From assembly GCA_947589075.1 (NCBI GenBank), contig CANQBS010000001.1, positions 62,001 through 126,000 of the forward strand: a stretch of 64,000 nucleotides of DNA. The letters run 5' to 3'. Source of the stretch: an uncultured Acetatifactor sp. Its GTDB lineage: Bacteria > Bacillota > Clostridia > Lachnospirales > Lachnospiraceae. This document shows positions 1 through 64,000 of the stretch, in pieces. A program made the translations under genes and the position numbers. Within the stretch, counting starts at the first letter, position 1. The number at the start of each line of letters is the position of its first letter. The notes below the pieces were generated by a model that was not told where the DNA came from, ran no database searches, and saw only the letters and a program-made list of their open reading frames with translations.

Positions 1-957
1 CTGGTAGGGCAGACCTTGCAAAGCATGGAAATTATAGCTGTCGACGACGCCTCCACGGATAATTCTCTGGAGATCCTTCGGGAATTCGAAAAAAAATATC
101 CCGGAAGAGTGAAAGTGATCGCTTCACCGGAGAACAGAAGGCAGGGAGGGGCAAAAAATCTGGGTCTGCAGGAAGCACAGGGGCGGTATATAGGTTTTAT
201 GGACGCAGACGACTGGGCTCTTGAAGATATGTATGAAAAGATGGTGACACTTGCAAAGAATAAGGGGGCAGATGTGGTCGGAACGGATATGAGCAGAGTC
301 TATGAACATACCATGACTCCGGCACAGAGGGAGGAGTGTAATTTTTTGAGTCAGACGGGAGTATTCGATCATGAATTAAGGAAAAAGTATCTGCTGCATC
401 CCGGACCCCTAGTCACAAAAATATATGCGCGAGAGATTTTTCTTGACCGGGAATTCCGATTTCCTGAGCACATGTCCTATGAGGACAATGCTGTTTTTGT
501 TGAAATAGGAATGCGGATGAAGCATTTTGAGCATATACCGGAAGCGAATTTATTTTACTATCAGCATAGGGATTCAACAACGCATGCCATTGATCTGAAA
601 AAATGCCGGGATCGAATGGAAGCAATGCGCATTATGCTGGAAAACGCTGAAAAAAATGGGGCATTGAGGGAGTACGGTGAGGTGATCGAGTACCATTTCT
701 GCACTCTTTTTTACCGAAACACTTTGTTTTCCTATATGCAAAGTAAGCTCAGAAAGAATATGAACTTTATAAAAAAAATAGGAAAGGAAATGTTGTCCAC
801 ATTTCCCGATTTTCGTCAAAATCCCTATTATCTTCAAAATGTCAGTGATTACGAACAGAAATTGATCAATCTGCATTTGAAGTCCGCAGCAGCGTTTATG
901 GTTGTTTACAAGCTGAAGCAGATATCCAAAAAAATCAAGGGCGGGAGTTTGATATAA
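1..957 (+). CDS. Glycosyltransferase family 2 protein, 5' truncated by window edge
   Basis: Frame 1 is open from base 1; GT-A motifs IIAVDDASTDNSLEIL, GGAKNLGLQEAQGRYIGFMDADDW. Confidence 0.88.
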   Translation: MVGQTLQSMEIIAVDDASTDNSLEILREFEKKYPGRVKVIASPENRRQGGAKNLGLQEAQGRYIGFMDADDWALEDMYEKMVTLAKNKGADVVGTDMSRVYEHTMTPAQREECNFLSQTGVFDHELRKKYLLHPGPLVTKIYAREIFLDREFRFPEHMSYEDNAVFVEIGMRMKHFEHIPEANLFYYQHRDSTTHAIDLKKCRDRMEAMRIMLENAEKNGALREYGEVIEYHFCTLFYRNTLFSYMQSKLRKNMNFIKKIGKEMLSTFPDFRQNPYYLQNVSDYEQKLINLHLKSAAAFMVVYKLKQISKKIKGGSLI

Positions 958-1014
958 TAACGTAATGGTAACTGACGAAAATAATTTCAGAATTAAATTT
1001 TCGGAGGTGTTTTT

Positions 1015-3072
1015 GTGCAGTCTGAGCAGGAAGAAAGCAGAAATGTTTTTTTATATACGGCGCCTGGCGGAAATGGGGAAAACGGCGGCATTTTCAAGCT
1101 CCATGCCCCTTACCAGCCTACCGGCGATCAGCCCAAAGCCATAGCCGATCTCGTGAAGGGGTTCCGGGAAGGCAACCAGTTCCAGACCCTCCTTGGAGTC
1201 ACCGGCTCCGGAAAGACCTTCACCATGGCCAATGTCATTGCCGCCTTAAATAAGCCGACTCTGGTCATAGCCCACAATAAGACTCTGGCCGGGCAGCTTT
1301 ACGGAGAGTTCAAGGAGTTTTTTCCGGAGAATGCGGTGGAGTATTTTGTATCCTATTATGACTACTATCAGCCGGAGGCTTATGTGCCCTCTTCGGATAC
1401 CTATATCGCCAAGGATTCCTCCATCAATGACGAGATCGACAAGCTGCGGCTTTCCGCAACGGCATCCCTGACGGAGCGCAGGGACGTGGTGGTGGTGGCA
1501 AGCGTGTCCTGTATCTATGGGCTGGGCAGCCCGGAGGAATGGAAGCAGATGACCATATCCCTGCGGCCGGGGATGGTTAAGGAGCGGGATCAGGTGATCC
1601 GTGAGCTCATTGATATGCAGTATGACCGCAATGAGATGGAGGTGAAGAGAGGCTGCTTTCGGGTTCGTGGGGATGTGCTGGAGATCTATCCTGCCCAGGG
1701 CGGGGATTATCTGGTCCGGGTGGAATTTTTCGGGGATGAGATAGACAGAATCTCCGAGGTGGATCCCCTGAATGGAAAGATTCATGCCACGCTGAGCCAT
1801 ATTCTCATTTTCCCTGCTTCTCATTATGTGGTGGGTCAGGATAAGATCAACGCGGCCTGTGTGGAGATTGAGAAAGAGCTGGAAGAGCGGATCCGGTATT
1901 TTAAAGGAGAGGACAAGCTTCTGGAGGCTCAGAGGATCTCGGAACGGACGAATTTTGATATCGAGATGCTGCGGGAAACGGGTTTCTGCTCCGGTATCGA
2001 GAATTATTCCAGGCATTTGAACGGAATGCCTGCCGGGGCGCCCCCCATGACGCTTATGGATTTCTTTAACGACGATTATCTCATTATCATAGATGAGTCC
2101 CATATGACGATTCCCCAGATCCGGGGGATGTATGCGGGGGACAGATCCAGAAAGCAGACCCTGGTGGATTACGGGTTCCGGCTTCCCTCGGCGTTGGATA
2201 ACAGGCCCCTTAATTTTGAAGAGTTTGAGTCCCATATCGATCAGATGATGTTCGTATCGGCGACGCCGTCGGAATATGAGGCGGAGCATGAGCTGCTGCG
2301 TACGGAGCAGATCATCCGTCCCACAGGGCTTCTTGACCCGGAGGTCGCGGTGCGGCCTGTGGAGGGGCAGATCGACGACCTGATCGGAGAGGTGCGCAGG
2401 GAGACGGAGCGGCACAATAAGGTGCTGATCACCACCCTGACCAAGCGGATGGCAGAGGATCTTACGGATTACATGAAGGAAGTGGGGATTCGGGTAAAGT
2501 ATCTCCATTCCGACATCGATACCCTGGAGCGGGCACAGATCATCCGGGATATGCGTCTGGATGTGTTCGATGTGCTGGTGGGGATCAATCTGCTGCGGGA
2601 AGGCCTGGATATTCCGGAAATATCCCTGGTGGCCATTCTGGATGCGGATAAGGAAGGTTTTCTGCGCAGCGGCACCTCCCTGGTGCAGACCATTGGCCGG
2701 GCGGCAAGGAATGCGGAAGGCCACGTCATCATGTATGCGGATGTGATCACGGATTCCATGCGGGAAGCCATCGACGAGACCAACAGAAGGCGTCAGATCC
2801 AGATGAAGTATAATGAAGAGCATGGCATTACCCCCCAGACCATCAAGAAGGCGGTGCGGGATCTGATCAGCATTTCCAAGGAGATCGCCCAGGAGGAGAT
2901 GCGCTTCGAGAAGGATCCGGAGTCCATGAGCCGCAGGGAGCTGGAGAAGCTGATTGCGGACATCCAGAAGAAGATGCAGAAGGCGGCGGCAGGTCTGAAC
3001 TTCGAGGCGGCGGCAGATCTGCGCGATAAGATGATCGAACTGAAGCAGAAGCTGCAGGAGATGGAAGGGTGA
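1015..3072 (+). CDS. uvrB: Excinuclease ABC subunit B (UvrB)
   Basis: [70 protein letters not shown]-terminal UVR motif; GTG start with GGAGG upstream. Confidence 0.97.
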
Positions 3073-3079
3073 TCTTGGA

Positions 3080-5956
3080 ATGGAGAAGAAGATGGAAGAG
3101 GTAAAGAAAATGCGCCCCAGGGAGTACATTAAGATCCGGGGGGCGCGTGAAAATAATTTAAAAGGTCTGGATGTGGACATCCCCAGGAATGAACTGGTGG
3201 TGCTGACCGGCATGTCCGGCTCCGGCAAGTCTTCCCTGGCTTTTGATACCATTTACGCGGAGGGGCAGAGACGCTATATGGAATCCCTGTCCTCCTATGC
3301 CAGGCAGTTTCTGGGGCAGATGGAGAAGCCCAATGTGGATCAGATCGAAGGTCTGTCTCCCGCTATTTCCATTGACCAGAAGTCTACCAACCGCAATCCC
3401 CGGTCTACGGTGGGGACGGTGACGGAGATTTACGATTATTTCCGGCTGCTGTACGCCAGGATCGGGATTCCCCACTGCCCCAACTGCGGGCGCGCCATCG
3501 CCAGGCAGACTGTGGATCAGATGGTGGATCAGGTCATGGCTCTGGAGCAGGGCGCAAGGATCCAGCTGCTGGCGCCAGTGGTCAGAGGGCGTAAGGGAGA
3601 ACATGCTAAGGTGCTGGAGCGGGCGAAGAAGAGCGGTTATGTCCGGGTGCGCATTGACGGGAATCTGTACGAGCTGACAGAGGAGATCAAGCTGGAGAAA
3701 AATATCAAGCATAATATCGAGATCGTGGTGGACAGGCTGGTGGTGAAGCCCGGGATCGAAAAGCGGCTGACGGATTCCATAGAGAATGTGCTGGGGCTGG
3801 CGGAGGGTCTGCTCATTGTGGATGTGATCGGCGGGGAATCCATGACTTTCAGCCAGAGCTTTGCCTGCCCGGACTGCGGCATCAGCATCAGCGAGGTGGA
3901 GCCCCGGAGCTTTTCCTTCAACAATCCCTTCGGCGCCTGCCCGGTGTGTTTCGGGCTGGGCTATAAGATGGAATTCGACGAGGATCTGATGATCCCGGAC
4001 AAGTCCCTGAGCATCAATCAGGGAGCCATCACCGTTCTGGGCTGGCAGTCCTGTGCGGAAAAGGGAAGCTTCACCAATGCGGTCCTTCAGGCCTTGTGCA
4101 AGGAGTACCATTTTGATCTGGACACTCCTTTTGAAAAATATCCCCAGAAGATCCACGATATCCTGATCAACGGCACGGACGGCAAGGAAGTGGATGTTTA
4201 CTATGAAGGCCAGCGGGGCAGGGGCGTGTATCCCGTGGCTTTTGAAGGTCTGATCCGGAATGTGCAGCGCAAATACCGGGAGACCTTTTCCGATACCATG
4301 AAGCAGGAGTATGAGACCTTTATGCGCATCAGCCCCTGTACGGAGTGTCAGGGCATGAGGCTGAAAAAGGAATCCCTGGCGGTGACGGTGTGCGGCAAGA
4401 ATATTTATGAGGTCACAACCCTGTCCGTCAGCGACCTCTATGAATTTGTGAACCATATGGATCTGACGCCCCAGCAGCAGCTCATCGGAAAGCAGGTATT
4501 AAAGGAGATCAGGGCTCGGGTGGGCTTTTTGAAGGACGTGGGGCTGGAATACCTTTCCCTGGCCAGAGGCACCGCTACTCTTTCCGGCGGGGAGGCCCAG
4601 CGGATCCGTCTGGCAACCCAGATCGGTTCCGGCCTGGTGGGGGTGTGTTATATTCTGGATGAACCCAGCATCGGCCTGCATCAGCGGGATAACGATAAGC
4701 TGTTAAATACCCTGAAAAGTCTGCGGGATCTGGGAAATACCCTGATCGTGGTGGAGCATGACGAGGATACCATGCGGGCGGCGGATTATATTGTGGATAT
4801 CGGTCCGGGAGCCGGTTCCCACGGCGGAGAGATGATCGCCTGCGGCACCGCGGAGGACATCATGAAGGAGCCCAGGTCCATTACCGGCAAATACTTAAGC
4901 GGTGAGATCCGGATCCCTGTGCCTGCAGTTCGGAGAAAGCCTTCAGGCTTCCTTAAGGTATTGGGGGCGCAGGAGAACAACCTGAAGAACATTGATGTGG
5001 AGTTCCCCCTGGGAGTGTTTACCTGCGTGACGGGAGTGTCCGGTTCCGGAAAAAGTTCTCTGGTAAACGAGATCCTATACAAGCATCTGGCGCGGGAGCT
5101 GAACCGGGCAAGATGTATTCCCGGCAGGCACAGGGGAATGGAAGGGGTTGGTCAGCTGGATAAGGTGATCAATATCGACCAGTCCCCTATCGGGCGCACG
5201 CCCCGTTCCAATCCCGCCACCTATACCGGGGTCTTTGATCAGATCCGTGATCTGTTCGCCTCCACTCCCGACGCCAAGGCCAGGGGCTACGGCAAGGGGC
5301 GGTTCAGCTTCAATGTGAAGGGGGGCAGGTGCGAAGCCTGCGGCGGAGACGGCATCATCAAGATCGAGATGCATTTCCTGCCGGACGTTTATGTGCCCTG
5401 CGAGGTCTGCGGCGGCAAGCGTTATAACCGGGAGACCCTGGACGTGAAGTATAAGGGAAAAAGTATTTTCGATGTGCTGGATATGACGGTGGAGGAGGCA
5501 ATGCCCTTTTTTGAACACCTGCCTTCCATCCGCCGCAAGATCGAGACCCTGTATGACGTGGGACTTTCCTATATCAAGCTTGGGCAGCCCTCCACGGAAT
5601 TATCCGGCGGGGAAGCCCAGCGGATCAAGCTTGCCACGGAGCTTTCCAGACGCAGCACGGGCAAGACCATTTACATCCTGGACGAGCCCACCACCGGCCT
5701 GCATTTCGCGGATGTCCATAAGCTCATCGATATCCTCCACCGCCTGGCGGACGGCGGGAACACGGTTGTGGTCATCGAGCATAATCTGGATGTGATCAAA
5801 ACCGCGGACTATATCATTGATATGGGTCCCGAGGGAGGCGACAGGGGCGGAACCGTTATCGCGACAGGCACCCCGGAGGAGGTGGCGGAGAATCCCGCTT
5901 CCTACACAGGCATTTATATTAAGAAGATGCTGGAACGAAACGCGAAACGCCCGTAG
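3080..5956 (+). CDS. uvrA: Excinuclease ABC subunit A (UvrA)
   Basis: [55 protein letters not shown]; zinc-finger CPxCG and CxxC repeats; two ABC signatures. Confidence 0.98.
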
Positions 5957-6057
5957 GCTGTGGACTGTGATTTCCCCAAAAGCCGGGAAGCCCTGGAAGG
6001 ATCTGCAGTCAATCGCCCTTCGGTCCTTCCGCATGTCGGCAGCGGCAGTTTGGGCAT

Positions 6058-7062
6058 TTACTTCTCTGCGCTCTCCGGCGCAGGCCCGGTGGATTCCCGG
6101 ACGATCAGGGGAGCCCGAAGCAGGATGGAGCCGATGGGGATCTGATTCAACAGGCAGTACATGGCGTAGTACCCGCATTTCCCCAGGGCGATGCGGTCCT
6201 GCCGGATGGTGGTCAGGGGCGGCAGGGTATAAGCGGTCATGGGCAGGTCGTCGAAGCCGATGATGCTGATATCCTTCGGCACCCGGATGTCCCTGTCGTC
6301 ACATTCTGTCAGGGCGGAGATGGCCCGTACATCGTGGGAAAACAGGATGGCGGTCACCCCCTGGTCTAAAAGCTTTGGGATGTAGGTTCTGGTGGACTCA
6401 GCCACATAATAGCCCAGGCCGATGTAATTTTCGTTGATCTCCAGCCCGTATTTCTCTAAAGCATTGATATAGGCGTGATACCGTGCCCTCAGGATATAAG
6501 AATCCAGAGGACCGGAGATCAGGCCGATTTTTTTATGCCCCAGCTGCATCAGATGTTTCACGGCAAGTTCAAAGCCCTCCTGGCTGTCGCAGCCAATAGA
6601 GGCGATATGGGTATTGCTTTTGACGTAATTATCATACAATACCGTTGGAATCCGGACGGTGCGGAATTCCTGCATCCAGGGATCCAGCAGGGAAAAGCCC
6701 AGCACAAAGGAGGCGTGGTAGCCCTGCTGGATCATGAATACTCCATAGGGAGTTTCCCGCTGAAACTGGGGCGTCACCGGCACGATATCCACGGTCCAGC
6801 CTTCCAGCTCTGCCATTTGTTTAAAACCCAGGACAATATCGTAGCCGAACTGGTTGGAATTCTCATAGTCCATATTTTCGATGAAGATACAGATCTTCTG
6901 TTCCTTTTTCAAAAGTCTCTTGTTGGTATATCCCAGTTCCACTGCGGTCTCCAGGATCCTGCGCCGCATCTCGTCGCTGACATCCGTTGCACCGTTCAGT
7001 CCCTTGGAAACGGTGCTTTTTGAGACTCCCAACCGGGCGGCGATATCGTTAATGGTTGCCAT
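6058..7062 (-). CDS. LacI family transcriptional regulator, probable maltodextrin regulator
   Basis: N-terminal MATINDIAARLGVSKSTVSKGLNGATDVS HTH and periplasmic-binding-like domain; divergent from ABC sugar transporter. Confidence 0.93.
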   Translation of the reverse strand: MATINDIAARLGVSKSTVSKGLNGATDVSDEMRRRILETAVELGYTNKRLLKKEQKICIFIENMDYENSNQFGYDIVLGFKQMAELEGWTVDIVPVTPQFQRETPYGVFMIQQGYHASFVLGFSLLDPWMQEFRTVRIPTVLYDNYVKSNTHIASIGCDSQEGFELAVKHLMQLGHKKIGLISGPLDSYILRARYHAYINALEKYGLEINENYIGLGYYVAESTRTYIPKLLDQGVTAILFSHDVRAISALTECDDRDIRVPKDISIIGFDDLPMTAYTLPPLTTIRQDRIALGKCGYYAMYCLLNQIPIGSILLRAPLIVRESTGPAPESAEK

Positions 7063-7518
7063 TTATTTTCCTCCGAAACTTTTTAAGATATGATTCGGGC
7101 GCGTCATAAAGCCTCTCATCCACCGGTATGCAAGCATACCGTGAATTCGAGCTTTTGACGCTGTAATCATTATATCAGGAAATTTGCTGAAAAACAAGCA
7201 AAGCGATGGAACTTCCCTGGCAAAATGCGGCAGTTTGGTTTTGCCCGGGTCAGACCGCAGTGTAAAATTTCGTGAAAAATGACGGGGAAAAAGCAACGTA
7301 CTTTATAAAATTAAAGCGCAAAAGAACGAAAAAACAATTGTTTCTGCTAAACTTTTTCCAGCTGCTGCTTCACTTCCGGAGAGTAAAACCGAACCGGGGG
7401 AGGGGAAAGGAATAGGAAAAACTTTAAAAAACGCCTGAAAATCCATAAATCCCACACTTTCTTTTATATGCTTCCCCTCCATCTCCGTGAAAAGAAAAGC
7501 GAAAATTGAAAAACAAAA

Positions 7519-7528
7519 GTTTCGAAAC
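7519..7528. promoter_or_regulatory. Candidate LacI-family operator, palindrome GTTTCGAAAC
   Basis: Perfect 10-bp CG-centred palindrome in the lacI/malE intergenic region; related GTTTCGGAAA at 7544-7553 and TTTACGAAAC at 7665-7674. Confidence 0.4.
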
Positions 7529-7621
7529 AAATATAAAAGAATTGTTTCGGAAAAAGAGGCAAATTGCACAAAAGAAGGAGAAAAACAAAGAATTACTGTA
7601 CAAACTAACGAAAAAATATCC

Positions 7622-7650
7622 TTGACCGGACAAAATCTATGTGCTAATCT
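7622..7650 (+). promoter_or_regulatory. Candidate sigma-A promoter of the maltodextrin transporter operon
   Basis: TTGACC - 17 nt - TAATCT, followed by an operator-like TTTACGAAAC, then malE start at 7706. Confidence 0.55.
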
Positions 7651-7705
7651 AAAGAAAGCAAAACTTTACGAAACATAAATATTTCATAAAAAGGAGGAAA
7701 AAATT

Positions 7706-8989
7706 ATGAAAATCAAAAAAGTTTTGTCTGCTTTACTTGTAACGGCAATGTCTCTTACCCTGCTTGCAGGCTGCGGCGGCAATCAAGAGAGCCAGCAGGG
7801 CGGTTCCGGCAATCAGGGGAGCCAACAGGGTAGTTCCGGTAATAACGGTGAAGTTACGGATGTGGCCCTGAAGGTGTGGTGCCCTCAGAACCAGGTGGAT
7901 ACCGGGATCATGGCGGATCAGCAGAAGGCTTTTGCAGAGGCTCATCCGGAATGGAACATTACCTGGACTACCGAGGTTGTCGGTGAGGACCAGTGCGCTA
8001 CCGAAGTGACCAAGGATGTGGATAATGCCGCGGATGTGTTCTTCTTTGCCAATGACCAGCTGAAGACTCTGGTTGACGTGGGCGCCCTGGCAAGGCTGGG
8101 CGGCGAAGCGGAGACCATGGTAAACAACGACAACGCCGACCTGGTGAAGTCCACCGTTACCATCGACGGCGCGGTTTACGGCATTCCTTTCACCCATAAT
8201 ACCTTCTTCATGTTCTATGACAAGACCCTGATGACCGAGGACGATGTGAAGACCCTGGAAGGCATCATGGCTAAGCAGACTGCTGACAATGTTTACAATT
8301 ACTACTTTGAATCCGCAGGCGGCTGGAAGCTGGGCGCTTATTATTACGGCGCGGGTCTGAGCGTATTCGGTTCTGACGGCTCCGATCTGAGCGCAGGCTG
8401 CGACTGGAACAGCGCCAAGGGCGTTGCGGTTACCAATTACCTGATCGACCTGATCAATAACCCCAAGTGCGCGTATGACGGCGAGATCTCTGTTTCCGAG
8501 CTGATTGCCGATCACAGGCTGGGCGTATGGTTTGACGGCGCCTGGAACTATACCCTGTATCATGACGCTCTGGGCGACGACATGGGTATGGCCACCATCC
8601 CCACCTTCAACCCTGACGGCAACGATTATCAGATGCTGGGCTTCTACGGCTCCAAGGCCATCGGCGTAAACGCTCATTCCAAGAGCATGGCTGCGGCTGT
8701 TGCTTTCGCGACCTACCTCGGAACCGAGGAGCAGCAGAAGGTACGTTATGACCGTTCCGCTCAGCCCCCTACCAACATCAACATCACCATTGCCGATGAT
8801 CCTATGGTAACTGTGATCAATGACGAGGCGGCCAGCTGCAGCGTGGTGCAGCCCGTTGATTCCACCTTCTCCGCCAGATACTGGAATTACGCCAACACCA
8901 TTCCTACCGAGATCAGGAGCGGCGCACTGAACAAGGATAATGTCCAGGAGAAGATGGACGCCTTTGTGGCAGCTATGACGGCGGAATAA
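7706..8989 (+). CDS. Maltose/maltodextrin ABC transporter substrate-binding lipoprotein
   Basis: Lipobox LTLLAGCGG; extracellular solute-binding protein pattern; followed by two permeases. Confidence 0.92.
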   Translation: MKIKKVLSALLVTAMSLTLLAGCGGNQESQQGGSGNQGSQQGSSGNNGEVTDVALKVWCPQNQVDTGIMADQQKAFAEAHPEWNITWTTEVVGEDQCATEVTKDVDNAADVFFFANDQLKTLVDVGALARLGGEAETMVNNDNADLVKSTVTIDGAVYGIPFTHNTFFMFYDKTLMTEDDVKTLEGIMAKQTADNVYNYYFESAGGWKLGAYYYGAGLSVFGSDGSDLSAGCDWNSAKGVAVTNYLIDLINNPKCAYDGEISVSELIADHRLGVWFDGAWNYTLYHDALGDDMGMATIPTFNPDGNDYQMLGFYGSKAIGVNAHSKSMAAAVAFATYLGTEEQQKVRYDRSAQPPTNINITIADDPMVTVINDEAASCSVVQPVDSTFSARYWNYANTIPTEIRSGALNKDNVQEKMDAFVAAMTAE

Positions 8990-9091
8990 AGATGTCTGAA
9001 AGACCGGACTTTATTTCCGGATTTGGGGATACCGTCACAGGTATCCCCGCTTTATAAAAAATACTCCGTGTTGGGTTACAGGAGGTTTTCC

Positions 9092-10486
9092 ATGGGAATT
9101 TTTAAGAAAAAACAGGAGCTTATCTACAGTAAGCCCGCTGACGCCAGTACGGCGCAGGCGTTTAAGCATGGTGATCTGATCACCAGGCTGTCCTTCTTCA
9201 TTTTTGGTCTGGGCAATCTGATCAATAAGCAGATTGTCAGAGGCGTTGTGTTTTTGCTTTTTGAAATCGGTTATCTGGCTTATATGATTTCATTCGGCAT
9301 CGGCGCCCTGGGCGACATGATCACCCTGGGCACTGTGGAACAGGGTGAGGTGTATAACGAAGCCCTGGGAATTTATGAATATTCATTGGGCGACAACTCC
9401 ATGCTCTGCCTTCTGTACGGTGTGATCACTCTGTTCATCACCGCTGCTATCGTATTCATCGCCTGCATGTCCGGCAAGAGCGCTTATGCCACCCAGTTTC
9501 GTAAGGAAAAGAACATGCATATCCCTTCTTTCCGGGATGATCTTAAGTCCCTGACGGAGGAGAACCTGCATTCCATGCTGTTGTCCCTTCCTATCATCGG
9601 CATCATCGTATTTACGATCGTGCCCCTGGTATTCATGATCCTGATCGCCTTTACCAGCTATGACAGAGATCATCAGCCCCCCGGAAAGCTGTTCGAGTGG
9701 GTGGGCTTAAGCAACTTTACCGCCATGTTCTCCCAGGGAGGGAAGCTGGCGGCCACTTTCTGGCCGGTGTTGTCCTGGACCCTGATCTGGGCTGTCCTGG
9801 CCACCTCCACCTGCTATATCCTTGGTCTGATGCTGGCCCTTCTGATCAACCGCAAGGGTACCAGGATCAAAGGCTTCTGGAGATTTATGTTTGTGCTCTC
9901 CGTGGCAGTACCTCAGTTTGTAACCCTGCTGAGCATGAGGACCATTTTCAACGCCAATGGTCCTGTGAACGTGCTCCTGCGTGATTTCGGCATCATCGGC
10001 GCGACGGAGTCGATCCCTTTCTTTACCAATCCGCTTTACGCCAAGATCACCATTATCTGCATCAATATCTGGATCGGCGTACCTTTCACCATGCTGTCCA
10101 CCACCGGTATTCTGCAGAACATTCCCGGCGAACTGTATGAGGCGGCCAGGATCGACGGAGCCAGCGCTCCCACCATCTTCCGCAAGATCACGCTGCCCTA
10201 TATGCTGTTTGTCATGACGCCCAATCTGATCACCTCCTTTACCGGCAATATCAATAACTTCAACGTGATCTTCCTGCTGTCGGGAGGCGGACCGGATTCC
10301 ATGGATTACTACTATGCGGGTAAAACAGATCTGCTGATCACCTGGCTGTACCGTCTGACCATAACGCAGAAGGACTACAACCTGGGCGCTGTTATCGGTA
10401 TCCTGACCTTTATCATTCTGGCTACCGTGTCACTGTTGACCTACCGGCATACCGGTTCCTATAAAGATGAGGGGGCGTTCCAATAA
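9092..10486 (+). CDS. Sugar ABC transporter permease, MalF-like
   Basis: EAARIDGASAPTIFRKITLPYM permease loop; AGGAGG upstream of ATG 9092; ORF track start 9023 is probably too early. Confidence 0.92.
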   Translation: MGIFKKKQELIYSKPADASTAQAFKHGDLITRLSFFIFGLGNLINKQIVRGVVFLLFEIGYLAYMISFGIGALGDMITLGTVEQGEVYNEALGIYEYSLGDNSMLCLLYGVITLFITAAIVFIACMSGKSAYATQFRKEKNMHIPSFRDDLKSLTEENLHSMLLSLPIIGIIVFTIVPLVFMILIAFTSYDRDHQPPGKLFEWVGLSNFTAMFSQGGKLAATFWPVLSWTLIWAVLATSTCYILGLMLALLINRKGTRIKGFWRFMFVLSVAVPQFVTLLSMRTIFNANGPVNVLLRDFGIIGATESIPFFTNPLYAKITIICINIWIGVPFTMLSTTGILQNIPGELYEAARIDGASAPTIFRKITLPYMLFVMTPNLITSFTGNINNFNVIFLLSGGGPDSMDYYYAGKTDLLITWLYRLTITQKDYNLGAVIGILTFIILATVSLLTYRHTGSYKDEGAFQ

Positions 10487-11340
10487 TGAAGACAAAAAGA
10501 TTTATTGTAAATTCAGCCTGCCACATTTTGCTGGCTTTCTTAAGTTTTATCTGGGTGCTGCCCATCTTTTATGTGATACTGACTTCCTTCAGAAAGGAAG
10601 GAGGCTCCTACAAGAGCTATATCTGGCCTAAGGAATATACTCTGGACAATTATATCAATCTGTTCCATGGAGGCGGCACCAATATCGACTTCGTGAGGTG
10701 GTTCACCAATACCCTGGTCATCGCCATCTTCAGCACGCTGATCTCCGCGTTCTTCGTGCTGTGCGTTTCCTATGTCATGAGCCGCCTGAGATTCAAGATG
10801 CGTAAAAAGTTTCTGAACATCGCGCTGATCCTGGGAATGTTCCCCGGCTTCATGTCCATGGTAGCCGTGTACTATATCTTAAAGGGACTGGGCTTTTTGG
10901 AAACCGGCGTTCTGAAGCAGGTCGCGCTGGTCATCGTCTATTCCGCCGGCTCGGGGCTGGGCTTCTACATGGCGAAGGGATTTTTCGACATGATCCCCAA
11001 GACCATCGATGAGGCCGCTTATATCGACGGCGCCACCAAATGGGATACCTTCATCCATATCACCATTCCCATGTCGAAGCCGATCATTACTTATACCCTG
11101 ATCACTTCCTTCATGGGACCCTGGGTGGACTACATTTTCGCCAAGGTCATCATGGGCAACGACACCAAGTATTACACCATCGCCATCGGTCTGTGGACCA
11201 TGCTGGAAAAGGAATATGTGGAGTATTATTATACCCAGTTCTATGCGGGCTGTGTCATTATTTCCATACCTTTGCTGATCCTCTTCCTGCTGACCCAGAG
11301 CTGTTATGTGGAAGGCGTATCCGGCGCGGTGAAGGGCTAA
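10486..11340 (+). CDS. Sugar ABC transporter permease, MalG-like
   Basis: DEAAYIDGATKWDTFIHITIPMSKP permease loop; overlaps the preceding stop. Confidence 0.93.
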   Translation: MKTKRFIVNSACHILLAFLSFIWVLPIFYVILTSFRKEGGSYKSYIWPKEYTLDNYINLFHGGGTNIDFVRWFTNTLVIAIFSTLISAFFVLCVSYVMSRLRFKMRKKFLNIALILGMFPGFMSMVAVYYILKGLGFLETGVLKQVALVIVYSAGSGLGFYMAKGFFDMIPKTIDEAAYIDGATKWDTFIHITIPMSKPIITYTLITSFMGPWVDYIFAKVIMGNDTKYYTIAIGLWTMLEKEYVEYYYTQFYAGCVIISIPLLILFLLTQSCYVEGVSGAVKG

Positions 11341-11425
11341 GGCCTGGCTGAAAGGTCAGACTGCCTCTTCTGCAGTATGGCTGTGATTTTAGAAGAAAGA
11401 CCGGTGATCCGGTAATGATCTGTAA

Positions 11426-11460
11426 AAAGTGCCTTTGTGCGATTTTGCCGAAGGCACTTT
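11426..11460 (+). terminator. Candidate terminator or hairpin after the ABC transporter operon
   Basis: AAAGTGCCTT ... AAGGCACTTT inverted repeat; weak U tract. Confidence 0.5.
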
Positions 11461-11506
11461 CTATTCAAAAGGAAAGACGTAAAATAAAATCTCGGGAGAC
11501 CGTAAC

Positions 11507-13867
11507 ATGGCAAATGGCAAAAGCTTAAGCATAAAAGAAATAGATGAGCTTTATCACTATCAAGGCGGAGATCTGGGCTGCTTCTGTTCTGAAAAAGGCA
11601 CCGTATTTAAGGTTTGGAGCCCTTTTGCTGAAAAAATAGAGCTGCATTTGTACCGGGACGAGGTTCAGAACGGGGATCGAAACGAGGATTGGGACAGAAG
11701 TCAGGATGGGGATCCGGGCGGGAACTCCTGGAATTCCTGCACCTTTGAAATGAAGCCCATGGAAAAGGGAGTCTGGGAACGAGCATTTCCAGAGTGCCTT
11801 CATGGTACTTTTTATGATTATACCGTATGGATAGACGGCTGCGGCAGATCTACCGCAGACCCCTATGCCTTTGCCTGCAGCTGCAATGGACAAAAGAGCA
11901 TGGCGGTGGATCTGTCCCTTACGGATCCGGAGGGGTTTAAAGAGGATACGGCGCCGCCCTTAGAAAAGGAGCAGATCATTTATGAACTGCATGTGAAGGA
12001 TTTCTCCTATGATAAGGACAGCGGGATCCCGGAGGAATACAGGGGCAAATATAAGGCATTTACCGTATCCGGAACAAACGGAGAGTATCCCACCTGCATG
12101 GAGTATTTGAAAAGGCTGGGGATCACCCATGTACATCTGCTTCCGATCTTTGATTACAGCGCCCTGGACGAGGCTGGCGGGGAGAAGCAGTATAACTGGG
12201 GGTACGATCCCATGAACTATAATGTGCCGGAAGGTTCCTATTCTACGGATCCCTTTGACGGTGCCGTCAGGATCCGGGAGTGTAAGGAGATGGTCCAGGA
12301 TCTCCATAAGAACGGGATCCGGGTCATTATGGATGTGGTGTATAATCATACCTATTCGGAAGATTCCTGGCTTGACCGGATGGTCCCAGGGTATTATTAT
12401 AGATGTTGGGGGGACGGAACCCTTTCTGACGGTTCCGCCTGTGGGAATGACATCGCTTCCGGCCGCGCCATGGTGGATGATTATATTGTGGATTCCATTC
12501 TTTACTGGGCGAGGGAATACCATATTGATGGATTCCGCTTTGACCTGATGGGCCTGCTGACTGTGGAGCTGATGAACCGGATCAGGGAGGTGCTGGACGC
12601 TGAATTCGGCAAGGGTGAAAAGCTTCTGTACGGGGAGCCGTGGAGAGCGAAGGAATCTCCTATGGAAGAAGGCACTATGGCGGCTTTGAAGTCCAATATC
12701 AGCTGTCTGGACGAAGGAATATCGGTTTTCTGCGATGATACCAGGGATGTGATCAAGGGCCATGTGTTTTATGAGGAAGTTCCCGGCTTCGTCAATGGGG
12801 CCAGGCATTTGGAGGAAAGGCTGCTCTGCGCGGTAACAGGCTGGCGCAGGAAGGAGATGCTGGCAAATGACTGGTGCAGGGCGCGAATGGGGCAGATGGG
12901 AGGATATGCCCTGAAAACGGGCACTTTTGATGAGCCTGCCTGGGAAGGGAATGAGACCGGAGAGGACTGCCCGGAACCTTTTCTTTCAGAGGAAAATGCC
13001 GGGAAGAGAGCAAATGTGGAAAACAGTATCCTGGGTTCGCAGTTTCGGACGGAGTTTGAACCCAAAAGCTGCGCTCAGGTGATCAATTACGTTTCCGCCC
13101 ATGATAATTTTACCCTCTGGGACAAACTGGTGCTGTCCATGCATGGGGAAGACGGCCGCAGCAATGAAAATCGTAAAGAAAGCATATCTGCCGGATCCCC
13201 GGGGATGTTTCAGATAAAATACAGGGATGTGCTGGCTGCAAACAAGCTGGCTGCCTTTATTTATTTTACCTGCCAGGGAAATTTATTCCTGCAGGCAGGG
13301 GAAGAATTCGGACGTACAAAATACGGGGACAGCAACAGCTTCCGTTCCTGCCCCGAAGTCAATATGCTTAAATGGCGTCAGACGGTGGATTTTTCCGATC
13401 TGGTGTCCTATTACAGCGGATTGATCCGTTTGAGGAAGCGTTTGCCCGGATTATATGACAAATCGGCGGATGCCGCAAAGCGGATCATGGGAGAAAAGGT
13501 TCACGGGGAAGGGCTGGTTTCTTTCCTGGTGGATAACCGCAGGAAGCGGGAGGAAGGATCACATCGGAAGGAAGCTTTTTTGGAAGGCGCTTCTTCAGAG
13601 TGTGTTTCTTCAGAATGCGTTTCTTCAGACTGCGCGGATTCAGAGAAAAAAGAATTCGATTGGCTTTTTATCGTATATAATGCATGCGGGACAGCGGCAG
13701 AGATAGAATTGCCCCCGGGGGAATGGACGGTGCTGGCTGACGGCATTGAAACGGACTGTCGGAAGAAAGTAAAGACAGACCGCAGCCGCCTTGTACGCGC
13801 GGAGGCCCGCAGCGGACTGATGCTGGGCGGAGCCGGATCCCTCCAGCCGCGTAAGCGTCCGGAATAG
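11507..13867 (+). CDS. Type I pullulanase / GH13 alpha-1,6-glucan debranching enzyme
   Basis: VIMDVVYNHTY, DGFRFDLMGLL, YVSAHDNFTLWDKL; N-terminal CBM48-like VWSPFAEKIELHLY. Confidence 0.9.
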   Translation: MANGKSLSIKEIDELYHYQGGDLGCFCSEKGTVFKVWSPFAEKIELHLYRDEVQNGDRNEDWDRSQDGDPGGNSWNSCTFEMKPMEKGVWERAFPECLHGTFYDYTVWIDGCGRSTADPYAFACSCNGQKSMAVDLSLTDPEGFKEDTAPPLEKEQIIYELHVKDFSYDKDSGIPEEYRGKYKAFTVSGTNGEYPTCMEYLKRLGITHVHLLPIFDYSALDEAGGEKQYNWGYDPMNYNVPEGSYSTDPFDGAVRIRECKEMVQDLHKNGIRVIMDVVYNHTYSEDSWLDRMVPGYYYRCWGDGTLSDGSACGNDIASGRAMVDDYIVDSILYWAREYHIDGFRFDLMGLLTVELMNRIREVLDAEFGKGEKLLYGEPWRAKESPMEEGTMAALKSNISCLDEGISVFCDDTRDVIKGHVFYEEVPGFVNGARHLEERLLCAVTGWRRKEMLANDWCRARMGQMGGYALKTGTFDEPAWEGNETGEDCPEPFLSEENAGKRANVENSILGSQFRTEFEPKSCAQVINYVSAHDNFTLWDKLVLSMHGEDGRSNENRKESISAGSPGMFQIKYRDVLAANKLAAFIYFTCQGNLFLQAGEEFGRTKYGDSNSFRSCPEVNMLKWRQTVDFSDLVSYYSGLIRLRKRLPGLYDKSADAAKRIMGEKVHGEGLVSFLVDNRRKREEGSHRKEAFLEGASSECVSSECVSSDCADSEKKEFDWLFIVYNACGTAAEIELPPGEWTVLADGIETDCRKKVKTDRSRLVRAEARSGLMLGGAGSLQPRKRPE
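13589..13648 (+). repeat. 15-bp tandem repeat inside the pullulanase gene, about 3-4 copies
   Basis: gcttcttcagagtgt / gtttcttcagaatgc / gtttcttcagactgc / degenerate fourth; encodes SSECVSSECVSSDC. Confidence 0.8.
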
Positions 13868-13941
13868 AGAAAATATATGTCTGCAGGGGATCCGGGAACC
13901 CTACGGAAGGCTGCAGGCAACGGAAAGGTAAGGTATTAGAC

Positions 13942-15660
13942 ATGAAAAGAGCGAGCGGTATTCTGCTTCCGGTAGCGAGCCTGCCGTCAAAATATGGGAT
14001 CGGATGTTTTTCTAAGGAGGCCTATGACTGGATCGATTATCTAAAGGAGGCCGGACAGAGCTACTGGCAGATCCTGCCCCTGGCCCCTACCAGCTATGGG
14101 GATTCTCCGTACCAGTCTTTTTCCTCTTTTGCGGGGAATCCTTATTTCATTGACCCGGAGACTTTGATCCGGGATGGCCTGCTGACCAGGGAAGAATGTG
14201 ACGGGGCTGATTTCGGAGAAGATGAATTTTCCGTGGATTATGGTAAGATATATGAAAATCGCATTCCCCTTCTCCATCTTGCCTATGAGCGCAGCGAGGC
14301 CTGGAAGGATCCGGATTTTGTGGGATTTGTCCGGGAAAATGCCTGGTGGCTGGAGGATTATGCCCTTTTTATGGCGGTAAAAAAGCGTTTTAACGGAGCG
14401 CCCTGGAGCGAATGGGCGGAGGACATCAGAAAACGCTGGGGGTATTCCCTGGATTATTACCGCAGGGAATGCTATTTTGATATTGAGTTTTATAAATATC
14501 TGCAGTTTTTATTCCACAAGCAATGGATGAAGCTGAAAGCTTACGCCAACCGGAATGGGATCGAGATTATCGGGGATATCCCCATTTATGTGGCTTTTGA
14601 TTCCGCAGACGCCTGGTCCTCTCCGGAGCTGTTTCAGTTTGATGAGGACTTCCAGCCTTTGGCGGTGGCGGGATGCCCGCCGGATGCTTTTTCCGCAGAC
14701 GGGCAGCTGTGGGGCAACCCCTTATATCGCTGGGATCATCACAGACAGACGGGGTATGATTGGTGGTGCAGGAGGATCCAGTACTGCTTCCAGCTGTATG
14801 ATGTGGTGCGCATCGACCATTTCCGGGGCTTTGATGAATATTACAGTATTCCTTTTGGGGCTGAAAATGCCAGGAAGGGGCACTGGGAAAAAGGACCGGG
14901 CATCGAACTGTTCCATACTTTGAACAGCAGGCTGGGAGCGAAACAGATCATTGCGGAGGATCTGGGATTTTTGACCCCTACCGTGGCAAGGCTTCTGAAG
15001 GACAGCGGTTATCCGGGCATGAAGGTGCTGGAGTTTGCCTTTGATCCCAGGGAAGAAACAGATTATCTGCCTCACAGCTATGACCGCAACTGCGTGGTTT
15101 ATACCGGAACCCATGATAACGAGACGCTGGTGCAATGGTATGCCGGTCTGGATCGGGAGAGCAGAGAGTTCGCGGAAGAATATATGGACAACCGGGATAC
15201 TCCTGAGGAGCAAAGATACTGGGATTTCGTCCGTATGGCCATGATGAGCTGCGCCAATACCTGCGTGATCCCCATTCAGGATTACATAGGACTGGATCAA
15301 GAAGCGCGCATCAACCATCCCTCCACATTGGGCGGCAACTGGAAATGGAGGCTGGATCCCGCGCTTTTGACAGAAGAGCTTTCCCGGAAGATTTACGGGC
15401 TCACCAGGATCAGCGCGAGGCTTTCCGATCTGATGAAGAGGCGGGAGCAGGAGGCGCTGGAACAGGAAAAGAAAAGGGAACAGGAAGAACTGGAACAGGA
15501 AAAACTGGAACAGGAAAAACTGGAACAGGAAAAACAGCAGGAACAGGAAAAAAAGCAGGAACAGGAAATGCCGGAGCAGGAAAAGAAGCAGGAAATACCG
15601 GAACAGGGACTGAAAAGACAGGCTGGAGAAAAGAAAGGGACGGGAAAAGAAAATTTATGA
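13942..15660 (+). CDS. malQ: 4-alpha-glucanotransferase (amylomaltase)
   Basis: RASGILLPVASLPSKYGIGCFSKEAYDWIDYLKEAGQSYWQILPLAPTSYGDSPYQ; IDHFRGFDEYYSIP; GTHDNETLVQW. Confidence 0.95.
   Translation: MKRASGILLPVASLPSKYGIGCFSKEAYDWIDYLKEAGQSYWQILPLAPTSYGDSPYQSFSSFAGNPYFIDPETLIRDGLLTREECDGADFGEDEFSVDYGKIYENRIPLLHLAYERSEAWKDPDFVGFVRENAWWLEDYALFMAVKKRFNGAPWSEWAEDIRKRWGYSLDYYRRECYFDIEFYKYLQFLFHKQWMKLKAYANRNGIEIIGDIPIYVAFDSADAWSSPELFQFDEDFQPLAVAGCPPDAFSADGQLWGNPLYRWDHHRQTGYDWWCRRIQYCFQLYDVVRIDHFRGFDEYYSIPFGAENARKGHWEKGPGIELFHTLNSRLGAKQIIAEDLGFLTPTVARLLKDSGYPGMKVLEFAFDPREETDYLPHSYDRNCVVYTGTHDNETLVQWYAGLDRESREFAEEYMDNRDTPEEQRYWDFVRMAMMSCANTCVIPIQDYIGLDQEARINHPSTLGGNWKWRLDPALLTEELSRKIYGLTRISARLSDLMKRREQEALEQEKKREQEELEQEKLEQEKLEQEKQQEQEKKQEQEMPEQEKKQEIPEQGLKRQAGEKKGTGKENL
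15447..15606 (+). repeat. Tandem, interrupted 15-bp repeats (ctggaacaggaaaaa type) in the malQ 3' end
   Basis: Repeated gaacaggaaaa(a/g) units; encodes an EQEKLEQEKLEQEKQQEQEKKQ tail. Confidence 0.85.
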
Positions 15661-17801
15661 GATTCCTCTACGGAAAGCAGGACTGGAAGACATTTGAGAG
15701 GGGAGAAGAGAACTGCTATCTGATGACCAACGGACTGGGGGGATTTTCCTCCTTAAGCATGACGGGCTCCTGCAGCCGCAATGACCAGGCGGTGCTTATG
15801 GCGTGCCTGCAGTCCCCCAATCACAGATATAACATGATACACAGGCTGGAGGAGAAGCTGACAGTAGGGGAGCGGACCCTTACTTTGTCCAGCCAGGATT
15901 TCCAGCGCAGGGAAAACAGGGAGGAGGGCTATCTCTATCAGACCCGGTTCACCTATGAGGATTATCCCCAATGGACCTACCTTGCGGAGGGCGTGGAGGT
16001 CATCCGGACCATTATTCTGGCCCATGGCACCAATGCGGTGGGAATTTCCTATGATATCAGAAATCATTCCAGTGACCCAGTGACCCTGGAGGTCTATCCT
16101 CACTTGCAGTTTGTGCCGAAAGGGGTTCGTCTGTCCGCAAAGCAGGAGTTTACGGTGGAGGCAGGCAGGATCACGGTGCTGGATCCTCCTGCCAGTGATT
16201 CTGATGCAGATCATTCCTCCGGGGATAAGCCGTCTGCTGATAAAAAAGTAATTTCCGGCCTGCAGGCGGGCAAGATCACTTCCAATGGCATGTGTCTGCG
16301 TTTTTATACTACGGGGATGTGGCAGGAGGTGGAGCATCGGTTCTGTGATACCCTGTATTACAGGGATGATGTCCGGGACGGCAAGATGGAGCTGGGCAGA
16401 AGCGCCGTGAACCATAAGCTGATCCTGCAGGTTCCCTCTAAGGAGAAAAAGGTTCTGGAAGCTGTCTATGGAACGGACGTCACCCTTCCTTCCATGGATG
16501 AGGTGAAGGAAAGCCTTGTGTCCTACCGTAAGAGCTGGAGACAGAAAAGCGGATTTACGGATGAAACTGCTCTGACCCTTTGCGCGGCGGCGAGCCAGTT
16601 TATCTCATACCGCGCTTCTACCAGAAAGCAGACCATCCTGGCGGGTTTCCCCTTCTTTGAGGATTGGGGCAGGGATACCATGATCGCCCTGCTGGGCTGT
16701 TGTTTATCTGCCAGGCAGTTTCAGGTGGCGGAGGATATCCTGCGCACCTTTATGCAGTACTGCAGGAAAGGGCTTATGCCGAATCTCTTTCCGGAAGGCA
16801 GGGATGCCCCGGGATATAATACTGTGGATGCCTCTCTCTTGTTTATCGTAGCGGTATATGAATATTTTCAGCGGACTAAGGACTACAATTTTGTCAACAG
16901 CGCATACAGCGTCATGGCTCAGATCATAGAGTGGTATGAAAAGGGAACGGATTATGGGATCCACATGGATGAGGACGGTCTGATCACGGCTGGTCAGGAT
17001 TATGACCAGGTGACCTGGATGGACGTGCGCATCGGGGATATCCTGCCTACTCCCAGGCACGGCAAGCCGGTGGAGATCAACGCCTACTGGTATAACGCCC
17101 TGCGGATCATGGAGATCTTCCGAAAGTCCCATACCGAGGACGAAAAGGATTACGGCGCTATGGCAGAGAGGGCGCTGCAGAGCTTTCAGGAAAAGTTCTG
17201 GAATGAAGAAGCGGGCTGCCTGAAGGATGTGCTGGTCATGGAAGGCACGGGAAACAGTATGGGGAGCTTGGGAAGCACGGAAAGCATGGGCAGTATGGGT
17301 CCGGCATATGGCGGGAAGACTTGCGGATGCAGAGAAAAGGCTTCCGAATGCCAGATCCGCTGTAATCAGATCTGGGCGGTATCCCTGCCTTTTTCCCTGC
17401 TTTCTCCCGAAAAGGAAAAACAGGTGGTGGAGATGGTGTTCCGCAGACTTTATACCCCTTATGGCTTGAGGAGCCTGGATCCGCTGGATTCACAGTTCCG
17501 CCCGTTTTACGGAGGAGCCCAGATGGATCGGGACCTGGCTTACCACCAGGGGACCATATGGGTTTTCCCTCTGGGGGGCTTTTACCTGGCTTATCTTAAG
17601 GTCATGGGATACTCCGAGGAAGCGAAAGAAAATGTCCGCAGGCAGCTGGCAAGCATAGAAGCGGCGCTCAGGGAGGGCTGTATAGGACAGCTTCCCGAAA
17701 TTTATGACGGAGAGAACCCGACTTCTTCCAAAGGCTGCTTTGCACAGGCCTGGAGCGTGGGAGAAATGCTCAGGGTTTATGAGGCGGTGCGCGCATCTTA
17801 A
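15657..17801 (+). CDS. Amylo-alpha-1,6-glucosidase / glycogen debranching enzyme
   Basis: NCYLMTNGLGGFSS, AGFPFFEDWGRDTMIAL, MPNLFPEGRDAPGYNTVDASLLFI, NQIWAVSLPFSLL; ATGA overlap with the malQ stop. Confidence 0.9.
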   Translation: MRFLYGKQDWKTFERGEENCYLMTNGLGGFSSLSMTGSCSRNDQAVLMACLQSPNHRYNMIHRLEEKLTVGERTLTLSSQDFQRRENREEGYLYQTRFTYEDYPQWTYLAEGVEVIRTIILAHGTNAVGISYDIRNHSSDPVTLEVYPHLQFVPKGVRLSAKQEFTVEAGRITVLDPPASDSDADHSSGDKPSADKKVISGLQAGKITSNGMCLRFYTTGMWQEVEHRFCDTLYYRDDVRDGKMELGRSAVNHKLILQVPSKEKKVLEAVYGTDVTLPSMDEVKESLVSYRKSWRQKSGFTDETALTLCAAASQFISYRASTRKQTILAGFPFFEDWGRDTMIALLGCCLSARQFQVAEDILRTFMQYCRKGLMPNLFPEGRDAPGYNTVDASLLFIVAVYEYFQRTKDYNFVNSAYSVMAQIIEWYEKGTDYGIHMDEDGLITAGQDYDQVTWMDVRIGDILPTPRHGKPVEINAYWYNALRIMEIFRKSHTEDEKDYGAMAERALQSFQEKFWNEEAGCLKDVLVMEGTGNSMGSLGSTESMGSMGPAYGGKTCGCREKASECQIRCNQIWAVSLPFSLLSPEKEKQVVEMVFRRLYTPYGLRSLDPLDSQFRPFYGGAQMDRDLAYHQGTIWVFPLGGFYLAYLKVMGYSEEAKENVRRQLASIEAALREGCIGQLPEIYDGENPTSSKGCFAQAWSVGEMLRVYEAVRAS

Positions 17802-17901
17802 ATTTTTTTAAATTTTTCAGATACCCCTATGAAAATTGTTTTTTTTATGCTAATATGAACAATGGAAATCCAGAAGACCATCAGAAAGGGGTAGAGTTTT
17901 C

Positions 17902-18894
17902 ATGCAGTGCACAGATATAGGAATCGATCTGGGGACAGCCAGCATTCTGGTCTACATCAGAGGAAAAGGTGTTGTACTGAAGGAGCCGTCTGTTGTAGCT
18001 TTTGATAGAGATACGAATAAGATAAAAGCCATCGGTGAGGATGCCCGTCTGATGTTGGGACGTACGCCCGGCAATATTGTGGCGGTCCGCCCCCTGAGAC
18101 AGGGAGTGATCTCTGACTATGTGGTGACGGAGAAGATGATGAAATATTTTATCCAGAAAGCTCTTGGCAAGAGGACCTTCCGGAAGCCCCGCATCGCGGT
18201 GTGCGTACCCAGCGGCGTGACAGAAGTAGAGAAGAAGGCGGTGGAAGACGCTACCTACCAGGCGGGAGCCAGGGAGGTGTCCATCATAGAGGAACCGATT
18301 GCGGCAGCCATCGGAGCCGGCATTGACATTTCCAAGCCCTGCGGCAATATGATCGTGGACATCGGCGGCGGTACTTCTGATATTGCGGTGATTTCTCTGG
18401 GCGGCACAGTGGTCAGCGCTTCCATTAAGATCGCAGGGGATGACTTTGACGAAGCCATCGTCCGCTACATGCGCAAGAAGCACAATCTGCTCATCGGCGA
18501 GAGAACAGCGGAAGACCTGAAGATCAAGATTGGCTCCTGCTATCCGAGACTGGAGCCGGATTATATGGATGTCAGAGGACGCAACCTGGTGACAGGTCTT
18601 CCGAAGACAGTGAAGGTATCCTCTGAGGAGACGGAGGAGGCGTTAAAGGAGACCACGGCTCAGATCGTGGACACCATTCACAGCGTTCTGGAGAAGACGC
18701 CCCCCGAGCTGGCTGCGGATATTGCGGACAGGGGAATCGTCCTGACCGGCGGCGGAAGCCTGTTAAGAGGTCTGGAGGATCTGATCGCCTCCAAGACCGG
18801 TATCAATACGATGACTGCTGAAGATCCCATGACCGCCGTGGCGGTGGGAACCGGTAAATATGTGGAATTCCTCTCCAGTTATCATGAGGAATAA
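17902..18894 (+). CDS. mreB: MreB/Mbl-family rod shape-determining protein
   Basis: IGIDLGTASILVYIRGKGVVLKEPSVVAFD; MIVDIGGGTSDIAVISLGG; GIVLTGGGSLLRGL. Confidence 0.94.
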   Translation: MQCTDIGIDLGTASILVYIRGKGVVLKEPSVVAFDRDTNKIKAIGEDARLMLGRTPGNIVAVRPLRQGVISDYVVTEKMMKYFIQKALGKRTFRKPRIAVCVPSGVTEVEKKAVEDATYQAGAREVSIIEEPIAAAIGAGIDISKPCGNMIVDIGGGTSDIAVISLGGTVVSASIKIAGDDFDEAIVRYMRKKHNLLIGERTAEDLKIKIGSCYPRLEPDYMDVRGRNLVTGLPKTVKVSSEETEEALKETTAQIVDTIHSVLEKTPPELAADIADRGIVLTGGGSLLRGLEDLIASKTGINTMTAEDPMTAVAVGTGKYVEFLSSYHEE

Positions 18895-18928
18895 AGCTCG
18901 ATGATCAGAGCAGTATCAGAAGAAGTCC

Positions 18929-18953
18929 GGCTGCTGGCCCCAGCAGCCTTTTT
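18929..18953 (+). terminator. Rho-independent terminator after mreB
   Basis: GGCTGCTG-gccc-CAGCAGCC-TTTTT. Confidence 0.85.
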
Positions 18954-19040
18954 CTGATTATATGCCGGATTTGACCTGAATCCCGGGACAATAGGGATAC
19001 CTGAAGAATAGAACCTGATCATGGCTGCGGCGAGGATGAG

Positions 19041-21248
19041 ATGGAAACTGTAAACGGTTATGTGGAGCATATTATTTTTCAGAATAAGGAGAATGGATAT
19101 ACCGTTTTGAATCTGGCAACCGAGGAAGGGGAAATCACCTGCGTCGGAAGCTGCAGGGGGCTGACGGAGGGAGAGACTATCTGCGTACAGGGAGAAAACG
19201 TGGAGCATCCTCTTTATGGCAGCCAGTTTAAAATATCCTCCTATCAGGCCATAGCTCCTTATGACCGCGTCAGTATGGAGCGTTACCTGGGCTCCGGCGC
19301 CGTAAAAGGGGTAGGGGCCGCTCTGGCAGCCAGAATCGTAAAAAAATTTGGGGATGATACTTTTCGCATCATAGAGGAAGAGCCGGAGCGTCTGGCTGAG
19401 ATTAAAGGGATCAGTGAGAAAAAAGCCCGGGAGATCGGTCTGCAGATGGAAGAAAGGAAGGATCTCAGAGAGGCGCTGGTGTACCTTCAGCAGTTCGGCA
19501 TTTCCAATACCCTTGCGGTTCGAATATACGATGCATACGGGATAAGGCTTTATAATATTATGAAAGAAAATCCCTATCAGCTTGCGGAGGATATTTCAGG
19601 CATAGGCTTCAGGACGGCGGATGAAATCGCCGCGAAGATCGGGATCCATACGGATTCGGATTACCGTATCAGAAGCGGGCTGCTCTATGTTTTATCCCAG
19701 GCATCCGGAGAGGGACACTGCTATCTCCCTATGGATCTGCTTCTGGAGCGGGCCGGCGAACTGCTGGGGATCCCCGGGGAAGATATCCGTCCCCAGGCGG
19801 ACAATTTGTGCATGGACCGAAAGCTGGTCATAAAAGGAGATCAGGTGTTTGCCGCTTCCTTTTATTATGCGGAGCTGAATTGCGCCAGAATGCTTCATGA
19901 GCTTGATCTGCCCCTTTCCCAGGAGGGAGAAGAATCTGTCAGAAGGAAACTGGAGGGGCTCGCCGCCGGCCTGCGCATCGAACTGGATGAACTGCAGCTG
20001 GAGGCGGTGCTGGAGGCGGTAAAAAGAGGCGTATTTATCCTTTCCGGAGGACCCGGGACCGGCAAAACCACCACTATCAATATGATGCTCCGCTACTTTG
20101 AGGCGGAAGGGCTGGACATTTTTCTGGCGGCTCCTACGGGCAGGGCGGCTAAAAGAATGACGGAGGCCACAGGGTATGAGGCCAGGACGATCCACCGGAT
20201 GCTTGAATTAAACGGCGATCTGTCGGACCGGAATGCCCGCAGCGCCCGGTTTGAGCGGAATGAAGAGAATCCCCTGGAGACGGATGTGATCATTATTGAT
20301 GAGATGTCCATGGTGGATCTGCCCCTTTTTCAGTCTCTTCTGCGGGCTGTGGTGCCGGGGACCAGGCTGATACTGGTAGGGGACGTGGATCAGCTTCCCA
20401 GTGTCGGACCGGGACAGGTGCTTCGGGACCTGATGGAAAGCAAAGCCTTCCCCATGCTGGTCCTGCACAGGATCTTCCGGCAGGCCAAGGGAAGCGACAT
20501 CGTCGTCAATGCTCACCGCATCAACAATGGGGAGCAGATCGCCCTGGACAATAAAAGCCGGGATTTTTTCCTTTTGGAGCGTTCTAATGTGAATGTGATC
20601 TATAAGCATATGATTCAGCTGATCCAGGATATGCTTCCCAAATACGTCAAGGCTTCCCCTTATGACATTCAGGTACTCACTCCCATGCGCAAAGGGCCGT
20701 TGGGGGCGGAAACGCTGAACGAGATCCTGCAGAGGTATCTGAATCCTCCCGGCTCCTCCCGCAGGGAACACCTGTCAGGGAATACCATATTTCGGGAAGG
20801 CGATAAAGTCATGCAGGTAAAAAATGATTATCAGCTGGAGTGGGAGGTGTTAAGCCGGTATGGGATCCCTGTAGAGAAGGGAGCGGGGGTCTTTAACGGG
20901 GATATGGGAAAGATCCTGGAGATCGATGAGGATCTGGCTCAGATGGTGGTGGAATTCGACGAAATGCGGCGTGTAACTTATCCTTTCAGTCTGTTGGATG
21001 AGCTGGAGCTGTCCTATGCGGTTACGATCCATAAGTCCCAGGGCAGCGAATATCCCGCGGTCATCATGCCCCTGCTGGGGGGACCTAAAATGCTGTTTAA
21101 CAGGAATCTCCTGTATACGGGGGTTACAAGGGCGAAGAGCTGTGTTACCATTCTCGGCAGCAGCGCCGTGGTCCGCGGCATGATCGACAATGTGAGTGAG
21201 AACAAAAGATATACCGCTCTCAGAGAACGTATCATGGAGCTTACTTAA
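19041..21248 (+). CDS. recD2: RecD-like ATP-dependent DNA helicase (RecD2 family)
   Basis: LSGGPGTGKTTTINMML, AAPTGRAAKRMTEATG, DEMSMVDLPLF, ELSYAVTIHKSQGSEYPAVIMPL. Confidence 0.94.
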   Translation: METVNGYVEHIIFQNKENGYTVLNLATEEGEITCVGSCRGLTEGETICVQGENVEHPLYGSQFKISSYQAIAPYDRVSMERYLGSGAVKGVGAALAARIVKKFGDDTFRIIEEEPERLAEIKGISEKKAREIGLQMEERKDLREALVYLQQFGISNTLAVRIYDAYGIRLYNIMKENPYQLAEDISGIGFRTADEIAAKIGIHTDSDYRIRSGLLYVLSQASGEGHCYLPMDLLLERAGELLGIPGEDIRPQADNLCMDRKLVIKGDQVFAASFYYAELNCARMLHELDLPLSQEGEESVRRKLEGLAAGLRIELDELQLEAVLEAVKRGVFILSGGPGTGKTTTINMMLRYFEAEGLDIFLAAPTGRAAKRMTEATGYEARTIHRMLELNGDLSDRNARSARFERNEENPLETDVIIIDEMSMVDLPLFQSLLRAVVPGTRLILVGDVDQLPSVGPGQVLRDLMESKAFPMLVLHRIFRQAKGSDIVVNAHRINNGEQIALDNKSRDFFLLERSNVNVIYKHMIQLIQDMLPKYVKASPYDIQVLTPMRKGPLGAETLNEILQRYLNPPGSSRREHLSGNTIFREGDKVMQVKNDYQLEWEVLSRYGIPVEKGAGVFNGDMGKILEIDEDLAQMVVEFDEMRRVTYPFSLLDELELSYAVTIHKSQGSEYPAVIMPLLGGPKMLFNRNLLYTGVTRAKSCVTILGSSAVVRGMIDNVSENKRYTALRERIMELT

Positions 21249-21250
21249 AA

Positions 21251-21286
21251 TAGTACCAGTTCAGGCGGCTGGCTGAACTGGTACTA
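21251..21286. other. Perfect 14-bp inverted repeat (hairpin) between recD2 and comF
   Basis: TAGTACCAGTTCAG-gcggctgg-CTGAACTGGTACTA; no T-run on the + strand, TTTT on the - strand. Confidence 0.85.
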
Positions 21287-21321
21287 AAGTATCGGAGAAG
21301 GTCTGCGGAAAGGCAGGCAAA

Positions 21322-22065
21322 ATGAATTTGAAAAAAATGGCCCGCTGGGCAGCAGGCGCAGCGGTTCAGTTCCTTTATCCCTTGAGATGTCCGGTGTGCG
21401 ACGAGATCGTTACGCCCTACGGGGAAAAGATCTGTCTGGATTGTCTGAAAAAGCTGCGGTATATTTCCCAGCCCCGGTGCCTTCGCTGCGGAAAGCATTT
21501 ACAGGAAGATGAAAGGGAATATTGTCTGGACTGCGGCAAGAAGGAGCATTTCTTTAAAAGAGGACGCGCCCTGTATGAGTATGAAAGCATTGCCCCGGCC
21601 ATTTATCGTTTTAAATATGGGAACAGAAGGGAATATGCAGATTTTTTTGGAGAAGAGATAGGAAGATATCTTGGAGGCTTTCTTGCGGGTGTCCATCCGG
21701 ACGGCCTGATCCCGGTGCCGCTTCATCCGAAGAGACAGCGAAAGAGGGGGTATAATCAGGCGGAGCTTTTGGCCCGGGCCGTCAGCCGTTACACGGGGAT
21801 CCCGGTTTATGACCGGATGGTGGCGCGGGTGAGAAATACGACGCCCCTGAAACGATTAAATCCGCAGGAAAGACAAAATAATTTGAAAAAGGCTTTTCAT
21901 ATTGTTGGAAATGATGTAAAATTAAAAGAGAAAGTCCGCTCGGCAGTAATAGTGGACGACATTTATACTACAGGCAGTACGGTTGACGAAATCGCCCGCA
22001 TACTGCAGGAGGCCGGCGTGAGAGAGGTTTATTTTGTGGCGCTGGCCAGCGGAAAGGGATTGTAA
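21322..22065 (+). CDS. ComF family protein (phosphoribosyltransferase-like)
   Basis: CPVCDEI / CLRCGKH zinc fingers, KRQRKRGYNQAELLARA, AVIVDDIYTTGSTVDEIARIL. Confidence 0.92.
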   Translation: MNLKKMARWAAGAAVQFLYPLRCPVCDEIVTPYGEKICLDCLKKLRYISQPRCLRCGKHLQEDEREYCLDCGKKEHFFKRGRALYEYESIAPAIYRFKYGNRREYADFFGEEIGRYLGGFLAGVHPDGLIPVPLHPKRQRKRGYNQAELLARAVSRYTGIPVYDRMVARVRNTTPLKRLNPQERQNNLKKAFHIVGNDVKLKEKVRSAVIVDDIYTTGSTVDEIARILQEAGVREVYFVALASGKGL

Positions 22066-22078
22066 CGGGAGGGCTGCA

Positions 22079-22474
22079 ATGCTGAATGAGGAGAGAGTCA
22101 TCCTGATGACGAAAATGGAAGTTTACGAAGAGAATGAAGGGAAAAGGAATGTGCAGATCGGAAATTATTTCCGGGGCGATTATATCAGCCTGCATATTCT
22201 CCGCTCTGTAATCAGCGGGACCATCGCCTTTGGGATCTTGTTTGCCCTGTATCTGTTTTATGATTTTGAGGTGTTCATGGAGAACATTTATGAGATAGAT
22301 CTGATGGATTTCGTCAGAAGGGTTTTGATCGCATACGGAGGGATGATCGTTATATATGGGCTTATTTCGTATATGGTATATTCCTATCGTTACTCCAAGG
22401 CGAAGAAAAGTCTGAAAAAATATTATGCCAATCTGAAAAAGCTGAATTCACTGTATAACAATGAACAGCAGTGA
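22079..22474 (+). CDS. Small membrane protein of unknown function, two predicted TM segments
   Basis: Hydrophobic stretches LHILRSVISGTIAFGILFALYLFY and VLIAYGGMIVIYGLISYMVY; in line with neighbouring genes. Confidence 0.7.
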   Translation: MLNEERVILMTKMEVYEENEGKRNVQIGNYFRGDYISLHILRSVISGTIAFGILFALYLFYDFEVFMENIYEIDLMDFVRRVLIAYGGMIVIYGLISYMVYSYRYSKAKKSLKKYYANLKKLNSLYNNEQQ

Positions 22475-22495
22475 TTTGCTGAAAGGATATGAGGA

Positions 22496-23686
22496 ATGAG
22501 CGCTTTACTGGAATTCAAGGAAAAATTAAAGGTAATTTATGGCAGGTACGATACGTATATCATTTCGATCCTGAAATTTTTACTGACGTTTCTGGCCCTC
22601 AATGTGATCAACGGCAATTTGGGATATATGAAGCAGCTGGATAATCTGGCCATTGTGCTGATCGTATCTTTGCTGTGTTCCTTCCTGCCCAACGGATGCA
22701 TCATCTTTTTCGCTGCCCTGTTCAGCCTGCTCCACATGTATGAGTTATCTATGGAAGTCGCTCTGGTGGGGTTGTGCCTGTACCTGGTGATGGCCCTTTT
22801 ATATTTCAGGTTCAGTCCCAAAGATTCTATCGTGGTGCTGCTGACGCCTCTGCTTTGTGCCGCAAATATCCCATATGTGATGCCTGTTGCCATGGGTCTT
22901 CTCGGCACCCCTGCATCGGCTGTTTCTGTGGGCTGCGGGATCGTGGTCTACAATTATCTTTCCAATGTGGCTGCCAATGCCCAGGTGATCAGCGCCATGG
23001 AGGCAGAGGAAGCGGTGGCGAAGCTGAAGCTGGTGCTGGATGCTTTGATCCATAACAACGGGATGATCGTAATGATCGCTGCGTTTGCGGTAACGATTAT
23101 TGTTGTTTATCTGATCCGGAGACTGTCCGTTGCATATGCCTGGACCATTGCCATCATTACGGGCTGCATTGTAGATCTGCTCGTCCTGCTGGTGGGGGAT
23201 CTGAAGTTTGATACGAAACTTTCGCTGGTGGGCGCGGTTTTGGGAACGATCCTTGCGGCGGCGGTTGCCAAGGTGATCGAATTCTTCCGATTCTGTGTCG
23301 ATTATAACAGGGCGGAAAAAGTGCAGTTTGAGGATGATGAATATTATTATTATGTCAAGGCGATCCCGAAGATGACGGTAGCGGCGCAGTCCAAAACTGT
23401 AAAGAAGATTAATATGCAGAGGAAGAGCGTTACCATAAACAGCAGTGTGATGGATGAAGAGAGATTAGAAGATATCATGGAGGATGTCCTGGAAGAGGAT
23501 ATGGAACCAGAGGAATATTCTGAGGGGCAGCCTTATGCAGAGGATGAAATGTATCCTGAGGACCAGGAGGAGTACGCGGACGGCCAGGAATATGCGGAGG
23601 AGGATAATTACACAGAGGAAACATATACGGAAGATGAACCGTATGCGGAGAATGAAAGGGGAAGAAGCCGGAAAGGCAGAAAATGA
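22496..23686 (+). CDS. Polytopic membrane protein of unknown function with acidic Tyr/Glu-rich C-terminal tail
   Basis: Many hydrophobic helices; tail EEYSEGQPYAEDEMYPEDQEEYADGQEYAEEDNYTEETYTEDEPYAENERGRSRKGRK. Confidence 0.8.
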   Translation: MSALLEFKEKLKVIYGRYDTYIISILKFLLTFLALNVINGNLGYMKQLDNLAIVLIVSLLCSFLPNGCIIFFAALFSLLHMYELSMEVALVGLCLYLVMALLYFRFSPKDSIVVLLTPLLCAANIPYVMPVAMGLLGTPASAVSVGCGIVVYNYLSNVAANAQVISAMEAEEAVAKLKLVLDALIHNNGMIVMIAAFAVTIIVVYLIRRLSVAYAWTIAIITGCIVDLLVLLVGDLKFDTKLSLVGAVLGTILAAAVAKVIEFFRFCVDYNRAEKVQFEDDEYYYYVKAIPKMTVAAQSKTVKKINMQRKSVTINSSVMDEERLEDIMEDVLEEDMEPEEYSEGQPYAEDEMYPEDQEEYADGQEYAEEDNYTEETYTEDEPYAENERGRSRKGRK

Positions 23687-23768
23687 TCACAGGGATCTGC
23701 AGGGAATCCAGCAGGATCTTTCAGAACACTGACAGTATGGCTTGATTATGGGATAGAAGGAAAACGGT

Positions 23769-24641
23769 ATGAATATTCGGCTAGAGACGTTCAGAGATAT
23801 GCTGTCTTACATGAACATATATGATGTGATAGAAATTTTTATCATAGCCTTTGTGCTGTACCATTTGTTTTGCTGGATCAAAACCAGTCATGCATGGTAT
23901 CTGCTTAAGGGTGTGATCGTCATTACTGTTTTTCTCCTGATCGCAAATATTTTTGAAATGGAGACCATTTTATGGGTAGCCTCCAATGTAATGGGATTTG
24001 CGGTAACAGCGATCATTGTGGTATTACAGCCGGAACTGCGCAGGGCTTTAGAGGAGCTTGGAAAGAAAAATGTGATCTATTCTTTTTTACCCACGGATTC
24101 CAGAAGAAAAGAGGAGGATTTTTCAGAAAAAACTGTAAATGAAATCGCCCGGGCATGCGTGGAGATGAGCAAAGTGAAGACGGGTGCGCTGATCGTGATC
24201 CGTGTGGACGATTCCCTGGAGGAATATGAACGCACCGGCATTGATGTAGACGGCATTGTAACCAGCCAGCTGCTGATCAATATTTTTGAAAAAAATACGC
24301 CGCTTCACGATGGAGCCGTTATTGTTGACGGGAACAGGATCACGTCGGCCACCTGTTATCTGCCGTTGTCCAATAATATGGATCTCGGTAAGGAACTTGG
24401 CACCAGACACCGTGCTGGGATCGGTATTTCGGAGGTGACGGATTCCCTGACGGTAATCGTATCTGAAGAAACAGGAAATATCAGCATTGCCCGGAACGGT
24501 GAGCTGGAAGGCGCCGTAGAGGTAGAGCAGCTGAAGGAAAGAATGAGACAGATCCGGAAAAACGATTCCGAGGAAAAGAGTCGCAGGATTTGGAAGCGGA
24601 GAGGAAAGGGCAAGACAAAAAATGAGGAAAAAGCTTTTTAA
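23769..24641 (+). CDS. cdaA: Diadenylate cyclase CdaA
   Basis: N-terminal TM region then DAC domain with NTPLHDGAVIVDGNRI and LGTRHRAGIGISEVTDSLTVIVSEETG. Confidence 0.95.
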   Translation: MNIRLETFRDMLSYMNIYDVIEIFIIAFVLYHLFCWIKTSHAWYLLKGVIVITVFLLIANIFEMETILWVASNVMGFAVTAIIVVLQPELRRALEELGKKNVIYSFLPTDSRRKEEDFSEKTVNEIARACVEMSKVKTGALIVIRVDDSLEEYERTGIDVDGIVTSQLLINIFEKNTPLHDGAVIVDGNRITSATCYLPLSNNMDLGKELGTRHRAGIGISEVTDSLTVIVSEETGNISIARNGELEGAVEVEQLKERMRQIRKNDSEEKSRRIWKRRGKGKTKNEEKAF

Positions 24642-25929
24642 TAACTGGGGCCTTAAGCTGGCTGCTCTTTTTGTCGCTTTTGGCTTATGGTATGTTTGGG
24701 CATATTCGGAGGATCCTCTTGGAGAATCGACCTTTACCAATATCCAGGTACAGTTCCTGAATGAGGACCTGCTGCAGGAGCGGAATCTGGTGAGCGAAGT
24801 CCTGGAAGGAACGGACGTGGTGCGCCGCGTGACTGTGAAGGGACGAAGGAAAACCCTTGATGAAATGCTGGATCTTGGCGCCACTGTCATTGCTACGGCT
24901 GACTTCGCTAAAATGAATGAGGAAGATCATACCATTCCCATTGTATTCAGCGTTCCATCCAGATTCTCCGGACCTGAGATCGAGATCTCCCAGACAGAAG
25001 GAAGTCCTGTGGTAAAGCTGCTGGTGGAGGAATTGAAGAGTAAAAATATCAGTGTAGAGGCCTGGACTACGGGAATGGTTAAAGAAGGCTATCAGATCGT
25101 GGAGGCGGTAACGGATGTAAATATGATCACGATCTCCGGCGGGACCAGTAAGGTGGATCAGGTATACTGCGCCGCGGTACAGCAGGATGTGTCGGGAGCA
25201 AATCGAGATATCTTTTCTTCAGGAGGAATCCTGCTCTTTGATAAGGATAAGAACAGGCTGGATGAAAACAGTCTGCAGAGAAGCCTGTTCACTACAAGGA
25301 TTACCGTCAGGATCAATCCTACGAAGGAAGTGCCGATTATCTATGAACCCTTTGGGGAACCGGCAGAAGGCTATCTTGCCACCGGAGAGATAGAGGGAAG
25401 CCTGCAGAGCGTCAAAGTGGTAGGCAGCAGCGCCCTGCTGAATAATCTGGAGAACATTGTGGTCGGAGGCGCCAGAAGCCCGGTAGACATCTCCGAGGTC
25501 ACGGAGAACAGGACGGAAGACTTTAATATTAAGGATTATCTTCCTTCCGGTGTAGCGTTAGCTGAAGGGGAAGGAGACGGCAGCGCCAGTGTTACCGTAT
25601 ATGTAGAGCCCGTCCTTGAAAGAATATACAGGATACCTGCTGACAATATTCAGGTAGAAAATATCCCGGATACTGTGATAATGGAGCAGCCGGAGGAAGG
25701 CAGAACGTATGAACTGACGCTGAGAGGGCTGAAACGGTATCTGGATCAGGTAATGGCAGATCAGCTTCACGGGACCATAGACATTGCGCAGTGGATGGAG
25801 CAGATGGAGATGGAAGAGATCGCTCCGGCTGTATATTCCTGTCCTGTTTCTTTTGAGATTCCCGAGGGCGTTGAACAGGTAGGCACGGTGAGGGCTGAAA
25901 TAGGATTTATACAGAATGAAGAAGAGTAA
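24622..25929 (+). CDS. cdaR: YbbR-domain protein, CdaR-like
   Basis: N-terminal NNWGLKLAALFVAFGLWYVW, repeated YbbR-like domains, overlaps cdaA. Confidence 0.9.
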   Translation: MRKKLFNNWGLKLAALFVAFGLWYVWAYSEDPLGESTFTNIQVQFLNEDLLQERNLVSEVLEGTDVVRRVTVKGRRKTLDEMLDLGATVIATADFAKMNEEDHTIPIVFSVPSRFSGPEIEISQTEGSPVVKLLVEELKSKNISVEAWTTGMVKEGYQIVEAVTDVNMITISGGTSKVDQVYCAAVQQDVSGANRDIFSSGGILLFDKDKNRLDENSLQRSLFTTRITVRINPTKEVPIIYEPFGEPAEGYLATGEIEGSLQSVKVVGSSALLNNLENIVVGGARSPVDISEVTENRTEDFNIKDYLPSGVALAEGEGDGSASVTVYVEPVLERIYRIPADNIQVENIPDTVIMEQPEEGRTYELTLRGLKRYLDQVMADQLHGTIDIAQWMEQMEMEEIAPAVYSCPVSFEIPEGVEQVGTVRAEIGFIQNEEE

Positions 25930-25962
25930 GGAATAATAGAATGATTCAGGAGGGATGGTTTT

Positions 25963-26226
25963 ATGGTCAGTCAAAAAGTAGTGATCAAAAATCCTACCGG
26001 GCTTCATTTGAGGCCGGCAGGTATCTTATGTAAAGAGGCAATGCAGTTCAAGTCCCTGATCACATTTCAGTTCAGAGGCAATACGGCAAATGCGAAGAGT
26101 GTGCTCAGTGTTCTGGGCGCCTGTGTAAAATGCGGGGATGAGATCGAATTCTTCTGTCAGGGAGAAGATGAGCAAGACGCCCTGAAAGCTCTGGTCGCAG
26201 CAGTGGATGGGGGACTGGGGGAATGA
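25963..26226 (+). CDS. HPr family phosphocarrier protein
   Basis: VVIKNPTGLHLRPAGILCKEA (active-site His) and ANAKSVLSVLGACVKCGDEIEFFCQGEDE. Confidence 0.92.
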   Translation: MVSQKVVIKNPTGLHLRPAGILCKEAMQFKSLITFQFRGNTANAKSVLSVLGACVKCGDEIEFFCQGEDEQDALKALVAAVDGGLGE

Positions 26227-26235
26227 GGAAAATTT

Positions 26236-26279
26236 AAAACTGCCGACAGAGAGATCAATTTTCTCTGTCGGCAGTTTTT
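26236..26279. terminator. Bidirectional Rho-independent terminator between convergent genes
   Basis: AAAACTGCCGACAGAGA ... TCTCTGTCGGCAGTTTTT. Confidence 0.93.
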
Positions 26280-26316
26280 CAGTGCAGCGCCTGGCTGCTT
26301 CTGATCTCAGAGTTGT

Positions 26317-27477
26317 TTATTCATAAGAGAAACTGGAGCCGTCCTTTATAAGAAGAACCATGGTTTTACCTGTGTTCAGGGTGATCTCGTTGCCATTATC
26401 ATCATAATAGCGGGTCGCGCCGAAATCAGTGGTCTTTTTCCAGGTTACATGAATCCCCTTGCCTTCTGTGAAGAACCAGCCGTCTCTTGTGGTGTCATGA
26501 TTCTGGGCGGCAAGGTAGCCGTCTCCCAGATCCTCGAAATACATGTTCTGGACAATAACATTTTTGAAGCTGAGCTGCTCGCCGTTGGCTCCGTCGATAT
26601 GAGGACCGTCGGAGGAACCGGACAAGTGCTGATAGCGGTAATAGAGCCCGTCTTCTTCGTTGTATTCAAAATAGCATCTTGTCAGCTTGTAGCAGTTGGA
26701 CAGGTCTATTTTGCCGGCGCTGACGGCGCTGCTGTACTGGTCCAGGGTGTTGGGCTCGGATGCGGAAGCGAACTGATAATGGTGCTCGTCGGCCAGTCCG
26801 CGGTAGGCAAGCCCCAGTTTACGGCTTTCCACCACCTGCTTGATACCGGAACCGGTAGCGTAACAGTTATGGGGAGCCTTCCGGTCTGAGCTGCGGAAGA
26901 ATGCGGTATGGTCTTCATCCAGATCCTGGACGTCCGTTTTGTTCAGAACCTCATCGACATAGTAAGGACCGCCGACATGGACAATAAAAGCATCCCATTC
27001 CAGAGCCAGGTAACCAAAATATGTACGAAGACTTCTTACATTGCCGATCTTATCCAGCTTCTCCCAATCCTCGTAAACCGCAAGCATACGGGTCATGCCG
27101 CCTTCCACGGGCGCCTCGTAAAGAATGGATGCTTGGGACAGATTATACTGGGGAATGGCAGAGCTTTCGTTGGGGGTCATTACAGCGATGGGACGGGTAT
27201 TGGCCACTTCCGGATCCACCCACTCGTTGGTCAGACGGCTTCTTACCATGCCTTCCTGAGGAGGGGTTGAGTCATCAACGGATCCCGCATTCTCACTGGA
27301 AGATCCCGTGTCCTCACTGCCGGGGGTGCTTTCGTCCGCTGAGGACGGTTCCGTAGCAGCAGTTGAAGGAACCAGGTCTTCCGCCATGGAGCCTTTTGTT
27401 TCTTCGTTCTCCTTGCCGCATGCCGCCAGGAAGATCACACAGATGGCAGTCAGCAATAAAAACTTTATCCTTTTCAT
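26317..27477 (-). CDS. DUF3048 domain lipoprotein (YerB-like)
   Basis: Lipoprotein signal KFLLLTAICVIFLAACGKE; RPIAVMTPNESSAIPQYNLSQASILYEAPVEGGMTRMLAVYED. Confidence 0.88.
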   Translation of the reverse strand: MKRIKFLLLTAICVIFLAACGKENEETKGSMAEDLVPSTAATEPSSADESTPGSEDTGSSSENAGSVDDSTPPQEGMVRSRLTNEWVDPEVANTRPIAVMTPNESSAIPQYNLSQASILYEAPVEGGMTRMLAVYEDWEKLDKIGNVRSLRTYFGYLALEWDAFIVHVGGPYYVDEVLNKTDVQDLDEDHTAFFRSSDRKAPHNCYATGSGIKQVVESRKLGLAYRGLADEHHYQFASASEPNTLDQYSSAVSAGKIDLSNCYKLTRCYFEYNEEDGLYYRYQHLSGSSDGPHIDGANGEQLSFKNVIVQNMYFEDLGDGYLAAQNHDTTRDGWFFTEGKGIHVTWKKTTDFGATRYYDDNGNEITLNTGKTMVLLIKDGSSFSYE

Positions 27478-27645
27478 AATTATGCCTCTCTTTCCTGAGA
27501 AAAATAATTTATTTGAAGCCGGAGCGCATTGTCTTCCGAGCTTCGAAGCTTAGTATAACACAAAAAAAGCCGAACGTCATTATTTTTTGACAAGAATTAA
27601 GAAATCTATAAGAAAAACAGGGGCGAAAATGCTGCTTTCGGGATA

Positions 27646-28101
27646 TCACCGGCACATGATAAACGCGATCAGAATACCCAACAGCGCTCCCATCAGTACC
27701 TGCAGGGGCGTGTGTCCCACAAATTCCTTCAGGGTATCCACTGTGGAAATTTTCCCTTTCCCCATTTCCTCAAAGGATTTCAGCATATCGTTGAGCACCT
27801 TGGCCTGGATGCCGGTTTCCCGCCTGACCCCCATGGCGTCGTACATAACGATGATAGCGAGAATGGCGGTTATGGCAAATTCGAAGCTTTTTGCACCATA
27901 TACAAGATAAGCTGCGGCGGCGAGAGAGCAGACGGTAGAAGAGTGGGAGCTGGGCATACCGCCGCTCCCGATGAGCCGTTCAGCCACGAATTCCTTCGTA
28001 AGGAACAGATGTATCCCGGTTTTTAGGATCTGCGCCACCAGCCATCCTGTTGCGGCGGCCATAAAAATCTTATTTGATAATAAATCGCTGAAAAATTGCA
28101 T
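27646..28101 (-). CDS. Divergent PAP2 family protein (DUF212/YuiD-like)
   Basis: SGGMPSSHSSTVCSLAAAA, MYDAMGVRRETGIQAKVLN, EFVGHTPLQVLMGALLGI. Confidence 0.9.
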   Translation of the reverse strand: MQFFSDLLSNKIFMAAATGWLVAQILKTGIHLFLTKEFVAERLIGSGGMPSSHSSTVCSLAAAAYLVYGAKSFEFAITAILAIIVMYDAMGVRRETGIQAKVLNDMLKSFEEMGKGKISTVDTLKEFVGHTPLQVLMGALLGILIAFIMCR

Positions 28102-28322
28102 GTGTTGTTCTCCCCGTCCTTTGTAAGTTCATTCCTGACCTGACCGCTTGTAAGAAGCGGTATATAAATAGCGGTTATGTCCCGGAATCCAGTATACAAT
28201 ATTTTTGAAAGGATATCTATATATTTTTTCATTTTCAGCTTTTTTTCTTGCACTTGCTTTCCTGAAAGTGTATACTGAAACAGAGACGATGATCCCCAAA
28301 GATCGGAATCGTGGAGGTTGGT

Positions 28323-29252
28323 ATGAAGATCCTGAGCGTTGTGGTGCCCTGTTATAATGAGGAAGAAAGCGTGGAACTTTTTTATACGGAACTCTTAAAA
28401 CAGGAGAAATGTTTCCGGGAAAAAGAACTGGAGCTGGAGATTATTTTTGTGAATGACGGCTCCAGGGACGGAACCGTATCAGAGGTGAAGAAGCTTCATG
28501 AACGGGATAAAAGGGTGCGCCTGGTCTCCTTCTCCAGAAATTTTGGAAAGGAAGCGGCCATGTATGCCGGAATGGAAAAAGCAAAAGGAGACTATGTGGT
28601 TCTGATGGATGTGGATCTCCAGGACCCTCCCGCCCTGCTTCCTGAGATGCTGTCCTATATGGAACAGGGCTATGATTCTGTCGCTACCAGGAGGGTGAGC
28701 AGAAAAGGGGAACCGCCTGTCAGGAGCTTTTTCGCAAGGCTTTTTTATCGTCTGATGCACAAGATCTCAAAGACGGAAATCATGGACGGCGCCAGAGATT
28801 ATCGGCTTATGACCAGACAGATGGTGGAGGCCATCCTTTCCATGCAGGAGTATAATCGTTTTACCAAGGGAATTTTCGGCTGGGTCGGCTTTGAGACAAA
28901 ATGGCTGGAATATGAAAATGTGGAAAGAGCCAGGGGGGAAACGAAGTGGAATTTCTGGAAGCTGTTTCTTTATTCCCTTGAGGGCATCACGGCTTTCTCC
29001 ACGGCTCCTCTTATGTTTGCTTCCCTTATGGGTGTTTTGTTCTGTATTTTAGCCTTTGCGCTGATCTTGTTCACTATAATACGGAAGATCATTTTTGGTG
29101 ATCCGGTCTCAGGCTGGCCGTCCCTGGTATGTATCATTTCCCTGGTGAGCGGCGTGCAGCTTTTCTGCCTGGGAATCGTGGGACAGTATTTGGCCAAGAC
29201 CTATCTGGAGGTAAAAAGGCGTCCGATCTATATTATCAAGGAAGAATTGTAA
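28323..29252 (+). CDS. Glycosyltransferase family 2, GtrB/DPM1-like with C-terminal TM helices
   Basis: LSVVVPCYNEEESVELFYTEL, IIFVNDGSRDGT, YVVLMDVDLQDPP; two C-terminal TM segments; RBS GGAGG before ATG 28323. Confidence 0.92.
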   Translation: MKILSVVVPCYNEEESVELFYTELLKQEKCFREKELELEIIFVNDGSRDGTVSEVKKLHERDKRVRLVSFSRNFGKEAAMYAGMEKAKGDYVVLMDVDLQDPPALLPEMLSYMEQGYDSVATRRVSRKGEPPVRSFFARLFYRLMHKISKTEIMDGARDYRLMTRQMVEAILSMQEYNRFTKGIFGWVGFETKWLEYENVERARGETKWNFWKLFLYSLEGITAFSTAPLMFASLMGVLFCILAFALILFTIIRKIIFGDPVSGWPSLVCIISLVSGVQLFCLGIVGQYLAKTYLEVKRRPIYIIKEEL

Positions 29253-29376
29253 AAGCCTGAGGACAGGAAAAGACGCCAGGATGGGCAGGGAGGATCTCAT
29301 GAGGGGAGCTGCAGGGAACCGCAGGGGAGAATTGTCCGATAATGGCGGTTCCTGCGATGAAAACGACTTCCCATTT

Positions 29377-29383
29377 TTCGACA
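29377..29383 (-). promoter_or_regulatory. 0A-box-like heptamer TTCGACA (reverse complement TGTCGAA)
   Basis: Exact match to the Spo0A recognition heptamer, next to an extended -10 TATGGTAAAAT, about 70 bp upstream of the Spo0A_C ORF; second 6/7 match CTCGACA at 29426-29432. Confidence 0.45.
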
Positions 29384-29451
29384 GATATGGTAAAATCCAC
29401 TACAGCATCGCAGTAATGGGCAATACTCGACATAAGGAAGGGGAATTCGTT

Positions 29452-29829
29452 ATGGAGATTGCTGCTGTGAAAGATTACGAGCTGGAGAGATATATTACAG
29501 AGATCATGCTGGATATGGGTGTTCCAGCGCATTTAAAGGGTTATCATTATTTGAGGGATGCAATTTTACTGTCTGGAAAAGACATGGAGGTAGTGAGCAG
29601 TGTGACGAAGCTGCTCTATCCGACCATCGCGAGACGATTCAAGACAACGGATCAAAAGGTGGAGAGAGCCATCCGTAATGCCATCGAGGTGTCCTGGGCA
29701 AGGGGAAACACAGATACATTCGAAGAACTGTTCGGCTACTCGATCCTGTCCGGTAAGAGTCGTCCTACCAACAGCGAATACATAGCCAGAATTGCGGATA
29801 AGATCAGGCTTGATTTTAAGGCTATGTAG
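29452..29829 (+). CDS. Standalone Spo0A C-terminal effector-domain protein (no receiver domain)
   Basis: MGVPAHLKGYHYLRDAI...SSVTKLLYPTIARRFKTTDQKVERAIRNAIEVSWARGNTDTFEELFGYSILSGKSRPTNSEYIARIADKIRLDFKA matches the Spo0A DNA-binding domain; N-terminus too short for a REC domain. Confidence 0.93.
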   Translation: MEIAAVKDYELERYITEIMLDMGVPAHLKGYHYLRDAILLSGKDMEVVSSVTKLLYPTIARRFKTTDQKVERAIRNAIEVSWARGNTDTFEELFGYSILSGKSRPTNSEYIARIADKIRLDFKAM

Positions 29830-29922
29830 ACGAATAGTTTTTTGCCCCTGGATGATACAGCGGGCAAAAAAAGGTACGAAAGTAATGAAAATAAGTATTA
29901 TGCCCATCTGCATGCTAGGTAG

Positions 29923-29966
29923 GATTGCTGCATTATGGCAGAAAGGTCATAATGCAGCAATCTTTT
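29923..29966 (+). terminator. Strong terminator-like hairpin just upstream of the EPS operon
   Basis: GATTGCTGCATTATG-gcagaaaggt-CATAATGCAGCAATC-TTTT, perfect 15-bp stem. Confidence 0.85.
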
Positions 29967-29982
29967 CAAACCTGGTTCAGGG

Positions 29983-30999
29983 ATGGAAAACAGGGGTGTG
30001 CTTTTGATGGCGATCTGGATGTTGGTTGCAGCAAGTTCGTTCCTCCTGGGAAAAGGCTTGCTGGCAGTGATGTATGATAGAAAGAAGGGATCAGGAAGTC
30101 CGGGGCAGCCGGAGGCTTTCCCTGCAGGTATCTGTATGCTGATCGGTCTGACGGAGACCGTTCATCTTGCAGCTGTTTTTCTGGGCTGGGGACTGAAAGA
30201 AGCTTTGCCGTTTTGGGCGGCCCTGGTTTTGATCCTTTGTGCCGCAGCTCTTTTTTATCTCCTGGCGAGGCGGAGGGCGTTTCATAAGGGTGTCGGGAAG
30301 CCGGAGAAAAGGACTTTTACTGCGGTACAGCAGATCCTGCTGGCATGTTTTGTCCTGTCAGCGCTTTTGCAGGTGATTTTTATATGGACCAGGATGAGTG
30401 AGGGCAGAACCGGGGATATTGTATTGGAAACGGTTCGGTCTTTTCTGGTTTCTGACAGGATATATCAGGCAGATCCGCTGACAGGCCTTCCTTATACGGA
30501 GGGAATGCCGGCCAGACTGAAGATATTGTGTCTCCCTACCTTATATGCTTTTCTGTGTGAGCTTACCGGAACGGACCCTTCGATTGCGGTATGGGGGCTC
30601 ATTCCTGTTATGGTTTTGTCCGCATCTTACTGTGCTTATTATCTGCTGGGCCGACAATTATTCTCCGGAGACCGCACCAGGTTATGTCTGTTCCTTCTGA
30701 TCGTAAATCTCATTTTCTGGTTCGGCGATTCTATGGAAGAGATGGACGCTTTCCAGATGATGCACGTTGGATATCGCGGGACTGCTGTCAGGGCAGGGAT
30801 TTTGATCCCTTATACGATCTGGGCGTGCCTGCAGAGAAAATGGGGACAGGCTTTTCTTTGCATTCTGGCGGAGGCCTGTATTGTCTGGACTTTCTACGGA
30901 ATGGGAGCCTGCCTGCTCATAACGGTATGTATGGCTCTGATTTACCTCTGCAGACCCTTTGGAAAGAGATGGGAGGAAAGATCATGGCGGAACTCCTGA
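29983..30999 (+). CDS. Polytopic membrane protein of EPS locus, unknown function
   Basis: Multiple TM segments; overlaps the next membrane protein gene. Confidence 0.75.
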   Translation: MENRGVLLMAIWMLVAASSFLLGKGLLAVMYDRKKGSGSPGQPEAFPAGICMLIGLTETVHLAAVFLGWGLKEALPFWAALVLILCAAALFYLLARRRAFHKGVGKPEKRTFTAVQQILLACFVLSALLQVIFIWTRMSEGRTGDIVLETVRSFLVSDRIYQADPLTGLPYTEGMPARLKILCLPTLYAFLCELTGTDPSIAVWGLIPVMVLSASYCAYYLLGRQLFSGDRTRLCLFLLIVNLIFWFGDSMEEMDAFQMMHVGYRGTAVRAGILIPYTIWACLQRKWGQAFLCILAEACIVWTFYGMGACLLITVCMALIYLCRPFGKRWEERSWRNS

Positions 31000-31952
31000 A
31001 GGAAGCAGCTGAAGGTTGGAGAGAACTGATCAGCGACGGAAAATATATGGTTTTTTACATGGCTGCCCTGATGTATTTGTGGTACAGAAGGCTACAGCTT
31101 GTGAAAAAAAGGGGGGAACATGACAGCCGGGCGGAGATGTCATGGCAGCTGGCCGTTTACGCCGCTTTTATTTTAGCAGTGGCCGCAATACCTCCGGCAG
31201 GGATGGCCCTGCGGATCTACCAGACAAGGTTTTATGATTATACCTGGGTATTGGCATATATTCCCATGACGCTTATCATTGCTTTTGGAACGGTGGAAGC
31301 GTATATGGACTGTTATAAATCCTTTTCAGATCGAAGGCCGTGGAAAGCGGCCGGCCTGGCAGCAGTTTTTCTGGCCGTATTTTTATTATGCGGGAACCTT
31401 CAGACAGAGGCAACAGGCGATGACGGAGCCTATGAAAGAACCTCGCATCTGTTGAAGTTTCTGGAGGAAAGGCAGAAAAGCGGGAATGCGGACGGGATCT
31501 GTCTGTGGGCTCCGGCAGATCTTATGACATATGCGCGTATGCAGAACGGGGAAATTACTCTTTTGTATGGAAGAAATATGTGGGATGAGGCTTTGAATGC
31601 TTATTCCTATGACAGCTATTCTCCCGAGATAGAGGCATCTTATCGCTGGATGGAAGACTGCAGCGATTATCTGCTGGGGGCCGCGCTGCAGGATATTCAG
31701 GAAACTGAAGGCGGAACTGCAGGAGAAACTGCGGAGGAAACAACATTTCGGGAAACTGCGGATCAATGCATAAAAACAGCATTGTCCTCCGGCGTAAATT
31801 GTATGATCCTTCCTGAGGGAACAGAAAGGGAAGGGACGGAAGCAGGAGGAACGGAAGCGGTATTTCAGTATGTGACTGCCGTTATGGAAAAAGCTGGTTG
31901 CGATGTGATAAAAGAGCAGGCATATGGATATAATATCTTCTGGATCCATTGA
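30984..31952 (+). CDS. Membrane protein of EPS locus, unknown function
   Basis: ATG 30984 with GGGAGG upstream; TM segments then soluble C-terminal domain; ORF track start 30591 lies in an overlapping frame of the upstream gene. Confidence 0.75.
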   Translation: MAELLKEAAEGWRELISDGKYMVFYMAALMYLWYRRLQLVKKRGEHDSRAEMSWQLAVYAAFILAVAAIPPAGMALRIYQTRFYDYTWVLAYIPMTLIIAFGTVEAYMDCYKSFSDRRPWKAAGLAAVFLAVFLLCGNLQTEATGDDGAYERTSHLLKFLEERQKSGNADGICLWAPADLMTYARMQNGEITLLYGRNMWDEALNAYSYDSYSPEIEASYRWMEDCSDYLLGAALQDIQETEGGTAGETAEETTFRETADQCIKTALSSGVNCMILPEGTEREGTEAGGTEAVFQYVTAVMEKAGCDVIKEQAYGYNIFWIH

Positions 31953-31994
31953 GGAAGAGGTATGTCCCTGCGCTGTCTGGAAGGATAATATACG

Positions 31995-32750
31995 ATGGAA
32001 GAAAAGGTCAGCATTATTGTTCCTGTCTATAATGCCAGAAATTATATAAAAGGTACGATTGATTGTGTAAGAAGACAGACTTATCAGAACTGGGAGCTTC
32101 TTTTGATATTGGACGGCTGCAGCGACGGAACGGACGAAGTGGTGTCTGAATATCTGGAACAGTTACAGGATGAGAGGATTATTGTGATCAGACAGTCGAA
32201 CCAGGGTGCGGCCAGGGCCCGGAATCTTGGAGTCAGCAGAGCCGCGGGACGTTACATCGCCTATTTGGATGCGGATGATCTTTGGACGCGGGACAAGCTT
32301 TCTCATCAGGTTTCGTTTATGCAGGAGCGGCAGGCGGCCTTTTCCTTTACCGGCTATGAGTTTGCGGACCAGAATGGGGTCGGAAACGGCAAGATCGTAC
32401 ACGTTCCTCAGGTTATGGAATATGTCGACGCGTTGAAAAACACCACGATCTTTACCTCTACAGTGATGTTTGATACGAAAAGAATAGAAAAGGCCGCCCT
32501 GGAAATGCCTCAGATCAAGAGCGAGGATACGGCCCTTTGGTGGAGGGTGCTCAGAAGGGGCAATAAGGCATATGGATTGGATGAGAATCTTGTGCTTTAC
32601 CGGAGGGGCAATGCCAGTCTTTCGTCTAATAAACTGGAGGCTGTCCGCAGGATCTGGAATCTATACAGGAAGGCGGAGGGACTGGGAATTGTGAAAAGCG
32701 CATATTATTTCTGCTTCTGGGCTGTCAGGGCTGTCCGCAGAAGAGTTTAA
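31995..32750 (+). CDS. Glycosyltransferase family 2
   Basis: VSIIVPVYNARNYIKGTIDCVRRQTYQNWELLLILDGCSDGTDEV; ARNLGVSRAAGRYIAYLDADDLW. Confidence 0.93.
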   Translation: MEEKVSIIVPVYNARNYIKGTIDCVRRQTYQNWELLLILDGCSDGTDEVVSEYLEQLQDERIIVIRQSNQGAARARNLGVSRAAGRYIAYLDADDLWTRDKLSHQVSFMQERQAAFSFTGYEFADQNGVGNGKIVHVPQVMEYVDALKNTTIFTSTVMFDTKRIEKAALEMPQIKSEDTALWWRVLRRGNKAYGLDENLVLYRRGNASLSSNKLEAVRRIWNLYRKAEGLGIVKSAYYFCFWAVRAVRRRV

Positions 32751-32861
32751 TTGCCCATATCTATTGTCAGCGGATGGACAGGTGTGGTATAATGATTCTG
32801 CTAACGCAGAATTCGCCGATTTTATCTGCGAAAAAAGCCGCTACAAAAGGAGGAAGAGGTT

Positions 32862-34376
32862 TTGGACCAGAATCCTAATATCATCAAGATGAAAAGAAGA
32901 GAAGCCTTCAAAAGACTGATCAATCTCAGTCTGTCTGGAGGCTGCTTATTCATTGAAATACTGATATTTACATACTTTTATCTGCAGGATATATATCCCA
33001 GCGCAGATATTCTGCTGGATCTGCATTACTGGTATCGGGGCTATCTGCTGCAATATTGCTTCTATGGGGCCCTGCTTTTTTTCTTTTCTCATATGTACGG
33101 CGGTTTGCGGATTGGTTATCTGCGGAACGTTGAAATTATTTTTTCCCAGATATTCGCCACACTGATCACTAATATTTTCCTGTATGTGCAGATGTCCCTG
33201 ATGGTTACGCAGCTGTTTATCCCGCTGCCCTTTGTGCTGATGATGTTTTACCAGTCCCTTGCTATTGTAATATGGATCAATATCGCAACAAGGGTATATC
33301 AAAAGATCTTTCCCCCCAGGAAATTGTTCCTCATTCATGGCCCGCGCTCTGTGAAGGATATCATTGCCAAATTTGAAAGCCGCCGGGATAAATATCAGAT
33401 TGTAAAATGCCAGGACGCCGATATAGGGGTGGAAGCCCTGAAAAGGGAGATCATAAAGGGGTATGAGGAAGGGGAGTTCGCTGCGGTTGTTATCTGGGAC
33501 ACCTCTGTAAAAATGAGAAACGACCTGATGAAGTTCTGCTACGCCCATTTCATCCGCTTTTATACCATGCCGAAGATTTCAGATGTGATCCTCCTTGGAG
33601 CGGAGGAAATGCATCTGTTTGATACTCCTATTCTTTTGACCAGGGAATACAGCCTGACTATGGAGCAGAGGCTTGTAAAGCGTCTGATCGATATCGTATG
33701 CTCCTTCCTTCTGCTGATCCTGACGTCTCCTCTTATGCTTTTGACCGCGCTGGCGATCAAGCTGTATGACGGAGGGCCTGTTATTTATCGGCAGATCCGC
33801 TGTACAGAAGGCCAGAGACAGTTTTATATCATGAAGTTCCGCAGCATGAAGGTGGATGCCGAGAAGGACGGTGTGGCAAGGCTGGCGAAAAAAAGCGATG
33901 ACAGGATCACTCCGGTAGGACGTTTTATCAGGAAAGTAAGGCTGGACGAGCTGCCCCAGCTCATCAATATTTTAAAGGGAGATATGTCCTTTATCGGTCC
34001 CAGACCGGAAAGACCGGAGATCATCGCACAGTATCTGGAGATCATGCCGGAGTTTGCCTATCGGATGAAGGTAAAGGCCGGTCTTGCCGGTTATGCTCAG
34101 GTATATGGAAAATATAATACGACGCCCTATGATAAATTGAAGCTGGATCTCACTTATATTGAGAACTATTCCCTGTGGCTGGATCTGAAGCTGATGCTGC
34201 TGACTTTAAAGATCTTGTTCTGGCCGGACAGCACGGAGGGCGTGGACAGCGAACAGGTGACAGCCTTTAAGGAGGCATATCAAAGAAACCTGGAGGAAAA
34301 GAAGGTTCAGGAAGAGGAAGTTCAGGAAGAGAAGGTTCAGGAAGAGAAGGTTCAGGAAGAGAATACCCGGAAATAA
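32862..34376 (+). CDS. Polyprenyl-phosphate sugar transferase, WcaJ/EpsE-like (PF02397)
   Basis: GGPVIYRQIRCTEGQRQFYIMKFRSMKVDAEKDG...RLDELPQLINILKGDMSFIGPRPERPE; TTG start after AGGAGG. Confidence 0.93.
   Translation: MDQNPNIIKMKRREAFKRLINLSLSGGCLFIEILIFTYFYLQDIYPSADILLDLHYWYRGYLLQYCFYGALLFFFSHMYGGLRIGYLRNVEIIFSQIFATLITNIFLYVQMSLMVTQLFIPLPFVLMMFYQSLAIVIWINIATRVYQKIFPPRKLFLIHGPRSVKDIIAKFESRRDKYQIVKCQDADIGVEALKREIIKGYEEGEFAAVVIWDTSVKMRNDLMKFCYAHFIRFYTMPKISDVILLGAEEMHLFDTPILLTREYSLTMEQRLVKRLIDIVCSFLLLILTSPLMLLTALAIKLYDGGPVIYRQIRCTEGQRQFYIMKFRSMKVDAEKDGVARLAKKSDDRITPVGRFIRKVRLDELPQLINILKGDMSFIGPRPERPEIIAQYLEIMPEFAYRMKVKAGLAGYAQVYGKYNTTPYDKLKLDLTYIENYSLWLDLKLMLLTLKILFWPDSTEGVDSEQVTAFKEAYQRNLEEKKVQEEEVQEEKVQEEKVQEENTRK
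34305..34364 (+). repeat. Four tandem 15-bp repeats at the sugar transferase 3' end
   Basis: gttcaggaagag(gaa/aag/aag/aat); encodes VQEEE VQEEK VQEEK VQEEN. Confidence 0.9.
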
Positions 34377-34461
34377 GACAGATGTGAAAAGTGCATTGAA
34401 GGGAAAATACATTTGAAATACATTTGGAAGAAAAGTGCGTTGAAAAGAAAGGAATAGCGCC

Positions 34462-35601
34462 ATGTTGGAATGTCAATACCCCGCGGAACCCGTGGATTTC
34501 CGTCTGCTTTTGCTTCGGCTGTGGAAACAGGGTTATAAAATAGTTCTGGCTGCTTTGCTGGGCACTGTTCTTTTTGGGGGCGGATATTATTTAAAGGAGG
34601 TTGTACTGCCGCCGCCGGAATATGTGGCCACCTCCCTTTATCAGGTGGAATACGTGCTGGATCCGGTGTCAGAGAGCGAGTATACCTTTATCAACGGGGA
34701 TACCTGGAACCAGTGGATGGACACGAAGGAGTTTTTGGATCTGCTTTATAAAAATCTGGAAGGAACCTCTGAGGCGGAGATTGACAGAGATACCATGAAG
34801 GAATATGTATCGGCATCCCTGCAGATGGATCTGAGGATGCCGGACACTTCTGTAACTACCGGGGATCCGCAGCTGAGCCTGAGGATTGCCGGGGCTGTGG
34901 AAAGATCCATGGTGGATTTCGCGGCGGGGCAAAAGGGAATCGATAATATCCGGGTGGTGGATCCAGCGTCGGAGGCTCCCAGGTCGTCGGTCGCCAGACC
35001 CTTAAATGCCTGTATCCTGGCCGCGGCGGTATCTTTCTTTTTATCTGTTATAGCGGCGGCACTGAAGGAACTGGGGGAGGACAGTATCTGGCTGCCGGCT
35101 GTGTTGGGAAGACGTTATGGCTTAAAAGTATTAGGAACGGGGGAAAGCGGCTGGTTCGAGGAGAATGTGAGCTGGCTTCTTAAGGGCTGCAGGAAGGTCG
35201 GTGTGCTTCCGGTGGGTCTTGAGAGCGTTCCGAAAGAGGCTATGGAGGCTTTGGGGAAAGCGGCAGGGTCCTCTGTGGAGCTGGAGCAGCTGCAGCTTTT
35301 TGGGAAAAAAGACATAAACCAGGAAATTGACAAAGAAACAGGGAAAGAAACGGTGGGTGCCTTTAGGGTGGAAATCGGTCTGGGAAGCAGGATCCGGAAG
35401 CTGGACGGGCTGGTGCTGGCTGTAAAAGCGGGTCCCCATACAGGAAAGAAACTGGAAGAGGTGCTGGATAATCTGAAGGTACAGGATTGTACCGTGACGG
35501 CTGCCATGTTGGTTCAGGCGGATGAACAGCTGATCCGCAGATATTATTGGAAGGAAAATCTGGTACAAAAAACCGGGAGAAACCGGAGGTCGTCAAAATG
35601 A
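34462..35601 (+). CDS. Wzz-type chain-length determinant with degenerate BY-kinase-like C-terminal domain
   Basis: VDFRLLLLRLWKQGYKIVLAALLGTVLFGGGYYL, second TM ACILAAAVSFFLSVIAAALKEL; C-terminal NVSWLLKGCRKVGVLPVGLESVPKEAMEALG lacks Walker A. Confidence 0.8.
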   Translation: MLECQYPAEPVDFRLLLLRLWKQGYKIVLAALLGTVLFGGGYYLKEVVLPPPEYVATSLYQVEYVLDPVSESEYTFINGDTWNQWMDTKEFLDLLYKNLEGTSEAEIDRDTMKEYVSASLQMDLRMPDTSVTTGDPQLSLRIAGAVERSMVDFAAGQKGIDNIRVVDPASEAPRSSVARPLNACILAAAVSFFLSVIAAALKELGEDSIWLPAVLGRRYGLKVLGTGESGWFEENVSWLLKGCRKVGVLPVGLESVPKEAMEALGKAAGSSVELEQLQLFGKKDINQEIDKETGKETVGAFRVEIGLGSRIRKLDGLVLAVKAGPHTGKKLEEVLDNLKVQDCTVTAAMLVQADEQLIRRYYWKENLVQKTGRNRRSSK

Positions 35602-36428
35602 AGGTACAGGTATTAGCTTCCGTGATGAACCAGGAGATGGAACAGATCGCAGAGAAGATGCATCTGGATTCGGATGCGGTCATTATCAATCAATGCGATC
35701 ATTATGACTATCAGGAAATGGATTGGAAGGGGCATTTGATCCGTTTTTTTTCCTGTGCGGAAAAAGGAGTGGGGAGAAGCCGCAACAATGCTGTTCTGCG
35801 GGCAGAGGGCGATATCTGCCTTTTCGCGGATGAGGATATTGTTTATGAAGAGGGTTATGCGCAGAAGATCGCGGAGGAATTTGAAAGACAGCCTGAGGCG
35901 GACATGATATTGTTTAACATAGACATAGAGGAAAGCCGCCGCACCTATTATAATACCGGAAGAAAAAGGGTCAGATGGTATAACTGCGGCAGATACGGCG
36001 CAGTAAGTTTCGCTGTGAAGCTTTCCAGCCTGCTGGAGTCCCGGGTGATGTTTTCCCTGCTTTATGGAGGAGGAGCAAAATACAGCAATGGGGAGGACAG
36101 CCTGTTTTTGAAGGAATTCCTGCAAAAGGGTTATCGGGTCATGACTGCCCCCATAAGGATCGGCAGGGAAGAGGCGGGAGAATCCTCCTGGTTTAAAGGA
36201 TATGATCAGAAATTCTTTTATGACAGAGGTGTCCTGTATCATGATTTGTACGGATGGATGGCGCCGCTTATGGCTTTGCGTTTCCTGGCAGTCCACAAGG
36301 GGACATTTTGCCGGGAAAATGGGATAGGGCAGGCGTATAAATGGATGAAACAGGGCATTCGCCGCTGCGGTTGTGCTTTTGAGCCTGCTGCAGAGCTGAA
36401 AGGACCGGATGGAAGGGACGGAATGTGA
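35598..36428 (+). CDS. Glycosyltransferase family 2-like protein
   Basis: GVGRSRNNAVLRAEGDICLFADEDIVYEEGYAQKI; ATGA overlap with the upstream stop. Confidence 0.82.
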   Translation: MKVQVLASVMNQEMEQIAEKMHLDSDAVIINQCDHYDYQEMDWKGHLIRFFSCAEKGVGRSRNNAVLRAEGDICLFADEDIVYEEGYAQKIAEEFERQPEADMILFNIDIEESRRTYYNTGRKRVRWYNCGRYGAVSFAVKLSSLLESRVMFSLLYGGGAKYSNGEDSLFLKEFLQKGYRVMTAPIRIGREEAGESSWFKGYDQKFFYDRGVLYHDLYGWMAPLMALRFLAVHKGTFCRENGIGQAYKWMKQGIRRCGCAFEPAAELKGPDGRDGM

Positions 36429-36501
36429 AGGGCTGGCAGCAAAAGTCTGACAGCGAGAGTCTGATAATGAGGGTCTGATATTTGCTTTGGGAGGACTGAA
36501 A

Positions 36502-37671
36502 ATGGGTGTTGGAGCATGGTTTTATGTGGCTCTTACAATTGTGACAGTTGGAATTGCCCTGTTTATACACAATCAGAGATATGTTCCCGCCTATCTTGGG
36601 GGCTGCAGACAGCTTTCCTGGGAGAGGCAAAGGTGTCGGAACCTGGCGGCGGAGTTTGGAGTCTATGGACTTCTGGCGGGAGTTTCCGCCTGCCGTGTGG
36701 GGATCGGGGCGGATTACTGGGTGTATTGGCTGAACTTTCAGCTGATCGCCCAGGACAGGCATGTATCTTATGAATTTGGTTTCCGTTGGATCGTAAAGCT
36801 GATGCAGTTCCTTTTCGGGGAGGGAACCTATCGTACTATTTTTTTCCTGTTTTCTGTGGTCACCGTATTTATCTTTTTGAAAGCTCTGCACGATCAGGCC
36901 TGCTGGTATGCAGTTTCCCTTTATCTGCTTCTGGCGGGAGGATATTATTTTTCCAGTATGCATTCCGTCAGATATTATTTCGCATTGGCAGCCGCCATGT
37001 TTTCTGCAAAATATGTGATCAGAGGAGAATATGGAAAATTTCTGGCTGTCATTTTGCTGGCGGCGACAATCCATAAATCTGTTTTGGTGGTAATTCCTGC
37101 ATATCTTCTGGCAAGATGGTTCGCTTCCCGGCGTTTTACGACGAAACAGTGCTTCATGGTGATGGGGGCGGGGATTGTTCTGATCCTCAGTCAGAATCTG
37201 TGGAAGGAATTGATCCGGAAGATCATTTTTCTGTTTTATCCGTATTATGAAGGCTCGGCGTTTGATGTGGCGGATATTTCCTGGGTAAATGTGGGGAAAT
37301 GTATGGGAGTGCTGGTCCTGGGGATCCTTTGCTGGAAAGCGGGTTCCCGGTCAGAGAATATGGTTTCGGAGAATAATGTTTCAAAAGAAACAGAGGCAAA
37401 TCGGTTTTATTTTTTCTTAAATCTGGAGGGGCTGGTTTTATACACATGCGGATCCTTCATTCCGGAGATTTCCCGGATCGGATATTACCTTATTATTTTT
37501 CAGGTGTTCCTGATCCCCAATCTTCTGCTCAGGATGAAAAAAGGTCTTCTCAGGAACCTGTGCATATTGGGAAGTCTGGGAGCCTTTGCCCTGTATTTTG
37601 GGGTTTTCCTTTACAGGGCCTATGATCCCAGCGTCCATCTGCTCCCGTATTTGGATTGGATTTTCTATTGA
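36502..37671 (+). CDS. EpsG-family polysaccharide polymerase-like membrane protein
   Basis: RVGIGADYWVYWLNFQL...YEFGFRWIVKLMQFLFG pattern with many TM segments. Confidence 0.85.
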   Translation: MGVGAWFYVALTIVTVGIALFIHNQRYVPAYLGGCRQLSWERQRCRNLAAEFGVYGLLAGVSACRVGIGADYWVYWLNFQLIAQDRHVSYEFGFRWIVKLMQFLFGEGTYRTIFFLFSVVTVFIFLKALHDQACWYAVSLYLLLAGGYYFSSMHSVRYYFALAAAMFSAKYVIRGEYGKFLAVILLAATIHKSVLVVIPAYLLARWFASRRFTTKQCFMVMGAGIVLILSQNLWKELIRKIIFLFYPYYEGSAFDVADISWVNVGKCMGVLVLGILCWKAGSRSENMVSENNVSKETEANRFYFFLNLEGLVLYTCGSFIPEISRIGYYLIIFQVFLIPNLLLRMKKGLLRNLCILGSLGAFALYFGVFLYRAYDPSVHLLPYLDWIFY

Positions 37672-37768
37672 CCGTATTTTTACGTTGAAATCAGGTCATT
37701 ACGAAGAAACTGCCGGAAGTTTCGCAATTTCCTGCTCCCTGAAACCTGTGAAAGGAGGACAGCTTGGA

Positions 37769-38620
37769 ATGTCCGATATTCTGTTCAGCATTCTGGTGGT
37801 TGCCCTGAATCCAGGGGAGAAGCTGGAGGCAACCATCGGGAGTATCCTTTGTCAGGATTATAAAGGATACGAGATCCTGGTCAAGGACGGCATGTCCTCG
37901 GACGGATCCATTGAGAAGATCCAGGAGAAATATGGGCTCCGGAAAAGCGGGCTCCGGGAGTTTGTATCCCAAGAGAACAGACTTCGCCTGCTGCGGTGCT
38001 CCGACCGGAGCATTTATGACGCCATGAACCAGGCCGCAGAGTCCGCCCGGGGAGATTATGTGCTTTTTTTAAACTGCGGAGATTTGTTTTACGATGAACA
38101 TGTCCTGCGGCATGCGGCAGAAATGATTCAGAAGAAAAAAAGTGAAAAGCCCTGTATTTTTTACGGCAACACTTTTCACGGACAGGCAAAGGCGGTGGTG
38201 CATTCGGCACCAGAGATCACTGGATTCACCTGTTACCGCAATATCCCGTGCCATCAGTCCTGTTTTTATGACCGCCGCTTGTTTGGTGAAAAAAAATATG
38301 ATCTGGAGTACCGTATCCGGGCGGATTATGACCATTTTTTGTGGTGTTATTACCGAAGGGGCGCCGAGATGGTCTATATGGATATGGTGGTGAGTTCCTA
38401 TGAGGGAGGGGGCTATTCCGAAGACAGGAAAAACAGGGCCAGGGACAGAGCCGAGCATCGAAAGATCACGGCTGAATATATGAGCAGGGGAGAACTTGCA
38501 AAGTATCGGTTCCTTATGGCTGTTTCCCTTGCGCCTCTCCGAAGCTGGATGGCGGAGAATCCCATATTTTCGGGAATCTATCATCGTTTCAAAAGTTGGA
38601 TTTACGGGGTAAAAGTATAG
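37769..38620 (+). CDS. Glycosyltransferase family 2
   Basis: FSILVVALNPGEKLEATIGSILCQDYKGYEILVKDGMSSDGS; DAMNQAAESARGDYVLFLNCGD. Confidence 0.9.
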   Translation: MSDILFSILVVALNPGEKLEATIGSILCQDYKGYEILVKDGMSSDGSIEKIQEKYGLRKSGLREFVSQENRLRLLRCSDRSIYDAMNQAAESARGDYVLFLNCGDLFYDEHVLRHAAEMIQKKKSEKPCIFYGNTFHGQAKAVVHSAPEITGFTCYRNIPCHQSCFYDRRLFGEKKYDLEYRIRADYDHFLWCYYRRGAEMVYMDMVVSSYEGGGYSEDRKNRARDRAEHRKITAEYMSRGELAKYRFLMAVSLAPLRSWMAENPIFSGIYHRFKSWIYGVKV

Positions 38621-38622
38621 AA

Positions 38623-39984
38623 ATGAGAGTTTTATGGGTCTGCAATATCATGCTTCCTGTGATCGCCGAAAGGCTTCACAGGATGGCCAGTAATAAAGAA
38701 GGATGGCTCAGCGGACTGTTTCATCTGATCCTGGAGGGACAAAAGGAGAATCAGATCGAGCTGGGGATAGCCTTCCCCATCGAGAAGGAACTTGAGGGAT
38801 ACCGGGAGAGCATAGATCTGAGAGAAGGCGGAAAGTGCATTTGTTATGGCTTTTTTGAAGATATGAGACATGCCGAGATCTATGATGAGAAGCTGGAGGC
38901 GCGGTTTCGTGAAATCTATGAGGATTTTGCCCCGGATATCGTCCACTGCTTCGGTACGGAATACGGACATACCCTGGCGGCGGTGAGGAGCTGGGACAGA
39001 CCGCAAAGGATGTTAATTGGGATTCAGGGGCTTTGCGAAATCTACGCGAAGGCCTATCCCTCGGATCTCCCGGAAAAGGTATGGAAAAGCGTTACCCTGA
39101 GGGATATTCTGAGAAGGGATGATCTGAAGCAGCAGCAGGAGAAGTTTTTCATGCGGGGCAGGAGAGAGACAGAAGCGGTTCAAAAGGCCGGAAACATTAC
39201 GGGAAGGACGGCCTGGGATCGTTTTTATACGGAAAAATGGAACCCGGATGCCCGGTATTACAGGATGAATGAGACCCTCCGCCCTGAATTTTATGAGGGA
39301 GAATGGAAAGCCTCCGGCTGTAAGCCCCATACCATCTTTATAAGCCAGGGAGATTACCCCATAAAGGGACTTCATTATATGCTGTCAGCCCTTCCCGGGA
39401 TCAGGGAGCGATATCCGGACGTGAAGGTATATGTGGCAGGGGATAATATTACCAGAGCCGGAACCTGGAAGGAAAGGCTGAAGCTGTCCGCATACGGTAA
39501 GTATTTGCGGGCTCTTATAAAAGAAAATGCTCTGGAGGAACAGGTAGAGTTCCTTGGAAGGCTGAATGCGGCTCGGATGAAGGAGGCTTATCTGCAGGCA
39601 AATTTATTTGTCTGCTGTTCCTCTATTGAGAATTCCCCCAATTCCCTGGGGGAGGCTATGGTTCTGGGAATGCCCTGTGTCAGCGCGGACGTTGGGGGAA
39701 TCCCCAGCCTGTTTACAGACGGGGCGGATGGAATCCTTTACAGGGGACATGATTCCGGAGACGGCTTTGGAGGGAGAGATTGTGCCGGACCCTCTTTCGC
39801 CGGGGAGGATCCTCTTCCTGTCATATCCGCCTCTCTGCGGGATGCGGTCCTGGAAATCTTCGGGGACGGCAGGAAAGCGGCGGAATACGGAAGAAATGCC
39901 CGCAGGCACGGGCTAAAGACCCATGACGGGAAGCAGAATTATTTGAGACTGCTGGAGATTTATGGGGAGATCGGGGTGAAGTAA
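38623..39984 (+). CDS. Glycosyltransferase family 4
   Basis: MRVLWVCNIMLPVIAE; VHCFGTEYGH; CSSIENSPNSLGEAMVLGMPCVSADVGGIPSL. Confidence 0.9.
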   Translation: MRVLWVCNIMLPVIAERLHRMASNKEGWLSGLFHLILEGQKENQIELGIAFPIEKELEGYRESIDLREGGKCICYGFFEDMRHAEIYDEKLEARFREIYEDFAPDIVHCFGTEYGHTLAAVRSWDRPQRMLIGIQGLCEIYAKAYPSDLPEKVWKSVTLRDILRRDDLKQQQEKFFMRGRRETEAVQKAGNITGRTAWDRFYTEKWNPDARYYRMNETLRPEFYEGEWKASGCKPHTIFISQGDYPIKGLHYMLSALPGIRERYPDVKVYVAGDNITRAGTWKERLKLSAYGKYLRALIKENALEEQVEFLGRLNAARMKEAYLQANLFVCCSSIENSPNSLGEAMVLGMPCVSADVGGIPSLFTDGADGILYRGHDSGDGFGGRDCAGPSFAGEDPLPVISASLRDAVLEIFGDGRKAAEYGRNARRHGLKTHDGKQNYLRLLEIYGEIGVK

Positions 39985-39985
39985 A
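39965..39985 (+). repeat. 21-bp direct repeat, left copy flanking the wzy-like gene
   Basis: gggagatcggggtgaagtaaa, identical to 41579-41599. Confidence 0.97.
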
Positions 39986-41541
39986 TGAGGCTGGTATATA
40001 ATAGAAAAAGAGTTTTATACACCCTTTGTTTTATTGCGCTCAGTATCATTGATCTGCTGAAGGGCGGCGCAAAAGGGGATATCTGGTATGTGGCTGTAAA
40101 TTGTACCGGTCTTGTAATGATGATATTTATTTTCAGCGCATATCCGCTGAAGGATTTTTTTGACCTGTGGAATGGGGTATATACGATCTTGTGTATTGCA
40201 GCCATGGTTCTGGTCGGTATTTTCTGGACACCGACAGGGCGTTATGTGTTGTGGCAGATAGAAACGGCCCTGATGAATGTGTGGTGGATCGGCATCATGG
40301 CCAGATACCTGTTTCGCAAGGTGTTTGTTCAGAAGACGATTGTTTTTAAGCCCGGACTGGTCGGCTGGCTGTGGATCGCGATCAGTGTATTGATGATCGT
40401 TTCTGTGAACGAGAGCTGGTGGCCCTTGTGGTTTTTCTTTATGTTTGGAATTTTTTATCTTACCCCGTATCGGGAAGAAGACAGAAGAATCCTTTGGAAT
40501 GCCATGCTGGACGGAACGATCATCGGATTTTTCTGTATCCAATTATTCGCATATGGTTTTAGACCGTATGATGAAGTGCGTTACAAAGGTGCTTTTAGTA
40601 ATTGCAACATAGCTGCATTATATTATCTGATCGTATACCTGATGTGCCTGTTCAAACTGCATCTGATAGAATGTGAAAGATCAAAAAGGGGATGGAAAAT
40701 CTTTTATCTTGTGGGAGCAGGAGGAATGTTGTCGTTTCAGCTGTTCACGCTTTGCAGGACGGCCTGGGTCACTTCTTTTATAGTCACCATTTTGTATGGG
40801 ATTTTTGTGATCAGAAAGATATGGAAGAAATCCTGGAAACAGGTTTTGTACCGGGGATGTGCCCTGGCGCTGGCTGTGATCCTCACTTTTTTGCCCGTGT
40901 TTTTTACGATCCGCTGGCTGCCGACAATCCTGCATCATCCGATCTGGTATGAAGGGGAATATAGTATAGAAAAAGTGCACTCCTTTGACCCGCCGGACTC
41001 TGAAAAATATATTGATCTGGATGATTTTTTATCAGAGTTTTTGGGACGGATTCAGAATGTTTTTGAGCAGGCTGCATTGATGGATCCGTTTGTACTGCAT
41101 GTTAATGCTTCCAGCGGAGAATATGAAACGGTTCCTGTGGCGGATATTCCCGGGATAAGTGGATCGCTGGAGATCAGAATAGCGATTTTTAAAGCATATT
41201 TAAGCAGGCTCAATTTGTTTGGTCATAAGATGCAGGAAGGCTTTTTTAACATTGGCGCCTACAGCTATCATTCCTGGCACGCCCAGAATCTATGGATCCA
41301 AATAGCATTTGATTATGGTATACCTGCAGGAATTTTATTTGTTTTTCTCACGGTCCTTATTTTGGTTCGCCAGAAAAAAAAGATGGAGCGCTCAGAAAAT
41401 ATATATGCTGTTTTCCCGTTCTTTATATGTGCAGCAGCTTTTATATTCGGAACGATGGAAGTGGTGTGGAATCCCGGGCAGCTCATTATGTTTTTGTTTT
41501 TCTTTGTCCAGCATCCTTTGTTCGGATCCAAAAAGGCTTGA
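39985..41541 (+). CDS. O-antigen ligase/polymerase-like membrane protein (Wzy candidate)
   Basis: Many TM segments, GAFSNCNIAALYYLIVYLMCL motif, long extracytoplasmic loop, HAQNLWIQIAFDYGIPAGILFV. Confidence 0.85.
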   Translation: MRLVYNRKRVLYTLCFIALSIIDLLKGGAKGDIWYVAVNCTGLVMMIFIFSAYPLKDFFDLWNGVYTILCIAAMVLVGIFWTPTGRYVLWQIETALMNVWWIGIMARYLFRKVFVQKTIVFKPGLVGWLWIAISVLMIVSVNESWWPLWFFFMFGIFYLTPYREEDRRILWNAMLDGTIIGFFCIQLFAYGFRPYDEVRYKGAFSNCNIAALYYLIVYLMCLFKLHLIECERSKRGWKIFYLVGAGGMLSFQLFTLCRTAWVTSFIVTILYGIFVIRKIWKKSWKQVLYRGCALALAVILTFLPVFFTIRWLPTILHHPIWYEGEYSIEKVHSFDPPDSEKYIDLDDFLSEFLGRIQNVFEQAALMDPFVLHVNASSGEYETVPVADIPGISGSLEIRIAIFKAYLSRLNLFGHKMQEGFFNIGAYSYHSWHAQNLWIQIAFDYGIPAGILFVFLTVLILVRQKKKMERSENIYAVFPFFICAAAFIFGTMEVVWNPGQLIMFLFFFVQHPLFGSKKA

Positions 41542-41578
41542 CTGCGATAAGCTTAAGGAATGCTGCTGTATTACTGCA

Positions 41579-41599
41579 GGGAGATCGGGGTGAAGTAAA
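41579..41599 (+). repeat. 21-bp direct repeat, right copy flanking the wzy-like gene
   Basis: gggagatcggggtgaagtaaa; in frame it encodes the GT4 C-terminal remnant REIGVK-stop. Confidence 0.97.
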
Positions 41600-41650
41600 A
41601 CTGTGTCAAAAGAATCTTCCGACATGCGAAAGGACTGGAAAGGGTCGGGT

Positions 41651-42973
41651 ATGAGAATCGTTTTAGTATCCAATTATATCAACCACCATCAGATTCCCTT
41701 CTGTCAGGCCATGTGCAGGCAGGAGGATGTGGATTTTACTTTTATCCAGACGGAACCCATGGAAGAAGAACGGGTGAGGATGGGCTGGCAGAGCGCGGTA
41801 TCATTGCCTTTCCTGAGGCTATTTTATGAAGAACCCCAGGTATGTCGGGAACTCATTGCGGAAAGTGAAGTTGTCATCTTCGGGGGCTGTGAGGATGAAA
41901 GCTATATTGTGGAAAGACTGCAGGCCGGAAAACCCGTTGTCCGTTACAGTGAAAGATTATATAAAGAAGGGCAGTGGAAGGCTGTTTCCCCCAGAGGACT
42001 GTTAAAGAAATATAAGGATCATGTGAAATACCGCAGGGCGCCGGTATATCTGCTCTGCGCCGGGGCCTATGTGGCGGATGATTTCCATATCATCAGGGCT
42101 TATCCGGGTAAAATGTACAGGTGGGGGTATTTCCCTGAGAAAAAAGAATATGATCTGGAAAAACTGTTCAGGGAAAAGGGCTATTCCCGGGAGGACGTTT
42201 CTGAGGCAGAAAGGAAAAAGAGCGTTCAGGTTCCCTATATACTCTGGGCCGGCAGGATGATCGGCTGGAAGCATCCGGAGCTGGCGGTCTATGCGGCAAA
42301 ACGGCTTAAAGACAGGGGAATTCCTTTCCATCTGGATATGGCGGGGGGCGGAGCGCTGGAGAAGAGGATCAAAGAGCTGACAGAGCGCCTGGAATTAACG
42401 GAGGAAGTGACGCTTACAGGATTCCGTACGCCGACGCAGATCAGAGAGATGATGGAACGGGCCGATATCTGCCTGATCACCAGCGACCGGAAGGAAGGCT
42501 GGGGCGCCGTGGTAAATGAGGCCATGAACAGCGGGTGTGCGGTCATTGCAGATCATATGGTTGGGGCGGTTCCCTATCTGATCCGGCATGGAAAAAACGG
42601 GATGATCTACCGGGACGGAGATTCGGAGCAGCTGTACGAGATCGCCGCACGTCTGGCCTGCGATCCGGAAATGCGCAGAAAATTGGGAGAAGGAGCGTAT
42701 CGGACCATCGTGGAGGTATGGAATCCGGAAACGGCGGCTGCGAACCTGATGAAGCTGCTGGCAGAGATTGGAATCGTGCAGCCGCAGGAGAGCGGCGGAA
42801 GAGAGAAAATCGGAAGTTATGCAGATTTGGAACGCGGAAAGGACGAAAAAGGGAGTGAAGGTTCCTCTTTGGAGGATCCGGATCTGACCGGACCCTGTTC
42901 CCCGGCGCCGGTGATCCATGAGAGGCTTATGTACCGACATTTGATGAGAGATCCAGTGAAAGAGATCCGATGA
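41651..42973 (+). CDS. Glycosyltransferase family 4
   Basis: MRIVLVSNYINHHQIPFC; ILWAGRMIGWKHPELAVYAAKRL; TSDRKEGWGAVVNEAMNSGCAVIADHMVGAVPYLI. Confidence 0.9.
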   Translation: MRIVLVSNYINHHQIPFCQAMCRQEDVDFTFIQTEPMEEERVRMGWQSAVSLPFLRLFYEEPQVCRELIAESEVVIFGGCEDESYIVERLQAGKPVVRYSERLYKEGQWKAVSPRGLLKKYKDHVKYRRAPVYLLCAGAYVADDFHIIRAYPGKMYRWGYFPEKKEYDLEKLFREKGYSREDVSEAERKKSVQVPYILWAGRMIGWKHPELAVYAAKRLKDRGIPFHLDMAGGGALEKRIKELTERLELTEEVTLTGFRTPTQIREMMERADICLITSDRKEGWGAVVNEAMNSGCAVIADHMVGAVPYLIRHGKNGMIYRDGDSEQLYEIAARLACDPEMRRKLGEGAYRTIVEVWNPETAAANLMKLLAEIGIVQPQESGGREKIGSYADLERGKDEKGSEGSSLEDPDLTGPCSPAPVIHERLMYRHLMRDPVKEIR

Positions 42974-43013
42974 AAGAAATCTGATGAAAGAGATCTGATG
43001 CAAGATATTTGAG
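42942..43013 (+). repeat. 14-bp tandem repeat at the GT4/GT2 junction, about five units
   Basis: gaaagagatccgat / gaaagaaatctgat / gaaagagatctgat / gcaagatatttgag with a degenerate first unit. Confidence 0.8.
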
Positions 43014-43023
43014 AAAGGGATCC

Positions 43024-44106
43024 ATGACCGGAAAACGGGCTGTGGATCTCCGACGGAAAGAGGCAGCCGGAATGAATGTTCATGGAAGTCTGGAAGAGGG
43101 AAATTCCCCTCTTGTCAGTATTATTGTACCGGTATATAATGTTATGAGTTATCTCCCCAGATGTGTTGAAACCTTGAAGGGGCAGACCTACCGGAATATA
43201 GAGATTCTTCTGGTGGACGACGGATCTACGGACGGAACGTCCGCACTGTGCGATCGGCTGGAAAAGACAGACAGCAGGATCCGGGTTTTTCATAAGCAGA
43301 ACGGAGGAACTTCTTCCGCCAGAAATCTGGGGATATCAAAGGCTCAGGGAGAATATCTGGGTTTTGTGGACAGCGACGATTACACAGAGAAGGATATGTA
43401 TGAACGGCTGATGTCCGCTGTCCTGCGTTATGGCACGAAAGCGGCCCAGATCGGCAGGGACGAGCTGGACGCTCTGGGAAACAGGATGCCGGATATCTGT
43501 GTTCCGCCCCAGGAGGCAGGGATCATCTCTCAAAAGGATTTCCTGCGGGAGCTGCTGATGCACAGAGGTGACTGTTCCTTTTGTACCAAGCTGATCAGTC
43601 GGGAATGTTTTGAGGGAAGGGGCTTTCCGGAAGGCGTATTGAATGAGGATTTCCGCCTGCTGGTGGAAATGCTGCAGGAGATGGGTCCCATTGTTTCCCT
43701 GCCCGGTTATGCATATCATGTTTGTTATCGCCCGGACAGCAACACTCGTAAGGTGGGGAAGGAAGCCTTTTCCAGGGTATATGGCGACAGTGTGGACAAT
43801 GCTGATCTGGTGTGTGAGATGGTAAAAAAGGGATATCCGGAAGGAACGGAGGCAGATCCTGATATGGTGGCTGTGGCCTTCCGGTTTGAGGTTTTCCAGA
43901 GACTGGAATATCTGCTGCATATCCCCATCGCTCAGATGGAAAAGGAAAACGGGCAGTATCAGACCATTGTCCGCTGGATGAGGGGTAATTTCTTCCGCGC
44001 TTTGGGAAATCCGTATCTGACGGTGAAAAATAAGGTTTATCACCTGCTGTTTGCCATTGCACCGAAGGGGATCCGGGTGGTGCATCGGCGGCTGAAAGGC
44101 TTGTGA
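43024..44106 (+). CDS. Glycosyltransferase family 2
   Basis: VSIIVPVYNVMSYLPRCVETLKGQTYRNIEILLVDDGSTDGTSALCD; SARNLGISKAQGEYLGFVDSDD. Confidence 0.94.
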   Translation: MTGKRAVDLRRKEAAGMNVHGSLEEGNSPLVSIIVPVYNVMSYLPRCVETLKGQTYRNIEILLVDDGSTDGTSALCDRLEKTDSRIRVFHKQNGGTSSARNLGISKAQGEYLGFVDSDDYTEKDMYERLMSAVLRYGTKAAQIGRDELDALGNRMPDICVPPQEAGIISQKDFLRELLMHRGDCSFCTKLISRECFEGRGFPEGVLNEDFRLLVEMLQEMGPIVSLPGYAYHVCYRPDSNTRKVGKEAFSRVYGDSVDNADLVCEMVKKGYPEGTEADPDMVAVAFRFEVFQRLEYLLHIPIAQMEKENGQYQTIVRWMRGNFFRALGNPYLTVKNKVYHLLFAIAPKGIRVVHRRLKGL

Positions 44107-44149
44107 AGAGTTCGTCATTGCGAGGGTTTGTGAAAGGCTGGGAGGTATT

Positions 44150-44791
44150 ATGTATCAGAAAATAAAAAGAGGGATGGATTTTATCCTTTCCCTGGCGGGT
44201 ATCCTCATATTGTTTCCCTTTTTGATCATTCTTGCAGCCGTTATCAAGCTGGATTCTCCTGGCCCGGTCTTTTTCAGACAAAAGAGGGTGGGAATCCATA
44301 AAACATATTTTCAGATCCTGAAATTCCGCACCATGAGGAGCGATACCCCAAAGGACACGCCTACTCATTTGCTGAAGAATCCGGAACAGTATATTACAAA
44401 GACCGGAAGGTTTTTACGCAGGACAAGTCTGGATGAGCTGCCCCAGATCTTCAATATCCTGAAGGGAGATATGTCCATCGTAGGACCGAGACCGGCGCTG
44501 TGGAACCAGTATGATCTGATCGCGGAACGTGATAAATACGGAGCCAATGATGTCCGGCCCGGGCTGACCGGATGGGCGCAGATCAATGGCCGGGATGAAC
44601 TGGAGATACCGGTAAAAGCCGGTCTGGACGGGGAATATGTGAGAAAAATGGGTCTGCTCATGGATCTCAGATGCTTCTTCGGCACCTTCTTAAGCGTCCT
44701 GCGGGAGGACGGGGTCGTAGAAGGCGGTACCGGAGCCATGAAGGAGGAAACTGCAGGGAATGACGAAAAGAATATTGATCACGGGTTATAA
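44150..44791 (+). CDS. Undecaprenyl-phosphate sugar transferase, PglC/EpsL-like (PF02397)
   Basis: KLDSPGPVFFRQKRVGIHKTYFQILKFRTMRSD; SLDELPQIFNILKGDMSIVGPRPAL. Confidence 0.94.
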   Translation: MYQKIKRGMDFILSLAGILILFPFLIILAAVIKLDSPGPVFFRQKRVGIHKTYFQILKFRTMRSDTPKDTPTHLLKNPEQYITKTGRFLRRTSLDELPQIFNILKGDMSIVGPRPALWNQYDLIAERDKYGANDVRPGLTGWAQINGRDELEIPVKAGLDGEYVRKMGLLMDLRCFFGTFLSVLREDGVVEGGTGAMKEETAGNDEKNIDHGL

Positions 44792-45671
44792 CAGTTATAT
44801 CGGTACCAGTGTAGAACGGTATCTGGTGCGATACAATGCCGATCTTGGCAGGGAAGAGTACCGGATTGATACGATTGCCCAAAGGGATGATACCTGGGAA
44901 GATCATAATTTTTCGCCGTATGATACGGTATTCCATGTGTCAGGCATCGCACATTCCGATGTGGAGAAAACGGCGAAGAGCGAAAAGTCCCTATATGATC
45001 AGGTAAATTGTGATCTGGCAGTCCGGACAGCTGTCAAAGCGAAGGCCCAGGGCGTGCATCAGTTTATTTTTATGAGCAGCGTGATCGTTTATGGAGAAAG
45101 TGCACCTGTGGGCTGTACAAAACATATCACAGAGCATACGCTCTGTGCTCCTGCCAATTTCTATGGGGACAGTAAACTGCAGGCGGAGAAGAGGCTGAAG
45201 GAACTGGAGGAAGGGGATTTTCATGTGGCGGTTCTGAGAGCTCCATTTATTTATGGAAGGGGTTGTAAGGGCAATTATCCCCTGATGGCGGGCCTCGCAA
45301 AAAGGATGCCTTTTTTCCCGGATATTGAAAACCAGCGCAGTATGTTATATATAGAAAACCTTGCAGAATTTGTTCGGATGCTGATTGATGACGGGAGAGG
45401 AGGACTTTTCTTCCCCCAGAATCGGGAGTATACCACCACCTCTCAGATGGTGCAGCTGATCGGGATGGCAAATGGCCGCAGGATCCGTTTGTGGGGGATT
45501 TTGAACCCGTTGGTGAGATTCATATCCAAAATGCCGGGAAAAGCCGGGAAAATGGCGAATAAGGCTTTTGGAAGCCTGACTGTGGACCAGACTCTGAGCA
45601 CGAAGGATTTTTCAGGATACCAGATCTTTTCGCTGAAGGAAAGCATCATGCGTACGGAGGGAAAAGTTTGA
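44760..45671 (+). CDS. NAD-dependent epimerase/dehydratase family protein
   Basis: KRILITGYNSYIGTSVERYL Rossmann motif; FIFMSSVIVYGES; YGDSKLQAEKRL. Confidence 0.9.
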   Translation: MTKRILITGYNSYIGTSVERYLVRYNADLGREEYRIDTIAQRDDTWEDHNFSPYDTVFHVSGIAHSDVEKTAKSEKSLYDQVNCDLAVRTAVKAKAQGVHQFIFMSSVIVYGESAPVGCTKHITEHTLCAPANFYGDSKLQAEKRLKELEEGDFHVAVLRAPFIYGRGCKGNYPLMAGLAKRMPFFPDIENQRSMLYIENLAEFVRMLIDDGRGGLFFPQNREYTTTSQMVQLIGMANGRRIRLWGILNPLVRFISKMPGKAGKMANKAFGSLTVDQTLSTKDFSGYQIFSLKESIMRTEGKV

Positions 45672-46423
45672 AGATATCAGTTATTACGGTGGCATATAAC
45701 AGTGAGAGGACAATAGCCCGCACTATCGAGTCTGTGCTGGGACAGACCTGTATTGAAAAATACCCTGATACCCTGGAATATCTTATCATTGACGGCGCAA
45801 GCAGTGACAGGACAGTGGAGATCGCGAAAGATTACAGGGAGTTGTTTGAAGGGAAAAGGGCGGAATACCGTATCTTAAGTGAGCCTGACGGCGGAATTTA
45901 TGATGCTATGAACAAAGGGATCCGGCTGGCTTCCGGGGATGTGATCGGAATCCTGAACAGTGATGACTGGTACGAAGAGGATACTCTGGAGACAGTGATA
46001 CATACCTTTGAGAAGACAGACTGTGATCTGATGTTTGCGGATATCCGGATGCACAGAGAGGATGGCAGTACTTTTATAAAAAAAGCGAGACAAAGAAGTT
46101 TTCAGACTTCCAGGGACTGGAATCACCCTACCACTTTTGTGAAGGCTGGTCTCTATAAGGAATACCCTTTCCGCAATCTGGGAATTCACGATGACTATGG
46201 CTTTTATTTGCAGATGAGGAAGCTGGGGGTCCGGATCGTGACGGTGAACAAGGTACTGGCCGACTTCAGAATGGGCGGGGCGAGTAACCACAGGAGTTTT
46301 AAGGAAGCTCTCAGGAGAATTAAGGACAGGTATTTGTACTGCTACAGAATCAATGGTTACAGCCGGTGGTATTTGTTGGAGTGTGTGGCAATCGAACTGG
46401 GGAAGATGGTGCTGGCAGGTTGA
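45668..46423 (+). CDS. Glycosyltransferase family 2
   Basis: ISVITVAYNSERTIARTIESVLGQT; YDAMNKGIRLASGDVIGILNSDDWYEED. Confidence 0.93.
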   Translation: MKISVITVAYNSERTIARTIESVLGQTCIEKYPDTLEYLIIDGASSDRTVEIAKDYRELFEGKRAEYRILSEPDGGIYDAMNKGIRLASGDVIGILNSDDWYEEDTLETVIHTFEKTDCDLMFADIRMHREDGSTFIKKARQRSFQTSRDWNHPTTFVKAGLYKEYPFRNLGIHDDYGFYLQMRKLGVRIVTVNKVLADFRMGGASNHRSFKEALRRIKDRYLYCYRINGYSRWYLLECVAIELGKMVLAG

Positions 46424-46498
46424 TCGGTGATCAAAACCGCAGCATGAAAAGCACGGACAGGGTGCGGCCCGACTCTTTGTGTTTATTGGAGGAATCAG

Positions 46499-47632
46499 GT
46501 GAAAATAGGGATCGATTTATTATGGGTCAGACCCGGGATATGCGGCGGGACAGAATCTTATATCAGAAATCTGATGGAAGGTTTTGGAACCTATGATTCG
46601 AAGAATGAATATTTGCTGTTTGTGACGAGGGATAATCGCTATAGCTTTGAAAAATATAGTCGGTATTCAAATATGCAGTTATATGAATGCGCCGTGGATT
46701 GCAGTGTGCAGGCAAAACGAATACTGTGGGAAAATCTGCATTTGGACAGAATAGCGGTAAAACTGCAGGTCGATGTAATGTTCATCCCGGTGTACAGCAA
46801 GCCTGTGACTTATGGGAGCGGAATCCCTTATGTATGTGTGATCCACGATCTGCAGGCTCTTCATTATCCCCAATATTTTCCATGGATAAAGAGAATCTTC
46901 TTCCGGCTTATGTGGTGGTTCGCCTGCAGGACGGCGAAAAGGGTTATTGTGATTTCAAAATTTGGGGAGAGGGATTTGATCTCCAGGTACCCCTTTGCGG
47001 GAAATCGGGTAAAGGTGATTTATAATCCGGTGACCGGCACAGCGGAAAGCCTGTCAGAGGAAGCGGAGAGAGTAAGCTGGTCGGAGATCTCCCGTAAATA
47101 TGGGATTAAGAAGGACGGGTTCTTTTATTGTGTCAGCTCCCTGCTGCCTCATAAGAATCTTCCTACAGTGTTAAAAGCCATATCCCTTATAAAAAAGGAG
47201 AATCCGGAAGTGAAGCTCGTCCTCAGCGGTGTCGGGAAACGTGATCGGTTTTTTGATGACATGATTAGTGGACTGGGACTTGAGGAAACGGTGATCCATA
47301 CAGGATATATTTCCGATATGGAAAGGGATTGCTTATATGAAAATTGCCATATGTTTTTATTTCCCAGCATTTTCGAAGGTTTCGGCATGCCTCCTATCGA
47401 AGCTATGCGGAAGGGTAAACGGGTGGTTATGACTCGGGAAAGCTGCCTGGAAGAGGTAACAGAGGGCAGGGCTGTTTATGTGAAAGATCCATTTGACGAA
47501 GAGGAATGGGTACGCAGGATTAAAGATGCAGAAAAGATGGAAGAAAAGATTGAGATTTTTGAAAATTATAGTCTGAATAATGTTACCGAACAGTATATTC
47601 AGGTTTTAACTGATTGTGCCGCCATGAAATAA
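46499..47632 (+). CDS. Glycosyltransferase family 4
   Basis: PYVCVIHDLQALHYPQYF; CVSSLLPHKNLPTVLKAI; LFPSIFEGFGMPPIEAMRKGKRVVMT. Confidence 0.94.
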   Translation: MKIGIDLLWVRPGICGGTESYIRNLMEGFGTYDSKNEYLLFVTRDNRYSFEKYSRYSNMQLYECAVDCSVQAKRILWENLHLDRIAVKLQVDVMFIPVYSKPVTYGSGIPYVCVIHDLQALHYPQYFPWIKRIFFRLMWWFACRTAKRVIVISKFGERDLISRYPFAGNRVKVIYNPVTGTAESLSEEAERVSWSEISRKYGIKKDGFFYCVSSLLPHKNLPTVLKAISLIKKENPEVKLVLSGVGKRDRFFDDMISGLGLEETVIHTGYISDMERDCLYENCHMFLFPSIFEGFGMPPIEAMRKGKRVVMTRESCLEEVTEGRAVYVKDPFDEEEWVRRIKDAEKMEEKIEIFENYSLNNVTEQYIQVLTDCAAMK

Positions 47633-47650
47633 TGGATATTATTTCGGATG

Positions 47651-47678
47651 TTCCGGTGCGGGATTGCATGCACCGGAA
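47651..47678. other. Inverted repeat at the boundary of the two polysaccharide modules
   Basis: TTCCGGTGC-gggattgcat-GCACCGGAA, perfect 9-bp stem, no clear U tract. Confidence 0.6.
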
Positions 47679-47820
47679 ATGTATGTTAACATTATACGGA
47701 AAAGGGGAAACAAATATGGACTTGAATTGAAAAATGATATTACAATAGAGTGAAATCTAGAAAGCAAGATATGCAGAAAAATCAGGTAATTCAAACAGTG
47801 CTAGAAGAAAAGGATGCTAT

Positions 47821-49341
47821 ATGCAGAGAACAAAGCGTTCAATTATCAATGTGCTTACTACAGTCGGCACAAATTTCATTATTTTATTTACGGCATTTGC
47901 GGTACAGCGGACCCTGGTTATTACCATGGGAACGGATTATAATGGGGTTAATGGTCTGTTTAGCAGTATTCTTTCTATGCTGTCCCTGACTGATATGGGG
48001 ATTGGAACAGCAATTATCTGTCATATGTATAAGCCAGTAGCTGAAAGAAATTTCAACAGAATAAATTCTCTGCTCCGTTTTTACAAATTATGTTATATTG
48101 GAATATCCGGCATGATAATGGTGATTGGCCTTGCAATTTCCTGCTTTCTTCCGGAGCTGATTGGGGAAACAACGATTCATGATAATATCTATTTAATTTT
48201 TGGCCTCTTTCTGTTTGATTGTCTGTGTACTTATTTTCTAGCTTATCGGAAATCTCTGTTGTATGCTGATTTGATGAGTCACGTTGCAGATCTGATTTAT
48301 TTTGCAGTTTATTTGGTACAAAATGTTTTACAGATTTATGTCCTGTTGGTATTTCGGAGTTATATTTTGTTTCTGATCATAAAAAGCCTAGGGAAAATTG
48401 TTGCTAATATATTTATTTCTGTTTATATCCGAAATAAATATCCCTTTATCAAAACGAAGAGAATAAACCCTCTGGACAAAGAAACGCAGAAGGATATTTT
48501 TCAAAAGGTAAGAGGGCTTATTTTCCATAAAATGGGAAAGATTTTAGTAACGGGAAGCGATAGTCTAGTAATCACCGGTGTATTGGGTATTGCTGCAATG
48601 AGTCTATACACCAATTATCATTTGATTATCTCTGGAGTCCTAGCTCTGTTTATCAGAATTTTTGAAACCTTAACCAACAGTGTTGGAAATTTTTTGATTC
48701 ACAGTACGCAGGAAGGAAGATTGGATATTTATAAAAAAATTGATTTCCTTAATTTTTGGTGTTTTGGCTGCATGACTATTGGAATGTATGCGGTCATCCA
48801 ACCTTTGGTTTTATTGTGGATGGGGGAAGCTTTTTTGCTTGATAAGCAGGTGATTTTTGTGCTGGCGGTTAATTTTTACCTGGAAGGAGCAAGGGCATCA
48901 GTTGCAACATTTAAAGAATCAGCAGGAATTTTTCATCCAGATCGACGGATCCCGCTTATTGAAGCGTTATTTAATTTGGCTTTTTCGATTATATTTGCCA
49001 GAAGTCTTGGGATGGCAGGAGTCTTCTTGGGAACGGTTTTTAGTTCAGGAATTGTTTTTTTATACAGCTATCCTAGATATGTCTGCAGACCGCTCTTTGG
49101 TATGAATTATTGGGAATATGTATCTGGTTTTCTTAAGCATTTATCGGTGATTCTGGCGGCTTTATTGCTTACTGAAGGCTGTATAAGGTGTCTGGAGACT
49201 TGGAATCCTTGGATAAGGTTTTTATTGTCGGGAACATTAGCGGTTTTGATATTTCATGGGATTTTCTTTGTTATATATGGAAGATGCGAGGAACTTAAGT
49301 ATTACATAAAACTATTGTATCATAGAATTTGGGAAAAATAG
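47821..49341 (+). CDS. Polysaccharide biosynthesis flippase (Wzx-like)
   Basis: RSIINVLTTVGTNFIILFTAFAVQRTLVITMGTDYNGVNGLFSSILSMLSLTDMGIGTAI, polytopic. Confidence 0.9.
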   Translation: MQRTKRSIINVLTTVGTNFIILFTAFAVQRTLVITMGTDYNGVNGLFSSILSMLSLTDMGIGTAIICHMYKPVAERNFNRINSLLRFYKLCYIGISGMIMVIGLAISCFLPELIGETTIHDNIYLIFGLFLFDCLCTYFLAYRKSLLYADLMSHVADLIYFAVYLVQNVLQIYVLLVFRSYILFLIIKSLGKIVANIFISVYIRNKYPFIKTKRINPLDKETQKDIFQKVRGLIFHKMGKILVTGSDSLVITGVLGIAAMSLYTNYHLIISGVLALFIRIFETLTNSVGNFLIHSTQEGRLDIYKKIDFLNFWCFGCMTIGMYAVIQPLVLLWMGEAFLLDKQVIFVLAVNFYLEGARASVATFKESAGIFHPDRRIPLIEALFNLAFSIIFARSLGMAGVFLGTVFSSGIVFLYSYPRYVCRPLFGMNYWEYVSGFLKHLSVILAALLLTEGCIRCLETWNPWIRFLLSGTLAVLIFHGIFFVIYGRCEELKYYIKLLYHRIWEK

Positions 49342-49357
49342 GAAGGATAGGGATAAA

Positions 49358-50515
49358 ATGTTGCTGGAGTTCAGAAGAAAAATAAGCCAATATCAAGAAA
49401 CTATGTATATGGTCTTTATCTTATTGATGGTCGCGCTGACTTCAGCAGGCTTTAATTCTGAGGACAAATTGTATAAAATTGTTTTCATTTTTGCGGCGCT
49501 TTTTTTATTTTTAAAATTAATAGTTACTGATTACTCCATAAAAGAGATAATGTGGATGGCGGTAATCGTGCTGTTATTAGGGATAAATTTCCTGCGGAAT
49601 GGTGAGAGAACGCTTCTGTTGACGGTTCTGGGTATTTTAGGGGCTAAAAATGTAAATATTAATAAAATTTTTTTATATGCCTTGTGGATAAAGGTTGTAC
49701 TTACGATAGGAACAATTTCCCTGGCGGCGGCGGGAATCATCGAAAATGAAATGGTTACGCTTCCTAAGGGTGACGTTTATATAGATTTATATTGCTTTGG
49801 GTATCTGCAGCCTAATATCGCGTATGCGAATTTATTTTCAATTTTTGTTCTGGCAATTTTGGCATATCGTGATAAATTAAAATGGTACATTTACGTGGGT
49901 TTCTCCTTATTGATGGTCGGGGCATATAAAATTTTGGTCTGCAGGACGGGGTTATTGGTGTGGGGAGTATTATGTGTAATGTTTTTGATCTACCATATAT
50001 TAAAAAGATCAAAAAACAGACAGATTATGAAGGGATATTTGGCGTCATTATGTCTGGCGCCTGTCATGTTGGCGGTGCTATCTTTTGTTCTGCCGTTATG
50101 GGGGGCGAATAACGAAGCAATTGGCAGATTATTAACGCATTTTCTGACCGGAAGAATGCGCATCATCCATGAATATTTAAAAGATGTTGGAATACTGGTA
50201 TTGGGACATATTCCCCGGCAGGATTTTGATAACAGTTATTTTCATATATGGTACAATTATGGCAGTATATTATTTTTCATTTTTATGTTTGTATTTATAC
50301 GATCAATATGGTATTGTATTAGGAAAAAGAAAAATTATGAAGTGATAATTCTCAGCGTTATGTCTCTATATGCTTTTATGGAAAAATTTCCGCTTAGCAT
50401 AGCATGGAATTTGTCTTTGTTATTGTTGACAGGAAACATCTTTGGAGAAGAAGCTGCGCTGCAAACTAATGGAAATAGCCTGGATAGGGAAGAAAAGAAA
50501 GAAGATATGCAATAG
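49358..50515 (+). CDS. O-antigen polymerase-like membrane protein (second Wzy candidate)
   Basis: Polytopic; LQPNIAYANLFSIFVLAILAYRD, FDNSYFHIWYNYGSILFFIFMFVFI. Confidence 0.82.
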   Translation: MLLEFRRKISQYQETMYMVFILLMVALTSAGFNSEDKLYKIVFIFAALFLFLKLIVTDYSIKEIMWMAVIVLLLGINFLRNGERTLLLTVLGILGAKNVNINKIFLYALWIKVVLTIGTISLAAAGIIENEMVTLPKGDVYIDLYCFGYLQPNIAYANLFSIFVLAILAYRDKLKWYIYVGFSLLMVGAYKILVCRTGLLVWGVLCVMFLIYHILKRSKNRQIMKGYLASLCLAPVMLAVLSFVLPLWGANNEAIGRLLTHFLTGRMRIIHEYLKDVGILVLGHIPRQDFDNSYFHIWYNYGSILFFIFMFVFIRSIWYCIRKKKNYEVIILSVMSLYAFMEKFPLSIAWNLSLLLLTGNIFGEEAALQTNGNSLDREEKKEDMQ

Positions 50516-50577
50516 GGTTATATCTTCGACGGGTTAAGAGGAACACATTCAGTGAAGGGAAATGACAGGTAGTCTAT

Positions 50578-51999
50578 ATGAAAATTTATAATAAAAAATA
50601 TAAATTTATAGAAACATACGGACTATTGATGCTGGATTTTTTAGGTATAACCATTGCTTATGCTTTAGCATATCTGATTCGTTTTGCAGGTCAGCAGAGT
50701 CCATTGGGGAAAGAAGGAGTGCCGCAAGTCTATATTTTTTTGCTGTTGCTTTGCCCCTTTTATAGTTTGTTGGCAGACGGATATAAATATTTTAATCAAA
50801 GAGGATACTATAAAGAACTGATAGAAGTGCTGAAATATGAGCTGACCTTATTTATAGCGGCCAGTACCTATATTTATATATTTCGTCTTGAGCAGGGTTT
50901 TTCCCGATTGATGTTAGGTTATTTTATTATAATAAACAGCTGTATTACCTATATAGGAAGGATTGCCTTTCGATATTTTTTAAACTCTTATTATAAAAGA
51001 AGCAAAAACAGCGATAAGATCATGGTCATAACGACTCAGCAGGATATCGAAATGGTAATAAATCATATCGATGAGGATAATGCCTGGAGCTATGAAATAG
51101 TGTCTGTTGCCCTTATGGATGTCTGTAGAATCGGAGAAACGATAAGGGATATTCCCATTGTGGCGGATAAAACGAATGTAATTGAGGAGGCAAGACAAGG
51201 GATTATCGATGTTGTCTTTATCTATTATCCTGACGGGGATAAACATGAATTAGAGTGGCTTGTTCAGTCCCTTTTGGCTATGGGGGTAATGTGTCATAAT
51301 TGTATAGAAAATCTGAATATCAGTACGCCATACAGCAGTATAGGGAAGTTTGCGGACTTTCCGGTGCTTACTTATACAATGGGAGTGATCGACTACAGGT
51401 GGAAGCTGGTTAAGAAGCTGATGGATCTTGCAGGCGGTATGATTGGGCTGATTTTTACGGCAGTCATTACTCCTTTTGTCGCTGTTGCAATTAAGCTGGA
51501 TTCTCCGGGACCCGTTTTCTTTCGGCAGACGAGAGTTGGGAAAAACGGCAGACGATTTCAAATTTATAAATTTCGCTCCATGTATATAGATGCCGAAAAA
51601 AGAAAAAGTGAATTAATGCAGGAAAATGAGATGCATGGACCCATCTTTAAAATCAAAGATGATCCACGGATTACGAGGGTGGGAAGATTTCTTCGTAAAA
51701 CCAGCATAGATGAGCTGCCGCAATTTTGGAATGTGGTGAAGGGGGATATGAGTCTGGTTGGAACCAGGCCGCCGACAGAAGAAGAATTCGGGCAATACAA
51801 TATTTATTACAAGAGACGTCTGAGTATAACGCCTGGTTTGACAGGAATGTGGCAGGTGTGTGGGAGAAGTGATATTACAGATTTTGATGAGATAGTGAAA
51901 TTGGATTTAAAATATATTGATGAATGGTCTATGGCACAAGATATCAAAATACTGCTGTTGACAATAGGAGCGCTCCTGTTTGGACGGGGAGCGGAATAG
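50578..51999 (+). CDS. Polyprenyl glycosylphosphotransferase, WbaP/CpsE-like (PF02397)
   Basis: KLDSPGPVFFRQTRVGKNGRRFQIYKFRSMYIDAEKRK; SIDELPQFWNVVKGDMSLVGTRPPTEEE. Confidence 0.95.
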   Translation: MKIYNKKYKFIETYGLLMLDFLGITIAYALAYLIRFAGQQSPLGKEGVPQVYIFLLLLCPFYSLLADGYKYFNQRGYYKELIEVLKYELTLFIAASTYIYIFRLEQGFSRLMLGYFIIINSCITYIGRIAFRYFLNSYYKRSKNSDKIMVITTQQDIEMVINHIDEDNAWSYEIVSVALMDVCRIGETIRDIPIVADKTNVIEEARQGIIDVVFIYYPDGDKHELEWLVQSLLAMGVMCHNCIENLNISTPYSSIGKFADFPVLTYTMGVIDYRWKLVKKLMDLAGGMIGLIFTAVITPFVAVAIKLDSPGPVFFRQTRVGKNGRRFQIYKFRSMYIDAEKRKSELMQENEMHGPIFKIKDDPRITRVGRFLRKTSIDELPQFWNVVKGDMSLVGTRPPTEEEFGQYNIYYKRRLSITPGLTGMWQVCGRSDITDFDEIVKLDLKYIDEWSMAQDIKILLLTIGALLFGRGAE

Positions 52000-52024
52000 A
52001 GTGAGTGCAGATGAGGAGAACCCC

Positions 52025-53170
52025 ATGAACATTATTTTGCTTTCCGGAGGATCTGGCAGGCGTTTGTGGCCCTTGTCCAATGATATCAGGGCAAAACAGT
52101 TTATTAAGATTTTCAAAAAAGAAGATGGTTCTTACGAATCCATGGTGCAGCGCATGTACCGTCAGATCCGCAGGCTGGATCCAGAGGCCGGTATTATTAT
52201 AGCCACCTCACAGTCCCAGGTGCCCACCATTCGAAATCAGCTTGGGGAGGATGTGGGAATTTCTGTGGAACCTTGCCGCAGGGACACATTTCCGGCAATT
52301 GCTCTGGCATCTGCTTATCTATTGGACGTGAGGGGCGCTGATCTGGAGGAATCCATGGTGGTCTGCCCGGTAGATCCCTATGTGGAGGAGGATTATTTTA
52401 AGGCGCTGAAGGCGCTGGGAGAGCTGGCAGACAAAGGGGAAGCCAATCTGGCTCTGATGGGAATAGAACCTTCTTATCCCAGTGAAAAGTATGGTTATAT
52501 CATCCCGGAATCAGCAGCTTTGGTAAGTAAAGTTTCTTTGTTTCGGGAAAAGCCGGACGAGGAGACCGCTCGTTCCTATATTGCCCGGGGCGCTTTATGG
52601 AATGGAGGGGTTTTTGCCTGTAAATTGAAATATTTGCTGGAAAAAGCTCATGAGCTTATAGATTTTACGAACTATCATGATCTGCTTGCCCGGTATAGTA
52701 CATTGACCAAGATCAGCTTTGATTATGCCGTGGCAGAAAAGGAATCGGCAATCCAGGTTATGCGTTTTGCGGGCAGGTGGGAGGATCTGGGCACCTGGAA
52801 TACTCTGACAGAGGCTATGGAAGAAAATGCCATAGGGAATGTTGTTTTAAATGAAACCTGCAGGAACGTACATGTGGTCAATGAGCTGGATATTCCCATC
52901 CTGGTCATGGGGATGCAGGATGTTGTGATCTCAGCAAGCCCTGACGGTATTCTGGTCTCAGATAAGGATCAGTCCAATTATATCAAGCCTTTTGCAGATC
53001 GTCTGGATCAGCAGGCAATGCCTGCGCAAAAGCCAATGGAAAGCTTTAAGATGTTGGATGCAGAAAAAGGAGACGGGACGGTAAAAGTAACGCTGGATCC
53101 GGGTCATGGCATGAACTGTCATGATCGTAAACATTGCGATGATATTTATAAGGTACAAGAGGAGAAGTGA
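52025..53170 (+). CDS. manC: Mannose-1-phosphate guanylyltransferase
   Basis: MNIILLSGGSGRRLWPLSNDIRAKQFIKIF; VEPCRRDTFPAIALASAYLLD; WEDLGTWNTLTEAM. Confidence 0.88.
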   Translation: MNIILLSGGSGRRLWPLSNDIRAKQFIKIFKKEDGSYESMVQRMYRQIRRLDPEAGIIIATSQSQVPTIRNQLGEDVGISVEPCRRDTFPAIALASAYLLDVRGADLEESMVVCPVDPYVEEDYFKALKALGELADKGEANLALMGIEPSYPSEKYGYIIPESAALVSKVSLFREKPDEETARSYIARGALWNGGVFACKLKYLLEKAHELIDFTNYHDLLARYSTLTKISFDYAVAEKESAIQVMRFAGRWEDLGTWNTLTEAMEENAIGNVVLNETCRNVHVVNELDIPILVMGMQDVVISASPDGILVSDKDQSNYIKPFADRLDQQAMPAQKPMESFKMLDAEKGDGTVKVTLDPGHGMNCHDRKHCDDIYKVQEEK

Positions 53171-53175
53171 CTTAT

Positions 53176-55050
53176 ATGATCAAAATGCCTTTTTCTAAGA
53201 AGGATGTAAAGTTAGCCGGTATTCCAACAAATAAGATTATTATACTTGTGTTATTAGATATAATGTCTGTTTTATTGGCTTCTTTTTTTCCATTATATCT
53301 GCGATATGAGTTTAGTTTTAATGCCATTGAAAAAAGATTTCTGCAGGCTTACGAAAATATCCTGCCTTTTACCCTGATATCGACGTTTCTTTTTTTTGTG
53401 TGTTGGAAACTTTATAAGAGTATCTGGCGTTATGCGGGTTTTACTGAATTCGTTAATATAGTGTTTGCGACTACCTGTTCGGCGGCAGCGCAGGTACTTT
53501 ATCGTTTTATTTCGAAGCAATATTTACCCAGGAGTTATTATGTCCTTTACTGGATTTTCTTGTTTGGATTTACATGCCTGATCCGGTTTAGCTATCGTAT
53601 TCTGCGCACACTGAATTCCAGACATCTGCACCATGATCTTTCCAGATTTAACGTAATGATTATTGGAGCGGGCGCTGCGGCAGATGCCATTTTAAAGGAG
53701 ATCGAATTAAGTCCGTTCATCAATTTGAAGGCTAAATGTATCATAGATGATGACGCAGGATGTCATGGAAAGCTATTGCGGGGAGTGCCTATTGTGGGCG
53801 GACGCAATAAGATTTTGGAAGCTGCGTCAGAATTTGGAATTGATGAAATTATTTTTGCAATTCCCTCGGCGGATCAACAAACCAAAAGGGAAATATTGGA
53901 TATTTGTAAGGAAACCGGCTGCAGACTGCGTACTCTGCCGGGAATGTATCAGCTGATCAACGGAGAGGTCTCTGTAGCCAGCCTGAAGGAGGTGGATATT
54001 GAAGATCTTTTAGGAAGGGAACCTGTACAGATTAATGTGGAAGAGATTTTGGATTATGTCAGGGGAAAGGTTATCTTAGTTACGGGAGGAGGAGGTTCCA
54101 TTGGCGGCGAGTTGTGCAGGCAGATCGCCGGGCATGAGCCGCGTCAGCTTGTAATTCTGGATATTTATGAGAATTCGATATATGAAGTGCAGCAGGAGCT
54201 GAAAGCAAGGTATCCTGCCCTTGATTTAGTGGTGCTGGTAGCATCTGTCAGGAATACTAAGCGCATGGATAAGATCTTTGAAAAGTATCATCCTGATATC
54301 GTATATCACGCCGCCGCCCATAAACATGTGCCTTTAATGGAGGAAAGTCCAAATGAGGCAGTGAAAAACAATGTATTAGGCACTCTTAAGATAGTTCAGG
54401 CGGCGGATTATTGGAAAGTAAAGAGGTTCGTGCTGATCTCTACTGATAAAGCGGTAAATCCTACTAATGTTATGGGGGCAACAAAGCGTATCTGTGAGAT
54501 GATCATTCAAACCTATAATAATCGGTCTCAGACAGAGTTCGTAGCTGTAAGATTTGGAAATGTGCTGGGCAGCAACGGAAGTGTGATTCCCCTTTTCAAA
54601 AAACAAATAGCGGAAGGCGGACCTGTAACGGTAACAGACCCCAATATCATCCGATATTTTATGACAATCCCGGAAGCGGTTTCCCTGGTGCTTCAGGCCG
54701 GCGCATATGCAAAGGGAGGAGAAATTTTTGTATTGGATATGGGGCAGCCCGTGAAAATATTAGACTTGGCTCAAAACCTGATAAAGTTGTCTGGTTATAG
54801 GGTTGGAGAAGATATTCAAATCCAATTTACAGGGCTTCGTCCGGGTGAGAAACTGTTTGAAGAACGGCTTATGGCAGAAGAAGGGCTTCAAAAGACCGCG
54901 AATAAGATGATCAGTATCGGCAAACCGATAAAGTTTGACGAGGAGTTGTTTTTAAAGCAGTTGAATGAATTAAAGGAATATGTGGAGCAGGAACCTGACG
55001 ACATCAGGGATTGGCTTAAAAGAATTGTGCCTACCTATATACCGACATAA
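53176..55050 (+). CDS. Membrane nucleoside-diphosphate-sugar 4,6-dehydratase, CapD/FlaA1/PglF family
   Basis: N-terminal TM region; KVILVTGGGGSIGGELCRQIAGHEPRQLVILDIYENSIYEV; HAAAHKHVPLMEESPNEAVKNNVLGT; STDKAVNPTNVMGATKRICE. Confidence 0.95.
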   Translation: MIKMPFSKKDVKLAGIPTNKIIILVLLDIMSVLLASFFPLYLRYEFSFNAIEKRFLQAYENILPFTLISTFLFFVCWKLYKSIWRYAGFTEFVNIVFATTCSAAAQVLYRFISKQYLPRSYYVLYWIFLFGFTCLIRFSYRILRTLNSRHLHHDLSRFNVMIIGAGAAADAILKEIELSPFINLKAKCIIDDDAGCHGKLLRGVPIVGGRNKILEAASEFGIDEIIFAIPSADQQTKREILDICKETGCRLRTLPGMYQLINGEVSVASLKEVDIEDLLGREPVQINVEEILDYVRGKVILVTGGGGSIGGELCRQIAGHEPRQLVILDIYENSIYEVQQELKARYPALDLVVLVASVRNTKRMDKIFEKYHPDIVYHAAAHKHVPLMEESPNEAVKNNVLGTLKIVQAADYWKVKRFVLISTDKAVNPTNVMGATKRICEMIIQTYNNRSQTEFVAVRFGNVLGSNGSVIPLFKKQIAEGGPVTVTDPNIIRYFMTIPEAVSLVLQAGAYAKGGEIFVLDMGQPVKILDLAQNLIKLSGYRVGEDIQIQFTGLRPGEKLFEERLMAEEGLQKTANKMISIGKPIKFDEELFLKQLNELKEYVEQEPDDIRDWLKRIVPTYIPT

Positions 55051-55129
55051 ATCTTTATATGATTGTTCGCTATATCAAAATACTGTTAAGGATCACTGGC
55101 ACTTTCATGTTGCGGCGGAGAGCAGAATA

Positions 55130-56308
55130 ATGAAACGAGGGAAAGATAATATAGCAGGAAAACTCAGGATTGCTCATTTCGGACAGAAAAACTGCATGAC
55201 ATCAGAAGGGGGCATTGAAGTTGTAGTGGCACAACTTGCTGTTCGGCAAGCAGCTTTAGGTCATGATGTGACTTGCTATAACCGTAGCGGACATCATGTC
55301 AGCGGGGCAGAATATGATGTGCCCAAGGTGAAGGAGTGGAAGGGCATACATATGAAATATGTTCCCACCATTCAAAAACGGGGCATGGCGGCCTTTTCTT
55401 CTGCTTTTTTTGCTGCTGTCAGCTGCGCGGTTCGGAAGTACGACGTAGTACATGTACATGCTGAAGGACCGGCTTGTTTTCTGCCAATATTGACAGCAGC
55501 TAAATTTTTCCATAAAAATCTGAAAATCTGTTTTACATGTCATGGCCTGGATTGGAAACGCAGTAAATGGGCTGACGGCATTGGCTCTAAAGTTATAAAA
55601 TATGGTGAAAAAATGGCTGTAAGATTTGCTGATGAGATAATAGTGCTCAATAAAAGTACACAAGAATATTTTAAGAATACCTACAACCGTAAAACCACAT
55701 TGATACCTAATGGCGTTAATTCCCCGAAGATAATGAATGCAAATTTGATCTTTCAGGAGTGGGGATTAAAGAAAGACAGCTATATTTTATATCTTTCGCG
55801 AATTACACCGGAGAAAGGAGTGTATCACTTAATAAAAGCTTATAAAACGTTAAATACTGATTTAAGGCTTGTGATAGCGGGAGGTGGAAGCGATACGCGG
55901 AAATATGAGGAAGAAATACATGAACTTGCCGTTGGGGATGACAGGATCATTTTTACGGGATTTGTCCGGGGACAGCGTCTTGCAGAGCTTTACAGCAATG
56001 CTTATATATATGTTCTGCCGAGTACGTTGGAGGGAATGCCGCTTAGTCTTTTAGAAGCCATGAGTTACGGCAACTGCTGTCTGGTAAGCGATATCCCTGA
56101 GTGCGCTGATGTGGTGGGGCAAAATGCTATGCTGTTTCGGACAGGCGATGTGGACGATCTGGCGGACAAACTGCAGTTTTTATGTGAAAATGAGGCTTTG
56201 GTAGAGCAATATAGAGATAGGGTAGGAAAATATATTGAAAGAAAATATAACTGGGAAGAAATTGTTACAAAGACAGTGAGTTTGTATTACAAGGGATTAG
56301 ATTCGTGA
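55130..56308 (+). CDS. Glycosyltransferase family 4
   Basis: IAHFGQKNCMTSEGGIEVVVAQLA; YLSRITPEKGVYHLIKAYK; YVLPSTLEGMPLSLLEAMSYGNCCLVSDIPE. Confidence 0.94.
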   Translation: MKRGKDNIAGKLRIAHFGQKNCMTSEGGIEVVVAQLAVRQAALGHDVTCYNRSGHHVSGAEYDVPKVKEWKGIHMKYVPTIQKRGMAAFSSAFFAAVSCAVRKYDVVHVHAEGPACFLPILTAAKFFHKNLKICFTCHGLDWKRSKWADGIGSKVIKYGEKMAVRFADEIIVLNKSTQEYFKNTYNRKTTLIPNGVNSPKIMNANLIFQEWGLKKDSYILYLSRITPEKGVYHLIKAYKTLNTDLRLVIAGGGSDTRKYEEEIHELAVGDDRIIFTGFVRGQRLAELYSNAYIYVLPSTLEGMPLSLLEAMSYGNCCLVSDIPECADVVGQNAMLFRTGDVDDLADKLQFLCENEALVEQYRDRVGKYIERKYNWEEIVTKTVSLYYKGLDS

Positions 56309-56436
56309 TAATTTACCGTTTTTGAAGAGAAGTTTATACATTTTGGTTGCTTTTATAGTGAAGTTATTGTAAAATCATATTGGGAAACTGAGAGAGGTAC
56401 TTGTCCAGGGGAATATTATAGAACAAAGAGACAAAT

Positions 56437-58158
56437 ATGATGCAGCGAATTGGTAATAAATCGGTCAGGCCATGGTTTTGGATGATTTTTTTAGCGATAA
56501 CAGTAATCTTATTCTGGAAATGCAGATATGGGTATGCAAATTTGGATGAAGCCTTTTATCTGACGGTACCTTATCGCCTTCTCCAGGGAGACAGGATCCT
56601 TTATGAAGAATGGCATTATTCACAATTATCTGCGGTACTGCTTATCCCCCTTTTAAGCTTTTATATTAAAATTATAGGGGGGACTGGCGGGATATATTTA
56701 TTCATACGCTGCGTGTATACGATCTGCAAATGTCTCATATCTGCTTTTATGTTCTTTAAATTGAAGAAATATGATGAAACAGCTGCCATGGCAGCTACGT
56801 TATTGTTTCTGGCTTTCTCAGCACATGGTCTGATGGTGTTGTCATATAATTCCCTGGCAATTGGCGGTTGCGTGTGCGCTATTTTATTTATGTTAACAGA
56901 CATACATCGACGTTACAGTTTGTTTTTTTACATTTTAGGAGGAATATCGCTGTCGGTAGCAGTACTGGCAATACCGCATACGGCTTTGTTGTTTGTTGTT
57001 TATCTGATCGCCGTGGCTGTATTGAGGACACGTAAACAGGCAGTGAAGAACCAGGCAATAAGAAGTATGTTTTCCTGGAAGGCTTGTAAGGGGATGTGTA
57101 CGGGAATTGCCATATCTGTGGCGGCTTTTGCCTTTTATGTATTCAGCAGAACTTCCTTTTCGGAGATTATGCAGACACTGCCCCATATTCTTCAAGATCC
57201 CGAGCATCCGGCCAGAGTCTGGTGGAAATTGATTCCCGGCTATTTTGCCAGAGTTACAACAGGAGATGACAGAGATTATGTGACGCTGGGGATTTACGTG
57301 GTATTAATGATAGAGTTTCTTTGCATGCTGCTTGATAAAAGAAGGAAGCAGCATGAGGAACTTTGGGGTATATTGACAGCGTGTACGGTGATCATTCTGT
57401 TGGGAGCCTATTTAATAACGAACTGTTATATAAGCCATCTCATGTTTATTCCAAATGTATTGGCATTTTTTATAATTGTTTTATTGAGAGAAGAGATACC
57501 ATTGGAACTGTTCTTCTGCATATGGTTTCCGGGGATGTTGTTCTCATTCCTGGAATATGTCGCATCTAATACGGGGTTTTCCGGGATATCGGCGGCCTCC
57601 TCAGTTGCAACGATTGGGAGCGTTATGATCATAATGATTGCTGCAAAGAGGTTTTTCCAAAGAAAAAGCTGGTGCGCAGTTTTCCTGAGCGCCCTGGTGG
57701 TTTTGACGATTTGCGCCGTCCTTTTCCTGAGAATAAATTACATTTTCTGGGAAGATGGGATTGATGAGCAGACGGAGCTTCTGACGGAGGGTCCTCAGGC
57801 AGGTCTTCTTGTCAGTGAAGAAAAAAGTGAAAAGTATTATGGAATATTGGCTGATACAGCGGAGCTGCGACAGAAGGAAAAAGATTTTCGGGTGTTGTAT
57901 CTGGGGGATAAATCCTTATATTTAGCAGGACCACAGGAATGCGCATCATATTCGCCGTTGTCAGCGGGGATATCTTCCAGCAGAGAAATGCTGTATCAAT
58001 ATTGGGAAGAACATCCGGATAAAGAGGCGCAAGCAGTTTACGTGGAATATAGTTATGATTATGAGATAATACGGGAATTAAGTACCAAATATAATATGAG
58101 TGTTGAGAAAAAAAGCAAGGGATATTTACTTCTGAAACAGGATGAGGAAAATGAGTGA
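56437..58158 (+). CDS. Polytopic GT-C/PMT-like glycosyltransferase family protein
   Basis: YANLDEAFYLTVPYRLLQGDRILYEEWHYSQLSAVLLIPLLSFYIK (GT39-like start), about ten TM segments. Confidence 0.75.
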   Translation: MMQRIGNKSVRPWFWMIFLAITVILFWKCRYGYANLDEAFYLTVPYRLLQGDRILYEEWHYSQLSAVLLIPLLSFYIKIIGGTGGIYLFIRCVYTICKCLISAFMFFKLKKYDETAAMAATLLFLAFSAHGLMVLSYNSLAIGGCVCAILFMLTDIHRRYSLFFYILGGISLSVAVLAIPHTALLFVVYLIAVAVLRTRKQAVKNQAIRSMFSWKACKGMCTGIAISVAAFAFYVFSRTSFSEIMQTLPHILQDPEHPARVWWKLIPGYFARVTTGDDRDYVTLGIYVVLMIEFLCMLLDKRRKQHEELWGILTACTVIILLGAYLITNCYISHLMFIPNVLAFFIIVLLREEIPLELFFCIWFPGMLFSFLEYVASNTGFSGISAASSVATIGSVMIIMIAAKRFFQRKSWCAVFLSALVVLTICAVLFLRINYIFWEDGIDEQTELLTEGPQAGLLVSEEKSEKYYGILADTAELRQKEKDFRVLYLGDKSLYLAGPQECASYSPLSAGISSSREMLYQYWEEHPDKEAQAVYVEYSYDYEIIRELSTKYNMSVEKKSKGYLLLKQDEENE

Positions 58159-58858
58159 TATATTATATATAGTGATGCCAGCGTATAATGAGGAAGAAAA
58201 TATTGGTACTGTTATCGGACAGTGGTACCCGATTTTAAAGGATAAAAGTATAGAATCAAGGATAGTTGTAGCGGATAGCGGAAGCACGGACAAAACTCAT
58301 GAGATTTTGTTGAGACTGCAGAAATCCTGTCCTCAGCTGGAGGTTATTTCGGATACAGGAAAATACCATGGCCCTAAAGTTATTGCATTATATGATTATG
58401 CTATAAAACATAATGCGGATTACATTTTTCAAACAGATTCCGACGGACAAACAGATCCGGATGAATTCTATGGTTTTTGGACTGATAGAGAGCAATATGC
58501 TGGTATATTTGGAAAACGCAGGAAACGCGCGGATGGAAAAATAAGAGAATTTGTAGAGCAGGTGGTCTGTATCATGCTGCGGATGTATTTTGGCGTGAAA
58601 ATTCCAGACGCTAATGCTCCGTTCAGACTCATGAAAACTGATATTTTAAAAAAATACCTTTATAGGTTATCAGAAGATTATAGTTTGCCTAATATTATGA
58701 TAACAACTTTTTTCGTATATAACAATGAAGCAATTGCGTTTAGAGATATATCATTTAGTGCGAGAAATGGGGGGGGGAGTTCTATAAACATGGTTAAAAT
58801 TATAAAAATGGGATTTGCTTCACTAATTGATTTTCGAAAAATGAAAAAAGAAATGTGA
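58142..58858 (+). CDS. Glycosyltransferase family 2 (DPM1-like), contains G9 tract
   Basis: YIVMPAYNEEENIGTVIGQWYP; VVADSGSTDKTHE; YIFQTDSDGQTDPDEF. Confidence 0.93.
   Translation: MRKMSDILYIVMPAYNEEENIGTVIGQWYPILKDKSIESRIVVADSGSTDKTHEILLRLQKSCPQLEVISDTGKYHGPKVIALYDYAIKHNADYIFQTDSDGQTDPDEFYGFWTDREQYAGIFGKRRKRADGKIREFVEQVVCIMLRMYFGVKIPDANAPFRLMKTDILKKYLYRLSEDYSLPNIMITTFFVYNNEAIAFRDISFSARNGGGSSINMVKIIKMGFASLIDFRKMKKEM
58769..58777 (+). repeat. Homopolymeric G9 tract within the GT2 gene
   Basis: gaaatGGGGGGGGGagttct. Confidence 0.95.
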
Positions 58859-58869
58859 CAGGTGAAAAA

Positions 58870-59979
58870 ATGGCAAAGATGAAAGTGCGTAATTCAATAT
58901 TTGAATTCCTTAGATTGCTTGCAATGTTTATGGTAGTATTGGAGCATTGCCTGAACGCAAGCGTGCCGAGCACATGTGAGCCATTGACGGTTTTGGATAA
59001 CATAAAATGGTTCTTAGAGGCATTTACTATATGCGCGGTAAATTGTTTTTTCCTGCTTACCGGATATTATTTGAAGGCTGGAAGATTCCGCCTGAGCCGC
59101 CTTGTCGGGATATGGGGAAAAACAGTTTTCTATTCTGAGGTAATATATTTGTTTGCTGTAGCACTTGGGGTGGACAAATTTAGTATGGGAAATCTGCTTT
59201 TTTATTTGTGCCCGGTTTTGACAAAAAGATACTGGTTTATGCAGACATACATCGTGTTATCATTGCTTGCTCCTTTTATTGTTATCTTGTTAGACAGGCT
59301 TTCAGAATATCAGCATCTGATATTAATAAGCATATTGTTGCTCTTTTTCTCATTGCATCAGACGTTTATTCCTGTGGCTCGTACTTTGGATACGACGCAG
59401 GGGTATGGAATAATGTGGGGGGGGATACTTGTAATTGTAGGAAACTTCCTGCAGAAATATGGTGAAAAGTATTTGAATAAGGTTAAGGGCGCATATTTAT
59501 TGTTGGGATATGCAGTAGTAGCCGTAGGTATCTTTATTACAAATTGTATAATCGTAAAGTATGATATTGCTCAGGGTGTTACCAGTAGAGGGAATTTTTA
59601 TGCATATAATTCTGTCAGTGTATTTTTAGAAGGAATGTGTCTTTTCCTGTTTTTCATGAAAACAAGTAAAAGAAAAAACACTTTTTCCAATTCAGTTATA
59701 AACTGGCTGGCATCTTCAGCATTGTCGGTGTATCTGATTTCAGCTCATCCAGAATTTTTATTTCCTCTATGGACCAGAATCCTGAAATTAGATAAATTGA
59801 TCTACAGTCCGGCTATATATGTGTTGGCGGCTATTAGTTTATCAATTATAGTAATGTTGATTTGTATCCTGATAGATAAATTCATCAATTTAATATGCAG
59901 GAAAGCGCATTTTGATACGATCTTGCGCAGATTGGATGAAACGAGATTGAATAAGCTTATGAACATAGAATGTAATTAA
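58870..59979 (+). CDS. Acyltransferase family 3 membrane protein, contains G8 tract
   Basis: RNSIFEFLRLLAMFMVVLEHCLN; ten or so TM segments; typical Acyl_transf_3 layout. Confidence 0.88.
   Translation: MAKMKVRNSIFEFLRLLAMFMVVLEHCLNASVPSTCEPLTVLDNIKWFLEAFTICAVNCFFLLTGYYLKAGRFRLSRLVGIWGKTVFYSEVIYLFAVALGVDKFSMGNLLFYLCPVLTKRYWFMQTYIVLSLLAPFIVILLDRLSEYQHLILISILLLFFSLHQTFIPVARTLDTTQGYGIMWGGILVIVGNFLQKYGEKYLNKVKGAYLLLGYAVVAVGIFITNCIIVKYDIAQGVTSRGNFYAYNSVSVFLEGMCLFLFFMKTSKRKNTFSNSVINWLASSALSVYLISAHPEFLFPLWTRILKLDKLIYSPAIYVLAAISLSIIVMLICILIDKFINLICRKAHFDTILRRLDETRLNKLMNIECN
59417..59424 (+). repeat. Homopolymeric G8 tract within the acyltransferase gene
   Basis: taatgtGGGGGGGGatactt. Confidence 0.95.
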
Positions 59980-60003
59980 TCATAGAAGGGCAGTCGTAAA
60001 CAT

Positions 60004-60777
60004 ATGAAGGTTGTTATTTTGGCAGGTGGATATGGAACACGTATTTCAGAAGAATCATTATATAAACCGAAGCCTATGATTGAGATAGGGGAGATGCCTA
60101 TTTTATGGCATATTATGAAAACCTATTCTTATTATGGATTTAATGATTTTATTATTTGTGCGGGTTATAAACAACAAGTAATTAAAGAATGGTTTGCCAG
60201 TTATTTCCTTTATACATCTGATATTACTTTTGATTTTAAAAATGACAATAAAGTGATTGTGCATGATAAACATGTTGAAAAGTGGACGGTAACAGTGGTT
60301 GATACAGGATTAGATACACAAACGGGAGGCAGAATTAAGAGGATTAGAGAATATGTAGGAAACGAATCGTTTATGTGCACGTATGGAGATGCGGTCAGTG
60401 ATATTAACATTGGTAAACTGTTGGAATTTCATAATGCACATGGCAAAATAGCTACGATGTCAACTTATAATTTTGGGCAGAATAAGGGTGTTGTTGAAAT
60501 TGAAAAAGACGGACGAATAAGTGCCTTTAGAGAAAAGTCGGATTTGGATGGTGATCTGATAAACATGGGTTTTATGGTATTTAAGCCAGAGTTATTTAAT
60601 TATATAGATGGGGATGAGACGGCTCTTGAAAAAGAACCAATGCGCAAATTGGTTAATGATAAGCAATTATTAGGGTATGTTCATAAAGGTTTTTGGCAGT
60701 GTATGGATACTTTGCGGGAAAAGCAGAAACTTGATCAAATGTGGAATGAAGGCAAAGCATTGTGGAAAGTATGGTGA
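60004..60777 (+). CDS. rfbF: Glucose-1-phosphate cytidylyltransferase
   Basis: MKVVILAGGYGTRISEESLYKPKPMIEIGEMPILWHIMKTYSYYGFNDFIICAGYKQ. Confidence 0.96.
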   Translation: MKVVILAGGYGTRISEESLYKPKPMIEIGEMPILWHIMKTYSYYGFNDFIICAGYKQQVIKEWFASYFLYTSDITFDFKNDNKVIVHDKHVEKWTVTVVDTGLDTQTGGRIKRIREYVGNESFMCTYGDAVSDINIGKLLEFHNAHGKIATMSTYNFGQNKGVVEIEKDGRISAFREKSDLDGDLINMGFMVFKPELFNYIDGDETALEKEPMRKLVNDKQLLGYVHKGFWQCMDTLREKQKLDQMWNEGKALWKVW

Positions 60778-60821
60778 GACATGTTTTTAGATGAAATCTA
60801 GTATTTAAGGCGGATAATATA

Positions 60822-62165
60822 ATGGAGAAAAATTGGGCAACAGAAGCTGAAGCAAGGGAAAAAATTAAAGAACTTGTGGTAAAGTATTATCATGATTTCA
60901 AAGAAAAGCATATTCCTTTTGTCCCGGGAGATCGTATTGCCTATGCAGCGCGCGTCTATGATGAAGAAGAAATGTTGAGTTTAACGGATGCTATGCTGGA
61001 TTTTTGGCTGACTACAGGTAGATTTGCAGAGCAATTTGAAAAAGAATTTGCAAAATGGATTGGTGTCAAATATGCGCATCTTGTAAATAGTGGCTCGTCA
61101 GCTAATTTGATTGCGTTTGCTGTACTTACGGCACCGGAGTTAGGGGAGAGACAGATTAAAAGGGGCGATGAGGTAATAACAGTTGCCTGTGGATTCCCCA
61201 CAACGGTTGCTCCTATTCTTCAATATGGGGCTGTACCTGTGTTCGTAGATGTTACAGTTCCGCAATATAACATTGATATTACGAAGCTTGAGGATGCAAT
61301 CTCTGATAAGACCAAGGCAGTGATGATTGCTCATACGCTTGGAAATCCATTTGATCTTAAACATGTTAAAGAATTTTGCACAAGGCACGGATTGTGGCTC
61401 ATTGAAGATAATTGTGATGCTCTTGGAAGCCAATATACGATTAATGGAGTGACAAAATATACTGGAACCTGGGGAGATATAGCAACCAGCAGCTTTTATC
61501 CCCCACATCATATTACGATGGGAGAGGGAGGATGCGTTTATACGGATGATTCGCAACTACATCGCCTTATCTTATCATATCGTGATTGGGGAAGAGACTG
61601 CGTATGCCCACCAGGTTTTGACAATTTTTGTGGGCATCGCTATGATACAAGTTTTGCAAATCTTCCTGCTGGTTATGATCATAAGTATGTGTATAGCCAT
61701 TTCGGGTATAATCTCAAGGTGACTGATTTACAGGCATCCATAGGTTGTGAACAACTAAAGAAGCTGCCTGAATTCATTGAAAGGCGAAAGAATAATTGGA
61801 AAAAATTGCATGACAACTTAAGTGGTTTCGCTGGTAAAGTGATACTTCCAGAAGCTGCTGAGAATAGTGTACCATCCTGGTTTGGTTTTCTGATTTCCGT
61901 TAGACCTGAATCAGGGCTTCAACGAAATGAAATTACGAAATATCTTGAAAGACATAATATTCAGACCAGACTTCTTTTTAGCGGAAATTTAATAAAACAT
62001 CCATGTTTCGATCAAATTAGAGAAACAGATGCGTATCGTATAGTGGGGAAGTTAGCAAATACTGATTTCATTATGAATAATTCATTTTGGGTAGGTGTGT
62101 ATCCGGGTATGTCTGGTGAGATGATAGATTACATGTCGGAGGTCATTGCGGGAGCAATTTGTTAG
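60822..62165 (+). CDS. rfbH: RfbH-type CDP-6-deoxy-4-hexulose 3-dehydrase (E1)
   Basis: HLVNSGSSANLIAFAVLTAPELGERQIKRGDEVITVACGFPTTVAPILQYGAVPVFVDV; LIEDNCDALGSQY; SSFYPPHHITMGEGGCVYTD (His replaces the usual PLP Lys). Confidence 0.96.
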   Translation: MEKNWATEAEAREKIKELVVKYYHDFKEKHIPFVPGDRIAYAARVYDEEEMLSLTDAMLDFWLTTGRFAEQFEKEFAKWIGVKYAHLVNSGSSANLIAFAVLTAPELGERQIKRGDEVITVACGFPTTVAPILQYGAVPVFVDVTVPQYNIDITKLEDAISDKTKAVMIAHTLGNPFDLKHVKEFCTRHGLWLIEDNCDALGSQYTINGVTKYTGTWGDIATSSFYPPHHITMGEGGCVYTDDSQLHRLILSYRDWGRDCVCPPGFDNFCGHRYDTSFANLPAGYDHKYVYSHFGYNLKVTDLQASIGCEQLKKLPEFIERRKNNWKKLHDNLSGFAGKVILPEAAENSVPSWFGFLISVRPESGLQRNEITKYLERHNIQTRLLFSGNLIKHPCFDQIRETDAYRIVGKLANTDFIMNNSFWVGVYPGMSGEMIDYMSEVIAGAIC

Positions 62166-62182
62166 AAAATTTAGGAGGTGAA

Positions 62183-63100
62183 ATGAAAAAAGTAATTGTA
62201 ACCGGTGCAAATGGTTTTATTGGAAGTGCACTTTGCAGAGGATTATCTGCCAAGGGAATAGAGGTAATTGCAGTAGTACATAATTATCAAAATGATATGT
62301 TTGTTTCGGATAAAAATATACGGACAATTTGGTGTGATCTATCACAATTTTCGAAGCTGCCAGAATTGATAAACGATAATAATATAGATGCGTTATATCA
62401 TTTAGCTTGGGCAGGAAGTGCTGGAGAAATGCGAGGAAATAGCGATATCCAATTAAGCAATGTAAAATATACCTGTGATACAATAAAAGCTTGTGATACA
62501 ATTGGGTGTAAAAGATTCATATTTGCATCCAGTATTATGGAGTATGAAGTTGCGGCACTGATGGAGACGGACGCGGTGCCAAGTATAAACACGTTATATT
62601 CAAGCGCTAAGATAGCAGCGGATTATATGGGAAGGGCAATAGCTGGAAAACTAAAAATTGATTATATAAGAGCCCTGATTTCTAATATATATGGTCCAGG
62701 AGAAAAAAATCAGAGACTTATTAATACAAGCCTGCAAAAATTAATGCGGGGGGAGCATTGTTCCTTTTCTGCCGGAGAACAGATGTATGATTTCATATAT
62801 ATAGAAGATGCGACAAAAGCGCTTATTGCTGCAGGAGATTTGGGGTTATCTAATAAAACGTATTATATTGGCAGTCTACAGCCGAGACCATTGAAAGAAT
62901 TTCTTTATGAGCTTCGCGACCAGGTGGATCCTAAAATAGAGATTGGGTTAGGAGAGATACCTTATGAAGGGGTATCTTTGTCATATAAAGAATTTGATAT
63001 TAATGCTTTAAAGAAGGATACAGGATTTATCCCCTCAATTTCTTTCGCGGAAGGAATCCAAAATACCATTCTATGGATGCGAGGTGAACATTTTGCATAA
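62183..63100 (+). CDS. NAD-dependent epimerase/reductase (SDR), possible CDP-dideoxyhexose 4-reductase
   Basis: KKVIVTGANGFIGSALCRGL; FIFASSIMEYE; LYSSAKIAADYMGRAIA; AGGAGGTG upstream of ATG 62183. Confidence 0.88.
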   Translation: MKKVIVTGANGFIGSALCRGLSAKGIEVIAVVHNYQNDMFVSDKNIRTIWCDLSQFSKLPELINDNNIDALYHLAWAGSAGEMRGNSDIQLSNVKYTCDTIKACDTIGCKRFIFASSIMEYEVAALMETDAVPSINTLYSSAKIAADYMGRAIAGKLKIDYIRALISNIYGPGEKNQRLINTSLQKLMRGEHCSFSAGEQMYDFIYIEDATKALIAAGDLGLSNKTYYIGSLQPRPLKEFLYELRDQVDPKIEIGLGEIPYEGVSLSYKEFDINALKKDTGFIPSISFAEGIQNTILWMRGEHFA

Positions 63101-63653
63101 ATTTGAGTTTAGAGAATTAGATTTAAAAGATGCGTTTTATATTGATAATTTTTTTATGGATGATGAAAGGGGATCGTTTACAAAATGTTTTGAAAAAGAA
63201 ATATATGAACAAAGGGGAATTCAATTTCAACTTAGTGAATCTTTCTATTCCGTTTCTGCTAAAAACGTGATGAGGGGGCTTCATTTTCAAATCCATAATC
63301 CGCAGGCTAAGTTAGTTTGTGTGTTAAATGGAAAAGTATGGGATGTAATCGTTGATTTAAGGATGGGAAGCAATACTTATAAACAGTGGTTTGGAATTGA
63401 ACTCAGCAGAGAAGAGCATAATGCTTTATATATCCCTAAGGGTTTTGCACATGGATTTGTAGCATTAGAAGATAAAACGATTATGCTTTATCAATGTGAT
63501 GGGGTTTATGACAAGGAGACTGATACGGGAATTCGATTTGATGATCCTGAAATTGGCATCGCTTGGCCCATTGATTTGAAGTGTGCGATACATTCGGAAA
63601 GAGATATGAAATTAATGAATCTTAGAGAATATGAGCGGAGGATGGGATCATAA
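63084..63653 (+). CDS. dTDP-4-dehydrorhamnose 3,5-epimerase-like (RfbC/AscE-type) protein
   Basis: DERGSFTKCFEKEIYEQRGIQFQLSESFYSVSAKNVMRGLHFQIHNPQAKLVCVLNGKVWDVIVDLR; YIPKGFAHGFVALED. Confidence 0.92.
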   Translation: MNILHKFEFRELDLKDAFYIDNFFMDDERGSFTKCFEKEIYEQRGIQFQLSESFYSVSAKNVMRGLHFQIHNPQAKLVCVLNGKVWDVIVDLRMGSNTYKQWFGIELSREEHNALYIPKGFAHGFVALEDKTIMLYQCDGVYDKETDTGIRFDDPEIGIAWPIDLKCAIHSERDMKLMNLREYERRMGS

Positions 63654-64000
63654 TGACAGTCCCTGTTTTGAGCTTTTGTATAACAGCGTATAATAGAAGA
63701 GAACTCGTTCTTGAATTGGTTAATAACCTACTGAGAATAAAAAGGGACGATATTGAAATTGTAGTGAGCATACAGCCTTGTAATGATGGTACTTATGAAG
63801 CTTTATCTGATATAGCAGATGCTCGTCTTAAACTAAAAGAAAATGATGAAATAATTGCAGTGCATCAAAATTGGCTGCAGTCTCTTAATATGGGTACGGG
63901 ACGGTGGCTCTTGGAGGTGAACGATTATGATTGGATTAATATTGAAGAGGTGGATAATCTGATTGATATTTTAGTGAAAAATGATGAATGGGGGGGGTAT
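63653..64000 (+). CDS. Glycosyltransferase family 2, 3' truncated by window end; absent from the ORF track
   Basis: Manual translation MTVPVLSFCITAYNRRELVLELVNNLLRIKRDDIEIVVSIQPCNDGTYEALSDIADARLKLKENDEIIAVHQNWLQSLNMGTGRWLLEVNDYDWIN, open to the window end; ATG overlaps the upstream TAA. Confidence 0.85.
   Translation, partial: MTVPVLSFCITAYNRRELVLELVNNLLRIKRDDIEIVVSIQPCNDGTYEALSDIADARLKLKENDEIIAVHQNWLQSLNMGTGRWLLEVNDYDWINIEEVDNLIDILVKNDEWGGY
63990..63997 (+). repeat. Homopolymeric G8 tract within the last GT2 gene
   Basis: gatgaatGGGGGGGGtat (first G at 63990). Confidence 0.93.

Follow-up and report, generated by a model that had tools for sequence, protein, structure and literature searches.

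The window analysed here is a 64,000-nucleotide stretch (C1:62001-126000) of a 3.15-Mb draft genome, G000, assembled in 163 contigs. It carries three long G tracts, and the genes around them form a surface-polysaccharide cluster according to Pfam profile matches. All genes given here with window coordinates run on the forward strand. The upstream part of the cluster (50578..56308) encodes an initiating sugar transferase (PF02397), an NTP transferase (PF00483), a Polysacc_synt_2 dehydratase (PF02719) and a GT1 glycosyltransferase (PF00534). A GT2 glycosyltransferase gene (58142..58858, 238 aa, PF00535), resembling the polyprenyl-phosphate sugar transferases ArnC, GtrB and DPMS, is followed by an acyltransferase-3 (O-acetyltransferase-like) gene (58855..59979, 374 aa, Acyl_transf_3, PF01757). 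A second GT2 gene starts at 63653 and continues past the window end at 64000 to C1:126663 (336 aa at full length, PF00535, on L009:7653-8660). Between these tract genes lie a nucleotidyltransferase (NTP_transferase, 60004..60777, PF00483) and a DegT/DnrJ/EryC1 aminotransferase-fold gene (60822..62165, PF01041), both without a long tract, an NAD-dependent epimerase gene holding one G6 (62159..63100, PF01370) and a dTDP-sugar 3,5-epimerase (RmlC-like) gene (63084..63653, PF00908). The cluster also has GT-D and glycerophosphotransferase-like genes. A search of plasmids for near matches to the window locus found none.

The initial annotation had reported a G9 at 58769-58777 and two G8 tracts at 59417-59424 and 63990-63997, all within surface-polysaccharide genes, with no other G or C run longer than six in the window. 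The tracts are present exactly as reported and in frame, a recount of the remaining runs agrees, and by Pfam the host genes are the GT2, the acyltransferase-3 and the second GT2. In each case the G's are on the coding strand, inside the open reading frame. The G9 reads AAT GGG GGG GGG AGT and forms codons 210-212 of the first GT2 (...SARNGGGSSIN...), while the G8 tracts lie near codon 188 of the acyltransferase and codon 113 of the second GT2. Reading the other two frames shows that a frame-shifting length change at any of the three tracts would lead to a stop within 2 to 29 residues: 2 or 5 residues past the G9, 2 or 12 past the G8 of the acyltransferase, and 29 or 4 past that of the second GT2. 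A one-base change in the G9 would thus replace the last 26 residues of the first GT2 by 2 or 5 unrelated ones.

The consequences for the first GT2 can be judged from its predicted structure. Both sequence (phmmer against GtrB, 4.7e-10) and fold (best Foldseek matches of the model to ArnC, 7.8e-14, and to GtrB) support the relation of its GT-A catalytic domain to ArnC, GtrB and DPMS. The transmembrane helices that follow the catalytic domain in GtrB and ArnC are absent: the 238-aa protein has a single C-terminal helix and then stops. We therefore classify it only as a GT2 with an ArnC/GtrB-type fold. Its closest named relatives are from Lachnospiraceae, Blautia and other Clostridia; together with the size of the family, for which about 300 genera are sampled, this suggests that G000 belongs to the Lachnospiraceae. 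In the AlphaFold model (pLDDT 89), the tract maps to the loop that follows the last strand (198-205) and precedes the C-terminal helix (217-237); it encodes the glycine loop (R-x-x-G-x-S/N) that links this helix to the catalytic domain. Homologs have P-R-Q-G-G-x-N-S-I-N at this site, and the window protein A-R-N-G-G-G-S-S-I-N; the tract codes for both glycines and for the variable position, and Ser stands in place of an almost invariant Asn. Three residues encoded 3' of the tract, I220, G224 and F231, are invariant in 29 aligned sequences. Since the helix and these conserved residues would be lost, a frameshift at the G9 would probably inactivate the enzyme. The earlier estimate that only about the last 30 residues would be altered is right in number (3 tract residues plus 26), but the word "only" understates the effect, as this stretch takes in the entire C-terminal helix as well as conserved positions.

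None of 78 aligned homologs has a run of more than six G's at the tract site, so the GT2 tract appears to be recent and lineage-specific. This speaks against slippage to the extent that no tract is conserved at the site. Synonymous non-G codons at the tract in relatives that show no phenotype diversity had been named beforehand as evidence against switching, and half of this is what was found, since the 78 aligned GT2 homologs carry non-G codons at the site. A DNA search of 101 congeners for the pair of GT2 and acyltransferase genes gave weak homologs only, and those that have the GT2 site lack the tract.

G9 runs are too frequent in the family, where a genome commonly has one or two, for a single G9 to be more than weak evidence of a contingency locus. 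At least one occurs in 181 of 298 family genomes and in 274 of 399 genomes of the phylum, and we dropped the G9 as a rarity in itself. This commonness counts against slippage and would fit chance or neutral codon use, by which three Gly codons in a Gly-rich motif happen to be GGG and the other tracts are compositional coincidence. The Gly-Gly pair at this site in GT2 homologs would seed a short G run, and GGG is not rare among the Gly codons of the stretch. The distribution of run lengths in the genome is harder to reconcile with such an origin. G000 contains 423 G/C runs of length 6, 10 of length 7, 8 of length 8, 6 of length 9, none of length 10 and one of length 11, i.e., a cliff after G6 with a flat tail above it, including 15 runs of at least G8. 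Runs in ordinary sequence thus seldom go beyond G6, above which the long tracts form a small class of their own. The A/T runs of the window show no comparable cliff.

Homopolymer enrichment against codon-preserving shuffles, a check proposed in the initial annotation, was determined with 400 rounds of synonymous codon shuffling within each gene of C1:62001-137960. The 17 cluster genes (58.1 kb to the contig end) contain four runs of at least G8 where 0.35 would be expected (P about 0.0025). Long runs are avoided in the remainder of the region, whose genes have none of at least G7 against 3.2 expected. Furthermore, the 15 tracts of G000 are clustered: ten pairs are separated by less than 12 kb, against an expectation of 0.79, and none of 20,000 random draws reached ten. 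With the tracts both clustered and, as described below, coinciding with frame breaks, we consider chance a very unlikely explanation. As a separate observation, the roughly 40-fold drop in G/C runs from length 6 (423) to length 7 (10) is steeper than expected from codon shuffling, suggesting that ordinary genes are under selection against longer G runs.

By a strict count, nine of the 15 tracts are in or between recognisable polysaccharide genes: the two GT2 genes, the acyltransferase-3 gene, genes for an Asn-synthase-like protein, a GNAT protein, a CTP-transferase/kinase fusion, an MBOAT and a TylF protein, and an intergenic gap on contig C18. A tenth could be counted with the GT-C-like membrane protein on C103, whose relatives have weak matches to PMT_2 and TIGR03766. 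Two further tracts are in polytopic membrane proteins, one of the LIC_10190 family and one without a match, and the remaining ones are in an MBL-fold protein, in the start region of an ABC ATPase and upstream of a surface-repeat protein. That some tracts are outside polysaccharide genes (C75, C72 and C9) counts against the contingency reading. For the tract genes on C7 and C27 no supporting glycan family match was found. Of 20 G6-bearing control genes in G000, at most four belong to comparable families, as against 9 of 15 (P 0.03). The enrichment in polysaccharide genes is moderate; clustering and frame breaks are the stronger evidence.

The positions of three tracts are of note. The G8 at C1:130119-130126 (L009:12119-12126), outside the window, is at the extreme 3' end of the Asn-synthase-like gene, and in an alternative frame the reading frame would extend as far as an ATGA at which it overlaps the gene that follows, which makes a control of translational coupling possible. 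The G8 at C72:4167-4174 (L026) is in the Shine-Dalgarno region directly upstream of the start of the ABC-transporter ATPase, where length changes could tune translation. The G9 at C18:27482-27490 (L011) is in the gap between the end of a capsule gene of tyrosine-kinase-like type, whose tail has YYGK repeats, and the next cluster gene.

Two genes of G000 are broken exactly at their tracts. On C103, the gene for the GT-C-like membrane protein (C103:7871) is interrupted at a G9, giving ORFs of 164 and 374 aa. In at least 13 congeners both parts align to one continuous frame, the open frames being 507 to 586 residues long; the congeners inspected at the tract position have ordinary codons there. 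On C8, in the gene at C8:47083, a G9 ends a 298-aa ORF that comprises the CTP transferase and the start of the kinase, and the remainder of the kinase is in the next frame. A congener protein of 278 aa in one frame (L271) matches on both sides of the break, with E 1.6e-4 to the first ORF at its end and E 2.6e-7 to the second. A search of relatives for the full IspD-kinase fusion found the kinase part only, yet in one frame across the break. The genes on C103 and C8 are thus putative OFF states of G000 that are backed by homology. Seven other tract genes, the three of the window among them, are intact and in frame. The GNAT (G11) and LIC_10190-like (G8) genes have an altered look past the tract, and no homolog confirmed a break in these two.

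Frame breaks of this kind could also result from mutational decay, in which slippage-prone tracts give rise to ordinary pseudogenes in dispensable, rapidly replaced glycan genes, with no adaptive reversibility. Glycan clusters turn over fast, and the lineage-specific GT2 tract would agree with such decay. On the other hand, the split genes that were examined stay open on both sides of the break in the alternative frame and retain conserved protein sequence, which fits either a switch or a break that happened very recently. Within the same genome, several tract genes are intact. We regard decay as unlikely.

Related genomes provide further cases. We collected 91 tracts of at least G9 from ten congeners and called their frames by codon statistics, which are rough and noisy; by this measure 15 are in frame and 11 out of frame, the others being terminal, upstream or non-coding, and three tracts are on the antisense strand. 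Only frame breaks with homology or Pfam support were taken as proof. In G100, an FrhB gene is interrupted at a G10 that separates its N-terminal Pfam domain from the C-terminal one. An ortholog pair with 69% identity has opposite frame status by one G: the G10 gene of G006, a single-contig genome, is in frame, while in G093 the frame closes soon past a G11 and the homologous C-terminus runs on in another frame. In L060, a locus of the related Clostridia genome G876, two GT2-GtrA genes of one cluster are split, one at a G10 and one at a G9; the GT2 profile match breaks off at position 76 or 77 of 168, and the next frame holds the GtrA domain. A homolog of the window GT2 in the same cluster (63% identical) has a frameshift at the equivalent Gly-Gly codons, where six G's are present. 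G876 has 35 runs of at least G8, many of them grouped. For tract genes outside the window, ON and OFF states are seen among homologs, between species only; the 78 aligned homologs of the first window GT2 are without a tract.

The same genomes gave several observations on individual tracts. Of the 35 runs in G876, 30 read G on the contig forward strand and 5 on the reverse strand, a marked strand bias. In G095, a G12 (L147, C4:123801) is near the 3' end of a gene for a 579-aa N6/N4 DNA methylase, which is possibly phase-variable. Two G9 tracts of G094 (L190, L195) are at the ends of paralogous sugar-transferase genes. A contig of G092 opens with a 46-base homopolymer (C222:1-46, G on the reverse strand) that looks like a sequencing artefact.

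G000 and most of its relatives are draft assemblies in which the consensus tract length may be wrong, and out-of-frame genes might then be miscounted homopolymers. Illumina problems in G tracts are documented (PMC9187656), the genome is fragmented into many contigs, and some of the OFF calls could come from miscounting a tract whose true length does not vary. However, a miscount can neither create long tracts nor place them in polysaccharide genes, and the pattern is repeated in independent assemblies, including the three frameshifted genes of the single L060 cluster. Error as the cause is very improbable. Programmed slippage on the G tract at the level of the RNA or the ribosome, yielding both products from a fixed DNA length, would go with genes of the same appearance, two ORFs that meet at the tract. 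It is, however, poorly compatible with orthologs that differ in length (G10 and G11) and with the many tracts that are in frame, where recoding would be pointless. We consider it extremely unlikely as the overall explanation, though individual genes may be recoded in this way.

The description of the G9 as a candidate slipped-strand contingency locus is favoured by tract length, location on the coding strand, clustering in polysaccharide genes, the excess over shuffled sequence, the split tract genes and the G10/G11 pair. It is likely, in our assessment, that the window G9 and its sister tracts are poly-G contingency loci that vary the capsule among cells. During replication, a run would gain or lose one G and thereby take its gene out of frame (OFF) or back into frame (ON), so that capsule structure would differ between cells within one population; the present G9 of the window GT2 would represent the ON state. 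Against this stands that all three window tracts are in frame, and that the variation consists of differences between species and of broken genes at other loci. The genes broken exactly at G runs in G000 and its relatives nevertheless indicate that surface sugars are probably switched by G-run slippage. High-frequency reversible slippage, loss of enzyme activity, an altered capsule and an adaptive benefit are inferred.

A broader proposal, to which we give an even chance, is that multi-locus poly-G phasomes exist in many Lachnospiraceae and generate diversity in the capsule and in other surface structures. Each lineage would have gained its tracts independently and at different sites, some of them at 3' ends, in ribosome-binding sites and in DNA-methylase genes. 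A dominant family of gut commensals would then use a contingency strategy regarded as a mark of pathogens. A search of open-licence literature found no earlier report of poly-G phase variation in Lachnospiraceae. If the tracts switch, a population of these bacteria would be a mixture of capsule types, which bears on phage susceptibility, on immune recognition of commensals and on the reading of genomic "pseudogenes".

Poly-G switching of surface sugars is known mainly from pathogens such as Campylobacter. The type of mechanism, poly-G slipped-strand contingency, is already known, and the system of G000 is probably a new instance of it. Criteria used for Campylobacter are G runs of at least 7 in open reading frames (the PhasomeIt cut-off) with G on the coding strand (PMC6321876), and the tract lengths and strand of G000 match them: the G9, G8 and G8 of the window, like all 15 runs of at least G8 in the genome, exceed 7. 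The capsule and LOS phasome of Campylobacter jejuni, with cgtB as an example, shares tracts in ORFs of glycosyltransferases and modification enzymes, coding-strand G, several loci per genome and truncation by frameshift (PMC6321876; PMC6437147). It differs in that Campylobacter belongs to another phylum, the tract at the window site is not conserved across species, and switching in G000 is proposed from sequence. In the gut commensal Bifidobacterium breve, G-tract slippage controls sortase pili through bbr_0113 and bbr_1889 (PMC9187656). This bacterium is likewise a Gram-positive gut commensal in which a G tract divides a surface gene into two ORFs and expression depends on the tract length (PMC9187656), but it is an actinobacterium with two loci, in pilus genes, for which slippage was measured, whereas G000 has 15 tracts, read from DNA, and polysaccharide enzymes as targets. 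The invertible promoters of gut Bacteroidales and C. difficile also produce heritable heterogeneity of surface structures; they do so by recombinase-mediated DNA inversion, in contrast to the frameshift by slippage proposed for G000.
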